A program made the position numbers and the translations under genes. The notes beneath the pieces were generated by a model. The model made no database searches. It was given only the letters and a program-made list of their open reading frames with translations, and was not told where the DNA came from. A DNA stretch of 64,000 bases from Nitrogeniibacter mangrovi (GTDB lineage: Bacteria > Pseudomonadota > Gammaproteobacteria > Burkholderiales > Rhodocyclaceae), in NCBI RefSeq assembly GCF_010983895.1, contig NZ_CP048836.1, forward strand, positions 2,480,001 through 2,544,000, in the 5' to 3' direction. Positions 1 to 64,000 of this stretch are shown piece by piece. Position 1 is the first letter of the stretch. Each line of letters starts with the position of its first letter.

Positions 1-224
1 TGGTAGCGCGGCTGGTTGAGCACGAACTTCGGGTTCAGCGTGCGCTGGCTGTTGTCCATGCCCGGCTCGCCGCGGTCCATGTAGCGCCATTCGTCGAAGG
101 CATTGGGGCCGAAGCCGGAACGCTTGATCGACTTGAGGAACTGCTTCGGGATGATGGCATCGGTATCGACGTTGTTGCGGTCGAGCGGCGCCACGAGTCC
201 ATTGAGGGTGATGAATTTTTCCAT
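1..224 (-). CDS. leuD: 3-isopropylmalate dehydratase small subunit, LeuD (3' part outside window)
   Basis: LeuD is the small (swivel) subunit of isopropylmalate isomerase, which converts 2-isopropylmalate to 3-isopropylmalate in leucine synthesis. Only the first 74 residues are present; the gene runs off the left edge. The N-terminus [20 protein letters not shown] followed by [11 protein letters not shown] is the typical LeuD opening. The ATG at 222-224 has a GGAG about 10 bases upstream. It lies 24 bp after the leuC stop, so the two subunits should be one transcript. The identification is secure; the C-terminal half cannot be judged. Confidence 0.95.
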
Positions 225-248
225 ATCGGTATCTCCGGAGCCCGCCGT

Positions 249-1661
249 TCAGAGGATGGTGCGCACGTCGGCGAAATGGCCGGCAACCGCCGCTGCCGCC
301 GCCATGGCCGGACTCACCAGATGGGTCCGGCCACCGGCCCCCTGGCGTCCCTCGAAGTTTCGGTTGGAGGTCGACGCACAACGCTCGCCCGGCTCGAGCC
401 GGTCGGCGTTCATCGCCAGACACATGGAACAGCCCGGTTCGCGCCACTCGAAACCGGCGGCGAGGAAGATCTTGTCGAGCCCCTCCTGCTCCGCCTGGCG
501 CTTGACCAGCCCGGAACCCGGCACGACCAGCACCTGGCGCACGTTGTCGGCCTTGTGGCGTCCGCGCACGACCACCGCCGCCTGGCGCAGGTCCTCGATG
601 CGGGAATTGGTGCACGAGCCGATGAAGACCTTGTCGATCTTGATGCTGGTCACCGCCATGTTGGGTTTCAGCCCCATATACTGCAGCGCGCGCTCCATGC
701 CTTCACGGCGGACCGGATCGGTTTCCTTCGCCGGATCGGGCACGGTGCTGCCGACGGGGACGACCATTTCCGGCGACGTGCCCCAGGTGACCTGCGGCTG
801 AATTTCCTGACCATCGAGCACGACCACCTTGTCGAACTGCGCGCCGTCATCCGAGCGCAGGGTGCGCCAGTAGCTCACGGCCTTGTCCCAGTCGCTGCCA
901 CGCGGGGAGAAGGGGCGGTCTTTCAGATAGTCGATGGTGGTCTGGTCCACGGCCACGAAACCCATGCGCGCGCCGGCCTCGATCGCCATGTTGCACACGG
1001 TCATGCGTCCTTCCATCGACAGCGAACGGATGACGTCGCCGCCGAATTCGATGGCGTAACCGGTCCCGCCGGCCGTGCCGATGCGGCCGATGATGGCCAG
1101 CGCCACGTCCTTGGCGGTCACCCCCTTGCCCAGACGACCGTCGACCCGCACCAGCATGGTCTTGGAGCGCTTCTGGATCAGGCACTGGGTGGCGAGCACG
1201 TGCTCGACCTCGGACGTGCCGATGCCGTGCGCCAGACAGCCGAAGGCGCCATGGGTGGAGGTGTGCGAGTCGCCGCACACCACGGTCATGCCCGGCAGGG
1301 TCGCGCCGTTCTCGGGGCCGATCACGTGCACGATGCCCTGGCGTTCGTCCTTGAACGGGAAGTAGGCCAGCGCGCCCACAGCGCGGATGTTCTTGTCCAG
1401 GGTCTCGACCTGCTGGCGGGAGACCGGATCCTTGATACCCTCGTCCCAGTGGTCGGTCGGCGTGTTGTGATCCGCGGTGGCCACGATCGAGTGTGTGCGC
1501 CACGGCTTGCGCCCCGCCAGCTTCAGCCCTTCGAAGGCCTGCGGGCTGGTGACCTCGTGGATCAGATGACGGTCGATGTAGATCAGCGCCGTGCCGTCCG
1601 CCTCTTCGCGAACCACATGGCTGGACCACAACTTTTCGTAGAGCGTTTGCGCCTGTTGCAT
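249..1661 (-). CDS. leuC: 3-isopropylmalate dehydratase large subunit, LeuC
   Basis: Catalytic 4Fe-4S subunit of isopropylmalate isomerase, partner of LeuD, in the cytoplasmic leucine pathway. At 470 residues it has the usual family length. The aconitase-type cluster ligands are visible as C350 (motif IGSCTNS) and C411/C414 (motif GCSMC), and the substrate-loop motif [10 protein letters not shown] lies near residue 130. The frame stays open upstream to 1856, but family N-termini begin at [12 protein letters not shown], so the ATG at 1659-1661 is chosen; the extension would run antisense-like through the hairpin and into the upstream protease gene. It is first in the leuCD operon, with an AT-rich leader at 1680-1700. 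Confidence 0.97.
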
Positions 1662-1720
1662 GATGCTTCCCAACACATCGGAGAACCTTAAATTAAACCA
1701 CAGGGAAGCAAGACTGAATA

Positions 1721-1747
1721 GCGGGATGCCGCGACGCAGCATCCCGC
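1721..1747 (-). terminator. Hairpin after the M48 protease gene
   Basis: A perfect 9-bp inverted repeat (GCGGGATGC / GCATCCCGC) with a 9-base loop sits 9 bp beyond the stop of the M48 gene and upstream of leuC. On the minus strand it is followed by TATTCAGTCTT, only a weak U-tract. It probably ends the protease transcript and separates it from leuCD. Confidence 0.6.
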
Positions 1748-1756
1748 GCCCGGGCC

Positions 1757-2575
1757 TCAGCGCTTGTGCGCGGCCTCGTAGAGGGGCAGCACGCGCTGAG
1801 CGTCGCGCGCCAGATCCTGCTGCCGGGTGGCGTAGGACGGATGGGTCGACAGCCACTGCGGCGGCGCGCCGTTACTGTGCTGCTCCATCTTCTGCCACAG
1901 CCCCACCGCCGCGCGCGGGTCGTAGCCGGCGCGGGCCGCCAGTTCCACGCCGAGGCTGTCCGCCTCGGTCTCGTGCAGACGCGAGTTGGGCAGCTCGAAG
2001 GTCACCTTGGCCACCGCCCCCATCAGGTCGGCACCGCCCTGCCCCAGGCCCACCGCCGCGCTGAGCACCGACAGGCCGATGTTGGTCACCATCTGCTGGG
2101 AGGCGCGCTCGCGAGAATGCTCGCGCAGCGCATGGGCGATCTCGTGGCCCATCACCACGGCAATCTCGGCATCACTCAGCTTGAGCTTGTCGATCAGGCC
2201 GGTATAGACGGCGATCTTGCCGCCCGCCATGCACCAGGCGTTGAGCTGGTCGGAGGTGATGACGTTCACCTCCCAGTTCCATGCCAGGGCGTCCTTGCGG
2301 AACACGCCGGTCTGCGGGATCAGGCGCGAGGCGATGCCCCGCACCCGGCTCACCTGCGCCTTGTTGCGGTTGAGCGTCCCTTTCGCCTTGGCCTCCTGCA
2401 GCACCTGCGCATAGGCCTTGGCCGAGGCCGTCTCGATGTCCTGCTCGGACACCAGCATCGACTGCCCGCGGGTCACGCCCACGGCGCCGGCGCGGGTGGT
2501 CTGCACCGTCTGGCACCCGACCGTGAAACCGGCCACCGCCACCAGCGCCAGCATGCGCACCAATCGCATCGTCAT
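1757..2575 (-). CDS. M48-family zinc metalloprotease, probable lipoprotein
   Basis: 272-residue protein with a hydrophobic N-terminal signal ending in GFTVGC, an imperfect lipobox with C21 as the likely lipidated residue. The zinc motif HEIAH is at 144-148, and a downstream ETEAD supplies the third ligand. This is the Oma1/LoiP-like M48 layout: envelope proteases that degrade or mature outer-membrane proteins. Start choice: the ATG at 2573-2575 (MTMRLVRM) has GAGGAG 9 bases upstream; an upstream ATG at 2611 would lie inside the preceding gene. It begins 4 bp after the MFS stop, so the two are cotranscribed. The exact substrate is unknown. Confidence 0.88.
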
Positions 2576-2579
2576 GGTT

Positions 2580-3725
2580 CTATTCTCCTCGTCGTTCCGG
2601 GGGCCAGCCATGGCGGATCACCCACCACCCCACCAGAGCAAAACCGGCCCCGATGGTATACGTCCAGGCCGGTCCGAGCCCATCCCATGTGTAACCGCTG
2701 AGCAATCCGCCCAGCATACCGCCGGCGCCAAAGCTGATACTGCCATAGAGCGCCTGTCCGCGCGCCTGCAGCCGCCCCGGGAACCAGGCGTTGATCGCCG
2801 CGATCGACGCCGCGTGATAGGCCCCGAAGGTCATCCCGTGCAACAGCTGCGCGAACAGCAGCACGGCGAAGGTACCGACGCCCCAGCCGATCAAGACGAA
2901 GCGCAACACCGCACTGAGGTAGGCCACGAGCAGGATCGCGCGCAGTGAAAAGCGCTTCGTGAGCCGCGGCATGAGCATGAACACCACGATCTCCGCCAGC
3001 ACGCCCAGGGTCCACATCCAGCCGACGACCGATTTGCTGTAACCGGCCTCGACCAGATAGATGGAATAGAACACGTAGAGCGCGCCATGCGCCGCCGACA
3101 TGAAGAAGCAGGCGCCGAGCACCGCGCGCACCTCGCGCCGGCGCAGCACCGACCACAGCCCCGGCGCCTCGTGATGATGGGGCGGTCGCCCCGCCTCCGG
3201 CACCATGAACGCGAGCACCATGATGCCGGCGAGCACGGTGGCGGTCATGCCCAGCTGGCTGTCCACCGGCCACCGGTTGAGCGCATAGCCGATCCCGAGC
3301 ACCGAGACGATGAAGCCGACCGAGCCCCACAGGCGGATGTTGCCGTAGCGGCCCGTCTGCCGTTGCAGATGGGCAAAGGTCAGGCTCTCGATCAGCGGCA
3401 ACGCGGCACTCCAGAAGAAGGCCATCACCGCCATGCCGACGAACACGCCGGCGAAGCTGGTGGTCTGGAAGAACACGCAGAAACCCGCCAGGGACGCCAC
3501 GGCTGAAAAACGGACGATGGGCATGCGTGCGCCGAGGCGGTCGGCAAGCCAGCCCCACAGGTTGGGAGCCACCACCCGCATGACCTGCATCAGGGACATC
3601 AGGATGGCGATATCGGCCGCCGAAAAATTCAGCGATTGCAGGTAGAGGGTGAAGTACGGCGCGAAGGCACCGATGAAGGCGAAGTAGAAAAAGTAGTAGC
3701 CGGACAGACGCCAATACGGAAGCAT
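2580..3725 (-). CDS. MFS transporter, HcaT/phenylpropionate-permease-like
   Basis: About 381 residues with roughly twelve hydrophobic segments and the MFS loop signature GWLADRLGAR after the second helix. The opening (LPYWRLSGYYFFYFAFIGAF) is typical of the HcaT-like MFS_1 branch, in which 3-phenylpropionate and nucleoside permeases are found. The substrate here is not predictable. Two ATGs are possible, 3734 and 3725. The first overlaps a TACAAT that could be a -10 element, so 3725 is preferred. No clear ribosome site is visible. It is followed 4 bp later by the M48 lipoprotein gene in the same operon. Confidence 0.85.
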   Translation of the reverse strand: MLPYWRLSGYYFFYFAFIGAFAPYFTLYLQSLNFSAADIAILMSLMQVMRVVAPNLWGWLADRLGARMPIVRFSAVASLAGFCVFFQTTSFAGVFVGMAVMAFFWSAALPLIESLTFAHLQRQTGRYGNIRLWGSVGFIVSVLGIGYALNRWPVDSQLGMTATVLAGIMVLAFMVPEAGRPPHHHEAPGLWSVLRRREVRAVLGACFFMSAAHGALYVFYSIYLVEAGYSKSVVGWMWTLGVLAEIVVFMLMPRLTKRFSLRAILLVAYLSAVLRFVLIGWGVGTFAVLLFAQLLHGMTFGAYHAASIAAINAWFPGRLQARGQALYGSISFGAGGMLGGLLSGYTWDGLGPAWTYTIGAGFALVGWWVIRHGWPPERRGE

Positions 3726-3817
3726 GGCCGGCATTGTAGCGGCCCCGACAGCGCGGCTGGAGACAAAATGCCAGGGGCGCCTGCCGGCGCCCCTTCACTT
3801 GCGTCATTGCGGCCGGA

Positions 3818-4066
3818 TCACTGACCGCGCTGCTTCCTGAGCATGTCGTGCAACTCGTCCTTCAGGCGCAACCGCTCCTTCTTCAGATCCTCCAGTTCCG
3901 GCTCCGTCGCCACCTCGGCCTGAACCTCGATGCGCACCACATGACGATTCACATCGTGATACGCGTCGAACAGCCGCTGGAAATGCGCATCCGAGGTCTT
4001 GAGGGCGTGGATCTCGTTGCGATATTCGGGAAATTCGTTATGCAGATCATGGGCCTGCAGTTCCAT
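3818..4066 (-). CDS. YdcH-family (DUF465) small protein
   Basis: 82-residue, charged, largely helical protein. The segment ELEDLKKERLRLKDELHDML is a short coiled coil typical of DUF465/YdcH. The function of the family is not established. The protein has no signal peptide or membrane segment. It stands alone between the MFS gene and aroC, with a GGAGG-like sequence just before the ATG. Family assignment rests on length and the C-terminal Lys/Glu-rich coil. Confidence 0.85.
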   Translation of the reverse strand: MELQAHDLHNEFPEYRNEIHALKTSDAHFQRLFDAYHDVNRHVVRIEVQAEVATEPELEDLKKERLRLKDELHDMLRKQRGQ

Positions 4067-4140
4067 CGGCGCCTCCTGATTGATTTTCGTGGTGTCCGAT
4101 TTCAGGTTACGCCCGCCACCTGCGCCGACGTTGATTCAGG

Positions 4141-5280
4141 TCAAGCCTTGGGTGACGGTACCCGTTGGCTGCCGTTCGGTGCCAGACCGGCGATCTTGGG
4201 CGTCGGGCAGACCACATCGGCATTCTGCGCACGGTGCCGCAGGGCATGGTCCATGAGCACGATCGCCAGCATGGCCTCGACGATGGGCGTGGCGCGGATG
4301 CCGACGCACGGATCATGGCGCCCCTCGGTGTGCATGTGCACCGCCTCGCCGGCCTTGTTGATGGACCGGCGGTCGAGACGGATGCTGGAGGTGGGCTTGA
4401 TGGCGATGCTGGCGAGGATGTCCTGGCCGGTCGAGATACCCCCGAGCACGCCGCCCGCTTCGTTGCTGAGGAAGCCCTCCGGGCTCAGCTCGTCGGAATG
4501 CTCCGTGCCGTGCTGGACGACACTGTGGAAACCGGCCCCGATCTCGACCCCCTTGACCGCGTTGATGCTCATCATCGCGTAGGCGATATCGGCGTCGAGG
4601 CGGTCATACACCGGCTCGCCCCAGCCCACCGGCACCCCGGTGGCCACCACGTCGATGCGCGCACCGATGGAGTCGCCCGACTTGCGCAACGCATCCATGT
4701 AGGTCTCGAGCTCGGGCAGCATGTCGGTATTGGGGGCGAAGAAGGCATTGCCTTCGGCATCGATGTCATCCCAGGCGCGGAACGGAATCTCGATGGGGCC
4801 GAGCTGCGACATGAAGGCGCGGATCACGATGCCATGGCGCTCGCGCAGCCACTTGCGCGCCACCGCGCCGGCGGCGACACGCACCGCGGTTTCGCGGGCG
4901 GACGAGCGGCCGCCGCCGCGATAGTCGCGGATGCCGTATTTCTGCCAGTAGCCGTAGTCCGCGTGCCCGGGCCGGAAGGTGTCGGCAATGTCAGAGTAGT
5001 CCTTGCTGCGCTGATCCTGGTTGCGGATCAGCAGCGCGATCGGGGTGCCTGTGGTGACGCCTTCGAACACACCCGAGAGGATCTCCACCGTGTCCGGCTC
5101 GCGGCGCTGGGTGACATGACGCGAGGTGCCCGGCTTGCGCCGGTCGAGCTCGGTCTGGATGTCGGCCTCGGTGAGCGCCAGCCCCGGCGGGCAGCCGTCG
5201 ATCACACAGCCGATGGCCGGCCCATGCGATTCGCCGAAGGACGAGACGGAAAACAGGGTGCCAATCGAATTGCCGGACAT
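4141..5280 (-). CDS. aroC: Chorismate synthase
   Basis: Last enzyme of the shikimate pathway, converting EPSP to chorismate with reduced FMN. The 379-residue length is normal. Signatures visible include the N-terminal [20 protein letters not shown] with its catalytic histidine, the central [11 protein letters not shown], and the C-terminal [10 protein letters not shown]. The frame is open to 5343, but family alignment places the start at [10 protein letters not shown] (5278-5280). There is no strong Shine-Dalgarno. TGATAAAAT at about 5311-5319 on the minus strand is a possible -10. It is separated from ilvN by a terminator hairpin, so probably transcribed on its own. Confidence 0.97.
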
Positions 5281-5340
5281 GGGCGCAGCCACCAAAAACA
5301 GTAAACGAATGATTTTATCAAAAGGCGGGCGTGGACAAGA

Positions 5341-5368
5341 CAACGGCCGGCACGCATGCCGGCCGTTG
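5341..5368 (-). terminator. Terminator after ilvN
   Basis: A perfect 12-bp inverted repeat (CAACGGCCGGCA / TGCCGGCCGTTG) with loop CGCA begins 15 bp after the ilvN stop. On the minus strand it is followed by TCTTGTC, a short imperfect U-tract. It closes the ilvBN operon before aroC. Confidence 0.75.
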
Positions 5369-5382
5369 TCACGACGAGCCGT

Positions 5383-5691
5383 TCAGGCGAAGAACTCGTC
5401 CAGCCGCGTCAGCACCGCGTGGTCGGCGCCATGGCGGCGCACCGCCAGCACGTCCTCGAGCTTCTCCACCTGCTTGACCATCTGCTCCAGGCGCTGGTCT
5501 TCATATACCACCAGCCAGATGCGGCTGTGGTCGGTGTTGGGCACCGGCATGCACAGGATGCCTTCGACGTTGAAGGCGCGGCGCGCGAACAGGCCGCAAA
5601 TGTGCGACATCACGCCCGGATGGTTGTTGACTTCCAGTTCGAGCACCACCTTCACCAGGCCGGCGGCACCACGATCAATGACGGTAGACAT
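5383..5691 (-). CDS. ilvN: Acetolactate synthase regulatory subunit, IlvN-type
   Basis: 102-residue ACT-domain subunit that activates the catalytic subunit and confers valine feedback inhibition. The ACT core ([20 protein letters not shown], then [13 protein letters not shown]) is clear. The length matches the short IlvN class (about 96 residues in E. coli) rather than the IlvH class of about 160. That fits an ivbL-ilvB-ilvN type operon, as also shown by the leader peptide. It follows ilvB by 12 bp with a good AAGGAG upstream. Confidence 0.93.
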
Positions 5692-5703
5692 GGGTTGTTC
5701 TCC

Positions 5704-7368
5704 TTAGCCGATCATCTCGGTGTTGGCGGCACCCGGCGGCACCATGGGGTAGACGAATTCGTCGCGGTCGATGGAGACGTGGATCAGGCAAGGCCCCGGC
5801 TTGCGCAGCGCCTCGGCGAGCGCGGCGGTCGGGTTTTCGGCCGCATCCAGATCGCACACGTCGAGACCGAAGCCTTCGGCCACCTTGAGGAAGTCGGTGG
5901 CGCGCTTGTACTTCGAGGCCATCACGCGCTTGCCGTAGAACAGGTTCTGCTGCTGGTACACCAGACCCAGCGAGTTGTTGTTCATGAGCACGATCTTGAC
6001 GTTCAGGTTTTCCTCGGCGGCGGTCGCCATCTCCTGGATGTTCATCTTCAGGCTGCCATCGCCGGAGAAGCACACCACGGTGCGGTCCGGCTCGGCCAGC
6101 GCAGCGCCGATCGCCGCCGGCATGCCGAAGCCCATGGTGCCGAGGCCACCGGAGGTCAGCCACTGACGCGGGCGGCGGAAGGGGTAGGCCTGCGCCACCC
6201 ACATCTGGTGCTGACCCACATCGGTGGAGACGATCGCCTCGTCGCCCAGCGCATTGGCCACCGCCTGCACCAGCCCGTAGTGGGAACGCGGGTTGTCCAC
6301 CCCCGGCATCTCCAGCGGGAAGCGGCTCTTGAGCCCTTCCACATGGGCCAGCCAGCGCTTGCGCAGCTTCACCTCGATGCGCGGCAGCAACTGTTCGAGC
6401 ACTTCGGACACGTCGCCGTTGATGCCCACGTGCGCCGTCTTGATCTTGTCGAGTTCGGACGGGTCGATGTCGATATGCACGATCCTGGCCTTGGGACAGA
6501 ACTGCGCCGCCTTGCCGATGGCGCGATCGTCGAAGCGGGCACCCACGCACACCAGCAGATCCGCCTCCTCGAGCACGTAGTTGGTGTAGCGCGCCCCGTG
6601 CATGCCGAGCATGCCGATGGACAGCGGATGGTCGACCGGCATCGCGCCCAGCGCCATCAGGGTCATGGTGGTCGGCATGCCGGCCTGCTCGGCCAGGGTC
6701 ACCGCCTGGTGGCTGGCGCCGGAGTGGATCACGCCGCCGCCCAGATACAGCACCGGCTGCTCGGCGGCGTTGATCATCTGCGCTGCGCGCTCGATGGCCG
6801 CCGGATCGGGCGTGGGGGTCGGCGCGCGGGTGACCGGCTCCGGATAGGCTTCGAAGCTCACCATCTGGGTCTGCACGTCCTTGGGCACGTCGACCAGCAC
6901 CGGCCCGGGACGCCCCGACATGGCGAGGCGGAACGCCGCCGGGATCACCTCGAGCAGCTCGTTGGCGTCGCGCACCAGGTAGTTGTGCTTGGTGATGGGG
7001 ATGGTCATCCCGTAGGTATCCACCTCCTGGAAGGCGTCGGTGCCGATCATGGCCAGCGGCACCTGGCCGGTGATGGCCACCATGGGGATGGAGTCGAGCT
7101 TGGCGTCGGCGATCGCGGTGACCAGGTTGGTCGCCCCCGGCCCCGACGAGGCGAGGCACACCTCCGGCCGCCCGGACACGCGGGCCATGCCCTGGGCCAT
7201 GAAACCGGCGCCCTGCTCGTGGCGCGCCAGCACATGGTGGATCTTCTCGCTGTGCGACAGCGCGTCGTAGAACGGCAGGATCGCGCCGCCGGGCACGCCG
7301 GCCACGGTCTCGATTCCTTGGCGTTCCAGCAGGCGGACGATCAGTTCCGCGCCACTCATCTGCATCAT
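5704..7368 (-). CDS. ilvB: Acetolactate synthase catalytic subunit, IlvB-type
   Basis: ThDP-dependent enzyme that joins two pyruvates (or pyruvate and 2-oxobutyrate) in the first common step of valine, leucine and isoleucine synthesis. 554 residues. The ThDP-activating glutamate is E51 (motif RHEQGAGFMA). The ThDP/Mg motif starts at GDG 436-438 and ends near MNNNSLG, and the FAD region is central. Start: tandem ATGs at 7368 and 7365 lie 7 bases after AAGGAG; an in-frame upstream ATG at 7401 falls within the leader. Expression is probably controlled by the leader peptide at 7481-7555 and the attenuator at 7421-7455. Confidence 0.96.
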   Translation of the reverse strand: MMQMSGAELIVRLLERQGIETVAGVPGGAILPFYDALSHSEKIHHVLARHEQGAGFMAQGMARVSGRPEVCLASSGPGATNLVTAIADAKLDSIPMVAITGQVPLAMIGTDAFQEVDTYGMTIPITKHNYLVRDANELLEVIPAAFRLAMSGRPGPVLVDVPKDVQTQMVSFEAYPEPVTRAPTPTPDPAAIERAAQMINAAEQPVLYLGGGVIHSGASHQAVTLAEQAGMPTTMTLMALGAMPVDHPLSIGMLGMHGARYTNYVLEEADLLVCVGARFDDRAIGKAAQFCPKARIVHIDIDPSELDKIKTAHVGINGDVSEVLEQLLPRIEVKLRKRWLAHVEGLKSRFPLEMPGVDNPRSHYGLVQAVANALGDEAIVSTDVGQHQMWVAQAYPFRRPRQWLTSGGLGTMGFGMPAAIGAALAEPDRTVVCFSGDGSLKMNIQEMATAAEENLNVKIVLMNNNSLGLVYQQQNLFYGKRVMASKYKRATDFLKVAEGFGLDVCDLDAAENPTAALAEALRKPGPCLIHVSIDRDEFVYPMVPPGAANTEMIG

Positions 7369-7420
7369 GATGCTCTCCTTAAAAGGGGGGCCGGGGGCCA
7401 TTGGCTGACGCGGAAATGAA

Positions 7421-7455
7421 GAAACCCCCGCCAGCTTTGCGCCGGCGGGGGTTTC
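7421..7455 (-). promoter_or_regulatory. Transcription attenuator of ilvBN
   Basis: A perfect 12-bp inverted repeat (GAAACCCCCGCC / GGCGGGGGTTTC) with an 11-base loop lies between the leader peptide stop and ilvB. On the minus strand it is followed by TTCATTTCC, a U-rich tail. A second C-run (about 7385-7398) just upstream of the ilvB ribosome site could compete for the G-rich arm. Position and form match the terminator of an amino-acid attenuation system; no mutual antiterminator was modelled. Confidence 0.8.
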
Positions 7456-7480
7456 GAAATCCTTGCTTGATTCTGTCCCG

Positions 7481-7555
7481 CTACGACGCGCCGATGCCTA
7501 CGCTGACTACGCGTACTACGACGACGTCAATGGCGAGGGCGAAAATTCGGCGCAT
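7481..7555 (-). CDS. ivbL: ilvB operon leader peptide, IvbL-like
   Basis: 24-residue ORF reading MRRIFALAID then VVVVRVVSVGIGAS. Eleven of 24 residues are branched-chain (seven Val, three Ile, one Leu). The VVVVRVV core matches the same run in E. coli IvbL, the ilvBN leader peptide, as I recall that sequence. Four of seven valines use GTA, probably a slow codon in this GC-rich genome. The stop lies 25 bases before the terminator hairpin at 7421-7455. Expected role: ribosome stalling at scarce charged Val/Ile/Leu tRNA prevents terminator formation. The ribosome site upstream is weak (CTGGAA). Too short for normal ORF calling. Confidence 0.85.
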   Translation of the reverse strand: MRRIFALAIDVVVVRVVSVGIGAS

Positions 7556-7679
7556 GAAGATGCGGTTCCAGTCAGTCAATCAAATCAACCCGGCGATGAA
7601 ACCACGATTGACCCGAAAACGCAAGGACCGCCACGGCACGATCACCGGCAAAGCGCGCCACAACGTGATCCACGCCGCA

Positions 7680-9350
7680 TCAGGCGGGCGACTCGTCACG
7701 CAGGGCGCGGCGCAGGATCTTGCCCACGTTGGTCTTGGGCAACTCGTCGCGGAACTCCACCAGGTGCGGCACCTTGTAGCCGGTGAGGTTCTCCCGGCAG
7801 TAGGCGACGAGCGCCTCCTGGGTGAGCGCCTTGTCCTTGCGCACCACGAAGATCTTCACCGCTTCGCCGCTGTGCTCGCTGGGCACGCCGACGGCCGCGA
7901 CCTCGAGCACCCCCGGATGGGCCGCCACCACATCTTCGACCTCGTTGGGATAGACGTTGAAACCGGAGACCAGAATCATGTCCTTCTTGCGGTCGACGAT
8001 GCGCACGAACCCAGCCTCGTCCACGGTGGCGATGTCGCCGGTGCGCAGGTAGCCGTCGGCAGTCATCACCCGCGCGGTCTCCTCGTCGCGGTGCCAGTAA
8101 CCACGCATCACCTGCGGCCCCTTGACGCACAACTCGCCGGGTTTGCCGATCGCCACTTCACGCCCCTCTTCGTCACGAATGCTGATCTCGGTCGAGGGCA
8201 CCGGCAGGCCGATGGCGTGATTGAATTCGGTGAGGTCGAGCGGATTGATGGTCACCGCCGGCGACGTCTCGGTGAGCCCGTAGGCTTCGATCAGCGGCTT
8301 TCCTGTTACCGCCAGCCAGCGCTCCGCCACCGCCTGCTGCACGGCCATGCCGCCGCCGAGGGTGATGTGCAGGCGGGAGAAATCCAGGCCGGCGAAATCC
8401 GGATGATGGAGCAGCGCGTTGAACAGGGTGTTGACCCCGGTGATGGCGGTAAACCGGACCTTGGCCAGTTCCTTGACGAAGCCGGGGATATCGCGTGGAT
8501 TAGTGATCAGTACGTTGGTGGCGCCGATCTTGAAGAAGGTCAGGCAGTTCGCGGTGAGCGAGAAGATGTGATAGAGCGGCAGCGCGGTGATGATGATTTC
8601 GCCACCGTCGCTCAGGAAGGGCTTGATCCAGGCGTGGGCCTGCTGCAGGTTGGCGATGATGTTGCGGTGGGTGAGCACCGCCCCCTTGGCCACCCCGGTG
8701 GTGCCGCCGGTGTATTGCAGATAGGCGATATCGTCATGGCCCACATCCACCGGCGTCAGCGCATGGCGCGCCCCGGCCGCGAGCGTCGCCTTGAAGCGAA
8801 CATGGCCGGGCAGCGACCAGGCCGGCACCATCTTCTTGACATGCTTGACCACCAAGTTGACCAGCGTGCCCTTGAGTGCGCCCAGCATGTCGCCCAGCTC
8901 GGTGACGATCACGTGTTTGACGCCCGAGTGCGGCAAGGCGTGCTGCAGGGTGTGGGCGAAGTTCTCGACGATGACGATGGCCTCGGCACCGGCGTCGGTG
9001 AGCTGGTGTTCGAGCTCGCGCGAGGTGTACAGCGGGTTGCAGTTGACCACCGTGTAGCCGGCCCGCAGCGCCCCGTACATGGCGATGGGGTATTGCAGCA
9101 GGTTGGGCATCATGAGCGCGACGCGCGCGCCCCGCGGCAGCTTCAGTTCATGCTGGAGATAGGCGCCGAAATGCGCCGAGAGGCGATCGAGCTCGCCATA
9201 GGTGATCGCCTTGCCCATGTTGACATAGGCCTCGCGATCGCCGAACTGCCGGCAGCTTTGCTCGAACATGTCGCCGATGGATCGATAGGCATCCACGTCG
9301 ATCTCGGCCGGCACGCCAGGGGGGTAGCTTTTCAGCCACAGCTTTTCCAT
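7680..9350 (-). CDS. fadD: Long-chain fatty acid-CoA ligase, FadD-type
   Basis: 556-residue ANL-superfamily enzyme that activates fatty acids with ATP and CoA for beta-oxidation. The P-loop [11 protein letters not shown] is at 213-223, the second core motif YGLTETSP near 345, and the C-terminal domain has [16 protein letters not shown] and the catalytic-lysine region [10 protein letters not shown]. The N-terminal [18 protein letters not shown] is typical of proteobacterial FadD. The start at 9348-9350 has AGGAG upstream; the open frame to 9476 is unsupported. Apparently monocistronic. Confidence 0.93.
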
Positions 9351-9496
9351 GTTGTCTCCTCGTCGGTAGCGTCGGATTGTCACCCGATCGGATCGGGCCC
9401 GCCCTCCCAAGGCATCCGGCCACCAAGGGCGGCCACCATCCAACGACCACCGCGCGGCGCCCCCCTGCGGCACCACGCGGCATCCGGTTTTCGCAA

Positions 9497-9946
9497 TCAG
9501 GCGTCGTCGGCTTCGGCCGGCCAGTTGCGGATATAGTTTTTCAGCATGCGGTTCTCGAAGCTCTGCTCCTCGAGCACCGCCTTGGCCACATCGTGGAAGG
9601 AGATCACCCCCAGCAGGGTGTCATCGTCCATCACCGGCATGTAGCGCTGGTGATGCGTCACCATGTGGCGGCGCAACTCGTCCATTTCCATGTTGGCGCC
9701 CGCCGTGAGCGGATCGCGCATCATCGCGTCGGCAATGGTCTTCTGCTGCCATTCGGCGCCGGCCACATGCACCGCCATGAGCACTTCGCGGAACGTGAGC
9801 ATGCCCACCATCTTGCCGTGCTCGAACACCACCAGCGAGCCGACGTCCTGCTCGGTCATGATGGCCACCGCCTCGGACAGGCTCCGGGTCGGCGCGATCG
9901 TGTAGAGCACCTTGCCCTTGATCGCGAGAATTTCGCTCACCTGCAT
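9497..9946 (-). CDS. CBS-domain pair protein
   Basis: 149 residues made almost wholly of two CBS motifs (about 5-65 and 75-135), a Bateman module that usually binds adenine nucleotides. Recognisable pieces are [21 protein letters not shown] and [21 protein letters not shown]. There is no fused catalytic domain, so this is a free-standing energy or nucleotide sensor of unknown partner. AGAGGT precedes the ATG by 5 bases. It stands between fadD and the addA end with about 100-bp gaps on each side. Confidence 0.88.
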
Positions 9947-10047
9947 GATCTACCTCTTGTCCTTGTTCTGAACGCGCCCGGGCGCGTGCTGTCGTGTCGA
10001 TGGTAGTCGATTGCGGCGCGGGGGAAAAGCCGGCCCGGCGACCCCGC

Positions 10048-13000
10048 TCACAAGGGCTGGCGCGTCCCGTCGGGGAACACCAGCAGGCCGCGCACCGGGC
10101 GCGCGCCGAACAGGCCGTCGAGAGCCGTGGCGTAGGAGCGCAACTGCTCCCGGTAGCCCGCCAGCTGCGCCGCGTCCGCCTGACCGCTCTTGTAGTCGAG
10201 CACCCACACCTCGTCGGCGAACACCACCAACCGGTCAATGCGCCCGAGCCGACCATCGGTGCGAACGATTTCCACCTCGTTGTAGGCGCTCTCGAAGTGG
10301 GCCGGATCGAAGAAGCGCTGCAGGTCGGGGGCGCCGAGGATCGCGTCGGCCGCCGCCCGGATCGCGGCCGGCACCGACGTCGGCGCCACGGCCCCCGGCG
10401 TCGTGCGCGCCTCGATGAGCGCATGCATGGCGGTGCCGAACGCGCGCCCCTCGGCGTCGTCGGCGACCTCGACACGCGTGCCCACCGGCGCGGCGCACGG
10501 TGGCACCGATTCGGGCGACACCGGCGCCGCCACGCACGCCGCCGGCGCCGCGCACACTTCCATCGCACCATGACCGTCGGGGCTGCCGAGCCGTTCGAGT
10601 GCCTGCGCGATGCGCCCGTAGTCCGACAACTGCTTGCCATTGCCGACACTGCCGCTGGCGACGAAGCATTGTTCCGCCCGGGTGATGGCAACGTAGAGCA
10701 GATTGAGCGCCTCGCGCCGTGCGGCGGCCTCGTCGGCCTCGAACACATGGGCCCGGGCACGACCCCGCAGTGCCTTGGTGGCATGCAGGGAGAAGTGTGT
10801 CGGCGCCGGCGCGCCCACCGGCCAGTCCATCACCGGCTGGTAGTTGTCGGGCTGCTGCCGGGTGTTGTTGGCATCGATCATCCACACCACCGGCGCCTCC
10901 AGGCCCTTGGCGCCGTGGATGGTCATGATGCGTACCCGCCCCTCGCCACCGCTCTCGGCCAGCGTGCCTTCGTCGGGGGCCTCCTCGTCGCCCGCGCTGC
11001 CGAGGCGGCGCAGTTCATCGACGAAGCGCGGCAGGCTGGGGAAGCGGCCGCCATCCACGTTCAGCGCCAGGGCCAGGAAGGCCTCCAGGTTCGCGCACAC
11101 GCCGGGCCACATGGCCGGCGGCACCCGGGCCTGATAGGCGCCGGGCACGTCGGCCTCGTGATAGATGTGGTCGAGCAGGTCGTGCACCGGCAGGCGCCGC
11201 GCCAGCTGCATCCAGTTGCCCAGCCACGCCACCGCGCGCCGGGCATCCGGCGCATGGATCGACGGCGAGGCGGCCAGCCGCCGCAGCCGCTGCCACCAGT
11301 GCCCGTCACCATGCCGCGCGATGTCGATGAGCAGTTCGTCCGAGGCCGCGAACACGGGGGTGCGCAGCACATGCGCCAGCGCCAGATCGTTGCCCGGCGC
11401 GACCAGGAACTCGAGCAAGGCGCCCAGATCGGCCGCCTCCAGCGTGGTCAGCAACTGGCCGCGGCTGACGCTCACATAGGGCACGCCGGCCTCCCGCAGG
11501 GCACGCTCGTACTCGGGCAGGATGCCGCGCTTGCGGGTGAGGATGAGCACGTCACCCCAGTGCATGGGCCGGCGCGCCTCGCCCTCGCCCACCATCAGCC
11601 GCCCGAACCACGCCTGCAGCTGGGCGACCATGACCCCGGCCTCCTCGCTGCGCGCCAGCGATTCGGCCACCGGCGCCGGCGTGGTGAGCGGGTCGCGCAA
11701 GCCCCCCGGCGCCGCGTGGTCGACCACCGCCGACGGCGCCTCCACCAGCGGCGCCAGCAGCACCTGGCCGGGCCGCGTGGCGCGCCGCGCCGTCTGCGCC
11801 GAGAAGCCGACGAATTCGGGCGCGTCGGCGAACACCGCATTGACCACGTCCACGATGGGTGGCGCGTTGCGCCAGGTCTGGTCATTGGGCAGGCGCACCG
11901 CATCGAAGCGCTCGCCCAGCCAGTGCGCAGCGTGCTGGAAGATGCGCGCGTCGGCGCGGCGAAAGCGGTAGATGGACTGTTTCGGATCCCCGACCAGGAA
12001 CATCGACGGACGCCAGGCGTCGGCGTCGTAGGCGCCCAGCCAGGCCAGCAGGATGCGCCACTGCACCGGGTTGGTGTCCTGGAATTCGTCGAGCAGGATG
12101 TGCCGGTAGCGCGCATCGAGCCGGGCCTGCAGATACGGTCCCTGCGCCTCGTCGGTGAGCAGCCGGTCCACATGGATTTCCAGATCGGCGAAGTCCATGA
12201 CCCGGCGCGTGCGCTTGAGCGCCTCGAATGCCTCGAGCAGCGCGCACCCGGCCCGCAAGCCCGCCGCGTTGAAGGCCATGACGCGCACCTCGGTACGCGC
12301 GTCGAGGCAGGCCTGGACGCGTTCGCACAGTTCGGCATGCAGCGCCAGCAGCTCGGCCTCCCCGGCCTCGCCGAGGCGTTTGGCCTGCGCGGCGGCCGGC
12401 TTGCGGGCACGCGGCTGCCCCTCGGTGGTGAGCATGACCGGCACCAGCGCCTCGAAGCGTGCCCCGTCGTCGGTCAGCGCCAAGGCGTCGATCAAGCGTG
12501 TCGCCAGGGTCTCGTCCTTGGCGGTATTGCGCCCGAGCAGCGCCGCGTAGGCGTGCAGCTTGTCGTCGAGCGCTGGCGCGGCAAAAAAGTGGGCCAGCGC
12601 ATGCTCGTCGCTGGTCGCGCCCAGGGCGTCGCCGATCCGGGCGATCACCGTGTCGAGCGGCTCGCCCGCCGCGAACACCGACCATTCGGCCCGGCGCGCC
12701 ACGAACTGCTCGAGCAGCGCGCGGGTGTTGAGCATGCCGAAGCCGCCGAACAGCGCGGTCAGCGCCTGCGCCTCGGGGCCATCGGGTTCGAGCTCGCAAC
12801 GGCGCGAAAGCATGGCCCAGGCCTCGTCCATCAGCGGACGCTCGGCATCGGCGAGCGCATAGCCGGCCATACCCGAGCTCAACGTCGCGCCGTTGAGAAT
12901 GCGGGTGAACCAGCCATGGAAGGTGGTGATGGTCATGCCCGGGCTGGCCTGCTCGACCCGCTCGATGAGGCCACGCGCCGCCGGCAGCGCGGCGCGGGCG

Positions 13001-13278
13001 GCCGCTTCGTCCAGACCGCGCTCCATCAGGAAGGCCACGGCCGTGGCGTCGTCGGCGCTGGCCAGCTCGCGCAGCCAGTCGCGCAGGCGCTGGCCGATCT
13101 CGCGCGCCGCCTTGCGGGTGTAGGTGATCGCCAGGATGTCGCCCGGGCGTGCTCCGGCGAGCAGGATGCGCAGCATGCGCGAGACCAGCAGCCAGGTCTT
13201 GCCGCTGCCGGCGCAGGCCTCGACCACCACGCTGCGCGCCGGGTCGAGCGCAGTGGAAACGAAATCCTCAGCGCGCAT
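10048..13278 (-). CDS. AddA-like UvrD-family helicase-nuclease
   Basis: 1076 residues. Superfamily 1 helicase motifs: Walker A AGSGKT at 23-28, motif II LLDEFQDTNPVQW and motif VI VAITRAEQ. The C-terminus is a PD-(D/E)XK nuclease with GRIDRL and VLDYKSGQ. This is the AddA arrangement, which processes double-strand breaks together with AddB for RecA loading. The start chosen is MRAEDFVSTALDPARSVVVE (13276-13278), overlapping the addB stop by 11 bp, which indicates translational coupling. Betaproteobacterial versions are divergent and often left unnamed, so no symbol is given. Confidence 0.9.
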   Translation of the reverse strand: MRAEDFVSTALDPARSVVVEACAGSGKTWLLVSRMLRILLAGARPGDILAITYTRKAAREIGQRLRDWLRELASADDATAVAFLMERGLDEAAARAALPAARGLIERVEQASPGMTITTFHGWFTRILNGATLSSGMAGYALADAERPLMDEAWAMLSRRCELEPDGPEAQALTALFGGFGMLNTRALLEQFVARRAEWSVFAAGEPLDTVIARIGDALGATSDEHALAHFFAAPALDDKLHAYAALLGRNTAKDETLATRLIDALALTDDGARFEALVPVMLTTEGQPRARKPAAAQAKRLGEAGEAELLALHAELCERVQACLDARTEVRVMAFNAAGLRAGCALLEAFEALKRTRRVMDFADLEIHVDRLLTDEAQGPYLQARLDARYRHILLDEFQDTNPVQWRILLAWLGAYDADAWRPSMFLVGDPKQSIYRFRRADARIFQHAAHWLGERFDAVRLPNDQTWRNAPPIVDVVNAVFADAPEFVGFSAQTARRATRPGQVLLAPLVEAPSAVVDHAAPGGLRDPLTTPAPVAESLARSEEAGVMVAQLQAWFGRLMVGEGEARRPMHWGDVLILTRKRGILPEYERALREAGVPYVSVSRGQLLTTLEAADLGALLEFLVAPGNDLALAHVLRTPVFAASDELLIDIARHGDGHWWQRLRRLAASPSIHAPDARRAVAWLGNWMQLARRLPVHDLLDHIYHEADVPGAYQARVPPAMWPGVCANLEAFLALALNVDGGRFPSLPRFVDELRRLGSAGDEEAPDEGTLAESGGEGRVRIMTIHGAKGLEAPVVWMIDANNTRQQPDNYQPVMDWPVGAPAPTHFSLHATKALRGRARAHVFEADEAAARREALNLLYVAITRAEQCFVASGSVGNGKQLSDYGRIAQALERLGSPDGHGAMEVCAAPAACVAAPVSPESVPPCAAPVGTRVEVADDAEGRAFGTAMHALIEARTTPGAVAPTSVPAAIRAAADAILGAPDLQRFFDPAHFESAYNEVEIVRTDGRLGRIDRLVVFADEVWVLDYKSGQADAAQLAGYREQLRSYATALDGLFGARPVRGLLVFPDGTRQPL

Positions 13279-15940
13279 GATGATCCTTGCGGCACACGCC
13301 GCGCACCTCGCACCAGTCGCAAGCACTGCCGACGCCGTTGGCGACCATGCCCGCGCCCTGCCCCAGGCGCTCGAACAGGCCGCTCAGGCGCGCCAGGTGG
13401 GCCGTGGCGTGGGCGGCCGGGTCGGCCACGGCGGCCGCCCCGAGCCGATCGCCGTCGAGCGACACATAGGCGGCCTGGGTGACGCTCTCGCCCATCAAGG
13501 CCGCGTAGACGGCCAGCTGCACATCCTCCGGATCGTTTGCCTGCTTGCGCAAGCGGTCCAGATCCCGTGTCTTGTAGTCGAGCACCGCCATCTGCCCACC
13601 CTGGCGGTCCACCCGGTCCAGGCGGCCACTGAGCGTGAGCGGACCGCCGTCATCCAGCGGCAACGGCCGCGTCACCGCGTGCTCGCCGACCGCGTAGCGC
13701 CACCCCTCGGCCTCGCGCCCACGCTGCCAGGCCAGGTAGTCGGGCAGGCGCTCGCACCAGCGCAACAGCCAGGCACGCTCCAGAAACCCGCGTCGGCCGG
13801 CAGCCTCGAAGGCCTCCTGGCTCAATGTCTCGAGCACCGCGAGCATGCGCGCATCGTCCTCGCCGGTCACCACCGGATACTGCTGGTGGAAGCGGTCGAG
13901 CACGACATGGACGAACTGGCCGTAGTCGCGCTTCTCCATCGCCTCCTGCACCGTCTCGACGCCGTCGAGCCCGAGCACGAAGCGCACGAAATACTGATAC
14001 GGGCAACGCACGAGGGCCTCGTAGCCATAGGCGGTGATCCGCGCCGGGCGCAGGTCGGCCGGCATCGTCGGCGCCGGCACCGGCGTGCCCAGCGGCGCCC
14101 GCGCCGGCATCGGCACCGGGGCCGCCGGCGCCACCAGCGCGGTGCCGAAATGCATCCGGTGCGCCAGATCCAGCAGATCGAGGTCGGCGGCCAGGGCATT
14201 GGGCTCGCCCTCGCGCAGGCGCTGCCAGGTAAACACCACCCGGCCGCAGCCGGCGATCAGCCCCGCCAGATCGTCACGCAAGCGGCGGATGCCGGAGGGC
14301 CGACCCGGCAGGCCGAGGTCGAGGCGCACGCCTTCATGCGCAAAGATCGGGCGCGCATCGTCCGCCTGCAGCTGCGCATCGTCCGCCCCCACGACGATGG
14401 CCACGTCGAAACCGCGCAGGCGGCAGGCGGGCAGGTGGGTCAGGATCACTGGCGAACGGATGCTGCGGTCGCGGAACAAGGCCTCGTCGAGCCCATTCTC
14501 GAACCAGGCGCGCCATTCGTCGAAATCCAGTTCGCAGGCTTCGCCCTGCAACTCCAGGGCGCGCGCCTCCAGCCAGTCGAGCAGCACCTGACCGGCCGCA
14601 TCCTGCGCCAGCGCGCTCGTTGCCCCCAAGGCGTCGAGCATGGCCGCGATCCGTTGCAGCCAATGCCGTGGCGTGCCCGGCTGAGTGGAAAAAGCGGCGC
14701 GCGCGGCGAGCAGGCGTTCGAGCAGCGGCGCCATGGGGGGATGATTGGCCTGCAGCGCCGCCAGGGCGTCGAGCCCGAGCACATGGTTGTGCGCACCGAT
14801 GGCCTGCTCCAGCGCGAGCACGGCCTCCTCGCGCACGGCATCATCCAGATCGGAGAGCACGAACGGCGACTTGGCCAGATCGAGCACGTCGCGGTGATAG
14901 CCGTCGTGGTGGAATACCTTGAAGCAGGCGTCCACCAGGGCCGCCGCCCGGGTGGTGGACAGTTTCCAGCCGGATTCGTCGGCCACCAGGATGCCGTCGC
15001 GCTCGAGCAGCGCCCGCGCGCGACGCGCGACCACCCGGTCCACCGCCACCAGGGCGACGGACTGGGCCCCCGCCACGAGGGCACGATGCACTTCATTCAC
15101 CACCGCGTGGGCTTCCTGCTCGAGGCTGTCGGCCGAGCGCATGGCGATGCGCCCGACCAAGGGCGTATCGACCGACAGGTCGCTCAGGCGGGACTTGAGC
15201 GGCAGCATCGAGCGTGCCGGATCGGTGGGCCAGGTCGCCTCGAGGCACTGCAGCACCGGATCGTCCGCCCCCGATCGGTCCGCCTGGCAGAGCATCACCG
15301 GCGCACGCTCGGCATGCGCTTCGAGCCACGCCTGCCACGGCGCCGCCAGCGGCCCTTCGGCGATGACCAGCAACGGCGCCGGGGCGCTCGCCGTCCACCG
15401 TGCCGCGCCCAGCAGGCGCGCGGCCACCAGCGACGGCGCCCCCACGCTCTCGGCCAGCCACAGGGCATGCACCACGCGGGCCTCGAAACGCAGCGCGTCG
15501 TCATCGCGTGCCGCATAGGCCCGCGCCAGCTGGTCGGCCAGGGCCTGCGCGTCCTGCGGCAGGCCGGCGCCGTGTTCGGTCAGTTCGTCGAACAGCGCAA
15601 TGAATTCGGCGCACAGCGCCCACAGGTTGCCTTGCGCGAACCAGCGCTTGTCACGCAGTTGGCGGTACAGCGCGAAGCGCCGCCGGTGCTCGGCCATGGG
15701 CGCGAACGCGTCGGCCCAGGGCGCCAGATGCACCTGCAGGGTCTCGACCGGCGGGAGCAGCAGCGCACCGCCGGCCATGCGCACCAGCGCCTGCTTGAGC
15801 GCCGGCGCGATCATGAGGTTGGGTACGACCACCCGCCAGGCGGTCAGGTCGCGCGACCGGGCGGCCGCCAGCAGGGTCTGCGCGCAGGTGTCGACAAAAC
15901 CCGCACCGGGTGCGATGCGGTGGAACTGCACGCCCCCCAT
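13268..15940 (-). CDS. AddB-like PD-(D/E)XK nuclease subunit
   Basis: 890 residues. The N-terminal half is a degenerate helicase region; the C-terminal nuclease shows GRLDRVDR and AVLDYKTRD. An AddB-style iron-sulfur staple is visible: one cysteine far upstream (LVRCPYQYFVRFVLG) and three at the end, C874, C877 and C883 (CDWCEVRGVC). AddB cuts one strand and recognises Chi-like sites in known systems. The start at MGGVQFHRIAPG (15938-15940) is chosen because the longer frame would enter the ferredoxin gene. Middle gene of the ferredoxin-addB-addA operon. Confidence 0.88.
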   Translation of the reverse strand: MGGVQFHRIAPGAGFVDTCAQTLLAAARSRDLTAWRVVVPNLMIAPALKQALVRMAGGALLLPPVETLQVHLAPWADAFAPMAEHRRRFALYRQLRDKRWFAQGNLWALCAEFIALFDELTEHGAGLPQDAQALADQLARAYAARDDDALRFEARVVHALWLAESVGAPSLVAARLLGAARWTASAPAPLLVIAEGPLAAPWQAWLEAHAERAPVMLCQADRSGADDPVLQCLEATWPTDPARSMLPLKSRLSDLSVDTPLVGRIAMRSADSLEQEAHAVVNEVHRALVAGAQSVALVAVDRVVARRARALLERDGILVADESGWKLSTTRAAALVDACFKVFHHDGYHRDVLDLAKSPFVLSDLDDAVREEAVLALEQAIGAHNHVLGLDALAALQANHPPMAPLLERLLAARAAFSTQPGTPRHWLQRIAAMLDALGATSALAQDAAGQVLLDWLEARALELQGEACELDFDEWRAWFENGLDEALFRDRSIRSPVILTHLPACRLRGFDVAIVVGADDAQLQADDARPIFAHEGVRLDLGLPGRPSGIRRLRDDLAGLIAGCGRVVFTWQRLREGEPNALAADLDLLDLAHRMHFGTALVAPAAPVPMPARAPLGTPVPAPTMPADLRPARITAYGYEALVRCPYQYFVRFVLGLDGVETVQEAMEKRDYGQFVHVVLDRFHQQYPVVTGEDDARMLAVLETLSQEAFEAAGRRGFLERAWLLRWCERLPDYLAWQRGREAEGWRYAVGEHAVTRPLPLDDGGPLTLSGRLDRVDRQGGQMAVLDYKTRDLDRLRKQANDPEDVQLAVYAALMGESVTQAAYVSLDGDRLGAAAVADPAAHATAHLARLSGLFERLGQGAGMVANGVGSACDWCEVRGVCRKDHHAR

Positions 15941-15951
15941 GGCGGCGCCGT

Positions 15952-16275
15952 TCAGCGTTCGAGCAGGTGCTTCTTGTCCTTCACCTTGGCCCACTCATCC
16001 GCATCGGGCAGCGCGTCCTTGCGCTCGATGATGACTTTCCACTGGGCGGCCAGCTCGGCATTGAGGGCGATGAAATCCTGTTGATCGTCCGGCACGTCGT
16101 CCTCGGCATAGATCGCCTCGACCGGACACTCGGCCACGCACAGGGTGCAGTCGATGCACTCCTCCGGGTCGATGACGAGAAAGTTGGGGCCCTCGTGAAA
16201 GCAATCCACCGGACAGACATCGACGCAGTCGGTGTATTTGCATTTGACACAGGCTTCGGTCACCACGTAGGTCAT
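15952..16275 (-). CDS. fdxA: 7Fe ferredoxin, FdxA-type
   Basis: 107-residue low-potential electron carrier with one 3Fe-4S and one 4Fe-4S cluster. Cysteine pattern: C9, C12, C17 and C21 ([14 protein letters not shown]), then [12 protein letters not shown]; the first site is the 3Fe type as in FdxA of Azotobacter. The C-terminal extension of about 45 residues is also characteristic. ATG at 16273-16275, GGAGAG upstream. The stop lies 11 bp before addB, so the ferredoxin seems to head the addBA operon. Whether it serves the AddB cluster or simply shares a promoter is unknown. Confidence 0.93.
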
Positions 16276-16539
16276 TGGATCATCTCTCCATTTATCGCTT
16301 CGGTGCTGCATGCGCCGACGTTCGCCGCATGCAGCACGTGTAGGCAGACTATAGCGCGACTGAGGCCCCGCCGGGAGCGCCGTGAAGCGTGCCGGCAGGC
16401 GCGTTTGCTTGACGTTCGCGGCGCCTTGACATAAGTTCGCTGGATAACAGGGTAAAACCACCGGTTTCCCCGACACATTCGGCCGCGTCCGGCCAATCCC
16501 CGATACCATCTACTCTCATTACCCCTGACGCGAGGAATC

Positions 16540-16866
16540 ATGAGCGAGCATATCCATTACGTCACCGACGGCACGTTCGAAGCCGAGGTGCTGCAATCCC
16601 AAACCCCGGTGCTGCTGGACTACTGGGCAGAATGGTGCGGCCCCTGCAAGATGATTGCGCCGATCCTGGACGAAGTGGCCAAGGAATACGAAGGCAAGCT
16701 GAAAGTTGCCAAACTGAACATCGACGAGAACCAGGACACCCCGGCCAAGTTCGGCATTCGTGGCATCCCGACCCTCATGCTGTTCAAGGGCGGCAACGTC
16801 GAGGCCACCAAGGTCGGCGCCCTGTCCAAGTCGCAACTGACCGCATTCATTGACAGCAACCTCTGA
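16540..16866 (+). CDS. trxA: Thioredoxin 1
   Basis: 108-residue cytoplasmic disulfide reductase with the active site WCGPCK and the cis-proline loop [11 protein letters not shown]. Length and sequence are standard for TrxA, which reduces ribonucleotide reductase, PAPS reductase and other targets using TrxB and NADPH. GAGGAAT precedes the ATG by 3-4 bases. It is followed by rho 140 bp later, an arrangement common in proteobacteria. Confidence 0.97.
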
Positions 16867-16890
16867 TCGGCCCACAATCCGCTTCCATTA

Positions 16891-16938
16891 ACCGCGACGC
16901 CCCGCGGGCCCTCCGCCCTGATCCTCCGGCGTCGCGGT
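16891..16938 (+). promoter_or_regulatory. Long hairpin in the trxA-rho gap
   Basis: An 11-bp perfect inverted repeat (ACCGCGACGCC / GGCGTCGCGGT) encloses a 26-base GC-rich loop. It is followed on the plus strand by CGAAAAAATCC, so it has no U-tract in the sense direction. It may stop or slow trxA transcripts or form part of a rho leader; autoregulation of rho through its leader is known in E. coli. Confidence 0.5.
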
Positions 16939-17006
16939 CGAAAAAATCCCACCCGCACGACCTTCTGGCCACGACCGGCCTGCAATCCCCACATCTGTAG
17001 AAAATC

Positions 17007-18266
17007 ATGCAACTATCGGAGCTCAAGAATCTCCACGTCAGCCAATTGCTGGAAATGGCGCAGGAGAACAGTATTGACGGTGCGAACCGGCTGCGTAAGC
17101 AGGAACTCGTTTTCGCACTGCTGAAGAATCGCGCCAAGAAAGGCGAACCGATTTTCGGGGATGGCGTGCTCGAGGTGCTGCCGGACGGCTTCGGCTTCCT
17201 GCGCTCGCCGGAGGCCTCCTACCTGGCCGGAACCGACGACATCTACGTGTCGCCCTCGCAGATCCGCCGTTTCAACCTGCACACCGGCGACACCATCGAA
17301 GGCGAGATCCGCACCCCCAAGGACGGGGAGCGCTACTTCGCCATGGTGAAGGTGGACAAGATCAACCACGAGCCGCCCGAGGCGTGCAAGCACAAGATCC
17401 TGTTCGAGAACCTCACCCCGCTGCACCCCACCGAGTGCCTGACGCTCGAGCGCGACATGAAGGGCGGCGAGAACATCACCTCCCGCGTCATCGACATGAT
17501 CGCTCCCATCGGCAAGGGCCAGCGCGGCCTGCTGGTAGCCCCGCCCAAGACCGGCAAGACGGTGATGCTGCAGAACATCGCCCACGCCATCACCGCCAAC
17601 CATCCCGACGTCTCCCTCATCGTGCTGCTCATCGACGAGCGCCCGGAAGAAGTGACCGAGATGCAGCGTTCGGTCAAAGGCGAGGTCGTGGCCTCCACCT
17701 TCGACGAACCGGCCGCCCGCCATGTGCAGGTCGCCGAGATGGTGATCGAGAAGGCCAAACGCCTGGTCGAGCACAAGAAGGACGTGGTTATCCTGCTCGA
17801 CTCCCTGACCCGTCTGGCGCGCGCCTACAACACCGTGGTGCCGGCCTCCGGCAAGGTGCTCACCGGGGGTGTGGATGCCAACGCGCTGCAAAAGCCCAAG
17901 CGCTTCTTCGGCGCTGCCCGCAACATCGAGGAAGGCGGCTCGCTGACCATCATCGCCACCGCGCTGATCGACACCGGCAGCCGCATGGATGATGTGATCT
18001 ACGAGGAGTTCAAGGGCACCGGCAACATGGAACTGCACCTGGACCGGCGCATGGCGGAGAAGCGGGTGTACCCCGCCATCAACGTCAATCGCTCCGGCAC
18101 CCGTCGCGAAGAGATGCTCATGGCACCGGACGTGCTGCAGAAGATGTGGATCCTGCGCAAGCTGCTCTACGGCATGGACGATATCGACGCGATGGAATTC
18201 CTGCTCGACAAGATCAAGCAGACCAAGAGCAACGGCGAATTCTTCGACGCCATGCGTCGGGGATGA
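17007..18266 (+). CDS. rho: Transcription termination factor Rho
   Basis: Hexameric RNA-dependent ATPase that ends transcription at Rho-dependent sites. 419 residues, the same as E. coli Rho. The N-terminal RNA-binding fold ([20 protein letters not shown]) and cold-shock-like primary site ([18 protein letters not shown]) are present. The Walker A region is [13 protein letters not shown], followed by the Q-loop/R-loop region ending [18 protein letters not shown]. It begins 140 bp after trxA and ends before a bidirectional terminator. Confidence 0.98.
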
Positions 18267-18283
18267 CCCGCACTCGTCTGCCC

Positions 18284-18315
18284 ACGAAAACGCCACCTTC
18301 GGGTGGCGTTTTCGT
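18284..18315. terminator. Bidirectional terminator between rho and the RES gene
   Basis: A perfect 14-bp stem (ACGAAAACGCCACC / GGTGGCGTTTTCGT) closed by a stable TTCG tetraloop lies between the convergent rho and RES-toxin genes. The A/T run inside the stem gives both strands a U-rich 3' arm. Confidence 0.85.
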
Positions 18316-18323
18316 TGTCCGGC

Positions 18324-19070
18324 TCACGGGGTCCGCCAGGCGTCTGCGGCAAAGGTCATCGACTCGGCATCACGCCGCCACTGCACGCCGTCGACGCTGA
18401 CCGCCAGCCACCAGGTCTGGGTCGCCGCCAAGGGCTTGCGGTGGGCGAACCCGGCCGGCGTCAGCAGGGCCAGGCACCAGGCCGGCACGGCACTGCGCAC
18501 CGACCGATAGAGGATGCCGCCGACCCGCGCCGAGCGCGCGACGCGGGCGAAGGCCTGGGTATGGCGGTAATCGGTCGGGTGCGTCCAGGCCTCGGCATCG
18601 CGATCGAACGGGGCGCAACGCACATCCACCGTCGTCGTCGCCACCTCCGCACCGAAGGCGGTGTGCGGCACCGGCTCGAGCCGCTCGAGATCGACCGCGT
18701 CGTGCAGGAATCGCCAGCGCCAGTAGCCGAGTTCGGCCCCGGCCGTCGCCACCGTGTCGGCCCCGTAGAACACCCCCGGGTCGATACCCGACCGAAAGCG
18801 CGAGCCGCCGGGCAGCGGCGGATAGCGAAACGGCGTCGCAAGCAGGTAGTCGAGCGGCTCGGCCTCCGGCGGCAGGGCCGGCTTGGCACCATCGAGCAGG
18901 GCTTCGAGCACGTCCTGCTCGGCCGGCGAGTCGACGATCTTCATGGTCGAGGCCACATGCTGGGCCTCCACCATGCGCCACACCACGCCCGCCCAGCGAC
19001 GCGCCTCAGACGATACCGCGGGAGGCGTCCAGGTACTGAACGACACGCACCAGTCCTTCGGCAGAGACAA
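18324..19070 (-). CDS. RES-domain toxin (NAD-degrading type)
   Basis: 248-residue protein of the long RES family. Conserved pieces: TWTPPAVSSEARR at the N-terminus, VWRMVEAQHVASTMKIVD, YLLATPFRYPPL, SRFRSG and GVFYGADTVATAGAELGYWRW. Characterised RES toxins break down NAD+ (phosphorylase or hydrolase activity) and stop growth. The ATG at 19070 places the conserved N-terminus in the protein and makes it overlap the antitoxin gene by 65 bp. The upstream partner is the DUF2384/Xre-like antitoxin. Activity and toxicity are inferred from the family. Confidence 0.87.
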   Translation of the reverse strand: MSLPKDWCVSFSTWTPPAVSSEARRWAGVVWRMVEAQHVASTMKIVDSPAEQDVLEALLDGAKPALPPEAEPLDYLLATPFRYPPLPGGSRFRSGIDPGVFYGADTVATAGAELGYWRWRFLHDAVDLERLEPVPHTAFGAEVATTTVDVRCAPFDRDAEAWTHPTDYRHTQAFARVARSARVGGILYRSVRSAVPAWCLALLTPAGFAHRKPLAATQTWWLAVSVDGVQWRRDAESMTFAADAWRTP

Positions 19071-19386
19071 TCAGATCGATGGGGCGGCCACCCAACGCAC
19101 GGTTGTCGCTGGCCATCCACTTGCGCGCCGTGCCCTCCTCCCCGACGATGGAGTCGAGCGAGCGGAACGCGCGCACCAGCAACAGGGCGAACTCCCATTC
19201 CTTGCGCGCCGGATCGAGCACATAGGCGCCCCCGTGCAGGCGTGACACGGTCGCCGGGCTGATCCCGAGCACCCGCCCGAACACGGTGCGGCTGATCCCG
19301 AGACGTTCCGCCGCGCGGGCGACGGCCTTGCTCAACACCTGTCTGGCGTCGGCTTGGGATGCCACGGATTCGACAGCGGCCACCAT
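19006..19386 (-). CDS. Xre/MbcA/ParS-type antitoxin (DUF2384)
   Basis: 126 residues. The N-terminal helix-turn-helix contains RLGISRTVFGRVLGISPATVS. The C-terminal toxin-binding region, with WMASDNRALGGRPIDLI and the ending YLDASRGIV, is the DUF2384 signature (partly buried in the RES active site in known complexes). It comes first in the operon, as usual for antitoxins, and overlaps the toxin gene. Such antitoxins normally repress their own promoter; a candidate promoter is at 19418-19446. Confidence 0.88.
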   Translation of the reverse strand: MVAAVESVASQADARQVLSKAVARAAERLGISRTVFGRVLGISPATVSRLHGGAYVLDPARKEWEFALLLVRAFRSLDSIVGEEGTARKWMASDNRALGGRPIDLIVSAEGLVRVVQYLDASRGIV

Positions 19387-19417
19387 TCACGCCTCCCTTT
19401 TCATTTCCATAGAACAA

Positions 19418-19446
19418 ATCATACGACAACTTTTCCAAGGAAACAA
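19418..19446 (-). promoter_or_regulatory. Candidate promoter of the Xre-RES operon
   Basis: On the minus strand TTGTTT (19441-19446) and TATGAT (19418-19423) are separated by 17 bp, ending about 30 bp before the antitoxin ATG. The -10 matches 5 of 6 consensus bases, the -35 only 3 of 6. The surrounding AT-rich stretch is a plausible autoregulatory site. Confidence 0.5.
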
Positions 19447-19541
19447 ACCGGCGGCGATTTGTCAGGGTGATTACGAGTATTCATACCCCGCGAGCCTGAC
19501 CGATGATGCAATATCGACAAATCCGGCAAGGGAGAGGCCCG

Positions 19542-20828
19542 ATGCGAGACGCCCGCACGACGCTGACCGCGATGTTCGACGCTGCGCTGGCCGCCGCGGA
19601 CCCGGCACGCATCATCCCGGCTGCGCTCGATGGCCTCGAACCGCCTCGCGGCCGCCTGGTCGTCATCGGCGCGGGCAAGGCATCGGCGGCCATGGCGCGC
19701 GCGGTGGAGCAGCACTGGTCGCATCTGGGCGAACGCATGAGCGGCCTGGTCGTGACCCGGGACGGCCATGCGGTGCCCTGCGAGCATGTGGAGATCGTCG
19801 AGGCAGCCCATCCGGTGCCGGACGCCCGCGGCTACAACGCCGCACGCCGGCTCATGCAGGAGACCGTTCACGATCTGACCGAGGACGACCTCGTCCTCGC
19901 GCTCATCTCCGGCGGCGGCTCGGCACTGCTCACGCTGCCCGCGCCGGGCATCCTCCTGGAAGAGAAACAGCAGTTGAACCGCGCCCTGCTGCGCAGCGGC
20001 GCGTCGATCCGCGAGATCAACTGCGTGCGCAAACACCTGTCCGCCCTCAAGGGCGGCCGGCTGGCGCTGGCCTGCGGCCCGGCCCGCCTGGTCACCTGGC
20101 TGATCTCCGATGTCCCCGGCGACGATCCCGCCGTGGTCGCCTCGGGCCCCACCCTGCCCGACCCGAGCACCTGCGAAGACGCGCTCACCATCCTGCAACG
20201 CTACGGCATCGATATCCCCGAAGCGGTGGGCGAGTTGCTCGTCGGCGGCACCGGGGAGACGCCCAAGCCCGGCGATCCGCGATTCGATGCTCACCAGGTC
20301 GCCTTTCTCGCCACCCCGCAGATGGCCCTGGAGGCCGCGGCACACACCGCCGAAGCGACCGGGCTGCGCGCCCATATCCTGTCGGACGCCATCGAGGGCG
20401 AAGCACGCGACGTGGCCGCGGTGGTCGGTGCGATCGCCCGCCAGGTGGCCGATCGGGGCCAACCCTTCGCCCCGCCCTGCGTGCTGCTCTCGGGTGGCGA
20501 GACCACGGTCACGGTGCGCGGCAGCGGCACCGGCGGGCGTAACGTCGAATTCCTCACCGCGCTCGCCCTGTGCCTGCACGGTCATGCACACATCCACGCC
20601 CTGGCGGCCGACACCGACGGCATCGACGGCATGGCCGATTTCGCCGGCGCGATCATCGATCCGGGGACCGAAGCGCGCGCCCTGGATCACGGACTGGCAT
20701 TGCAGGCCGTGCTCGACAACAACGATGGTCACGCCCTGTTCCAGACCCTGGGCGACAGTGTCGTGACCGGGCCGACGCTCACCAACGTCAACGATTTCCG
20801 GGCGGTGCTGATCGATACCCCCGCGTGA
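19542..20828 (+). CDS. Glycerate kinase, GckA/TtuD type (DUF4147-MOFRL)
   Basis: 428-residue class II glycerate 2-kinase, phosphorylating D-glycerate to 2-phosphoglycerate. The N-terminal DUF4147 domain has VVIGAGKASAAMARAVE and LISGGGSALL; the C-terminal MOFRL domain has LLSGGETTVTVRGSGTGGRN and ALAADTDGIDG. The ATG at 19542 has GGGAG upstream; the in-frame ATG at 19503 has none. No tartronate-semialdehyde reductase or glyoxylate genes are nearby, so the feeding pathway is unknown. Its last 41 bp overlap the convergent LysR gene. Confidence 0.9.
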   Translation: MRDARTTLTAMFDAALAAADPARIIPAALDGLEPPRGRLVVIGAGKASAAMARAVEQHWSHLGERMSGLVVTRDGHAVPCEHVEIVEAAHPVPDARGYNAARRLMQETVHDLTEDDLVLALISGGGSALLTLPAPGILLEEKQQLNRALLRSGASIREINCVRKHLSALKGGRLALACGPARLVTWLISDVPGDDPAVVASGPTLPDPSTCEDALTILQRYGIDIPEAVGELLVGGTGETPKPGDPRFDAHQVAFLATPQMALEAAAHTAEATGLRAHILSDAIEGEARDVAAVVGAIARQVADRGQPFAPPCVLLSGGETTVTVRGSGTGGRNVEFLTALALCLHGHAHIHALAADTDGIDGMADFAGAIIDPGTEARALDHGLALQAVLDNNDGHALFQTLGDSVVTGPTLTNVNDFRAVLIDTPA

Positions 20829-21708
20829 TCGTCTCCAGCAGCGCCAGGAACCGGTCCACCACCGGCACTTCCCGCCCGGTGGGCATGGCCACCGACAACG
20901 GCACGCTGGCGCCGGCATCGCGCACCGGCAGGTAACGCACCCCCGCCAGACGCACGTTCTCCAGCTGCGCGGGCAGCAAGGCCAGGCCCACGCCGGCGGC
21001 CACCAGCGCGATCTGCGTCGTCGCCTCCCGCGCCACCTGGACCACCCGGGGCTCGAATCCGGCGGCCCGCGACAGCTGGGCAAGCAACAGGGGCAGACCG
21101 GTGCCGCCGTCGGCCGGGAAGGTGATGAAGGCTGCGTTGCGCAGCTCGTGCAGGTGCACCCCGGCCCCCTGCGCCAGCGGGTGCGCGGCCGGCATCACCA
21201 CGATCACCGGGTCGCGCCAGATCTCGCGCAGGACGATGCCCTTGGGGGCATGGCTGGCCGGAATGCGCACCAGGCCGACATCCAGGCGCCCCTCGCGCAG
21301 CGCCTCGAACTGACGGTCGCTGAACAGTTCCTGCAGCTGCAGATCGACGCCGGGGTAGGCGTCGCGGTAGGCACGGATCACATCGCTGAACACCGGGCTG
21401 TACGGCAAGGACGACGTGAAGGCCACGCGCAAGCGCCCGAGCTCGCCCCGTGCGGCGCCGAGCACCTCGTCCCGGGCCTGGTCGGCATCGGCCAGCAGCT
21501 GCCGCGCCCGAACCAGAAACGTCTCGCCGCTGGCGGTCAGCGCCACCTTGCGCCGGGTGCGCGCGAAGAGCGTCACCCCGAGTTCTTCCTCGAGCGCCCG
21601 GATCTGCATCGACAGGGGCGGCTGCGCGATGTGCAGGCGCTCGGCGGCGCGCGTGAAGCTCAGTTCCTCGGCGACGGCGACGAAATAGCGCAGATGACGA
21701 AATTCCAT
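20788..21708 (-). CDS. LysR-family transcriptional regulator, YnfL-like position
   Basis: 306 residues. The N-terminal winged helix (MEFRHLRYFVAVAEELSFTRAAERLHIAQPP is the span; key part LSFTRAAERLHIAQ) is followed by a LysR substrate-binding domain. It is divergent from an MFS transporter of the YnfM type, the same arrangement as ynfL/ynfM in E. coli, so it likely controls that exporter. The ATG at 21708 is chosen over an upstream extension lacking homology. The 3' end overlaps the convergent glycerate kinase by 41 bp. Confidence 0.92.
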   Translation of the reverse strand: MEFRHLRYFVAVAEELSFTRAAERLHIAQPPLSMQIRALEEELGVTLFARTRRKVALTASGETFLVRARQLLADADQARDEVLGAARGELGRLRVAFTSSLPYSPVFSDVIRAYRDAYPGVDLQLQELFSDRQFEALREGRLDVGLVRIPASHAPKGIVLREIWRDPVIVVMPAAHPLAQGAGVHLHELRNAAFITFPADGGTGLPLLLAQLSRAAGFEPRVVQVAREATTQIALVAAGVGLALLPAQLENVRLAGVRYLPVRDAGASVPLSVAMPTGREVPVVDRFLALLETITRGYRSAPPGNR

Positions 21709-21710
21709 TG

Positions 21711-21763
21711 ATACTTTATATATATCATTGAAAAACAAATCATATATTGGACGAAATAAAAGC
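21711..21763. promoter_or_regulatory. AT-rich divergent control region, lysR/MFS
   Basis: A strongly AT-rich stretch with TTTATATATATC and CATATATTGG in an otherwise GC-rich sequence lies between the divergent regulator and transporter. It likely holds both promoters and the LysR-type operator. I could not fix a unique T-N11-A site. Confidence 0.5.
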
Positions 21764-21814
21764 ACCGGTCTAGCATCGACACATCCTCCGCTGTCCGCTT
21801 CACCAGGAAGACGC

Positions 21815-23077
21815 ATGCAAGACCACACGCTCCCGCCCGATCAGCTCGAAGCCGGCACCCCCGCCTATCGCCGTGCCAATTTCGCGGTCTTCCTGGGCGG
21901 CTTCGCCTGCTTCGCCATGCTGTACGGCACCCAGCCCCTGCTGCCCCTGCTGGCCGAGACCTTCGCCGTGTCCCCGACGCATGCGAGCCTGAGCGTGTCC
22001 TACGGCACCGGCGCCCTCGCCCTGGCGCTGATTCCCGCCAGCCTGCTCTCCGACCGCTTCGGCCGGCTCGCCCTGATGCGCATCGCGCTGGCGCTGGCCG
22101 CGATGCTGGCCATGACCTGCGCCTTCGCCCGCAGCTTCGACGAACTGCTCCTGCTCCGGGCCCTGCTCGGCGTCACCCTGGCGGGCCTGCCCGCCGCGGC
22201 GATGGCCTACCTGGGCGAGGAGATCGCGCCCAGCGCCCAGGGGCGGGCCATGGGGCTGTACATCGCGGGCAACGCCTTCGGCGGCATGAGCGGCCGCTTC
22301 ATGGCCGCCGCCATCACCGACCTGAGCAACTGGCGCGTCGCCCTGTTCGTGATCGGGGTCGTCGGCGCCGCCGCAGCCTTTGCCTTCTTCTTCGCCCTGC
22401 CCGCCTCGCGCCATTTCAGGCGCCGCAGCATCCGCCTCCAGGCGGTGGGCCGAGACGCCGCCGCGCTGTTCTCCGACGCGGGCCTGCCGTGGCTGTTCCT
22501 GTGCGCGTTCCTGCTCATGGGCGCCTTCGTCGCGCTCTACAACTTCCTCACCTTCCGGCTCGTCGCGCCCCCCTTTTCCCTCGGCCAGACCGCCATCGGC
22601 GGCATCTTCCTGCTCTATCTGGTGGGCACCTGGGCATCGGCCTGGGCCGGCCAGCTGGCCGACCGGATCGGCCGGCGCAACGTGCTGTGGATGATGGTGT
22701 GCCTGATGCTCGCCGGTGTCGGTCTGACCTGGCTGAGCTGGCTCCCCGCACTCATCGCCGGCGTCGCCCTGTTCACGCTGGGGTACTTCGGAGCCCACAC
22801 CACCTGCAGTGGCTGGGTGGGACGGCGCGCTGGCGCGCGCCGCGCGCTGGCGGCGGCGATCTACCTGTCGAGCTACTACCTGGGCAGCAGCATCCTCGGC
22901 TCGACCGTCGGTCTGGCCTGGGATGCCGGCCAGTGGGCGGCGGTCGCAAGCGTGCTGATGGGTCTGTGCGCCGTCGTCCTCGGCGTGGCGATGCACCTGC
23001 GCCGGATTCCGCGCGTCGGACAGAGCGTCACCACCCGCAACACCGCCACTGCGCTCGGGGCGGGCTGCCGCAGCTGA
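21815..23077 (+). CDS. MFS transporter, YnfM-type
   Basis: 420 residues with about twelve membrane segments. After helix 2 the loop LLSDRFGRLALMR is the MFS A-motif; a second copy, QLADRIGRRNVLW, follows helix 8. Sequence style (FAMLYGTQPLLPLLAETF near the N-terminus) is that of the YnfM/AraJ-like drug-efflux branch. The ATG at 21815 has AGGAAG upstream. It is divergent from a LysR regulator, its probable controller. The substrate is unknown. Confidence 0.9.
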   Translation: MQDHTLPPDQLEAGTPAYRRANFAVFLGGFACFAMLYGTQPLLPLLAETFAVSPTHASLSVSYGTGALALALIPASLLSDRFGRLALMRIALALAAMLAMTCAFARSFDELLLLRALLGVTLAGLPAAAMAYLGEEIAPSAQGRAMGLYIAGNAFGGMSGRFMAAAITDLSNWRVALFVIGVVGAAAAFAFFFALPASRHFRRRSIRLQAVGRDAAALFSDAGLPWLFLCAFLLMGAFVALYNFLTFRLVAPPFSLGQTAIGGIFLLYLVGTWASAWAGQLADRIGRRNVLWMMVCLMLAGVGLTWLSWLPALIAGVALFTLGYFGAHTTCSGWVGRRAGARRALAAAIYLSSYYLGSSILGSTVGLAWDAGQWAAVASVLMGLCAVVLGVAMHLRRIPRVGQSVTTRNTATALGAGCRS

Positions 23078-23180
23078 AATGCGTCCTCGCGGGCGCCGGG
23101 CAACCGCAGACGACGCGCACTGCCGGTGCAGCCCGTTGCCGCGGCCAATCTCAGCCGAACACACCCCGGAGCCACAAAAA

Positions 23181-23216
23181 ACAAAAACCCCGCCGATTCC
23201 GGCGGGGTTTTTGTTC
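23181..23216. terminator. Bidirectional terminator between MFS and acnB
   Basis: A perfect 16-bp stem (AACAAAAACCCCGCCG / CGGCGGGGTTTTTGTT) with loop ATTC lies between two convergent genes. T-runs flank both arms. Confidence 0.88.
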
Positions 23217-23232
23217 GGCCTGTCGCTGTCGA

Positions 23233-25829
23233 TCAGACTTCGACGGTGTCGGCCACTTCCTTGAACTCGTCGATCTGGTCGAAGTTCATGTAGCGGTACA
23301 CTTCGCCGGCCTTGGCACCCAGCGCCTCGACCTGAGCCATGTACTCGGCCGTGGTCGGGATCTTGCCCATCAGCGCGCACACCGCGGCCAGTTCGGCCGA
23401 ACCCAGATAGACCTGGGTGTCGATACCAAGACGGTTCGGGAAGTTGCGCGTGGAGGTGGACATGGCGGTCGAACCCTTGCGGATCTGCGCCTGGTTACCC
23501 ATGCACAGCGAGCAGCCCGGCATTTCCATGCGGGCGCCGGACTTGCCGAGCACCGAGTAGTAGCCTTCCTCGTTGAGGATCATGGCGTCCATCTTGGTCG
23601 GCGGGGCGATCCACAGGCGGGTCGGGATGTCCGACTTGCCTTCGAGCACCTTGCCGGCGGCACGGAAGTGACCGATGTTGGTCATGCACGAGCCGATGAA
23701 CACCTCGTCGATGTTGGCGCCGGCGACTTCGGACAGCGTCTTGACGTCGTCCGGGTCGTTCGGGCAGGCCACGATCGGCTCCTTGATGTCGGCCAGATCG
23801 ATCTCGATCACGGCGGCGTACTCGGCATCGGCGTCGCCCTTGAGCAGTTCGCCGTTGGCGATCCACTCTTCCATGGCCTTGATGCGACGGCCCAGGGTGC
23901 GCTTGTCTTCGTAGCCGTTGGCGATCATCCACTTCATGAGCGTGATGTTCGAGTTCATGTACTCGACGATCGGGGCCTTGTCCAGATGCACCGTGCACCC
24001 GGCGGCGGAACGCTCGGCGGAGGCGTCGGACAACTCGAACGCCTGCTCGACCTTCAGGTCCGGCAGCCCTTCGATTTCGAGGATACGACCAGAGAAGATG
24101 TTCTTCTTGCCCTTCTTCTCGACCGTCAGCAGACCTTGCTTGATGGCGTACAGCGGGATGGCGTTAACCAGATCACGCAGGGTGACGCCCGGCTCCATCT
24201 TGCCCTTGAAGCGCACCAGCACGGACTCGGGCATGTCCAGCGGCATCACGCCGGTGGCGGCCGCGAAGGCCACCAGACCGGAACCGGCCGGGAAGGAGAT
24301 GCCGATCGGGAAGCGGGTGTGCGAGTCGCCGCCGGTACCGACGGTGTCCGGCAGCAGCAGGCGGTTGAGCCAGGAGTGGATCACGCCATCGCCCGGGCGC
24401 AGCGCGACGCCGCCACGGGTGGAGATGAAGGACGGCAGCTCGCGGTGCATGCGCACGTCCACCAGCTTCGGATACGCGGCGGTGTGGCAGAAGGACTGCA
24501 TCACCAGATCGGCGGAGAAGCCGAGGCAGGCCAGATCCTTCAGTTCGTCGCGGGTCATCGGGCCGGTGGTGTCCTGGGAACCGACGGTCGTCATCTTGGG
24601 CTCGCAGTAGGTGCCCGGGCGGATGCCCTGGCCTTCCGGCATGCCGCAGGCGCGACCGACCATCTTCTGCGCCAGCGAGAAGCCCTTGCCGGAATCGGCC
24701 GGGTTCTGCGGCAGGCGGAACAGGGTGGAGACCGGCAGACCCAGGGCTTCACGCGCCTTGGCGGTGAGGCCGCGGCCGATGATCAGCGGGATACGGCCGC
24801 CGGCGCGCACTTCGTCGAGAATGACCGGCGTCTTGAGCGGGGCTTCGGCGATCTGGGCGCCGTTCTTGAAGGCGGTGACGACAGCGGTGTCGCTGTTCAC
24901 CTTCAGCTCGATCTCGTCGCCCATCTCCATGTCGGAGGTGTCGATCTCGATCGGCAGCGCACCCGCGTCTTCCATGGTGTTGAAGAAGATCGGGGCGATC
25001 TTGCCGCCCAGGCACACGCCACCGAAGCGCTTGTTCGGCACGAAGGGGATGTCCTCGCCGGTCCACCACAGCACCGAGTTGGTGGCAGATTTGCGGGAGG
25101 AACCGGTACCGACCACATCACCGACGTAGGCGATCAGGTTGCCCTTGGCCTTGAGCGCCTCGAGTTGCTTGATCGGGCCGCGGGTACCCGGCTCGTCGGC
25201 GTCGATGCCCGGACGCGGGTTCTTGAGCATGGCCAGCGCGTGCAGCGGGATGTCGGGGCGGGACCAGGCATCCGGCGCCGGCGACAGGTCGTCGGTGTTG
25301 GTCTCGCCGGTGACCTTGAAGACGGTCAGCTTGAGCGAGGCCGGCACTTCCGGGCGGCTGGTGAACCACTCGCCATCGGCCCAGGACTGCATCACCGCCT
25401 TGGCATTGGCGCTGCCCTTCTCGGCCAGTTCCTTGACGTCGTGGAAGTAGTCGAACATGAGCAGGGTCTTCTTGAGCGCATCGGCTGCAATGCCCCCCAC
25501 TTCGGCGTCATCGAGCAGATCGATCATCGGCTTGATGTTGAAGCCGCCGAGCATGGTGCCCAGCAGTTCGGTGGCCTTGGCACGAGACACCAGCGCACAG
25601 GTTGCCTCGCCCTTGGCGAGCTTGGCCAGGAACTCGGCCTTGACCTTGGCGGCGTCGTCCACACCCGCCGGCACGCGGTAGGTCAGCAGTTCAACCAGGA
25701 AGGCTTCTTCACCTGCGGGGGGTTCTTGAGAAGTTCGACCAGCTCGGTGGTCTGCTGCTTGTCCAGCGGCAGCGCGGGGATACCAAGCGCCTCGCGCTCG
25801 GCGGCATGCGTACGATAGGCTTCTAGCAC
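23233..25829 (-). pseudogene. acnB: Aconitate hydratase B with a one-base frameshift near the 5' end
   Basis: AcnB is the main TCA-cycle aconitase in many proteobacteria. The first part, from a GTG start at 25827-25829 with AGGAAGGA upstream ([12 protein letters not shown]...LVELLKNPP), is AcnB-like, but after a run of six C at 25717-25722 the frame shifts and stops at 25683. One extra base there restores [21 protein letters not shown] and joins the 813-codon remainder, which is intact: [32 protein letters not shown] and the cluster motif GCSLCMGNQ. So this is either a sequencing or assembly error in a homopolymer, or a recent inactivating deletion. It is divergent from acnA. Confidence 0.9.
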
Positions 25830-25902
25830 GGCGACATCCTTCCTGTTACACGGTGACTCACACACCCCGGGGCGGCGCCCGAGGCAAACGGACCAATTAT
25901 AT

Positions 25903-25916
25903 ATCTTTTATAAGAC
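25903..25916. promoter_or_regulatory. Palindromic operator candidate between acnB and acnA
   Basis: ATCTTTTATAAGAC contains TCTT-TTAT-AAGA, a short inverted repeat inside the only AT-rich stretch (25895-25925) of the 243-bp divergent region. Form and position suit a GntR- or similar dimeric regulator acting on both aconitase genes. No regulator is encoded next to it. Confidence 0.4.
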
Positions 25917-26072
25917 TTACATTAACCGATGCGACTTACGGCTCCCTGACGCACCTGCAGCAATTCTACGCGTGTTGCAGCGCGGCGTAACCTTCCCGGG
26001 GAACAACGGATGCAAAAAACGGCCCAAAACCCCGAGCCCACCGAGAAGGATCCGATCGACACGGAGGTCATC

Positions 26073-28775
<2,703 letters not shown>

Positions 28776-28829
28776 GGCATCGTCGGACCGGCCCCGCCGG
28801 CCCGACGCGCGCCGTGTCAGAATCCCGCC

Positions 28830-29222
28830 ATGAAACCGACCAAGCGCACCCCCTGCCCCTGCGGCCGCCCCAGAATCTTCGACGCCTGCTGCCGGCCGCT
28901 CATCGAAGGCCAAGGCGTCGCCCACGACGCCGAATCGCTGATGCGCTCCCGCTACAGCGCCTTCGCCACCGGCGCGGTCGATTACCTGCGCGCGAGCTGG
29001 CACCCGTCGACGCGGCCTACCGAACTCGACCTGGACGACAACCCGCGCTGGATCAGCCTGAGCATCGTGCGTAGCGAAACCACCGGTGACGCCACCGCGA
29101 TCGTCGAGTTCATTGCCCGCTACCGGGTCGGCGGCAGAGCGCAGGCCTTGCACGAAATCAGCCGCTTCGTGCGCGAGGACGGGCGCTGGTACTACGTGGA
29201 CGGCGACATCCAGGGCGACTGA
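28830..29222 (+). CDS. YchJ-family protein with SEC-C-like motif
   Basis: 130 residues. The N-terminal cysteine motif CPCGRP...CC (C9, C11, C20, C21) is a zinc-binding SEC-C-like motif. It is followed by the YchJ middle domain with LMRSRYSAFATGAVDYL and a compact NTF2-like C-terminal fold. Biochemical function unknown. There is no ribosome site; CAGAAT ends 6 bases before the ATG, so the message may be leaderless. Its stop codon overlaps the -35 of the next operon. Confidence 0.88.
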   Translation: MKPTKRTPCPCGRPRIFDACCRPLIEGQGVAHDAESLMRSRYSAFATGAVDYLRASWHPSTRPTELDLDDNPRWISLSIVRSETTGDATAIVEFIARYRVGGRAQALHEISRFVREDGRWYYVDGDIQGD

Positions 29223-29247
29223 CAGGCGTTCGGGGCATCCCTATAAT
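29219..29247 (+). promoter_or_regulatory. Sigma-70 promoter of the DUF6394-channel operon
   Basis: CTGACA (29219-29224) and TATAAT (29242-29247) are spaced by exactly 17 bp. The -10 is perfect and the -35 matches 5 of 6. The start point would lie about 30 bp before the DUF6394 ATG. The -35 overlaps the ychJ stop codon. Confidence 0.75.
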
Positions 29248-29282
29248 CAGTCATCTTCCATGACGACAGGGATCGCCCGCGC

Positions 29283-29666
29283 ATGAATCTGGAAAAGGTC
29301 ATCTTCGGCTTCTTCATCGTCCTGGCCGCCACGCTCAACTTCGGTTTCTTCGTCGGCGATCTGGACAACCCGGCCCACCATGACATCTACGAGCTGTTCG
29401 CGGCTATCGTCGTCAACTTCATCGCCACCGTGCTCAAGTTCGGCGATCGCACGCAGATCGGCGCGGTGCACCTGTCCACCTCGCTGGTGGCCGACCTGCA
29501 GCTGATCGCCGCTGCCCTGGTCTGGGGCTACGGGGTGCACATCGCCGGGGTGGGCATGTCCCCGGACATCACCGCCAAGGTGGTGTCCCTGTCCGGCGGT
29601 GCCATGCTCGCCAACGTGGTCTCGATCGTCATCCTGATCTCCGAGACCATCATGCAGCGCCGATGA
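29283..29666 (+). CDS. DUF6394 family membrane protein
   Basis: 127 residues with four predicted membrane segments (about 5-27, 36-54, 66-86 and 98-122) and short loops, with no signal peptide. It resembles DUF6394, for which I know no function. The ATGA overlap with the following RCK channel gene means the two are translationally coupled, and both are driven by one strong promoter. An accessory subunit or regulator of the channel is a reasonable inference, not shown by the sequence. Confidence 0.75.
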   Translation: MNLEKVIFGFFIVLAATLNFGFFVGDLDNPAHHDIYELFAAIVVNFIATVLKFGDRTQIGAVHLSTSLVADLQLIAAALVWGYGVHIAGVGMSPDITAKVVSLSGGAMLANVVSIVILISETIMQRR

Positions 29667-31381
29667 ACCGCAACACCCACCTGAGCACCCTGTTCCTGGC
29701 CATGCGGCGCCTGCGGGCGCCGCTGATCACGCTGATCGTCATCTATGGCATCTCGGTACTGGGCCTGAGCATCATCCCGGGCGCGGACGGGCAGCCGATG
29801 AGCTTCTTCCACGCCTTCTACTTCATCAGCTACACCGCCACCACCATCGGCTTCGGCGAGATTCCCGGCACCTTCTCGGAACCGCAGCGCCTGTGGGTGC
29901 TGATCTGCATCTATCTGGCCGTGGTGGGCTGGGCGTATACCCTCGGCGCGCTGTTTTCGCTGCTGCAGGACGGCACCTTCCGCGAGGCGGTCAGCGCCGA
30001 GCGCTTCGGTCGCGCCGTGCGGCGCCTGCACGAACCCTTCTATCTCGTGTGCGGTTACGGCGAGACCGGCCGGCGCGTGTGCCGCGCGCTCGACCAGATG
30101 GGCCTGCGCTCGGTGGTGCTGGAAACGGCGCCGCAGCGGGTCGGCGAGGTGGACCTGCACAACTACCTGGCCGACATCCCGGTGCTGCGCGCCGATGCCA
30201 GCCACCCCGACCAGCTGCGCCAGGCCGGCCTCGGCAGCCCCCACTGCCAGGGGGTGCTGGCACTGACCAACGATGATCGCGCCAACCTCGCGGTGGCCAT
30301 CTCCGCGCGCCTGCTGGCGCCGCAGATCCCGGCCCTGTGCCGCGCCGAATCCGCCGAGGTGGCGGCGAACATGGCCTCCTTCGGCACCCGCCACATCATC
30401 AACCCATACGAAAAATTCGCCGACTACCTGGCCCAGGCGCTGCATGCGCCCAACGCCTACCACCTGCTCAACTGGCTCACCGGCCCGCCGGGCACCTGCG
30501 TGGAACGCCACCGCGACCCGCCGCGGGGCAAATGGATCGTGTGCGGCTACGGAGACTTCGGCCGCGTGCTGGTCGATGCCTTCGACCAGGAGGACGTGCC
30601 GGTCACCATCATCGACCGCGACCCGGCCGAACCGGGCGAACACGACCGCCACCGGCGCGTTCGCGGCGACGGCACCGGCGCGGCGGTGCTCGAGCGCGCC
30701 AACATCGACCAGGCCGCCGGCATCGTCGCCAGCACCGGCGACGACATGGACAACCTGTCCATCGTCATGACCGCGCGCGAACTCAATCCGGATCTGTTCG
30801 TGATCCTGCGCATGAACCACTTCACCAACCACGAGCTGTTCGAAGCCTTCGCCGCCGACGCCACGGTGGTGCCCAGCCAGATCATCGCCAACGAATGTCT
30901 CGCGGTGCTGACCACGCCGCTGCTGGAGCGCTTTCTCGAGGAGATGCGCCAGCGTGACGACGCCTGGGCCGGCCGGCTGCTCGAACGCCTCACCGGGCGC
31001 TTCGGCTGGATGGTGCCCAGCGTATGGAGCGTGCGCCTCACCGAGCGGGATGCGCCGGCCCTGCACACGCGTCTGCAGCGCGACGCGCCGACGATCACGC
31101 TCGGCGAGCTATTGCGCAGCCCCCATGACCGCAACGATCCGCTGGACGCCGAGGTCCTCTATCTGTGCCGCGAAGGCAGTGTGCACGTCACCGCGCCCGC
31201 CCCCACCCTGCCGGTGTGCCTCGGTGACGAGCTGCTGCTGGTCGGGCGCCGTTCGGCCCGCGCCGCCCTGGCGCTGACCCTGGAGAACATCCACTCGCTC
31301 GCCTATGTGCTCACCGGCGCCGAACTACCGGGCGGTCTGATCTGGGAGCGGATCGCGCGCTGGCGCCAGTCCGGCCGTTGA
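29663..31381 (+). CDS. Two-TM potassium channel with tandem RCK/TrkA-N domains
   Basis: 572 residues. The first helix (about 17-38) and pore are followed by the selectivity filter TATTIGFGE, a K+-filter variant, and a second helix near 75-100. Two Rossmann-fold RCK domains follow, starting at CGYGETGRRVCRAL (about 129) and CGYGDFGRVLVDAF (about 293), each with a GxGxxG motif, then a C-terminal region resembling TrkA-C. Ligand gating by nucleotide or cation is expected from the family. The 3' end overlaps the convergent receiver gene by 57 bp. Confidence 0.92.
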   Translation: MNRNTHLSTLFLAMRRLRAPLITLIVIYGISVLGLSIIPGADGQPMSFFHAFYFISYTATTIGFGEIPGTFSEPQRLWVLICIYLAVVGWAYTLGALFSLLQDGTFREAVSAERFGRAVRRLHEPFYLVCGYGETGRRVCRALDQMGLRSVVLETAPQRVGEVDLHNYLADIPVLRADASHPDQLRQAGLGSPHCQGVLALTNDDRANLAVAISARLLAPQIPALCRAESAEVAANMASFGTRHIINPYEKFADYLAQALHAPNAYHLLNWLTGPPGTCVERHRDPPRGKWIVCGYGDFGRVLVDAFDQEDVPVTIIDRDPAEPGEHDRHRRVRGDGTGAAVLERANIDQAAGIVASTGDDMDNLSIVMTARELNPDLFVILRMNHFTNHELFEAFAADATVVPSQIIANECLAVLTTPLLERFLEEMRQRDDAWAGRLLERLTGRFGWMVPSVWSVRLTERDAPALHTRLQRDAPTITLGELLRSPHDRNDPLDAEVLYLCREGSVHVTAPAPTLPVCLGDELLLVGRRSARAALALTLENIHSLAYVLTGAELPGGLIWERIARWRQSGR

Positions 31382-31744
31382 CGGCGGATCGGCCAGATGA
31401 CCGACCGCGCGCAGCACCTCGGCCGGTGCGACCGGCCGGATCAGCAGACCGTCGAAACCGAGCGCGAGCAAGGCATCCCGCTCCGCCGTGTCCACCGGCC
31501 CGGTGTAGGCGATGATGCGTACATCGCGATGCTCTGGCGATGCGCGCAAATGACGGCACAGCCGAATGCCGCCCATGCCCGGCATGATCAGATCGAGCAG
31601 CACCACATCGATACGCAAGTGCGAGAGCACCCCCAGGGCGGCTTCGCCGCTGGCCGCGCAACTGACCTCGAAGCCGGCGCGACGCAGCACCACCGCGGGC
31701 AATCGCCGGTTGGCCGTCACATCGTCCACAATCAGCACATGCAT
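31325..31744 (-). CDS. Single-domain response regulator (CheY-like receiver)
   Basis: 139 residues: receiver domain MHVLIVDDVTANRRL with acidic pocket VDD, phospho-acceptor aspartate in VVLLDLIMPGMGG and the switch threonine in IIAYTG. There is no output domain; the last about 25 residues are a Pro/Ala-rich tail. No histidine kinase gene is nearby, so the partner is unknown. ATG at 31742-31744 with GAGGGG upstream. The stop lies inside the 3' end of the channel gene on the other strand. Confidence 0.9.
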   Translation of the reverse strand: MHVLIVDDVTANRRLPAVVLRRAGFEVSCAASGEAALGVLSHLRIDVVLLDLIMPGMGGIRLCRHLRASPEHRDVRIIAYTGPVDTAERDALLALGFDGLLIRPVAPAEVLRAVGHLADPPSTAGLAPARDPLPDQTAR

Positions 31745-31845
31745 GTGTTGCCCCTCTCGATGCCGAAACGACGGCATTCAGGTGAACCATCGGCCCGGCG
31801 CCGGCTTTCTGGAGCCGGATCGGTGGCCAAAGATCCGAACCGTTC

Positions 31846-32682
31846 ATGAATCAGATCCCCCCGATCGACCTGGCCCGAATCGACGCCACCACCCGCGAGG
31901 CCCTGGCCAGCCACGCACTCAAACCCATTGAAACCGAACGGGAATTCGTCGAGTCCGAAGGCCTGCCCTTCGTGATCAAATGGGTCTCGACGCTCGCCGA
32001 CAAACCCCGCGCCGCCAAGCCCGCCCGGGGCGGCCCGCACAACCCCTTCGCCGCGCCGGAACCGGCCCTGCTGCTGGGGGATCTGCCTCCGTCGCACCGC
32101 GTCCTGCTGAACAAATTTCCGGTCATGGCCCGGCACCTGCTGGTGGTCACGCAGCAGTTCGAGGCCCAGAGCGCAGCTCTGAGCGTCGGCGATCTTCACG
32201 CCCTCGCCGTCCTCGTCGGGGGAAACGGCGGCCTCGGTTTCTACAACGGCGGCACCGTCGCCGGCGCCAGCCAGCCGCACAAGCATCTGCAGTGGATCCC
32301 CGAACTGCCGCCCCTGGCCGCCTGCCTGCCGCGGATGCTGGCGCGGCGAGCCGAGGTGTTCACCTTCCGTCACGCGTTCGCGAGCATCGACGCCTCGGCA
32401 TGGCGCACACCGGACACCGGCGCCTTCCTGCAGGCGACCTACGCGCGACTGCTGGCGCAGGCGTTCGGATCGCCCCCCGCGGGTGACCCACCGCCCTACA
32501 ACCTGCTGCTCACCCGGGACTGGATGTGGCTCGTGCCGCGACGCGCCGAATTCTGGGAAGACATGTCCATCAACGCGCTCGGCTTCGCCGGCTCCCTGTT
32601 CGTGAAGTCGCGAGGGCGCTTCGACGCGCTGAAGGCCGCCGGCCCGATCAACGCACTACGGGCCGTGGCGGTGCCTGCCTGA
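31846..32682 (+). CDS. Ap4A phosphorylase-type ATP adenylyltransferase
   Basis: 278-residue HIT-superfamily nucleotidyltransferase resembling yeast Apa1/Apa2. The catalytic histidine motif is PHKHLQW within GASQPHKHLQ. Expected reaction: Ap4A + Pi to ATP + ADP (reversible). Family landmarks: PSHRVLLNKFPVMARHLLVVT and NLLLTRDWMWLVPR near the C-terminus. It lowers the signal nucleotide Ap4A in organisms that lack or supplement ApaH. Monocistronic. Confidence 0.9.
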   Translation: MNQIPPIDLARIDATTREALASHALKPIETEREFVESEGLPFVIKWVSTLADKPRAAKPARGGPHNPFAAPEPALLLGDLPPSHRVLLNKFPVMARHLLVVTQQFEAQSAALSVGDLHALAVLVGGNGGLGFYNGGTVAGASQPHKHLQWIPELPPLAACLPRMLARRAEVFTFRHAFASIDASAWRTPDTGAFLQATYARLLAQAFGSPPAGDPPPYNLLLTRDWMWLVPRRAEFWEDMSINALGFAGSLFVKSRGRFDALKAAGPINALRAVAVPA

Positions 32683-32695
32683 ACGCTCCGCGCCC

Positions 32696-33055
32696 TCAGG
32701 CCGCGCTCGGCAGTGGCGCCCAGTCGAGGGGCGGCAACCCGATCGTCGCGCGCAATTCATTGCAGCGCGGATTCGGCTCGCCGTTGTCGAGATAGACGGG
32801 AAACTCCCGGCACGGGGTGGGGCGTTGCGCGTAGATCGTGCACGCCACCGCCTCGCCGACGGTGCCTGACAATGCACAGCAGCGACGCGGCAGCTGGTTG
32901 CTGCCTTTCATGCAGCGGTAGAAGTCATTGACCTTCTCGGTCATGTCGACCGGCACGGTGCCACCCGGCGCGTCGTCGCCCTCGGCCCAATAGAAGGAGA
33001 TACGGAAATGGGTGCAGCAAATGCCGCACCCAAGACACGGATTCGGTTCAGTCAT
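32696..33055 (-). CDS. YkgJ-family cysteine-cluster protein
   Basis: 119 residues with a putative metal or iron-sulfur-binding pattern: CLGCGICC near the start, then CMKG, CC, CTIY and CREFPVY. This is the CxxCxxCC-type zinc/iron chelatase-like family (YkgJ/DUF UPF0153), of unsettled function. The start at MTEPNPCLGCG (33053-33055) is chosen; the frame is open upstream without homology. A second, distinct copy lies 1.5 kb away at 34532-34939. Confidence 0.85.
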   Translation of the reverse strand: MTEPNPCLGCGICCTHFRISFYWAEGDDAPGGTVPVDMTEKVNDFYRCMKGSNQLPRRCCALSGTVGEAVACTIYAQRPTPCREFPVYLDNGEPNPRCNELRATIGLPPLDWAPLPSAA

Positions 33056-33245
33056 GTCCAACACACGCTCGAGACGCCGGCGCGGACCCCCATGGTCCAT
33101 GCCACCGAATCGATGACGCTGCGCGTCTGCTGGACGACGCCACCCGGATCGGGCAGCGCGTTTGACTAATTGTAGGCTCGGCCCATCGATTACGGCGCGC
33201 TGATTATAGCGATTTCCATCCGCAAAACAATGGCTTCCGTGCGCC

Positions 33246-34478
33246 TCATCGCACCTTGTGACGCACCGCCAGACTGCGCTGCGCATCCGCCTTGAAGGCG
33301 TACTCGATATGGCCCCGATGCACCACGCCGAGCACCAGCATGTTCTCGGTGATAGCGTCGTGATCGGCCGGCGTGAAGGGCTGGATGTACGTCGTCACCA
33401 CCCCCTCCACCCCCCGGTCGAGGTGCTCGAGCGCCCGACGGATGGCGTCGCCGTCGGTACTCCCCGCCCGGGCGATGGCGTTGAACAGGACGCGCATGGC
33501 GTCGTAGCCCTGAGCGGCCGACATGGCCGAGGCCATCGCGTCGGGGCCGTAGCGCCTGGCAAATTCGCTCAGGAACACCCGGTGGCGCGGACTTTCGGAG
33601 CCGGGAATGAAACTCTGCACGGCCATGACGCCCTCGCCCGCTGCACCCGCCTGATCGAGAAAGTTGCGCATCGAGATGGTCCAGCTCGCGAACACCGGCA
33701 CCTGCCACCCCATCGCCTGGCGGTCGCGCGCAATCGCGGCCAGCTCAGGACCGATGCCGAACATCACGAGCACCTGGGCGTTCGCCTCGCGTGCGCGTTC
33801 GAGCTGGGCGCGCATGTCGCGGTCACCGATCGCGAAACGCTCGACGACCACCGGCTCGACGCCCAGAGGCTTGAGCGCGGCGACCAGATCGCGCTTTTCC
33901 GCCTCGCCGTAGCCGGTCTCGTCGGCGAGGATGGCGATGCGCCGGGCCCCGAGGCGCTCCACCAGATGGCGGGCGAGAAAGCGGTTGCCGACCGCGGTCG
34001 GCGGGGACATGCGGAAGATGAAGTTGCGCGGTGCGGCCGGAGGGGCATATCGCCGCGTCAGCTCGGCGCCGGTGGATACCGCGACCACCAGCGGCACACC
34101 GGCCCGCTGATAGGCGTCGATGCTGGCGAGGCCGACGCCGGTGTTGACGATGCCGACAGTGGCGACGACCTTGTCCTGCTCGATCAACGCCGTGGCGATG
34201 GCCTGGCCTGTGGCCGGATCGGCCGCGTCATCGCGTTCGACCAGTTCGATCTTGCGACCCAGCACACCGCCGACGTAGCGGTTGATCTCGTCGACGGCCA
34301 TGCGGATGCCCAGACGCATGCTCTGCCCCATCGGCGCACTGCCGCCCGAGAATGGACCGGACAGACCGATCCGGATCGACTCCTGCGCCATCACCGGGGA
34401 CAGCGATACCCCCACCAACAGCAACGCAAACAGGCTGCAACGCGCAATGCGCGCCACGCCGGCCAACGGGTTCCGCAT
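33246..34478 (-). CDS. ABC transporter substrate-binding protein, branched-chain amino acid type
   Basis: 410 residues with a signal peptide (hydrophobic FALLLVGVSLSPVMA, cut before QESIRIG) and the periplasmic type 1 binding fold (LivK/Peripla_BP_6; IRIGLSGPFSGGSAPMGQSM, RNFIFRMSPP). The usual ligands are Leu/Ile/Val, amides or aromatic acids; the ligand here is unknown. No permease or ATPase gene is adjacent, so it is an orphan. ATG at 34478 with GGAGG 8 bases upstream. It lies between two YkgJ-type genes. Confidence 0.9.
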   Translation of the reverse strand: MRNPLAGVARIARCSLFALLLVGVSLSPVMAQESIRIGLSGPFSGGSAPMGQSMRLGIRMAVDEINRYVGGVLGRKIELVERDDAADPATGQAIATALIEQDKVVATVGIVNTGVGLASIDAYQRAGVPLVVAVSTGAELTRRYAPPAAPRNFIFRMSPPTAVGNRFLARHLVERLGARRIAILADETGYGEAEKRDLVAALKPLGVEPVVVERFAIGDRDMRAQLERAREANAQVLVMFGIGPELAAIARDRQAMGWQVPVFASWTISMRNFLDQAGAAGEGVMAVQSFIPGSESPRHRVFLSEFARRYGPDAMASAMSAAQGYDAMRVLFNAIARAGSTDGDAIRRALEHLDRGVEGVVTTYIQPFTPADHDAITENMLVLGVVHRGHIEYAFKADAQRSLAVRHKVR

Positions 34479-34531
34479 GACATGTACCTCCGCTTGCCGT
34501 CACTCGTGGGCGTGACGGTCCGCGGGCCAGT

Positions 34532-34939
34532 CTAGCGGCCTCGTCCCGGCCCGTCCGGTCGGGACTTTCCCGATTCGGGATTTCCCCCAGGGGTGAGCGG
34601 AGGCAGACCGTGCCGCCGCCGTGCGCGCGCGCAACCGGCATCACCGATGCCGAGCGGCGCATACGGGGCGAAGTCGCGGCATGGGGACGGGCGGTCGGTG
34701 TAGATGCCGCATTTCGCGCCCCACCCGATCTGCCCGACCAGCGCCACGCAGCGCGGCTCCGCGGCATCGGTGCCGCGCATGCGCACGAGTCGGGGCGTTA
34801 CCGGCACGGTCAGCGCCGGCGGCACCCCGGGGCGACCCTCGGCGCCCAGCTCACTGACATGAAAATCCACCCGAAACGCGGCACAGCAGGCACCACAGCG
34901 GGTGCAGGGGTCGTCGCCCGCCTCAGGCGTCTGCGCCAC
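34532..34939 (-). CDS. YkgJ-family cysteine-cluster protein, second copy
   Basis: About 135 residues beginning at a GTG (34937-34939). The cysteine motif CTRCGACC is followed by CVAL, CGIY and CRDFAPY, the same order as the copy at 32696. A longer frame would begin at 35059 inside the UPF0149 gene and looks unsupported; GTG overlaps that gene's stop by 17 bp, giving translational coupling. The tail GGNPESGKSRPDGPGRGR is low complexity. Function unknown. Confidence 0.78.
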   Translation of the reverse strand: MAQTPEAGDDPCTRCGACCAAFRVDFHVSELGAEGRPGVPPALTVPVTPRLVRMRGTDAAEPRCVALVGQIGWGAKCGIYTDRPSPCRDFAPYAPLGIGDAGCARARRRHGLPPLTPGGNPESGKSRPDGPGRGR

Positions 34940-35621
34940 AGCAGGCCTTGTACTTGCGGCCGCTGCCGCAGGGGCACGGATCATTGCGCCCCACGGGCGC
35001 GGCGGTAGCGATGGCAATGGCCTGGGCGGCAGCGGGCACCGGCGGCAGTCCGCAGGCATCGCGCAGATGATGAATCGCGCGCACGGTGGCGGCGGTCGCC
35101 GTCAGCCACTCGATGCGGGTCTCGTCGTCGGCCTGCTCCATGTCTTCGGCGGTCCACGGCGTCATGGCCTTCTCGATGAGGTCTTCGAAGGTGTCGGCGT
35201 CATGGGCCTCGAGGTCCTCGCGCCAGTCCTCGTCCCACAACTCCAGGCCGAGCTCGAAGCCAGTCATCCATTCGTCGCCCAGCCGGACCTCGTCGGCGGT
35301 TTCGTCGGAGGCGTAGCAGAAGGGCTCCCACCCGTCCGGATCACCCAGCGTCTGGGCGATCTCGTCGTGGTAGCGCAGGATCAGGGTCAGCAGCCGCTGC
35401 ACACCCCCACCGGTCGGCAGCGCTTCGGTGTCGGACCACACCGAAGGCAGCCACTCGACGGTCTCCAGGGGACGGGGCGACACGGTGACCGCGGCCAGGT
35501 AGCCGTCGAGCATCTCGAGGCTCATGCAATCGTCCGGCACGGCATCCGAGGCCAGCAGCGACTCGAGTTCGTCGAGTTCCGCCTCGCTCAGGCTCACGTC
35601 CGCATCGTCCATATCCACCAT
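34923..35621 (-). CDS. UPF0149/YecA-family protein with C-terminal SEC-C motif
   Basis: 232 residues, very acidic. The UPF0149 domain spans about 10-175 (SEAELDELESLL, MSLEMLDGYLAAV, WEPFCYASDE). A SEC-C zinc motif forms the end, NDPCPCGSGRKYKACCG, as in SecA. SEC-C containing YecA-type proteins are thought to bind SecB or ribosomes, but the role is unsettled. Start: ATG 35619-35621 with GGAGAGG upstream; an in-frame TTG at 35639 is alternative. Followed by the coupled YkgJ gene. Confidence 0.87.
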   Translation of the reverse strand: MVDMDDADVSLSEAELDELESLLASDAVPDDCMSLEMLDGYLAAVTVSPRPLETVEWLPSVWSDTEALPTGGGVQRLLTLILRYHDEIAQTLGDPDGWEPFCYASDETADEVRLGDEWMTGFELGLELWDEDWREDLEAHDADTFEDLIEKAMTPWTAEDMEQADDETRIEWLTATAATVRAIHHLRDACGLPPVPAAAQAIAIATAAPVGRNDPCPCGSGRKYKACCGADA

Positions 35622-35698
35622 GATCCTCTCCCGATCCAAGCTGGCTCCGATTCACCAGCGCTCGCAGCATGCACCTTTATGTCGGTGCGGGCAAGCGC

Positions 35699-36373
35699 TC
35701 AAACGGCGTCCAGATCGACGCTGGCGCGATACAGACGCTGTCCGGAATCCCGGTACTTGCGCTCGAAGGGCGTGAGCGGCGACGCGGCCTCAAAGGGCTC
35801 CCAGGGCACGGGCCGCCCCAGGAGGATCTCGAGCGCGGTGCTGAACTCGGCGATATACACCTGCCAGTTGGTTCGGCACTCGAGCACGCCACCGAGCCGG
35901 GGCACGAAGGGAAACACCGGATGGGCGGGCCAGCGCCGGCCCAGATGGCCAATCTTGGGCCACGGATTCGGATAGAGGATGTAGTGCCGGGCCAGACGCA
36001 ACTGCGCCTCGGCGAGCAGGCGCCAGAAGTCCACCAGGTCGGCCCGGATGAGCACCATGTTCTTCGGCAGCAGGGCTTCCGGGTAGGGTTTGCGCCGGTT
36101 CAGGCGGTCTTCCGACTGATCCACCCCGATGACCCAGTGATCGGGATGGGCGCGCGCCAGTGCGATGGTGCTGTGGCCGACCCCGCAGCCAGCATCGAGA
36201 ATCAGTGGCGCCCGTTGATCCCAGTCCGCCAGCGCGGCCTCGAAGGCACGGCGGTTGTAGTCGGCAAAAGGCTTCCTGAACGGCGCGTCGCGATGGCGCG
36301 CCACGCGCTCGGCGAGCTTTTCATGCACGCCCTGCTGGGCGCTGACGGGAATGGTGGAATTGGCGTAACTCAT
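35699..36373 (-). CDS. TrmB-like tRNA (guanine-N7) methyltransferase family protein
   Basis: 224 residues. The SAM motif is LILDAGCGVGHST and the TrmB-type motif is YPNPWPKIGHLGRRW. Canonical TrmB proteins carry EIGFGxG and PDPWPKxRHxKRR, so this copy is divergent: the Asp of PDPWPK is Asn and the basic RH.KRR is altered. It may be a paralogue with another target. It begins 9 bp after dusC, making a two-gene tRNA-modification operon. Confidence 0.78.
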   Translation of the reverse strand: MSYANSTIPVSAQQGVHEKLAERVARHRDAPFRKPFADYNRRAFEAALADWDQRAPLILDAGCGVGHSTIALARAHPDHWVIGVDQSEDRLNRRKPYPEALLPKNMVLIRADLVDFWRLLAEAQLRLARHYILYPNPWPKIGHLGRRWPAHPVFPFVPRLGGVLECRTNWQVYIAEFSTALEILLGRPVPWEPFEAASPLTPFERKYRDSGQRLYRASVDLDAV

Positions 36374-36382
36374 GGTGGATGC

Positions 36383-37363
36383 TCAGGCCGCTTCGCGTTC
36401 GACGACGATCCCGGCCGCCTGCAGGCCCAGATCGATCCGGTGAAGTTCGCGCAGCGGCCGCAACTGGGCGAACAGCTCCGCCGCCTGGGGAAAACGCCGC
36501 CCGAGCAGGTTCAGCCATTGCTTGAGCCGCCCTGGCGCATGGCGTGCCTCGAGCTTGTGACAGACCCGCTGCCAGAAGTGTGCGATCACCGGCTTGAGGG
36601 CCTGCCAGTCGGCCTCGCGCGGATCGCGCGGATCGTGGATGAGGTCGCTGCGGATGTCGCGCGCGAGGAAGGGATCGGCCACCGCGCCACGACCGATCAT
36701 CACGTCGGCCACGCCGCTTTCGGCACGGCAGCGGCGCCAGTCGGCCACGGTCCACACCTCCCCGTTGGCCACCACCGGCACCGGCACCGCCTCGGCGATC
36801 CGGGCCACCCAGGACCAGTGCGCGGGCGGCCGATAGCCTTCGAGCTTGGTGCGCGCATGCACCACGAGTCGCTCCACGCCGGCCGCCGCCAGCGCCTGCG
36901 CGCACTCGACCGCACGCCCCTTGTCGGCGACGCCGAGGCGCATCTTGGCGCTCAGCGGCGCACCGCCGACGGGCATCACCTGACGCACCGCGGCGGCCAC
37001 TGCATGCAGGGTTTCCGGCTCATCGAGCAACACCGCCCCGCCGCGATGACGATTGACCGTGGGCGCCGGACAGCCGAAGTTGAGATCGATGCCCGCCGGC
37101 GACAGGGGCAGCGCGACCGCGGCACTCGCCGCCATGCGTTGCGGATCGGCGCCGAGCAGCTGCACCTGCACCGGCGTGCCCGAACGGGTCCGCCCGCCGT
37201 TGCGCAGTTCGGGGCTGACACGCAGGAAACTGCGCCGCGGCACCACGTTGGCCGAGACACGGACGAACTCGGTGACCGCCTGATCGTAGCGCGCCAGCTC
37301 GGTGAGCGCCTCGCGCAGCACCTCGTCTGCCAGCCCCTCCATGGGAGCGAGCATCAGGCGCAT
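36383..37363 (-). CDS. dusC: tRNA-dihydrouridine(16) synthase
   Basis: 326-residue FMN enzyme reducing U16 in the tRNA D-loop. Landmarks: MRLMLAPMEGLAD, DLNFGCPAPTVNRHRGGAVLL (key NxxxGCPxP with catalytic cysteine), KMRLG and HARTK, with FMN-phosphate region ANGEVW...GVADVMIGRGAVADP. The subfamily is DusC by GAVLL and the C-terminal helical domain. The ATG at 37363 is chosen; the open frame to 37849 is a shadow of arsC. First gene of the dusC/TrmB-like pair. Confidence 0.92.
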   Translation of the reverse strand: MRLMLAPMEGLADEVLREALTELARYDQAVTEFVRVSANVVPRRSFLRVSPELRNGGRTRSGTPVQVQLLGADPQRMAASAAVALPLSPAGIDLNFGCPAPTVNRHRGGAVLLDEPETLHAVAAAVRQVMPVGGAPLSAKMRLGVADKGRAVECAQALAAAGVERLVVHARTKLEGYRPPAHWSWVARIAEAVPVPVVANGEVWTVADWRRCRAESGVADVMIGRGAVADPFLARDIRSDLIHDPRDPREADWQALKPVIAHFWQRVCHKLEARHAPGRLKQWLNLLGRRFPQAAELFAQLRPLRELHRIDLGLQAAGIVVEREAA

Positions 37364-37426
37364 CGGGCGACCTCGACGGCGCAAGACGCTAGAATCGCGA
37401 TTCGCTTCTCCTGCATGGTGTTGTTC

Positions 37427-37780
37427 ATGTCCGCATCGATCACGCTGTATCACAATCCCCGCTGCTCCAAGAGCCGGGCCGCCCTCGCACTGCTCGAGGA
37501 ACAAGGCATTGCGCCCACGGTGGTGCTGTATCTGGAAACGCCGCCCGACCGCGACGAGCTGGCCGATCTGGTGGCCAAGCTCGGCATCGCCCCCCATGAC
37601 CTGATCCGCACCGGAGAGGATCTCTACAAGGCCGAGTACAAGGGCAAGACCCTGGACGACGCGAGCTGGCTCGACGTCATGGCCGCCCACCCCAAGCTCA
37701 TCGAACGCCCGATCGCGGTGCGCGGCGCGCGGGCGGTAATCGGCCGACCGCCCGAAAACGTCCTGTCTCTGCTCGATTGA
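37427..37780 (+). CDS. ArsC/YfgD-family arsenate reductase-like protein
   Basis: 117-residue thioredoxin-fold protein with the glutaredoxin-dependent ArsC motif YHNPRCSKSR (C13 in this numbering) and the C-terminal ERPIAVRGARAVIGRPP. No ars operon is nearby, so YfgD-like general reductase is as likely as true arsenate resistance. An alternative ATG lies 12 bp upstream (37415). TAGAAT at 37390-37395 is a possible -10. Confidence 0.85.
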   Translation: MSASITLYHNPRCSKSRAALALLEEQGIAPTVVLYLETPPDRDELADLVAKLGIAPHDLIRTGEDLYKAEYKGKTLDDASWLDVMAAHPKLIERPIAVRGARAVIGRPPENVLSLLD

Positions 37781-37947
37781 GCCTGCTCGGGGACGGCTGC
37801 GCATTGTAGCGGCCGGCCCGCGCACTTGAAAAGTCCGGGCGCACGACAATCGCTTGATCCGACGCGCTATTTCCGAGATAATGCGCGTTTTTCCAGACTC
37901 AAGGGGCGGTCACAATCGCCGCCCGCGCAACCGAAGCGAGACCCCCG

Positions 37948-38163
37948 ATGAAAGCGGACATCCATCCGAACTACCAAGAAGTGTCGATCACCTGCAGCTG
38001 CGGCAACAGCTTCAAGACCCGCTCCGCTGCTGGCAAGCCCGAGATGCACATCGAAGTGTGCTCCGAATGCCACCCGTTCTACACCGGCAAGCAGAAGATC
38101 GTCGATACGGCCGGCCGTGTCGAGCGCTTCCGCCAGAAATACGGCAACGTGCAGCGCGGCTGA
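37948..38163 (+). CDS. rpmE: Ribosomal protein bL31
   Basis: 71-residue bL31 of the zinc-binding (C+) class: CSCG and CSECH supply the four cysteines. [12 protein letters not shown] and the [11 protein letters not shown] end are canonical. Its own terminator follows at 38181. GATAAT near 37877 is a possible -10. The C+ form releases zinc when replaced by C- paralogues in zinc-poor cells; none is seen here. Confidence 0.97.
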
Positions 38164-38180
38164 TCGGCCACGCTCACGGA

Positions 38181-38206
38181 AAAAGGCAGCCACGGCTGCC
38201 TTTTTT
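38181..38206 (+). terminator. Rho-independent terminator of rpmE
   Basis: A 10-bp stem (AAAAGGCAGC / GCTGCCTTTT) with a CACG loop is followed by T6, 17 bp after the rpmE stop. Confidence 0.92.
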
Positions 38207-38297
38207 CTTGCCTGTCGCGCGGCGCCATCGCGCATCCGCTGTCGCTGTGTCGCCCCGCCTTCCAGTAGAATCTGCTCGCCCAATCATCATCGCCAGC

Positions 38298-39902
38298 ATG
38301 AGCCCCGCCCGCCCCGATCCGTTCGCACCACCCGCCCCGCGCCCGCCCCGCTCCATCGTGCTGTGGACGATGGCGCTGGTCTATCTGCTCGTCGGGGTCA
38401 TCGGCCACGACCCCTGGCGCGGCGACGATGCGCGCTATTTCGGCCCGGTGCTGGAGATGCTGCACGGGCAGCACTGGCTGATTCCGCACCTGAGCGGTGA
38501 TCCGTTTCTCGAATATCCACCGCTGTACTACTGGGTCGCCGCGACCACGGCGCGCCTGAGCGCCTGGATCCTGCCGCTGCACGACGGCGCGCGCCTGGCC
38601 AGCGCCGTGCTCGTGGGCCTTACCCTGTGGCTGTGCGCCGACGCCGCGCGACGCATGCACGGCGACGCGGCGCGCGCCTCCGCCTTCCTGCTCATGCTCG
38701 GCACCCTGGGCCTGGTCGTGCATGCGCACGAAACCCAGCCCCTGCTCGCCGTCATGACCGCCCAGGCCCTGACCTTCTGGGGCGTGGCCTATGCCCGCCG
38801 GCGGCCCATGGCCGGGGCCGTCGCCACCGGGCTCGGGATCGCGCTGGCGTTTCTCGCACATGGCATCAACGCCCTCATCATCACCGCTCCGGCCCTGTTC
38901 TTCCTGCCCGGCATCGGCCCTCTGATGCTCGGGCTCGCGGTGGCGGTGGCGGTCGCGTGCGCCTGGCTCGTCCCCGCCGCCCAGCTCGCCCCCGATCTGC
39001 TCGGCGCCTGGTGGAAGACCCACCTGCTCGAATACACCCCCAGCCTGACCAAGCTGCACGAGGCCGACGCCCTGATCAGCCTGCTCAGCTGGTTCACATG
39101 GCCGCTGTGGCCCATCGCCGGCTGGGCCCTGTGGCGCGAACGGCGCCATCTGGGCACCACCCACTGGCGCATGCTCATCGCCTGCAGCCTGCTCACGCTG
39201 ATCACCACCGTGTTTCTGGGCCCGTTGCGACCGGCCAACGCCCTGCCCCTGCTGGTGCCCCTGACCCTCGTGGCGGCGCCGGGGCTGACGACGCTGCGCC
39301 GCGGCGCGGCAAACTCCTTCGACTGGTTCTCGGGCATGAGCTTCGCGGTCTTCGCCCTGCTCCTGTGGATCGGCTGGACGTCGCTGACGGTCGCGTGGCC
39401 ACCGGGTTTGAGCCGCCACGTGGCCAAGGTGGCGCCCAACTTCGTGGTCGGCGATCCACTGTGGCCGTCGGTGGCGGGTGTCGTGCTGTGCGCCCTGTGG
39501 ATCGGCATCCTCGCCAATTCGCGCCGCAGCCCCTACCGGGGCGCCAAGAACTGGGCCGCCGGCATGACCATGCTGTGGTGTCTGGCGGTGGTGCTGCTGC
39601 AACCCTGGTTCGAACACGGCAAGAGCTACCGGCCCGCGGCACGCTCGCTGCAGCGTGTCGTCACCGAAGCACGCCTCAACTGCATCGAACGTATCGGGCT
39701 ATCGCCCAGCCTGCGGGTCTCGCTGGACTATTTTGCCGGCCTGCGGACCCGGCCGTTCACCGGACACGGCAGCGCCTGTGACGCGGTACTGGTGTTCGGC
39801 AAGGAACGCCCGCACGCGCTGGACGCGCGTTGGCACGCCAAGTGGACCTATGCACGCGGCGGCGGCGACAAGCGCGAGGAGCTGAGGCTCTACACCCGAT
39901 AA
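38298..39902 (+). CDS. ArnT/PMT-like membrane glycosyltransferase
   Basis: 534 residues with about ten to twelve membrane segments and the N-terminal acidic loop GDDARYF that marks GT-C enzymes using polyprenyl-phosphate sugars. The nearby LEYPPLYYW is also typical of the ArnT-like group. Likely transfers a sugar to lipid A or another envelope acceptor; neither donor nor acceptor is predictable. Start ATG 38298; TAGAAT at 38266-38271 is a possible -10. Not linked to an arn operon. Confidence 0.8.
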   Translation: MSPARPDPFAPPAPRPPRSIVLWTMALVYLLVGVIGHDPWRGDDARYFGPVLEMLHGQHWLIPHLSGDPFLEYPPLYYWVAATTARLSAWILPLHDGARLASAVLVGLTLWLCADAARRMHGDAARASAFLLMLGTLGLVVHAHETQPLLAVMTAQALTFWGVAYARRRPMAGAVATGLGIALAFLAHGINALIITAPALFFLPGIGPLMLGLAVAVAVACAWLVPAAQLAPDLLGAWWKTHLLEYTPSLTKLHEADALISLLSWFTWPLWPIAGWALWRERRHLGTTHWRMLIACSLLTLITTVFLGPLRPANALPLLVPLTLVAAPGLTTLRRGAANSFDWFSGMSFAVFALLLWIGWTSLTVAWPPGLSRHVAKVAPNFVVGDPLWPSVAGVVLCALWIGILANSRRSPYRGAKNWAAGMTMLWCLAVVLLQPWFEHGKSYRPAARSLQRVVTEARLNCIERIGLSPSLRVSLDYFAGLRTRPFTGHGSACDAVLVFGKERPHALDARWHAKWTYARGGGDKREELRLYTR

Positions 39903-39920
39903 GGCCGGTCCGCCACCGCG

Positions 39921-40481
39921 TCACGCCCCGTCGGGCAGGCGCAGGAAGGTGTCGCGGTAGTGGCGCAGTTCTTCGATGGATTCGTGGATGTCGGCCAGGG
40001 CCTCGTGCTTGCCCTGCTTCTTCACCCCCTGGGCCACCGCCGGATGCCACCGGCGCGCCAGCTCCTTGAGCGTGGACACGTCCAGGTTCCGATAGTGGAA
40101 CCAGGCTTCCAGCCTCGGCATGTAGCGCGCCATGAAGCGCCGGTCCTGGCAGATGGAGTTGCCGCACATGGGGGACGCACGCTCGGGCACATGCTGCTGG
40201 ATGAATTCGAGCATGCGACGCTCGACCTCGGCCTCGCCCAGGGTCGAGGCCTTGACCCGCGCGGTCAGGCCGGACTGGCCATGAGTCCGGGTGTTCCACT
40301 CGTCCATCGCGCCCATCACCTCATCGGGCTGATGCACCGCCAGCACGGGCGCCTCGGCGACAGTCTCGAGGCGGCTGTCGGTGATCACGATGGCCAGCTC
40401 GATGATGCGGTCCTTGTCCGGATCGAGACCGGTCATCTCCATGTCGAGCCAGATCAGGTGGGTGGAATCCTGTTGTGCCAT
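39921..40481 (-). CDS. orn: Oligoribonuclease
   Basis: 186-residue DEDDh exonuclease that degrades two-residue RNAs and pGpG. DEDD motifs: [13 protein letters not shown], the D in [11 protein letters not shown] and [14 protein letters not shown]. Essential in many gammaproteobacteria. The ATG at 40481 is followed by a standard N-terminus [12 protein letters not shown]. Divergent from the Ste24-like protease with a 102-bp gap. Confidence 0.95.
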
Positions 40482-40583
40482 AATTTTGCCGCGAACCGAG
40501 AAACGCGCATTGTGTCACAGTTCCAGAAGCGCGCACCGACGGGGGCCCGGATCACCGAAAGGCTCCACACCCGCCAAAGAGAC

Positions 40584-41831
40584 ATGGACAACACGACTTT
40601 TTCCTTCATCTTCGTATTCTTCCTCGCGGCGACCACGGCGTTCAAGCTGTGGCTGGCCACCCGGCACGCACGCCATGTGCGGCGCCATCGCGAGGCCGTG
40701 CCGACCGACTTCGCCCAGAGCATCAGCCTGGAGGCACACCACAAGGCGGCGGACTATACCGTGGCGCGCAGCGTGCTCTCCCGCACCGACGTGGTCGTCG
40801 GCGCGTTGTGGGTCCTGCTGCTGACCCTGGGCGGCGTGCTCCAGTGGGTCCATGACGCCTGGACGGGCGTCTTCGAGGCCGGCGGCATTGCCCACGGGGT
40901 CGCCTTCCTGGCGACCGTCGGCGTGCTCGGCTGGCTGGTGGACCTGCCCCTGGCGATCTATCGCACCTTCGTCGTCGAAGCCCGCTTCGGCTTCAACAAG
41001 ATGACGCCCGCCCTGTTCGCCAGCGACACCCTCAAGACCGCCGCGCTGGCGGCCGTGATCGGCCTGCCGGTGCTCGCTGCGGTGCTGTGGATGATGCAGG
41101 CGACCGGCTCGCTTTGGTGGGTCTGGGTGTGGGCGTTCTGGATGGGCTTCAACCTGCTGGTGCTGCTGGTCTATCCAACCTTCATCGCGCCCCTGTTCAA
41201 CAAGTTCAGCCCACTCGAGGACGGCCCCATGCGCCAGCGCATCGAGGCCCTCCTGGCGCGCTGTGGTTTTCGCAGCAGCGGCTTGTTCGTCATGGACGGC
41301 TCGCGCCGGTCCGCCCACGGCAACGCCTACTTCACCGGCTTCGGCAACAGCAAACGCATCGTCTTCTTCGACACCCTGCTCGCGAAGCTCGATCCCGGCG
41401 AAATCGAAGCGGTCCTGGCGCATGAACTGGGGCACTTCCGCTGCCGCCATGTGGTCAAGCGCCTCGTCCTCATGGCCGTGGTGACGCTGGCCATGCTGTG
41501 GATACTCAACCAGCTCATGCAATCGGCGTGGTTCTTCGGCGGCCTCGGCGCCACGTCCACCGGCACCGCGATGGCGCTGGCCCTGTTCGTGACCGCCCTG
41601 CCGGTGTTCACCTACGCCTTGTCGCCGATCATGAGCGCCTGGTCGCGCAAGCACGAGTTCGAGGCGGACGCCTACGCGGTGGCGCGTACCGAGCGCGAAG
41701 ACCTGGTCTCCGCCCTGGTGAAGCTGTACCGCGACAATGCCGCCACCCTGACGCCCGACCCGCTGTACTCGAGTTTCTACGACTCACATCCGCCCGCCAC
41801 CATCCGCATTTCCCGGGTGCGCGCGGCCTGA
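40584..41831 (+). CDS. Ste24-like M48 membrane metalloprotease
   Basis: 415-residue CAAX-protease-1 type enzyme. The zinc motif HELGH lies in EAVLAHELGHFRCRHV, with third ligand in EFEADAYA. Around seven hydrophobic segments surround it, and RFGFNKMTP and NAYFTGFGNSKRIVFFDTLL are family features. In bacteria these integral proteases act in envelope quality control. ATG 40584 with AGAG upstream. It is followed 13 bp later by the cytochrome c gene and then rsgA. Confidence 0.92.
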   Translation: MDNTTFSFIFVFFLAATTAFKLWLATRHARHVRRHREAVPTDFAQSISLEAHHKAADYTVARSVLSRTDVVVGALWVLLLTLGGVLQWVHDAWTGVFEAGGIAHGVAFLATVGVLGWLVDLPLAIYRTFVVEARFGFNKMTPALFASDTLKTAALAAVIGLPVLAAVLWMMQATGSLWWVWVWAFWMGFNLLVLLVYPTFIAPLFNKFSPLEDGPMRQRIEALLARCGFRSSGLFVMDGSRRSAHGNAYFTGFGNSKRIVFFDTLLAKLDPGEIEAVLAHELGHFRCRHVVKRLVLMAVVTLAMLWILNQLMQSAWFFGGLGATSTGTAMALALFVTALPVFTYALSPIMSAWSRKHEFEADAYAVARTEREDLVSALVKLYRDNAATLTPDPLYSSFYDSHPPATIRISRVRAA

Positions 41832-41844
41832 CAGGAGCCCCGCC

Positions 41845-42162
41845 ATGAAACCGTTGATTGCCATGTCGATGTTGTTGATCGGAGCACCCGTGCTCGCTGC
41901 CGACCCGTTCGAAGGCGCGGACGAAGCGGCCGGCGAAGCGCTCCATGCCAAGTACTGCGTCGCCTGCCACGAGATGAAATACGGCGGCGAGAACGGCAGC
42001 GCCATCTACCTGCGCCCCGATCACCGCGTGCGCACACCGGGCGCGCTCAAGTCGCAACTGACCATGTGTACGACGCAGCTGAGCCTCGACCTCTTCCCGG
42101 AAGACGAAGCGAACATCGGCGCCTACCTCAACCGGCACTATTACAAGTTCGGGACCCCATGA
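41845..42162 (+). CDS. Small periplasmic c-type cytochrome
   Basis: 105 residues. A signal peptide (PLIAMSMLLIGAPVLA, cut before ADPFEG) is followed by one heme-binding CVACH. The rest is a short monoheme class I-like fold ending in IGAYLNRHYYKFGTP. Redox partner unknown. AGGAG 6 bases before the ATG. The position between a Ste24 protease and rsgA gives no functional hint; the three genes are closely spaced and may share a transcript. Confidence 0.88.
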   Translation: MKPLIAMSMLLIGAPVLAADPFEGADEAAGEALHAKYCVACHEMKYGGENGSAIYLRPDHRVRTPGALKSQLTMCTTQLSLDLFPEDEANIGAYLNRHYYKFGTP

Positions 42163-42181
42163 CCGCCCACGTGCTCGCGGC

Positions 42182-43072
42182 ATGACGGCCGGCACCATCG
42201 TCGCGGCCTTCGGTCGCCATTTCGAAGTCCTCGACGACGCCGGCACGCGCTGGCATTGCGTCACCCGCGGCAAGCGCACGAGCTTCGCCTGCGGCGACCG
42301 GGTCGAGTTCAAGCCCACCAGTGGCGGCGAAGGCGTGATCCAGCACAACGCGCCGCGCACCAGCCTGCTGCACCGCTCGGATGCCTTCAAGGAAAAGCTG
42401 CTGGCCGCCAACGTCACCCAGGTGTTCATCGTCGTGGCGACCGAGCCGAGCTTTAGCGACGAGCTGATCTCCCGCTGTCTGTGCGCCGCCGAAGACCAGC
42501 ATCTGAAGGCCCATATCGTCCTCAACAAGATCGACCTGAGCGACCGGCTGCCCGCGGCGCGGGCGCGGCTGGCACTCTTCGCCGAGCTGGGATACGAGCT
42601 CATCGAGGTGGCCGCCAACACCGACGCGGGCGCGATCGTGCCGCATCTGGCCGGGGAAGTGTCGATCCTGGTGGGCCAGTCGGGCATGGGCAAGTCCACC
42701 CTCACCAATGCGCTGATCCCCGACGCCAATGCCGCCACGCGCGAGATTTCCGATGCCCTCGACACCGGCAAGCACACGACCACGGCCACCCGCCTCTATC
42801 CGCTGGCCGGCGGCGGCGCCCTGATCGACAGCCCGGGCCTGCAGGCCTTCGGGCTCGCCCATCTGGATCAGACGGCGCTCGCGGCCTCGTTCCGTGAGTT
42901 TGCGCCCTATCTCGGTCAATGCCGCTTTCGCGACTGCCGGCACGAGCACGAGCCCGGATGCGCGATCCGCGATGCGGTCGACAGCGGCCACATCGCCCGC
43001 CGCCGCTTCGACCACTACCGGCTGCTGCGCGACGAAATCGACCACGCCCGCCGTCAGGCACAGGGCTGGTAA
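42182..43072 (+). CDS. rsgA: Ribosome small-subunit-dependent GTPase A
   Basis: 296-residue circularly permuted GTPase acting late in 30S maturation. Order of motifs: NKID (G4), GQSGMGKST (G1), DTGKHTTT (G2) and DSPGLQ (G3). The C-terminal zinc finger is CRFRDCRHEHEPGC, with the conserved histidine. The N-terminal OB fold spans about residues 1-70. The stop codon overlaps the start of a strong terminator. Confidence 0.95.
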   Translation: MTAGTIVAAFGRHFEVLDDAGTRWHCVTRGKRTSFACGDRVEFKPTSGGEGVIQHNAPRTSLLHRSDAFKEKLLAANVTQVFIVVATEPSFSDELISRCLCAAEDQHLKAHIVLNKIDLSDRLPAARARLALFAELGYELIEVAANTDAGAIVPHLAGEVSILVGQSGMGKSTLTNALIPDANAATREISDALDTGKHTTTATRLYPLAGGGALIDSPGLQAFGLAHLDQTALAASFREFAPYLGQCRFRDCRHEHEPGCAIRDAVDSGHIARRRFDHYRLLRDEIDHARRQAQGW

Positions 43073-43110
43073 ACGCACACGCCCCGCCAATCGGCGGGGC
43101 GTGTGCGTTT
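43071..43110. terminator. Bidirectional terminator between rsgA and the thiolase
   Basis: A perfect 18-bp stem with a 4-base AATC loop lies between two convergent genes; arms AAACGCACACGCCCCGCC at 43071-43088 and its complement at 43093-43110. Terminal TTT on both strands. Confidence 0.85.
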
Positions 43111-43125
43111 CGGTCGAGACCGGTG

Positions 43126-44307
43126 TTACATGCGCTCGAAGACCGCGGCGATACCCTGACCACCACCGATACACATGGTGACCAGCGCATAGCGACCGTT
43201 GATGCGCTGCAGCTCGTACAGCGCCTTGGTGGCGATGAACGCGCCGGAGCAACCCACCGGGTGGCCCAGAGCGATGGCGCCGCCGTTCGGGTTGGTCTTG
43301 GCCATGTCGAGCTCGAGGCCCTTGGCCACCGCCAGCGCCTGGGCAGCGAAGGCTTCGTTGGACTCGACCACGTCCATCTGGTCCACCGTCAGGCCGGCAC
43401 GCTGGAGAGCCAGTTTGGAGGCCGGAATCGGACCTTCACCCATCAGATGGTTGGGCACACCGGCCAGCGCGTAGGACACGAGGCGGGCCATCGGCTTGTA
43501 ACCGGCCTGGGCGGCGGCATCAGCCCCGGCGAGCACGAAGAACGACGCACCGTCGTTGATGCCCGAGGCGTTGCCGGCGGTCACGGTCCCGTCCTTCTTG
43601 AAGGCCGGGCGCATGGCGGCCAGCTTCTCGAGCGTGGTGGCACGCGGATGCTCGTCGGTATCGAACACGGTCTCGCCCTTGCGGCTCTTGAGCGTGATCG
43701 GCACGATCTGGTCCTTGAAGTAACCGGCGGCAATCGCACGGGCAGCGCGCTCCTGCGACTCGAGCGCGAAGGCGTCCTGCTCTTCGCGGGTCAGCCCCCA
43801 CTTCTCGGCGAGGTTCTCGGCGGTGATGCCCATGTGGCCGGCACCGAACGGATCGGTCAGCACAGCGACCATGGCGTCGAGCATGGACGTATCGCCCATG
43901 CGCGCACCGGAGCGCATCGCCGTCGACAGGTAGGCGCCGCGGGACATGACTTCCACGCCACCACCGATACCGTAGTCGCAGTCACCCAGCATGATGGCCT
44001 GGGCGGTGCTCACGATGCCCTGGAGGCCGGACGAGCACAGGCGGTTGACCGCCATGGCCACCGAATCCATCGGCAGACCCGCCTGGATGGAGGCGACGCG
44101 GGCCACGTACGGATAGCGCGATTCGGTGGGGATGCAGTTACCGACGGTCACGTAGTTGATCTGCTGCGGATCGACGCCGGAACGACTCACGGCCTCCTTC
44201 ATCACCGTCCCTGCCAGGTCGGCCGGCTCAATGCCGCTCAGCGAACCGGCGAAGGTCCCGATGGCGGAACGGACTGCACTCAAAACGACGACTTCACGAT
44301 TTGCCAT
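43126..44307 (-). CDS. Acetyl-CoA C-acyltransferase, BktB-like beta-ketothiolase
   Basis: 393-residue thiolase. Catalytic residues: C91 (NRLCSSGLQ), H349 (GHPVG) and C379 (CIGGGQG). The C-terminal ALVTMCIGGGQGIAAVFER is that of BktB and related acetoacetyl-CoA/beta-ketothiolases of betaproteobacteria, which make or split 3-ketoacyl-CoA for PHA synthesis or beta-oxidation. Substrate length cannot be set from sequence. The upstream neighbour by transcription is the CobD-like gene, 24 bp away. Confidence 0.92.
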   Translation of the reverse strand: MANREVVVLSAVRSAIGTFAGSLSGIEPADLAGTVMKEAVSRSGVDPQQINYVTVGNCIPTESRYPYVARVASIQAGLPMDSVAMAVNRLCSSGLQGIVSTAQAIMLGDCDYGIGGGVEVMSRGAYLSTAMRSGARMGDTSMLDAMVAVLTDPFGAGHMGITAENLAEKWGLTREEQDAFALESQERAARAIAAGYFKDQIVPITLKSRKGETVFDTDEHPRATTLEKLAAMRPAFKKDGTVTAGNASGINDGASFFVLAGADAAAQAGYKPMARLVSYALAGVPNHLMGEGPIPASKLALQRAGLTVDQMDVVESNEAFAAQALAVAKGLELDMAKTNPNGGAIALGHPVGCSGAFIATKALYELQRINGRYALVTMCIGGGQGIAAVFERM

Positions 44308-44331
44308 GAATGGCTCCCTCCAAAAAAAGCA

Positions 44332-45258
44332 TTACGGTGCTACCCAAGCGGCGATTCCCATCAGGGCCAGCACGAGCAGACACAGACACAAGGCGCGCCA
44401 TATCAGGCCGACGGCACCCTGCATGAATTCGATGCGCGCATCGTCGCCGCATCCCAGTTCCGGTCGATCGACGATTCGACCGGATTCATGCCGCGGCAAG
44501 CCGAGACGTACTCCCAACGCCCCGCCACCGCTGGACAACAATATACCCGAACTCGGATGCGCCCACTGAGTCGCCTGTGTCCGCCAGCACAGGAGGGCGT
44601 CTTCGAAGTTGCCGACCACGGAAAACGAAAACGCGGTCAGGCGCACGGGCAACCAGTCGATCCAGTGAAAAACTTGTCGGGCGGCGACACCAAAACGGCC
44701 GATCTCATCATCTTGCCGCGTCCCCCAGATCCGATCAAGAACACTGGCCAGACGGTAGAACACCGCACCGGCCGGACCGGGCAGCACGAGAAACCAGAAG
44801 ATGGGCCCATAGACGTTGCGGTGCGCGGCGATGAAGGCCTGCTCGATGGCCAGACGCGTCACCTCTTGGGCATCGGCGTCGCCACAGTCGGCGCCGGACC
44901 ACTCGGCCAGCAGCGTGCGCGCCCGACCCAGGTCACCGAGACGAAGCGCCACGTGAATGTCGGTGAAGAAATGGCTTTCGTGGCGGATGCCCATGGTCAG
45001 GTAAAGCACGCCGAGCGAGAACAGGAACGCCAACACCGGATGGAGCGCCCAGAGCAGCCCATGCGCGGCCCAGGTCAGTGCCGTTCCGCCGGCCACGAAC
45101 ACCAGCCACGCCGCCCGGCCACTGTTGAGACGTCCGTCGTTGAAGCGCTCTTCGATCCAGGCGGCCACGCGCGACAGCGGCGATCGCACCCAGCGTTCTA
45201 CAGGCAACGGGCGCACCTGCTCGATCAACAGGGCCAGCACGATGACGACAAGACTCAT
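44332..45258 (-). CDS. CobD/CbiB-like membrane protein
   Basis: 308 residues with several hydrophobic segments (about 3-15, 47-70, 75-90 and 285-305) and the motif SHFFTDIHVALRLGDLGRA. Resembles the CobD/CbiB-AmpE superfamily. True CobD makes adenosylcobinamide phosphate, but no cobalamin genes are near, so an AmpE-like signalling role is as likely. Sits between a Nudix hydrolase and a thiolase on one strand. Confidence 0.8.
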   Translation of the reverse strand: MSLVVIVLALLIEQVRPLPVERWVRSPLSRVAAWIEERFNDGRLNSGRAAWLVFVAGGTALTWAAHGLLWALHPVLAFLFSLGVLYLTMGIRHESHFFTDIHVALRLGDLGRARTLLAEWSGADCGDADAQEVTRLAIEQAFIAAHRNVYGPIFWFLVLPGPAGAVFYRLASVLDRIWGTRQDDEIGRFGVAARQVFHWIDWLPVRLTAFSFSVVGNFEDALLCWRTQATQWAHPSSGILLSSGGGALGVRLGLPRHESGRIVDRPELGCGDDARIEFMQGAVGLIWRALCLCLLVLALMGIAAWVAP

Positions 45259-45342
45259 GTAAGACGAAACGGCTCCGGCCCATGCGGTCGAGGATCACGA
45301 CGATAGCACAAAGCGCCGCCGGTGAATGCGCCCGGCAGCCGC

Positions 45343-45966
45343 TCAAATCTCACGCAGGATTCCGGACAGGGCGACGAGCATGCCGGCGGTCGCCCCCCAG
45401 ATGTGATAGTGCCGCCAGGGCATGGCGTAATAGGTCCGTTCGCGCCCCCGGTAGAACAAGGTTTCACGTCGATGGTTGAGCGGGTCGACGAGAAAGTCGA
45501 GGGGCACCTCGAACACCTCGGCCACTTCGAAACTGTCGGGCGACAAGTCGAACGGCGGATGCACCAGCCCGACCACCGGCGTGACGCAAAACCCGGTGCC
45601 GGTGCGGTATTCGGGCAGTTGGCCGAGCAACTCCACATGCCGGCGATGGAGTCCGACCTCCTCCTCTGTCTCACGCAATGCGGTGCCGACCGGCCCCTCG
45701 TCGCCGGCTTCGACACGCCCGCCGGGAAAGGATATCTGGCCGGGGTGATGATGCAGGTGGTCGGTGCGTTGAGTCAGCATCACGGTCAGGCCGCCCGGGC
45801 GCGTCACCAGCGGCACGAGCACCGCCGCCGGGCGGAACCGCCCCTCGGCCCCCTCTTCGACGATGGCCGCGCTCACGTCGATGCGTGCAAACCGATCGCG
45901 CACGTGCTCGATCGACAGGTCCGGCAACGAATCAGCACGAGAGGAATCGGCAACGGCGTCGGTCAT
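45343..45966 (-). CDS. Nudix CoA pyrophosphatase
   Basis: 207 residues. The Nudix box is GGRVEAGDEGPVGTALRETE followed by EEVGL, and the CoA-specific UPF0035 signature LTQRTDHLHHHPGQISFPG precedes it. Such enzymes cleave CoA or its derivatives into phosphopantetheine and 3',5'-ADP. Start ATG 45966. It begins 7 bp after the aspartic protease gene, with which it shares a transcript. Confidence 0.9.
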   Translation of the reverse strand: MTDAVADSSRADSLPDLSIEHVRDRFARIDVSAAIVEEGAEGRFRPAAVLVPLVTRPGGLTVMLTQRTDHLHHHPGQISFPGGRVEAGDEGPVGTALRETEEEVGLHRRHVELLGQLPEYRTGTGFCVTPVVGLVHPPFDLSPDSFEVAEVFEVPLDFLVDPLNHRRETLFYRGRERTYYAMPWRHYHIWGATAGMLVALSGILREI

Positions 45967-45973
45967 GGTCGTT

Positions 45974-46630
45974 CTAGTATCGGCGACGCAGCGTGAGCGT
46001 ATCGCCCTCGCGTTGCATCTCCATGCGGTTGAGGAAGCTCATGCCGAGCAAGGCGACCGGCAGGTCGGTATCGTGCACGGCGGCATCCACGTTGTGAAGT
46101 GTGACATCGCCGACCTTCACGGTGTTCAATTTCACGATCCAGGTCCGCACGATGCCATTGGCCGTCTGCGCCGCGCTGGGTCGGCCGTGCTTGCGATAGT
46201 CGATACCCGCACGTTCGGCATCGGCGCGGCCGAGCGAGACGAAACTGGCGCCGGTGTCGACGATGAAACGCATGGTCGAGCCGTTGATGGTGCCGATGGT
46301 CACGAAATGGCCACGGCCGTCGGCATGCAGATTCACGACGCTGCCCGGCGCTGCACCGCCACCGCGATTGACCACCCGCTCGCCGAGACGCAGCGCCTTG
46401 CGCTGACCGTCCACGTCCACCACCACCTGCTCGCCATGAATGGCGACGACCCTGACCCCGGCGACGGTCCGGCCCGGCGCCACCAGGGTCGGTCGCCCGC
46501 CGTCGATCACCAGCAGGGCCTTGCCCGGAAACAGCCCGGAAACGGCCACCTCGGTCGCGCCAGCCATGGTCGCCAGCAGAGCACCGACCACACCCACCGC
46601 AGCGTGGATCCTCGACATCCATCCAGTCAC
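45974..46630 (-). CDS. Retropepsin-like aspartic protease, TIGR02281 type
   Basis: 218 residues beginning at GTG (46628-46630), preceded by GGGAGG 6 bases away; the ATG 12 bp later has no such site. The N-terminal hydrophobic stretch (HAAVGVVGALLATMAGA) is a signal or anchor. The single aspartic active site is FIVDTGASFVSLG, followed by LLGMSFLNRME. Bacterial members are periplasmic and poorly characterised; they likely act as dimers. Confidence 0.85.
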   Translation of the reverse strand: MTGWMSRIHAAVGVVGALLATMAGATEVAVSGLFPGKALLVIDGGRPTLVAPGRTVAGVRVVAIHGEQVVVDVDGQRKALRLGERVVNRGGGAAPGSVVNLHADGRGHFVTIGTINGSTMRFIVDTGASFVSLGRADAERAGIDYRKHGRPSAAQTANGIVRTWIVKLNTVKVGDVTLHNVDAAVHDTDLPVALLGMSFLNRMEMQREGDTLTLRRRY

Positions 46631-46738
46631 GTGCGCCCTCCCGCTCTTCCTTGGTGCAAGCCTGCCACGGTAACGTGACACCGCGCCGACGGCAAGTCAC
46701 GCCACCGGCATAGGGCGGTCACGTCGCGACAATGAAAA

Positions 46739-46760
46739 AAGCCGACCCTCTGGCCGGCTT
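46739..46760 (-). terminator. Terminator after the YjfB-like gene
   Basis: On the minus strand AAGCCGGCC / GGTCGGCTT (9 bp with one G-U pair, loop AGAG) is followed by TTTT. It lies about 36 bp past the stop at 46796 and ends the YajQ-YjfB transcript. Confidence 0.8.
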
Positions 46761-46795
46761 CGAGCAACGCACTCACGGGTACGCGAGGCATTGAT

Positions 46796-46984
46796 TCACG
46801 CGAACACGTCGATCCGCGATCCCACCGTGGCATTCGGATCGGGCGTCGGCTGCGCCTTCGGCAGGCTGTTGATCAGCTGCTGCGCGTTGCGCTCCTGAAT
46901 CTCCTCGGCGCGACGCTGCACGAAATTGCCCACCTGGGTCTGCAGGCCTGAAGCCGAAGCGGAGGAGGCGGAAGAAACATCCAT
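46796..46984 (-). CDS. YjfB-like putative motility protein
   Basis: 62 residues, Ser/Ala/Gln-rich, beginning MDVSSASSASASGLQTQVGN and ending with PNATVGSRIDVFA, resembling small YjfB-family proteins annotated as putative motility proteins. No direct functional evidence is known to me. It begins 4 bp after the c-di-GMP-binding YajQ gene, so the two are cotranscribed, which fits a motility or signalling link. Confidence 0.72.
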   Translation of the reverse strand: MDVSSASSASASGLQTQVGNFVQRRAEEIQERNAQQLINSLPKAQPTPDPNATVGSRIDVFA

Positions 46985-46988
46985 CGGA

Positions 46989-47474
46989 CTAATCCCTGAA
47001 GTTGCCGTACTGCAAAGGATAGTCGGTGATCTCCTTGCGGACCAGGGCGATACAGTCTTGCAGGTCGTCGCGCTTCTTGCCGGTCACGCGAACCACCTCC
47101 CCCTGGATGGAGGCCTGCGCCTTGAGCTTGGCATCCTTGATCAGCTTGACGATCTTCTTCGCCAGATCCTGCTCCACGCCGACCCGGACCCGCAGTTCCC
47201 GCTTGACCTTGTTGCCGCCGACCTTCTGCAACTCCCCGTGGTCGAGGCAGCGCACGTCGATCTTCTTGCCGGTCATCTCGGGCAGGAGGATCTGGGTCAT
47301 CTGGTCGATCTGGAATTCGTTGTCACCGTGCAGCACGAGCAGCTTGTCGTTCTGCTCGATGTGGGCGCCGGTGCCCTTGAAGTCGTAGCGGTTGGTGATC
47401 TTGCGATTGGCGCCCTCGACGGCGTTGCGCAGATCCACCAGGTCCACTTCGGAGCTGATATCGAATGAAGGCAT
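46989..47474 (-). CDS. yajQ: YajQ-family cyclic-di-GMP-binding protein
   Basis: 161 residues: MPSFDISSEVDLVDLRNAVEG, NRYDFKGTGAHIE and KIVKLIKDAKLKAQASIQG are family signatures. YajQ homologues bind c-di-GMP in Xanthomonas and Pseudomonas and act as nucleotide-dependent regulators. Full-length and intact. Followed 4 bp later by the small motility-like gene. Confidence 0.93.
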   Translation of the reverse strand: MPSFDISSEVDLVDLRNAVEGANRKITNRYDFKGTGAHIEQNDKLLVLHGDNEFQIDQMTQILLPEMTGKKIDVRCLDHGELQKVGGNKVKRELRVRVGVEQDLAKKIVKLIKDAKLKAQASIQGEVVRVTGKKRDDLQDCIALVRKEITDYPLQYGNFRD

Positions 47475-47540
47475 ATCGGTTTGGCGATGTCGTGAAATCA
47501 GAAGCCGACGGCCGCAGGCGCGGCCGTCGAACGGGTCAGG

Positions 47541-47864
47541 TCAACCGAAGTGGCAGACATAATGCAGCGGCGCACCGACCACCTGAATGTCGAAGTTCGA
47601 CTTGCCCGGGACCTCGAACTGCTGACCGGCTTCGAAATTGCGCCATTCGGCGTCACCGCCCAAGCGCACGCTGCAGGTGCCGCTGACGATCTCCATGATT
47701 TCCGGTGCGTCGGTCGAAAACGTGAGCGTCGCCGGAAGGACCACGCCGATGGACTTCTTCGTTCCATCGGCCAGGGTCAGGCTATGGCTCACACATTTTC
47801 CACCAAAATACACATTTGCGGCCTTGGCAACGGTCGCCCCCTCGATGAATGCCTCCTGCGACAT
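47541..47864 (-). CDS. ppnP: Pyrimidine/purine nucleoside phosphorylase PpnP
   Basis: 107-residue small cupin, formerly YaiE/UPF0345. ANVYFGGKCVSHSLTLADG and ATLTFSTDAPEIMEIVSG are characteristic. PpnP phosphorolyses diverse nucleosides to free bases and sugar 1-phosphate. ATG 47862-47864 with GGGAGGGG upstream; the longer frame is without support. Lies 29 bp after DUF2788. Confidence 0.92.
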   Translation of the reverse strand: MSQEAFIEGATVAKAANVYFGGKCVSHSLTLADGTKKSIGVVLPATLTFSTDAPEIMEIVSGTCSVRLGGDAEWRNFEAGQQFEVPGKSNFDIQVVGAPLHYVCHFG

Positions 47865-47893
47865 GATCCCCTCCCTCGTGTTGAACCGACGGG

Positions 47894-48124
47894 TTATTCG
47901 ATCCCCATCAGTTTTGCAATGATGGCTTTGGCCACGAAGCCGACGAAGCCCAGCCCGAGCGCAACGAACATCCACATGGTTCCGTACCGGCCGGCCTTCG
48001 ACTGCCTGGCCAGATTGCCGATGATGAACAGCATGTAGAGGATCAGGCCGGTGAAACAGACCTTGAGCGATATGTCCTCGAACTCGGCGACGGTGAGTCC
48101 GAAGATGACGGGCCCTGTGACCAC
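47894..48124 (-). CDS. DUF2788 small membrane protein
   Basis: 76 residues with two hydrophobic segments (about 22-37 and 50-68) around a basic loop KAGRYGTMWMFVALGLGF. Matches DUF2788; no known function. It starts 9 bp after argG, so it is cotranscribed with it, and ends before ppnP. Confidence 0.82.
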   Translation of the reverse strand: MVTGPVIFGLTVAEFEDISLKVCFTGLILYMLFIIGNLARQSKAGRYGTMWMFVALGLGFVGFVAKAIIAKLMGIE

Positions 48125-48133
48125 TGATCCCCC

Positions 48134-49363
<1,230 letters not shown>

Positions 49364-49435
49364 GCTTCTTCCTGACATCATCTTTGCCGGGTCGCCGTGC
49401 CGGCGCCCCGAATTGAATTCCCGGGTTCGCCGACC

Positions 49436-50359
49436 TCAGCCGTCGACACCCCCCACCACCAGATACTCGAGCAGCGCCTTCTGCACGTGCAGGCGGTTCT
49501 CCGCCTCGTCCCACACCACCGACTGCGGCCCGTCGATGACCTCCGCCGTCACCTCTTCCCCCCGATGCGCCGGCAGGCAGTGCATGAAGACCGCATCGGG
49601 AGATGCCACCTTCATCATGTCCGCATCGACGCACCAGTCGGCAAATGCGGCCGTGCGGGCCTCGTTCTCGGCTTCGAAGCCCATGGAGGTCCACACATCG
49701 GTGGTCACCAGGTCCGCGCCCTTGCAGGCGTCCATGGGGTCGGCAAACTGCTCGAAGTTGGCGGTGCCGTACAGCCCCGCGCGTTCCGGTTCGACCTCGT
49801 AGCCCGGCGGCGTGGACACGTGAACATTGAAGTCCAGCAACTCGGCCGCCTGCAGCCAGGTGTTGCACATGTTGTTCGAGTCGCCGATCCACGCCACGGT
49901 CTTGCCGCGAATGTCGCCGCGATGCTCGATGAAGGTGTAGATGTCGGCCATGATCTGGCACGGGTGATATTCGTTGGTCAGCCCGTTGATGACCGGCACG
50001 CGCGAGTTCTGCGCGAAGCGCTCGATCACGTCCTGATCGAAGGTCCGGATCATGACCACATCGCTCATCCGCGAGATCACCTGGCCGGCATCCTCCACCG
50101 GCTCGCCACGCCCCAGCTGCGAGTCGCGCGTATTCAGGTAGATGGCCGAGCCGCCCAGCTGATGCATGCCGGCTTCGAAGGACAGGCGCGTGCGCGTGCT
50201 GGCCTTCTCAAAGATCATCACCAGGGTGCGATCGAACAGCGGATGGTGGGTCTCGTAGCGCTTGAACCTGTCCTTGATCCAGCGGGTGCGCTCGAACAGG
50301 TAGGCGTATTCCTCTCGGGAGAAGTCCTTGAACTGAAGATAGTGTTTGATGGCATCCAT
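49436..50359 (-). CDS. argF: Ornithine carbamoyltransferase
   Basis: 307 residues. Carbamoyl-phosphate loop STRTRLSFE, ornithine motif DVWTSMGFE (DxxxSMG), and the catalytic HCLPAHRGEEV. The ATG at 50359 (MDAIKHYLQF) is preferred over one 30 bp upstream at 50389, which overlaps argD. Separated from argD by 19 bp. Confidence 0.97.
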   Translation of the reverse strand: MDAIKHYLQFKDFSREEYAYLFERTRWIKDRFKRYETHHPLFDRTLVMIFEKASTRTRLSFEAGMHQLGGSAIYLNTRDSQLGRGEPVEDAGQVISRMSDVVMIRTFDQDVIERFAQNSRVPVINGLTNEYHPCQIMADIYTFIEHRGDIRGKTVAWIGDSNNMCNTWLQAAELLDFNVHVSTPPGYEVEPERAGLYGTANFEQFADPMDACKGADLVTTDVWTSMGFEAENEARTAAFADWCVDADMMKVASPDAVFMHCLPAHRGEEVTAEVIDGPQSVVWDEAENRLHVQKALLEYLVVGGVDG

Positions 50360-50378
50360 GGGACAGCCCTGTTCCGAA

Positions 50379-51551
50379 TTACGCCGCAAGGAAGTTCCGG
50401 ATCAGCGGCACGATGCCGTCGATCAGGGCGGCCGCGTCCGCCTCGGTGAACGTGAGCGGCGGCAACAGCCGGACGACACGCTCGGCGGTGACATTGATCA
50501 ACAGACCCGCTTCGAGCGCCTGTCCCACCAGCGCGCCGCAGGGCCGGTCCAGCTCGATGCCGATCATGAGGCCCTCGCCGCGAATGGCGACCACGCCCTC
50601 GACGCGGTCGAAGGCCTGTGCGATTGCATCGCGGATCTGCTGACCACGCAGGCTCGCGTTGGCCAGCAACTCGTCGCGCGCGAGCACCTCGAGGGTGGTC
50701 AGGGCCGCGGTGCAGGCCAGCGGATTGCCGCCGAAGGTCGAACCGTGGTTCCCCGGCCCGAATACATCCTGGGCGCGCCCGGCCGCCAGACAGGCCCCGA
50801 TGGGCACGCCAGAACCGAGCCCCTTGGCCAGGGTCATCACGTCGGGCCGCAGCTCGGCCCACTGATGGCCGAACCACTTGCCGGTGCGACCAATACCGCA
50901 CTGCACCTCATCGACGATCAGCAGCCACTCGTGCTGATCGCAGATCCGGCGCAACGCCTTGAGATAATCCAGATGGGCCACGTGAATGCCGCCCTCGCCC
51001 TGGATCGGCTCGAGCATCACCGCCACCACGTCGTGGTTGCTCAGCGCCACCTGCTCGACCGCATGCAGATCGTCGAAGGGCACCCGCACGAAGCCCGATA
51101 CCAGGGGCTCGAAGCCGGCCTGCACCTTGCGGTTGCCGGTGGCCGACAGGGTGGCCAGCGTACGCCCGTGGAAGGCGTGTTCCATGACCACGATCGCCGG
51201 CTTCTCGACGCCGCGCTTGTGCCCGTAGTAGCGGGCCAGCTTGATGGCCGCCTCGTTGGCCTCGCAGCCGGAATTGCACAGGAACACCGACTCCATGCCG
51301 GAGAGGGCCGCCAGCCGGTCGGCCAAGGCCTCCTGGGCGGGAATGCGGTACAGGTTTGAGGTGTGCAGCACCCGGGCCGCCTGAGCGGCAATGGCCTGGA
51401 CGAGGTCCGGATGATTGTGTCCCAGCGTGGACACGGCAATGCCCGCGAGCGCATCGAGGTATCGCTTGCCGTCGGTATCGAACAGGTAGGAACCCTCGCC
51501 GTGGGAAAAAGCCACCGGCAACCGACCGTAGGTGTTCATGACATGCGACAT
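50379..51551 (-). CDS. argD: Acetylornithine aminotransferase
   Basis: 390-residue class III PLP aminotransferase. The PLP lysine is in VMTLAKGLGSGVPIG; other signatures are FLCNSGCEANEAAIKLAR and IVDEVQCGIGRTG. Converts N-acetylglutamate semialdehyde to N-acetylornithine, and often succinyldiaminopimelate as well. AGGACG upstream. The leader contains a promoter at 51630-51658 and a hairpin at 51594-51613. Confidence 0.95.
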   Translation of the reverse strand: MSHVMNTYGRLPVAFSHGEGSYLFDTDGKRYLDALAGIAVSTLGHNHPDLVQAIAAQAARVLHTSNLYRIPAQEALADRLAALSGMESVFLCNSGCEANEAAIKLARYYGHKRGVEKPAIVVMEHAFHGRTLATLSATGNRKVQAGFEPLVSGFVRVPFDDLHAVEQVALSNHDVVAVMLEPIQGEGGIHVAHLDYLKALRRICDQHEWLLIVDEVQCGIGRTGKWFGHQWAELRPDVMTLAKGLGSGVPIGACLAAGRAQDVFGPGNHGSTFGGNPLACTAALTTLEVLARDELLANASLRGQQIRDAIAQAFDRVEGVVAIRGEGLMIGIELDRPCGALVGQALEAGLLINVTAERVVRLLPPLTFTEADAAALIDGIVPLIRNFLAA

Positions 51552-51593
51552 GACGCGTCCTGCCTTGAAAAATTCGAGCCTTGAAAAATGCGT

Positions 51594-51613
51594 ACGGCGG
51601 CCGCTGCCGCCGT
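51594..51613 (-). promoter_or_regulatory. Hairpin in the argD leader
   Basis: A perfect 8-bp stem (ACGGCGGC / GCCGCCGT) is followed on the minus strand by ACGCATTTTTC. It starts about 10 bases after the predicted start point and could act as an early terminator or attenuator; two copies of ATTTTTCAAGG (51563-51573 and 51579-51589) follow it. Confidence 0.5.
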
Positions 51614-51629
51614 TTACCGCAAGCTATCG

Positions 51630-51658
51630 ATCTTAAGTGAAACGCCTTATCTTGTAAA
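51630..51658 (-). promoter_or_regulatory. Promoter of argD
   Basis: TTTACA (51653-51658) and TAAGAT (51630-51635) on the minus strand, 17 bp apart; matches of 5/6 and 4/6 to sigma-70. No ArgR box was recognised near it. Confidence 0.6.
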
Positions 51659-51851
51659 ACCTTGGGCGCCGCCGCGAGGCCCTGATCGCCGCCTGCATGA
51701 CACCGGGCTCGACATGCGATCACGTGGCCGAAACACGATTTCTGATAGAATCCGCCTCTTACACGACGGCACCACCAGAGGCAAACCGAACCGCCCGCAG
51801 GCGCCGTGTCCAGGGGAGAGGACAGCCTGAGCTTCAGGCGCGGTTTCAACT

Positions 51852-52148
51852 ATGACACTCAAGATCGACAGCTTCGTCATCGTCGGCCTGACGAAGGACA
51901 ACAAGAAGTTTCGCCCCAGCGACTGGGCGGATCGCCTGTGCGGCATCATGTCCGCCTTCGGCGCCGACAATCGCATGATGTATTCGCCATACGTGCGGCC
52001 CAGCTGCACCCTCGACGGCCACAAGTCGGTCATCGTCGACGCCCGCCTCTACGACATCGAGCCGCTGGCCTACAAGTTCCTGATCAACTTCGCCAACGAC
52101 AACAACCTGACCATCGAGCCCATCGCGCCCGACGAAGCCAGCGTCTGA
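51852..52148 (+). CDS. DUF3579 family protein
   Basis: 98 residues. Near the N-terminus is VIVGLTKDNKKFRPSDWADRL and the C-terminus has NDNNLTIEPIAPDE; both are typical of betaproteobacterial DUF3579. No catalytic motif, signal or membrane segment is visible; function unknown. A -10 candidate TAGAAT is at 51746-51751. Ends before a bidirectional terminator shared with rpsT. Confidence 0.87.
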   Translation: MTLKIDSFVIVGLTKDNKKFRPSDWADRLCGIMSAFGADNRMMYSPYVRPSCTLDGHKSVIVDARLYDIEPLAYKFLINFANDNNLTIEPIAPDEASV

Positions 52149-52205
52149 ATCCGGTCACGACAGGCGCACGCGTCCATCGTGCAACGCCTGACGATGCACC
52201 CAAGA

Positions 52206-52234
52206 AAAAAGGCGACCGAAGCGGTCGCCTTTTT
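52206..52234. terminator. Bidirectional terminator between DUF3579 and rpsT
   Basis: Perfect 13-bp stem AAAAAGGCGACCG / CGGTCGCCTTTTT with a 3-base loop; T5 runs serve both strands. Confidence 0.92.
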
Positions 52235-52255
52235 CAATGAACGTCGTAACGACGA

Positions 52256-52522
52256 TCAGGCAGCCATTCCCTTGATCGCTGCGACCAGGCGGCTCTTGTG
52301 GCGCGCGGCAGCGTTCTTGTGAATGATTTTCTTGTCTGCGATGGCGTCGATGGTCTTCTGGGAGGCGCGGAACACGTTGCGAGCCGCTTCCTGATCACCG
52401 GCATCCACCGCCTTGCGCACGTTCTTGATCGCGGTGCGCAGACGCGAACGCAGACTGGCGTTTTGAGCGCGGGCCGCCGTTGCCTGGCGGGCGCGCTTGC
52501 GGGCTTGTGCCGAATTGGCCAT
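52256..52522 (-). CDS. rpsT: Ribosomal protein bS20
   Basis: 88-residue basic protein [19 protein letters not shown]...[21 protein letters not shown], of normal length. It binds 16S rRNA in the 30S body. The open frame continues upstream to 52606 but the family N-terminus is MANSAQARK. Divergent from murJ with a 145-bp gap, as in many proteobacteria. Confidence 0.97.
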
Positions 52523-52667
52523 AAGATGTTCGTCCGTGAGGTGGTTCTGAAAACCCGCGATCATATCGCTTAAGCGGAGCGAACGCAAGTGCCAGCGCAC
52601 ATCCACGAGCGGGACGCGAACACAGTATCATTCGGCTTCCCTGCCCGACCACCCGATCCTATCGTCG

Positions 52668-54203
52668 ATGAATCTGCTTCGCGCGCTGGCCACCGTCAGT
52701 GGCATGACCCTGCTCTCCCGCATCCTCGGCTTCGTGCGCGATTTCGTCATCGCCCTGGGCTTCGGTGCCGGCCCGGCCACCGACGCCTTCTTCGTCGCCT
52801 TCCGCCTGCCCAACCTGCTCCGGCGCATGTTCGCCGAGGGCGCGTTCTCGCAGGCCTTCGTCCCCATTCTCGCCGAATACAAGAATCGCCAGGGCGAAGC
52901 CGCCGCCCACCAACTCGTCAACCGGGTCGCCACCCTGCTCGGTGCGGTGGTGTTTGCGATCTCGGTGATCGGCATCCTTGCAGCGCCGGTGATCATCTAC
53001 ATCTCCGCGCCCGGCTTCGCCGATGAGCCGGACAAGTTTGCGCTCACCGTCGCGCTCACCCGCATCACCTTTCCGTACATCTTCTTCATGTCGTTGGTGG
53101 CGCTGGCCGGCGGCGTGCTCAACACCTGGAGCCGCTTCGCCATCCCCGCGTTCACGCCGGTGCTGCTCAACATCAGCTTCATCGCCATGGCGCTGCTGGC
53201 GGCGCCCTGGTTCGATCCGCCGGTCCTCGCGCTGGCCTGGGCGGTGTTCATCGGAGGCTGCCTGCAGCTGGTCTTCCAGTTACGTCCGCTGGCGCGCATC
53301 GGCATGCTGCCACGGCCCGAGTGGCAGCCGCGCGACCCGGGCGTGCGTCGCGTCCTCAAGCTCATGGCGCCGGCCACCATCGGCGTCTCGGTGAGCCAGA
53401 TCTCGCTGCTCATCAACACCATTTTCGCGTCCTTCCTGGTCAGCGGCAGCGTCTCCTGGCTCTACTATGCCGACCGGCTCATGGAATTTCCGGCCGGCAT
53501 GCTCGGCGTGGCGCTCGGGACCATCCTGCTGCCGAGCCTGTCCAAGTACCACGCCGACGAGAATCCCGAGGGCTTCTCGGATCTGCTCGACTGGGGCTTG
53601 CGCCTCACGCTCATGCTCACCCTGCCGGCCGCGCTCGCCCTCGCCGTGCTGGCGGTGCCGCTCATCGCCACCCTGTTCAACTACGGGCAGTTCACCACCA
53701 CCGACGTGCTCCAGACCCGGCCGGCGCTGGTGGCCTACAGCCTCGGGCTGACCGGCCTCATCCTCATCAAGGTGCTGGCACCGGGCTTCTACGCCCGCCA
53801 GGACATCCGCACCCCGGTGAAGATCGCGGTCGTCACCCTGATCGCCACCCAGCTGATGAACCTGGCCTTCATCGGGCCGTTCAAGCACGCCGGTCTGGCC
53901 CTGTCCATCGGTCTGGCGGCCTGCCTCAATGCCACCCTGCTCTATCGTGGCCTGCGCCGTCGCGCCATCTTCCGACCCCGCCCCGGCTGGGGCCTCTTCA
54001 CGCTCAAACTGGCTGCTGCGCTGGTGGTCCTGGGGCTGGTCATGGTGTTGACCAAGGGGTCGGACGCCGGTTGGCTCGACGCCCCGGGATGGGCTCGCGG
54101 CGCGCATCTGGCCGGCGTGGTCGGCGCCGGCATCGCGAGCTATTTCGCCATGCTCTACGCCCTCGGCTTCCGCCCCCGGGACTTTTCCCGGCGCGCGGCC
54201 TGA
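52668..54203 (+). CDS. murJ: Lipid II flippase MurJ
   Basis: 511 residues, about fourteen hydrophobic helices; MOP superfamily flippase moving lipid II to the periplasmic face. [25 protein letters not shown] and [22 protein letters not shown] are its hallmark N-terminal motifs; [16 protein letters not shown] in the middle is also diagnostic. No clear ribosome site before ATG 52668. Essential envelope gene. Confidence 0.97.
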
Positions 54204-54287
54204 CCCGGGACGTTCATCCAACGGAGCCTCCCGGGTATCGGGGTTAGAATCGATCCGTCGCGATCACGCATTCAACGGAGGCGCCGC

Positions 54288-54917
54288 ATGAAACTCACGA
54301 GCCAGAGCCTGACCGACGGCCAGCCCATCGACGGCCGATACGCCTTCGGCGTCCCGGCGGCGGAGGGCCACGTCGCCCTGAGCAGCAACATCAACCCGCA
54401 TCTGGCCTGGTCGGACGTACCCGAGGGAACGCGCAGCCTGGTGCTCATCTGCCACGATCCGGACGTGCCCAGCCGCGGCGACGATGTCAATCAGGAGGGG
54501 CGGACGGTGCCGGCCGACCTGCCCCGGGTGGACTTCTTCCACTGGGTGCTGGTGGATCTCGATCCGTCCCGGGGCGAGATCCGCGAGGGCGAGTTCTCGA
54601 ATGAAGTCACCGCGCGCGGCAAGGCCGGCCCCTCGGCGCCGCATGCCACCCGCCAGGGCATCAATGACTACACCGGCTGGTTCGCCGGCGATGCCGACAT
54701 GGCAGGCGACTACTATGGCTACGACGGGCCGTGCCCGCCGTGGAACGATGCCATCCCCCACCATTACGTCTTCACGCTCTATGCCACGGATCTGACGTCG
54801 CTACCCATCGACGGGCGCTTCACCGGCGCCCAGGTGCGCGACGCCATCGCCGGCCATGTGCGGGGCTCGGCCAGCCTGACCGTCACCTACAGCCTCAATC
54901 CCGACGTCCCCGCCTGA
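54288..54917 (+). CDS. YbhB/YbcL-family (PEBP) protein
   Basis: 209-residue phosphatidylethanolamine-binding-protein fold, kin to the Raf kinase inhibitor proteins. The core motifs are CHDPDVPSRGDDV, FFHWVLVDLDPS and GYDGPCPPWNDAIPHHYVFTLYA. Bacterial function is unsettled. GGAGG upstream; TAGAAT at 54245-54250 is a candidate -10. Ends 11 bp from the convergent ggt gene with no recognisable terminator. Confidence 0.88.
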   Translation: MKLTSQSLTDGQPIDGRYAFGVPAAEGHVALSSNINPHLAWSDVPEGTRSLVLICHDPDVPSRGDDVNQEGRTVPADLPRVDFFHWVLVDLDPSRGEIREGEFSNEVTARGKAGPSAPHATRQGINDYTGWFAGDADMAGDYYGYDGPCPPWNDAIPHHYVFTLYATDLTSLPIDGRFTGAQVRDAIAGHVRGSASLTVTYSLNPDVPA

Positions 54918-54928
54918 ACGATCCGTAC

Positions 54929-56668
54929 TCAGTCGACGCCGACCGTGCCCTCTCGGCGCGGATCGGCCGCACCCACCCAGTCCGGCCCGTCGCGCACGAT
55001 CACGTGCAGGCCGCTGGTGAGGTCCCGCAACGTCACCGCCTGCCCGAAAAGCGTCGCGAGCGACGTGGCCAGCTGTCGTCCGGCGGACGTGTCCTCCACC
55101 TCCGTCATCCGGTTGCGATTGCTCACATGCGGCATCGCGAGCACCTGATCCGGCGGGAGGTGCCAGTCGAGCAGACCCACCACGGTGGCCGCCACGTAGT
55201 TGATGATGTGGCTGCCACCGGGTGAGCCGAGCACCGCGTAGAGCTGGCCGCGGGCGTCGTACACCAGGGTCGGCGACATGGAGCTGCGTGGCTGGCGGCG
55301 CGAACCGGCCCGGTTCGGATGGGGACCCGACACCCCGCGTGGCGAGAAGGAAAAATCGGTGAGCTGATTGTTGAGGAGGAAACCGTCCACCAGCGTCCGG
55401 CTGCCGAAGGCGTTTTCGATCGAGGCGGTGAGCGCCACCGCATTGCCCGCATCGTCGACGATCGACAGGTGGGAGGTGGAGGGTCGCTCCGGCGAACGCG
55501 CCGGTACCGCCGCGACGCCCTCGGGCCGACCGGGCAGGACGGCTCCCGGATGCGCCCGGGTCGGATCGATGCGTGCCGCGCGCCGTTTCAGGTACGCCGG
55601 CGCGATCAGCGCGCGCGGCGACACGGCCATGGTGGCCGGATCCCCGTACCAGGCATCCCGGTCGGCGAAGGCGAGGCGCCCGGCCTCGGCGAACAGGTGC
55701 ATGGCGAAGGCCGAACCCGGCGCCAATGCCGGCAGGTCGAAGCGGGTCAGCAGCCCGAGGATCTCGAGCACCGTGCCACCGCCGGAACTCGGCGGTGGCA
55801 TGCCGCACACGGTGTACTGGCGATAGGGGCCGCACAGCACCGGGCGGCGCATGGCCCGGTAGTCGCGCAGATCCGCCAGGCTGAGCCGACCCGGATGGCG
55901 CACCGAGCGGACCCGCGCGACGATATCGCGCGCGATCGAGCCGGTATAGAAGGCGTCGGGCCCGTTCGCCGCGACCTTGCGCAACACCTCGGCGAGCGCC
56001 GGATTGCGCAGCCGCGTACCCACCGCGAGCGCCCGACCCTGCGCGTCATAGAACAGCGCCCGCGCCCCCGGGTCATCGGCCAGGAAGCGGTCGGCCGCCA
56101 GGAGGGCATGCAGGCGCGGCGACACCGCAAAACCGTCCTGCGCCAGCCGAATCGCCGGCGCCACCAGGCGCGCCCATGGCAGGCGGCCATGATCGCGGTG
56201 CGCCAGCGCCAGCATGCGCAGCAGGCCGGGCACGCCGACGGAGCGGCCGCCCACGACCGCATCGAAGAAGGCCATGGGCTTGCCGTCGGCATCGAGGAAG
56301 AGCGTGTCGTCGGCGGCGGCCGGTGCACGCTCGCGACCGTCGTAGGCGATGCGCCGACCACGACGGGCGTCGTGCACCAGCATGAAGCCGCCACCGCCGA
56401 TGCCCGAGGACTGCGGCTCGACGACATTGAGCACCAGGGCCGCAGCGACCGCCGCATCGGTGGCCGAACCACCCTCGCGCAATACCTGCAGCGCGGCGTC
56501 GGTGGCGTGGGGATTGGCGGTGACCGCCATGTGCCGATGCGCCCGTACGGCCGGTTTCGTGTCGACACCGGAGGCGGCCTCCGGCGTCGCCTGCTGGGCC
56601 CGGCCCGGCGGCGTGGCTGCCGCCAGCACCAGGGCGAAGCACAGTCCGATCCAGCGCCCTGCCGTCAT
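54929..56668 (-). CDS. ggt: Gamma-glutamyltransferase
   Basis: 579-residue periplasmic N-terminal-nucleophile hydrolase that cleaves glutathione and other gamma-glutamyl compounds. A signal peptide precedes QQATPEAA. The autoprocessing site is the threonine of PSTSHLSIVDDAGNAVAL. PQSSGIGGGGFMLVHD and GSPGGSHIINYV are family motifs. The ATG overlaps the phosphofructokinase stop (ATGA), so the two are translationally coupled. Confidence 0.92.
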   Translation of the reverse strand: MTAGRWIGLCFALVLAAATPPGRAQQATPEAASGVDTKPAVRAHRHMAVTANPHATDAALQVLREGGSATDAAVAAALVLNVVEPQSSGIGGGGFMLVHDARRGRRIAYDGRERAPAAADDTLFLDADGKPMAFFDAVVGGRSVGVPGLLRMLALAHRDHGRLPWARLVAPAIRLAQDGFAVSPRLHALLAADRFLADDPGARALFYDAQGRALAVGTRLRNPALAEVLRKVAANGPDAFYTGSIARDIVARVRSVRHPGRLSLADLRDYRAMRRPVLCGPYRQYTVCGMPPPSSGGGTVLEILGLLTRFDLPALAPGSAFAMHLFAEAGRLAFADRDAWYGDPATMAVSPRALIAPAYLKRRAARIDPTRAHPGAVLPGRPEGVAAVPARSPERPSTSHLSIVDDAGNAVALTASIENAFGSRTLVDGFLLNNQLTDFSFSPRGVSGPHPNRAGSRRQPRSSMSPTLVYDARGQLYAVLGSPGGSHIINYVAATVVGLLDWHLPPDQVLAMPHVSNRNRMTEVEDTSAGRQLATSLATLFGQAVTLRDLTSGLHVIVRDGPDWVGAADPRREGTVGVD

Positions 56669-57921
56669 GGCACGTACGGGCCCAGCCGGCGGGCCAGTGG
56701 CGGGCAATCGGGACACCGATAATCCGGCAGGCCGGCCACGTACGGGGGCGGCGCTTCGCCCTCGATCAGGGGACGCAGCCAGCGCAGGCCCGCCTCGCTC
56801 AGATCGAAACCGCAGTCGGACATGAACGCGGTGGGCACCCGGCGCTCGGCGTTGGCGATGCCGGCCAGATCGGCCGGCGCGACCTCCCAGCGGTAAGGCA
56901 CGTCGCTGCGCCGGACGATGGCCGGCATGACGCCGTCGCGCCCGGCCACCGCGTATTGGACCGCGGCCCAGCCCACCGCCTCGGCCTGGGCGAGGTCGGT
57001 GGCCGACACCAGATGGCCGGCCGCGCGTTGCAGGTAGTCCGGCACTGTCCAGTGGTGCTTGTAGCCGAAGGTGGTGTGCAGCAGGCGGGCGAGGTACTGG
57101 CCGATGCCGCCGAGCTGGACGTAGCCCTTGGCGTCCTCGTCCTGCTCGATCAACAAGCGGCCGTCCGGGGCGCGAATCCCTTCGGAGGCGGAGATCGCGC
57201 AGTAGCCGAGGCGCTGCACGCAGGCCTCGACCCGCGCCAGGAACGCCGCCTCGTCGAAGACGCGTTCGGGCAGGAGGATGAGGTGCGGCGGGTCGTCGGG
57301 CGCGCGCCGGGCCAGGGCGGTGGCGGCGGCCAGCCAGCCGCAGTTGCGCCCCATCACCTCCATCACGAAGACACGCCCGCGCCGGCTCGACATGGCCTGG
57401 ATGTCCAGCCCGGCTTCACGCATCGAGGTGGCCAGATACTTGGCCGCCGAACCGTAGCCCGGGGAACAGTCGGTGCCGACCAGGTCGTTGTCCACGGTCT
57501 TGGGGATGCCGACGCAGGTGAGCGGATAGCCGCGGGCCCGGGCGGCGCTCGAGAGCTTCATCACCGTGTCCATCGAGCCGTTGCCGCCGTTGTACAGGAA
57601 GTAGCCCACGTCGTGGGCCGCCAGCACCGCGATCAGGCGGTCGAACTGGGCGGGGTTCTGCTCGGGCGGGTCGAGGTCGAAACGGCAGGAGCCGAACGCG
57701 CCACCGGGCAGTTGCTTGAGTGCGCGACAGTCGGTCTCGTCGAGGACCGAACAGTCGAGCAGATCTTCGTCAAACACGCCGAGAATGCCGTGACGGGCGG
57801 CGATGACCCGATCCACCGCCTCGTCATGAGCCCGTGCCGCCGCGATCACCCCCGCGGCGGAGGCGTTGATCACGGCGGTCACGCCCCCCGACTGGGCGTA
57901 GAGCAGATTCCTGCGTTGCAT
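56665..57921 (-). CDS. 6-phosphofructokinase, PPi-type relative with mixed signature
   Basis: 418 residues, longer than the E. coli ATP enzyme (about 320). The phosphate-donor site reads NGGNGSMDT (111-119) and the substrate motif is PKTVDND (140-146). Lysine in PKT is typical of PPi-dependent enzymes, whose partner motif normally is GGND or GGGD with Asp where this protein has Gly115; glycine there is typical of ATP enzymes. Donor is therefore uncertain. ATG 57921; terminator of adk upstream; ggt coupled downstream. Confidence 0.85.
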   Translation of the reverse strand: MQRRNLLYAQSGGVTAVINASAAGVIAAARAHDEAVDRVIAARHGILGVFDEDLLDCSVLDETDCRALKQLPGGAFGSCRFDLDPPEQNPAQFDRLIAVLAAHDVGYFLYNGGNGSMDTVMKLSSAARARGYPLTCVGIPKTVDNDLVGTDCSPGYGSAAKYLATSMREAGLDIQAMSSRRGRVFVMEVMGRNCGWLAAATALARRAPDDPPHLILLPERVFDEAAFLARVEACVQRLGYCAISASEGIRAPDGRLLIEQDEDAKGYVQLGGIGQYLARLLHTTFGYKHHWTVPDYLQRAAGHLVSATDLAQAEAVGWAAVQYAVAGRDGVMPAIVRRSDVPYRWEVAPADLAGIANAERRVPTAFMSDCGFDLSEAGLRWLRPLIEGEAPPPYVAGLPDYRCPDCPPLARRLGPYVP

Positions 57922-57950
57922 CGGCGCCTCAATTCTCCGGGGCAAACAAA

Positions 57951-57991
57951 AACGCGACGGCATGCCGGCACGGGCCGGTCGCCGTCGCGTT
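57951..57991 (-). terminator. Terminator of adk
   Basis: An 11-bp stem (AACGCGACGGC / GCCGTCGCGTT) with an inner CCGGC/GCCGG pair is followed on the minus strand by TTTTGTTTG. It lies just after the adk stop at 58013 and before the phosphofructokinase gene. Confidence 0.88.
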
Positions 57992-58012
57992 CATCCTGAC
58001 GCGTCGCGCCGA

Positions 58013-58690
<678 letters not shown>

Positions 58691-58725
58691 CTACGGTCAA
58701 AGCCGCATTTTTGAAAACGGCGAAG

Positions 58726-59502
58726 TTACTCGGAAAGCCCTGACGGGTCAAACATCGCCCGGACGCGCGCCAGATCCTCCGGGGTATCGACCCCGGGTGC
58801 CGGCGCATGATCGACCTGCAGCACATGGATGCGCTCGCCGTGCCACATGGCCCGCAGCTGCTCCAGCGCCTCCCACTGTTCGATCGGTGCCGGGGTGAGC
58901 GACGCGTAGCGGCGCAGGAAGCCGGCACGATAGGCGTAGATGCCAATGTGGCGCCAGGCCGGCAGTGCGGCCGGCAGCGTTCCGCGATCGGCGGCAAAGG
59001 CGTCGCGCGCCCACGGCAGGGGCGCGCGCGAGAAATACATGGCACGACCGGCCGCGTCGGTGACCACCTTGACCACGTTGGGATTGAAGAAGTCCTCGGC
59101 CGAATCGATCGGATGCGCCGCGGTCGCAATGGCCGCTTCCGGATCGGCGGCCAGGGCCTCGGCCACGTGGCGCACCAGGGCCGGATCGATCAGCGGCTCG
59201 TCCCCCTGGACGTTCACCACGATGGCCTCGTCGGCCCAGCCCAGCGCATTGACCACCTCGGCCAGCCGGTCGGTGCCGGTAGGGTGGTCCTCGCGCGTCA
59301 TCAGTGCCTGCGCCCCCGACGTGCTCACGGCCTCGGCCACGTCGGCGTGATCGGTCGCCACCCAGGTTTGTTGCGCCCCGCAGTTCGCCAGGCGCTCGAG
59401 CACCCGCACGATCATCGGCTTGCCGGCGATATCGGCCAGCGGCTTGCCGGGCAGACGGCTCGAGGCATGCCGCGCGGGGACCACGACATGAAAGGCGGTC
59501 AC
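58726..59502 (-). CDS. kdsB: 3-deoxy-manno-octulosonate cytidylyltransferase
   Basis: 258-residue enzyme making CMP-Kdo for lipopolysaccharide. N-terminal [15 protein letters not shown] is the nucleotide-binding motif; [10 protein letters not shown] and [10 protein letters not shown] are also typical. The start is GTG at 59500-59502, its bases shared with the Trm112-like gene stop (GTGA). Together with the Trm112-like gene and lpxK it forms an lpxK-kdsB operon as in many proteobacteria. Confidence 0.95.
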
Positions 59503-59684
59503 GCGCCCTCGCCTTCGGTGGCGCCCAGTTCGCGCGCCTCGTCCTCCAGCATCACGGGGATGCCGTCGCGGATCGGATACGCCAGCCGGCACGGGCTGCA
59601 CACCAGTTCCTGCTCGGTCTTGCGGTAGTCCAGCGGCCCCTTGCAGATCGGGCAGACGAGAATTTCAAGCAGCTTGGCGTCCAT
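59499..59684 (-). CDS. Trm112-family small zinc-ribbon protein
   Basis: 61 residues: [20 protein letters not shown], then a second pair in [18 protein letters not shown]. Four cysteines likely bind one zinc. Homologues (YcaR-like) lie between lpxK and kdsB in many Gram-negatives; role not settled. The ATG at 59682-59684 overlaps the end of lpxK by 20 bp; the stop overlaps the kdsB GTG. Confidence 0.9.
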
Positions 59685-60681
59685 GGCGTTCCAGTGTCTC
59701 CAGGATGGGCCGCAGGGCGGCCTCGGAAATGTCGGCATGCACCGGGAACACCCACGTGTCGGCCGGCGCGAACGAGGCGCATTTTACCGCATCCTTCTCG
59801 GTCATCAGCAGGGGTTCGTGCGCCGCAAAGGCGAGGTCGTCGGCCACGAAACGATGATGGTCCGGAAACGGGTGCTCGACGACGTCGAGCCCCATCGCCC
59901 GCAATTGGTCGAAGAACCGGCGCGGGCGGCCGATACCGGCCACCGCATGGACCCGCCGGCCGGCGAAATCGACCGGCGAGCGGCATTCGCCGCGATCGGC
60001 CAGACGTTCGAAGTGATGCCCCACCAGGGACATCGGCGCCGTGCGCGCCGGGTCAAGATGACGGGAAAGCCACGGGCCGGGAACGCCGTGGCACAACACC
60101 AGGTCAGCCGCGCGAAGACGCCCCAGCGGTTCGCGCAGCGGGCCGGCGGGCAGCAGCCAGCGATTGCCCAGCACCCGCTCGTCGAGCACCACGATCTCCA
60201 GGTCGCGCGCCATGGCCAGATGCTGCAATCCGTCGTCGCTGATGATCACATCCACGGCCGGATGCGCCGCCAGCAGCGCGTCGATGACGTCGGGCCGACG
60301 CCGGCCCACGGCCACGGGACAGGCCGTCAGGTGCGCCAGCAGGACCGGTTCGTCGCCCACCGTCGCGGGGGTGTCGTCAGGCGTGAGCACCCGGATGGCG
60401 TCGTCGGCACGACCGTAGCCGCGGCTGACGATGCCGGGCTGAAAACCCTGCCGCAGGAGCCGCGTCGCCAGCCACGCCACCACCGGTGTCTTGCCGCTGC
60501 CGCCGACGGCGATGTTGCCGACGACGATGACCGGCACCGGCGCGCGTCGCACCCGGCGCCGATCGAGTCGATAGACCCAGCGCCGCAGCTGCGCGATGAG
60601 GAAGAACAGGCCCGCCAGGGGAAGCAGCAGGATCGCCCGCCAGCCGCGCTGCTGCCAGAAGGTCGGCGCGTTCGCCGGCAC
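59665..60681 (-). CDS. lpxK: Tetraacyldisaccharide 4'-kinase
   Basis: 338 residues; phosphorylates the 4' position of the lipid A precursor at the inner membrane. An N-terminal hydrophobic anchor ([17 protein letters not shown]) precedes the P-loop [20 protein letters not shown] follows in the middle. The start is GTG at 60679-60681. Downstream genes: Trm112-like and kdsB, overlapping. Confidence 0.95.
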
Positions 60682-60689
60682 CGCGGCGC

Positions 60690-61109
60690 CTATTGCTCGC
60701 TGCGGGTCGCGAAGGTGATGTGCGCCAACCCCACGCGCTGCGCCGCCTGCATGACATCGATGACGCGCTGATGCGTCGCCTTGGCGTCGGCGTTGATGAC
60801 GACCAGCGGCGCCTTCTTGCCCGCCGGGGCCGCCCGCCCCAGGGCTGCGGCGATGGCATCGACGTCGCGCCCGGTGACCGGCACCCGATTGACGAGCACG
60901 TCGCCTTCGGCGGTCACGGCGATGTTGATCTCGTCGGGCTGGCCCTCGACCTCGTCGGCCGCCGCAGTGGGCAGGGTCAGCTCCATGCCCGAGAAGCGTG
61001 CATAGGTGGTGGTGAGCATCAGGAAGATGATGATCACCAGCATCACGTCGATGAGCGGGATCAGGTTGATCTCGGGCTCTTCCTGGCGGCGGTTGGACTG
61101 GAAACGCAT
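60690..61109 (-). CDS. exbD: ExbD/TolR-family biopolymer transport protein
   Basis: 139 residues, one N-terminal membrane helix (INLIPLIDVMLVIIIFLMLT) with the proton-path aspartate of PLIDVML, then a periplasmic domain. Works with ExbB and a TonB-like protein. ATG 61109, 16 bp after exbB. No tonB is adjacent, so a Tol or TonB partner must be elsewhere. Confidence 0.92.
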   Translation of the reverse strand: MRFQSNRRQEEPEINLIPLIDVMLVIIIFLMLTTTYARFSGMELTLPTAAADEVEGQPDEINIAVTAEGDVLVNRVPVTGRDVDAIAAALGRAAPAGKKAPLVVINADAKATHQRVIDVMQAAQRVGLAHITFATRSEQ

Positions 61110-61125
61110 CGGTGCGACCCGGCCG

Positions 61126-61734
61126 TCAGCTCTTGCGCTCGCCGTGGACCACCTCGACGAGCTTGACGGCCTGCTGCTCCATCTCGAGCACGAAGCTGTT
61201 GACCAGGGCACGGAAGTGACGCCAGAAGATCATCGACGGGATGGCGATGATCAGGCCGAAACCGGTGTTGTAGAGGGCCACCGAGATGCCGTGGGCGAGT
61301 TGCTGCGGATTGGCGCCGCCCGGCGTCTGCGAGCCGAAGATCTCGATCATGCCGACGATGGTGCCGAACAGGCCCATGAGCGGGCTGATCGAGGCAATGG
61401 TCCCGAGGGTGGTCAGGAAGCGTTCCAGGTCGTGCACCACCGCCCGGCCGGCCTCCTCGATCGATTCCTTCATGACTTCGCGCGGGCTTTTCACGTTGCG
61501 CAGCCCCGCCGCGAGCACCTGACCGAGGGGCGAATGGGCCGACACCCGCTGGATCATCTCGCCGCTCACGCCATGACGGCGCAGATCGGCGACGATTTTC
61601 TCCAGCAGCCCCGCCGGCACGATGCGGCTGCGGCGAAGGGTGATGGAACGCTCGATGATCAGCGCGACGGCGATGACGGATGCGAACAGCAAAGGCCAGA
61701 TGGGCCAGCCGGCCGCCAGGATGATCTCGAACAC
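61126..61734 (-). CDS. exbB: MotA/TolQ/ExbB proton channel
   Basis: 202 residues; three membrane helices (about 5-26, 107-128 and 150-172) and the cytoplasmic loop. LGTIASISPLMGLFGTIVGMI is the conserved ExbB/TolQ core. The start is GTG at 61732-61734 with GGGGGAG 10 bases upstream. First gene of the exbB-exbD-lpxK-Trm112-kdsB run. Confidence 0.92.
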   Translation of the reverse strand: MFEIILAAGWPIWPLLFASVIAVALIIERSITLRRSRIVPAGLLEKIVADLRRHGVSGEMIQRVSAHSPLGQVLAAGLRNVKSPREVMKESIEEAGRAVVHDLERFLTTLGTIASISPLMGLFGTIVGMIEIFGSQTPGGANPQQLAHGISVALYNTGFGLIIAIPSMIFWRHFRALVNSFVLEMEQQAVKLVEVVHGERKS

Positions 61735-62090
61735 GCGCGCTCACTCCCCCGGTTTTTTCGAAGCCGAAATGCTAGCGCCGCGAGGACGATTTCGTCCAGC
61801 ACAGTGCAATATTTCGCCGTTGACCGGGGTAAACCCCGAGTGGATAAGGGGTTTCGGGAAACATCCACAAAATCTGTGGATAACTTTGTGGATGAACCCG
61901 ATCCCGCCCCCCTAAACCCGCTTCACGTAAGGTTTTTTCCTACGCCGATCAAAAATTAAGCAAAAATTAAATGTCTTTATTTTCAATGCCTTGAAAAGGC
62001 AAAGGGAAAGAGGCGCCATCGATTCGTCGTGCACTGCAACAAACCTTGACAAACAAAATTCGGTGTGGATTCCCGATACAATGCCGCCCC
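61735..62090. other. Divergent gap with DnaA-box cluster and AT-rich repeats (origin-like)
   Basis: 356 bp without a gene, between exbB and xseA. TGTGGATAA, a perfect DnaA box, is at 61875-61883. One-mismatch copies are AGTGGATAA (61839-61847) and TGTGGATGA (61887-61895); ACATCCACA (61861-61869) is a two-mismatch copy in reverse orientation. About 55 bp away the decamer CAAAAATTAA occurs at 61950-61959 and 61961-61970, followed by a long T/A stretch to 61986. A 14-bp palindrome with GGGGTAAACCCC core is at 61825-61838, and GCCTT/AAGGC at 61988-62000. This looks origin-like; no dnaA or dnaN is present in the window. Confidence 0.6.
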
Positions 62091-63455
62091 ATGGATACCC
62101 CCGTCGCCGCTCCGACCACCCCGATCTCGGTCACTGAACTGAACCGCATGGCACGCGAAGCGCTTGAGTCGCGCTTCCCGCCGCTGTGGGTGTGTGGCGA
62201 GATCTCCAACCTCACCCGCGCCCCCTCGGGCCACCTGTATTTCACGCTCAAGGACGCCGGCGCGCAGGTGCGCTGCACCCTGTGGCGCAACCGCGCCCAA
62301 CGGCTCGAGCTGGCGCCGGCCAACGGGATGCGGGTCGAGGCCCGCGCCACGGTCAGCCTCTACGAGCCGCGCGGCGACTACCAGCTCAACGTCGAGTCCC
62401 TGCGTCAGGCCGGCCTGGGCAACCTGCACGAGGCCTTTCTGCGCCTCAAGGCCAAGCTGGAAGCCGAAGGCCTGTTCGAGCCGACCCTCAAGCGCCCCAT
62501 CCCCCGCTACCCGGCCAGCCTGGCGCTGATCACCAGCCCCCAGGCCGCCGCGCTGCGCGACGTGATGGCGGCACTGGCACGCCGAGCACCGCACCTGAGC
62601 GTGGAACTGCTCCCGACCCCGGTGCAGGGCGAAGGGGCCGGCACCCGTATCGCCGGCGCCCTCGGGAGCATCCAGGCGATGCCGGACACGGCGCGGCCGG
62701 ACCTGGTCCTGCTGGTGCGTGGCGGCGGCAGCCTGGAGGATCTGTGGGCCTTCAACGAAGAAGTCGTCGCCCGCGCCATCCGAGCTTGCCCGGTGCCGGT
62801 CATCGTCGGCGTAGGCCACGAAACCGACTTCACCATCGCCGACTTCGCTGCCGACCATCGCGCCGCCACGCCCACCGCGGCGGCAGAACTGGCCAGCGCC
62901 GGTTTCGCCGAGGCCGCCGGCCGCCTCGCCCACCTGGCCATCGTGCTGCAACGCGCGATGCAACGTCACCTCGACACGGCGCGCCAGCGCATGGACCGCC
63001 AGGCCCTGCGCCTGATCCACCCACGCGAGCGAATCGGCCGCACCCGCAAGGAGCTCGGCAGCCTAGAAACCCGTCTGCGCCATGCCCTGCGCGTGCAGCT
63101 CGATGACGCCCGCACCCGCCTGCGCCACCTCGACCGCCAGTTGCACGGCCGTCGCCCCGACCTGAAGTCACAACACCAACGGCTTGAACACCTCGCCCAT
63201 GCGCTGGTCACACGAACAGGCCGGCAACTGGACGCGCGCCGCACCCGGCTGGCCGCGCTGGGTGCGCATCTGGAGCACCTCAGTCCCGAGGCGGTCCTGG
63301 CCCGCGGCTACAGCATCACGCGTGCTGCCGACGGCACGATCTTGCGCGATGCGTCACGGGCACCAACCGGCTCGGAGATCCACGTGCAGTTGCATCGCGG
63401 CGAAATCGATGCCACTGTCCATGCCGTCCGCACTGCGGCGCACAAGAACGACTGA
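62091..63455 (+). CDS. xseA: Exodeoxyribonuclease VII large subunit
   Basis: 454 residues. The N-terminal OB fold begins PISVTELNRMAREALESRF and WVCGEISN; the catalytic domain has LITSPQAAALRD, LVRGGGSLEDLWAFN and GHETDFTIADFAADHRAATPT (listed in pieces). A long coiled-coil segment (residues 275-400) follows, as in E. coli. The ATG at 62091 is preceded by TACAAT 8 bases upstream and no ribosome site, suggesting a leaderless message. Partner XseB is not in the window. Confidence 0.95.
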   Translation: MDTPVAAPTTPISVTELNRMAREALESRFPPLWVCGEISNLTRAPSGHLYFTLKDAGAQVRCTLWRNRAQRLELAPANGMRVEARATVSLYEPRGDYQLNVESLRQAGLGNLHEAFLRLKAKLEAEGLFEPTLKRPIPRYPASLALITSPQAAALRDVMAALARRAPHLSVELLPTPVQGEGAGTRIAGALGSIQAMPDTARPDLVLLVRGGGSLEDLWAFNEEVVARAIRACPVPVIVGVGHETDFTIADFAADHRAATPTAAAELASAGFAEAAGRLAHLAIVLQRAMQRHLDTARQRMDRQALRLIHPRERIGRTRKELGSLETRLRHALRVQLDDARTRLRHLDRQLHGRRPDLKSQHQRLEHLAHALVTRTGRQLDARRTRLAALGAHLEHLSPEAVLARGYSITRAADGTILRDASRAPTGSEIHVQLHRGEIDATVHAVRTAAHKND

Positions 63456-63487
63456 AGCCGACGATCCGGTTGTCAGCCTGTCACAAT

Positions 63488-63535
63488 CCCGACTAACATG
63501 GTCGGGTTAGACTCGGGCCTGTACCGAACAGGCCC
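63488..63535 (+). repeat. Two inverted repeats between xseA and sodB
   Basis: CCCGAC/GTCGGG (63488-63493 and 63501-63506) and GGGCCTGT/ACAGGCCC (63515-63522 and 63528-63535) form two hairpins upstream of sodB. Neither has a good T-run. They may close the xseA transcript or form structure in the sodB leader. Confidence 0.5.
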
Positions 63536-63566
63536 TGTTACCCCCATTGCAACCAAGGAGAGACAC

Positions 63567-64000
63567 ATGGAACACGTTCTGCCCGAACTGCCCTATGCCA
63601 AGGACGCCCTGGCCCCGCACATTTCTGCCGAGACCATGGAGTTCCACTACGGCAAGCATCACCAGGCCTACGTGACCAACCTGAACAACCTGGTCAAGGG
63701 CACCGAATACGAAAACCTGGATCTGGAAGCCATCGTCAAGAAGGCACCGGCCGGTGGCGTGTTCAACAACGCCGCCCAGGTGTGGAACCACACCTTCTTC
63801 TGGAACAGCATGTCCCCCAACGGCGGCGGCGAACCCGCGGGCGCCCTGGCCGACGCCATCAAGGCCAAGTGGGGTTCCTTCGAAGACTTCAAGAAGGCCT
63901 TCACCGCTTCGGCCGTCGGCAACTTCGGCTCCGGCTGGACCTGGCTGGTCAAGAAGGCGGACGGCGCCGTGGACATCGTCAACACGACCGCCGCCGCCAC
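63567..64000 (+). CDS. sodB: Iron superoxide dismutase (3' end outside window)
   Basis: First 144 residues of a cytoplasmic Fe-SOD. Metal ligands H27 ([13 protein letters not shown]) and H75 (QVWNHTFFW) are visible; the Asp and third His ligands lie beyond the edge. The Gln of NNAAQVW supports the Fe class. GGAGAG precedes the ATG. The gene runs off the right end of the window at about three quarters of the expected 193 residues. Confidence 0.95.

Follow-up and report, generated by a model that had tools for sequence, protein, structure and literature searches.

A phosphofructokinase of pyrophosphate-type stock in Nitrogeniibacter mangrovi and its relatives with a probable change of phosphate donor

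The window, a 64,000-nucleotide stretch of the Nitrogeniibacter mangrovi genome, carries a phosphofructokinase (PFK) gene that is preceded by adk and by a further, putatively kdsB-like gene, and is followed by ggt (Table 1). The PFK reading frame is open to an upstream ATG, and the ATG at 57921, with GAGG ahead of it, appears to be the likelier start. Residues and columns are numbered from the longer reading frame (start at 57963) unless they refer to E. coli PfkA, whose literature numbering is used for positions 103, 104, 108 and 124 and for the catalytic residues; enzymes, rows and genomes are called Gly104 or Asp104 after the residue at that position. The PFK stop codon (TGA, 56667-56665) overlaps the ggt start codon (ATG, 56668-56666) as ATGA. 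The ggt reading frame as listed is longer (54929-56716, minus strand), with a GTG start at 56716 inside the PFK gene; read from the ATG at 56668, the beginning of the protein resembles a signal peptide by eye.

Table 1. Genes and residues of the PFK locus, in positions of the window.
Feature	Position	Strand	Remarks
PFK gene	56665..57921	minus	418 aa; PRK14072 and Pfam PFK matches; start chosen from GAGG
PFK reading frame, longest form	56665-57963	minus	432 aa; open to ATG 57963
Asp96	57676..57678	minus	two residues after the E. coli Arg72 equivalent; Lys in Asp104 enzymes
Gly129	57577..57579	minus	E. coli position 104 by alignment to PfkA; Asp in PPi enzymes
Thr133	57565..57567	minus	E. coli position 108 by alignment to PfkA
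Lys155	57499..57501	minus	E. coli position 124; Lys in 222/222 rows
Lys279	57127..57129	minus	within an insertion unaligned to E. coli PfkA; Phe in Asp104 enzymes
ggt, gamma-glutamyltransferase	54929..56668	minus	ATGA overlap with the PFK stop
adk, adenylate kinase	58013..58666	minus	upstream of PFK; mostly conserved at the locus
kdsB-like gene	58726..59601	minus	upstream of adk; reading frame as listed, start provisional

The window PFK scored 556.1 bits against the PRK14072/NF010675 model (diphosphate--fructose-6-phosphate 1-phosphotransferase; cut-off 273) and 168.9 bits against the Pfam PFK profile, and fell below the cut-off of the ATP-dependent PFK-A model TIGR02482 (63.4 versus 371.35 bits). 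A profile search of the genome returned one PF00365 match, the window PFK itself, which rules out a second PFK-A doing the PPi job. Among solved structures, 3k2q and 3hno are closest in sequence (452 and 437 bits over ∼400 residues); the depositors labelled them PPi-dependent, and each has Asp104. Named close relatives include three Denitromonas species (Rhodocyclales; Zoogloeaceae in the NCBI taxonomy), and NGGNGS was present at all seven close named loci; a literature search combining Denitromonas and phosphofructokinase found nothing. By sequence the enzyme belongs to the PRK14072 family, and it should not yet be filed as a PPi-, ATP- or ADP-dependent PFK.

The preliminary description had reported a Gly in NGGNGS and a Lys in PKTVDND, numbered 115 and 141 from the start at 57921. 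Both motifs read as described, and the two residues, 129 and 155 of the longer reading frame, align with Gly104 and Gly124 of E. coli PfkA, which confirms the pair. The motif of PPi-PFKs is GG(D/E)D(S/T) (PMC11609450), and Asp104 is described as occupying the place of the ATP alpha-phosphate and keeping PPi in register (PMC12203962). The earlier statement that PPi enzymes usually have Asp at this position holds for both solved relatives, and the Gly is informative. Position 108 is given as Gly in ATP enzymes and Ile in ADP enzymes, and the ADP-dependent PFK-As have GGDGSxxI (PMC11609450). The window enzyme has Gly in place of the Asp of the PPi motif and retains Lys124; compared with the ATP-dependent PFK-A motif GGDGSxxG it has Gly104, with Thr and Asn in place of Gly108 and Asp103, and compared with GGDGSxxI it has Thr where Ile108 accompanies Gly104.

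The combination had been called a mixed ATP/PPi signature. The pair is real but less mixed than it appears, since Lys124 is not diagnostic of the donor, being present in the ATP-dependent PFK of Trypanosoma brucei (PMC12203962). Trypanosomatid PFKs are ATP-dependent and related to PPi-PFKs (PMC7383607), and the T. brucei enzyme offers a parallel, being of PPi-type stock, using ATP and retaining Lys124 (PMC12203962, PMC7383607); it differs in belonging to another subfamily, in its length of 487 residues and at position 108, where a review gives Gly for the solved ATP PFKs and the window has Thr. Another precedent is the PPi-PFK of Entamoeba histolytica, in which the identical single Asp-to-Gly change at 104 switched the donor from PPi to ATP (PMC11609450); that mutant was made in the laboratory, whereas the Gly104 group is natural, comprises 60 rows and has further changes alongside. 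An enzyme using two donors, one of the possibilities raised earlier, would fit the co-occurrence of Gly104 and Lys124 and the description of the Entamoeba point mutant as having gained ATP activity through a latent site (PMC12203962). We consider it quite unlikely: Lys124 carries little information on the donor, the gene content of Gly104 hosts described below resembles that of a one-way kinase with FBPase, and nothing specific points to two donors. The accompanying suggestion that the donor may be unusual fares better, in that it is probably not the one in the family name.

Position 104 was followed through a PRK14072 family alignment of 222 rows, 113 from the window's family and order and 109 from its class. 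The family sample had a match in 183 of 199 genomes, and 101 of the 183 were read, picked by best match and then by genus spread; five genomes of the genus and seven from other families of the order completed the 113 rows, from which translations below 400 aa, PFKs of other types and copies of the same genes in named records (L032-L038) were excluded. At class level, 109 of 153 other genomes with a match were read. Inspection of this codon in relatives, which had been proposed as a check, gave Gly in 60 rows and Asp in 162, with Lys124 in all 222. A one-off mutation is therefore ruled out, as is a sequencing or frame error, since all 10 genomes of the genus that were examined share the Gly. 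Of the Gly104 rows, 56 belong to the window's family, where they cover 21 genus codes, and four to other families of the class (genomes G373, G316, G378 and G280). A sequence pattern that recognises 59 of the 60 known Gly104 rows and none of the 162 Asp104 rows was found in one of 398 genomes of the phylum, the window's own, the denominator being all genomes with or without this PFK family. In two genomes (G026 and G010; loci L123 and L124, respectively) a PFK with the Asp104 motif (GGNDS, Lys124) adjoins a second PFK on the opposite strand, whose GGDGSLTI and PKT correspond to the published ADP-type motif.

Position 108 was Thr in all 162 Asp104 rows and more variable in the 60 Gly104 rows (T45 A7 L4 V3 I1), and Asn103 was present in 57 of the latter. 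These positions bear on the possibility that the donor is ADP, the ADP-dependent PFK-A type having arisen here independently, with the alpha-phosphate received at Gly104 and the ATP cleft closed by a bulky side chain at 108. In its favour, the residue at 108 in Gly104 rows is always T, A, L, V or I and never Gly; yet Ile occurs in a single row, Thr108 is common to the Asp104 group, and the Asp103 of the ADP motif is Asn in the window enzyme, and we regard ADP as a rather unlikely donor. The ADP-dependent PFK-As of cyanobacteria and alphaproteobacteria (GGDGSxxI), which may have a PPi-type origin, share Gly104 and a non-Gly residue at 108 with the window PFK (PMC11609450). The window enzyme differs from them in Asn103, Thr108 and an insertion absent from E. 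coli PfkA. Judged by motif, they presumably also belong to another subfamily.

Residue 104 did not change in isolation. When the 60 Gly104 rows were compared with 159 Asp104 rows (outgroup left out; 43–56% identical to the window PFK), columns 96, 129 and 279 had no residue in common between the groups. Column 96 was Lys in 158 of the 159 Asp104 rows versus Asp in 55, Leu in three, Met in one and Asn in one of the Gly104 rows, and column 279 was Phe in every Asp104 row versus K25 R12 Y6 G5 L4 A2, one each of S, C, E and H, and two gaps. In Borrelia PFK, ATP can be kept out by an insertion that covers the active site, and the enzyme's His384 would block the ribose (PMC12203962); by analogy, residue 279 may act like this ATP-excluding insertion.

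The catalytic residues were conserved: equivalents of R72, T125, D127, D129, M169-G170-R171, E222 and R252 were found in 60 of 60 Gly104 rows, and these include the Asp127, Arg171 and Glu222 equivalents expected of any PFK-A. The Arg162 equivalent varied (R46 K8 S6). At the alignment columns of R243 and H249, both groups had His and Tyr. Values of dN/dS were 0.06–0.15 across ten pairs of Gly104 genes, which together with the conserved catalytic residues rules out a pseudogene. Such relatives often grow on substrates other than sugars, and several Gly104 rows have long branches in the gene tree; along with the variable Arg162 equivalent, this would suit a protein that is no longer a PFK, acting on another sugar phosphate (e.g. 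sedoheptulose 7-phosphate) or encoded by a decaying gene. That explanation is very improbable given the invariant residues, the low dN/dS and the position of the protein as the sole PF00365 match of its genome.

Placement in a PFK tree, also proposed earlier, put the window PFK in a coherent Gly104 group on one side of the gene tree. In an unrooted tree of 107 rows, a single change separated Gly104 from Asp104, with SH-aLRT support of 77; this tree held 55 Gly104 and 52 Asp104 rows, the Asp104 rows having been thinned to a third, the outgroup and long rows left out, and the ten switched columns and columns 128-133 removed. With the outgroup included and columns ∼128-133 removed, at least two changes were needed, of which one separated the three-row outgroup from the Gly104 rows. 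This outgroup of three distant Asp104 rows placed the root among the Gly104 rows, which may reflect long-branch pull. The breadth of Asp104, present in 105 of the 109 class-level rows, suggests that the change ran from Asp to Gly; the split support of 77 and the root position with a distant outgroup count against a donor switch.

The locus itself is shared across the split. Among loci with 1.5 kb flanks, kdsB-adk lay upstream of PFK in 35 of 35 Gly104 and 16 of 18 Asp104 cases, and a proton-pumping membrane pyrophosphatase gene (H+-PPase) lay downstream in 16 of the 18 Asp104 loci; no adk was found near PFK at the Gly104 locus L246 or at the distant loci L129 and L134. A host tree was built from Adk and KdsB for 54 of 57 loci (L026, L031 and L246, with no adk nearby, were left out). 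On it an H+-PPase gene stood beside 16 of 16 Asp104 and 0 of 38 Gly104 PFK genes, and ggt was downstream of PFK at 17 of the 38 Gly104 and none of the 16 Asp104 loci. The coupling to ggt that had been called odd is real in the window, and ggt is a variable partner among relatives. The match between Asp104 and H+-PPase held across three of three independent switches, for example a Gly104 enzyme among Asp104 hosts (G075) and an Asp104 enzyme among Gly104 hosts (G033), although three are too few for significance (sign test, p 0.25) and weigh against the switch to that extent. Gly104 hosts did not form one clade (AU p 0.0065), so the group has probably seen some transfer of the gene or more than one change.

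Gene content was compared in two sets of genomes. The first comprised 40 of 56 Gly104 and 40 of 57 Asp104 rows from the family and order, all at least 95% complete; the second, at class level, comprised 4 of 4 Gly104 and 76 of 105 Asp104 genomes; completeness was 95% or more in 77 of these 80 and 85% in the lowest. Overall, H+-PPase was encoded within 3 kb of PFK in 64 of 116 Asp104 (six of the 64 on the opposite strand) versus 0 of 44 Gly104 genomes (Fisher p 1e-12, a test that ignores relatedness), and anywhere in the genome in 85 of 116 versus 4 of 44. In the family and order set, 35 of 40 Asp104 genomes had it, always directly downstream of PFK and in the same orientation; 4 of 40 Gly104 genomes had it, in none of them next to PFK. 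At class level it was within 3 kb in 29 of 76 Asp104 genomes (23 downstream in the same orientation, six in the opposite one), and 50 of 76 had it somewhere in the genome, versus 0 of 4 Gly104 genomes on both counts. The window's own genome had no match to PF03030 (H+-PPase) and does not have the PFK/H+-PPase pair. Against a switch, 52 of 116 Asp104 genes have no H+-PPase gene 3 kb or less away, and four Gly104 genomes retain one elsewhere. In three of those four (G227, G067 and G104) the H+-PPase gene adjoins a soluble pyrophosphatase gene.

Class I FBPase exceeded the cut-off in 44 of 44 Gly104 and 46 of 116 Asp104 genomes, the latter divided into 31 of 40 in the family and order set and 15 of 76 at class level; that near Asp104 relatives so often have FBPase is a further point against the switch. 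GlpX (class II FBPase) was found in none of 80 genomes searched, 22 Gly104 and 58 Asp104 without class I FBPase, while control genomes matched. With neither class matched in those 58 Asp104 genomes, PPi-PFK may be their route from FBP to F6P; a 2025 review regards this role as undetermined in every organism. Three of the four distant Gly104 genomes (G373, G316 and G378; loci L238, L239 and L240) have fbp adjacent to and divergent from PFK, which suggests a shared control region. Soluble pyrophosphatase did not differ between the groups (39/40 and 38/40) and was rejected as a discriminator; its equal frequency also speaks against a switch.

By their gene context, the Asp104 enzymes resemble PPi-PFKs that are known to be paired with an H+-PPase. 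In Methylococcus and chemosynthetic symbionts, PPi-PFK is co-encoded with a proton-pumping pyrophosphatase and FBPase is lacking (PMC4287430), and a sulphur oxidiser with PPi-PFK, in which no FBPase gene was found, had PPi-PFK activity and no detectable ATP-PFK activity (PMC4136832). The window enzyme shares with the PRK14072-type PPi-PFKs (3k2q, 3hno) its sequence family, Lys124, the key catalytic residues and, in most loci of the family and order, the kdsB-adk-pfk arrangement. It differs in the replacement of Asp104, Lys96 and Phe279 across the Gly104 group and in hosts that, wherever tested, had no H+-PPase neighbour and had FBPase. It could still depend on PPi, with Asn103, Lys124 and other groups holding the PPi register and the genome differences being habits of lineages; Lys124 in all Gly104 rows, the nearly constant Asn103, the unchanged soluble pyrophosphatase and the small number of independent switches would agree with this. 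We nevertheless think continued PPi dependence unlikely, since Lys96 and Phe279, which are almost or wholly invariant among Asp104 enzymes, are missing along with Asp104, the H+-PPase neighbour is absent throughout the Gly104 sample, and the same change moved the donor of the Entamoeba enzyme to ATP (PMC11609450).

The absence of an H+-PPase neighbour and the presence of FBPase in all sampled Gly104 genomes argue for a change of donor. We infer, with a probability of roughly two in three (0.68, a figure that includes the smaller share for ADP), that a nucleotide, ATP or ADP, is the physiological donor of the Gly104 PFK. The enzyme would be a working fructose-6-phosphate 1-kinase of PPi-type stock whose donor has changed from PPi to a nucleotide, Gly104 and the altered residues 96 and 279 allowing the nucleotide to enter the site. 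The reaction would then run effectively one way, with FBPase working against it, and the neighbouring membrane pyrophosphatase gene, no longer needed, would have been lost from its place. ATP is a more likely donor than ADP, and ATP alone would be about an even call; it is not certain because of Thr108, where solved ATP PFKs have Gly, and Asn103 in place of Asp, and the retained Lys124 also counts against the switch. A more specific scenario seems doubtful, though worth stating: an old, natural and clade-wide conversion of a PPi-PFK to an ADP-dependent (or other non-ATP, non-PPi) kinase, which would have arisen separately from the ADP-PFKs of cyanobacteria, through another set of residues (Gly104, Thr108 and Asp96, with Phe279 missing), and would have been accompanied by loss of the PFK/H+-PPase pair. 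The ATP-PFK of Streptomyces coelicolor, a bacterial ATP enzyme inside the short PPi-PFK cluster (PMC11609450), is comparable by description only and belongs to another PFK group. Our literature search, mostly without subscription papers, found no description of the Gly104 group and no assayed relative with Gly104 and Lys124, enzymes being judged by description and not residue by residue; the pfp of Accumulibacter from wastewater is called pyrophosphate-dependent (PMC12766714).

Donor switching is a long-discussed theme in PFK evolution, and for eukaryotes the evidence is described as strong in a 2025 review (PMC12203962). The NCBI model names the window enzyme diphosphate-dependent though the PPi anchor is gone, and other Gly104 enzymes presumably receive the same name; errors may follow in metabolic models built on that name. 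Relatives here share one kdsB-adk-pfk locus and differ in Asp104 and the H+-PPase neighbour, which allows them to be compared for donor choice, for reversibility and for their need of FBPase.
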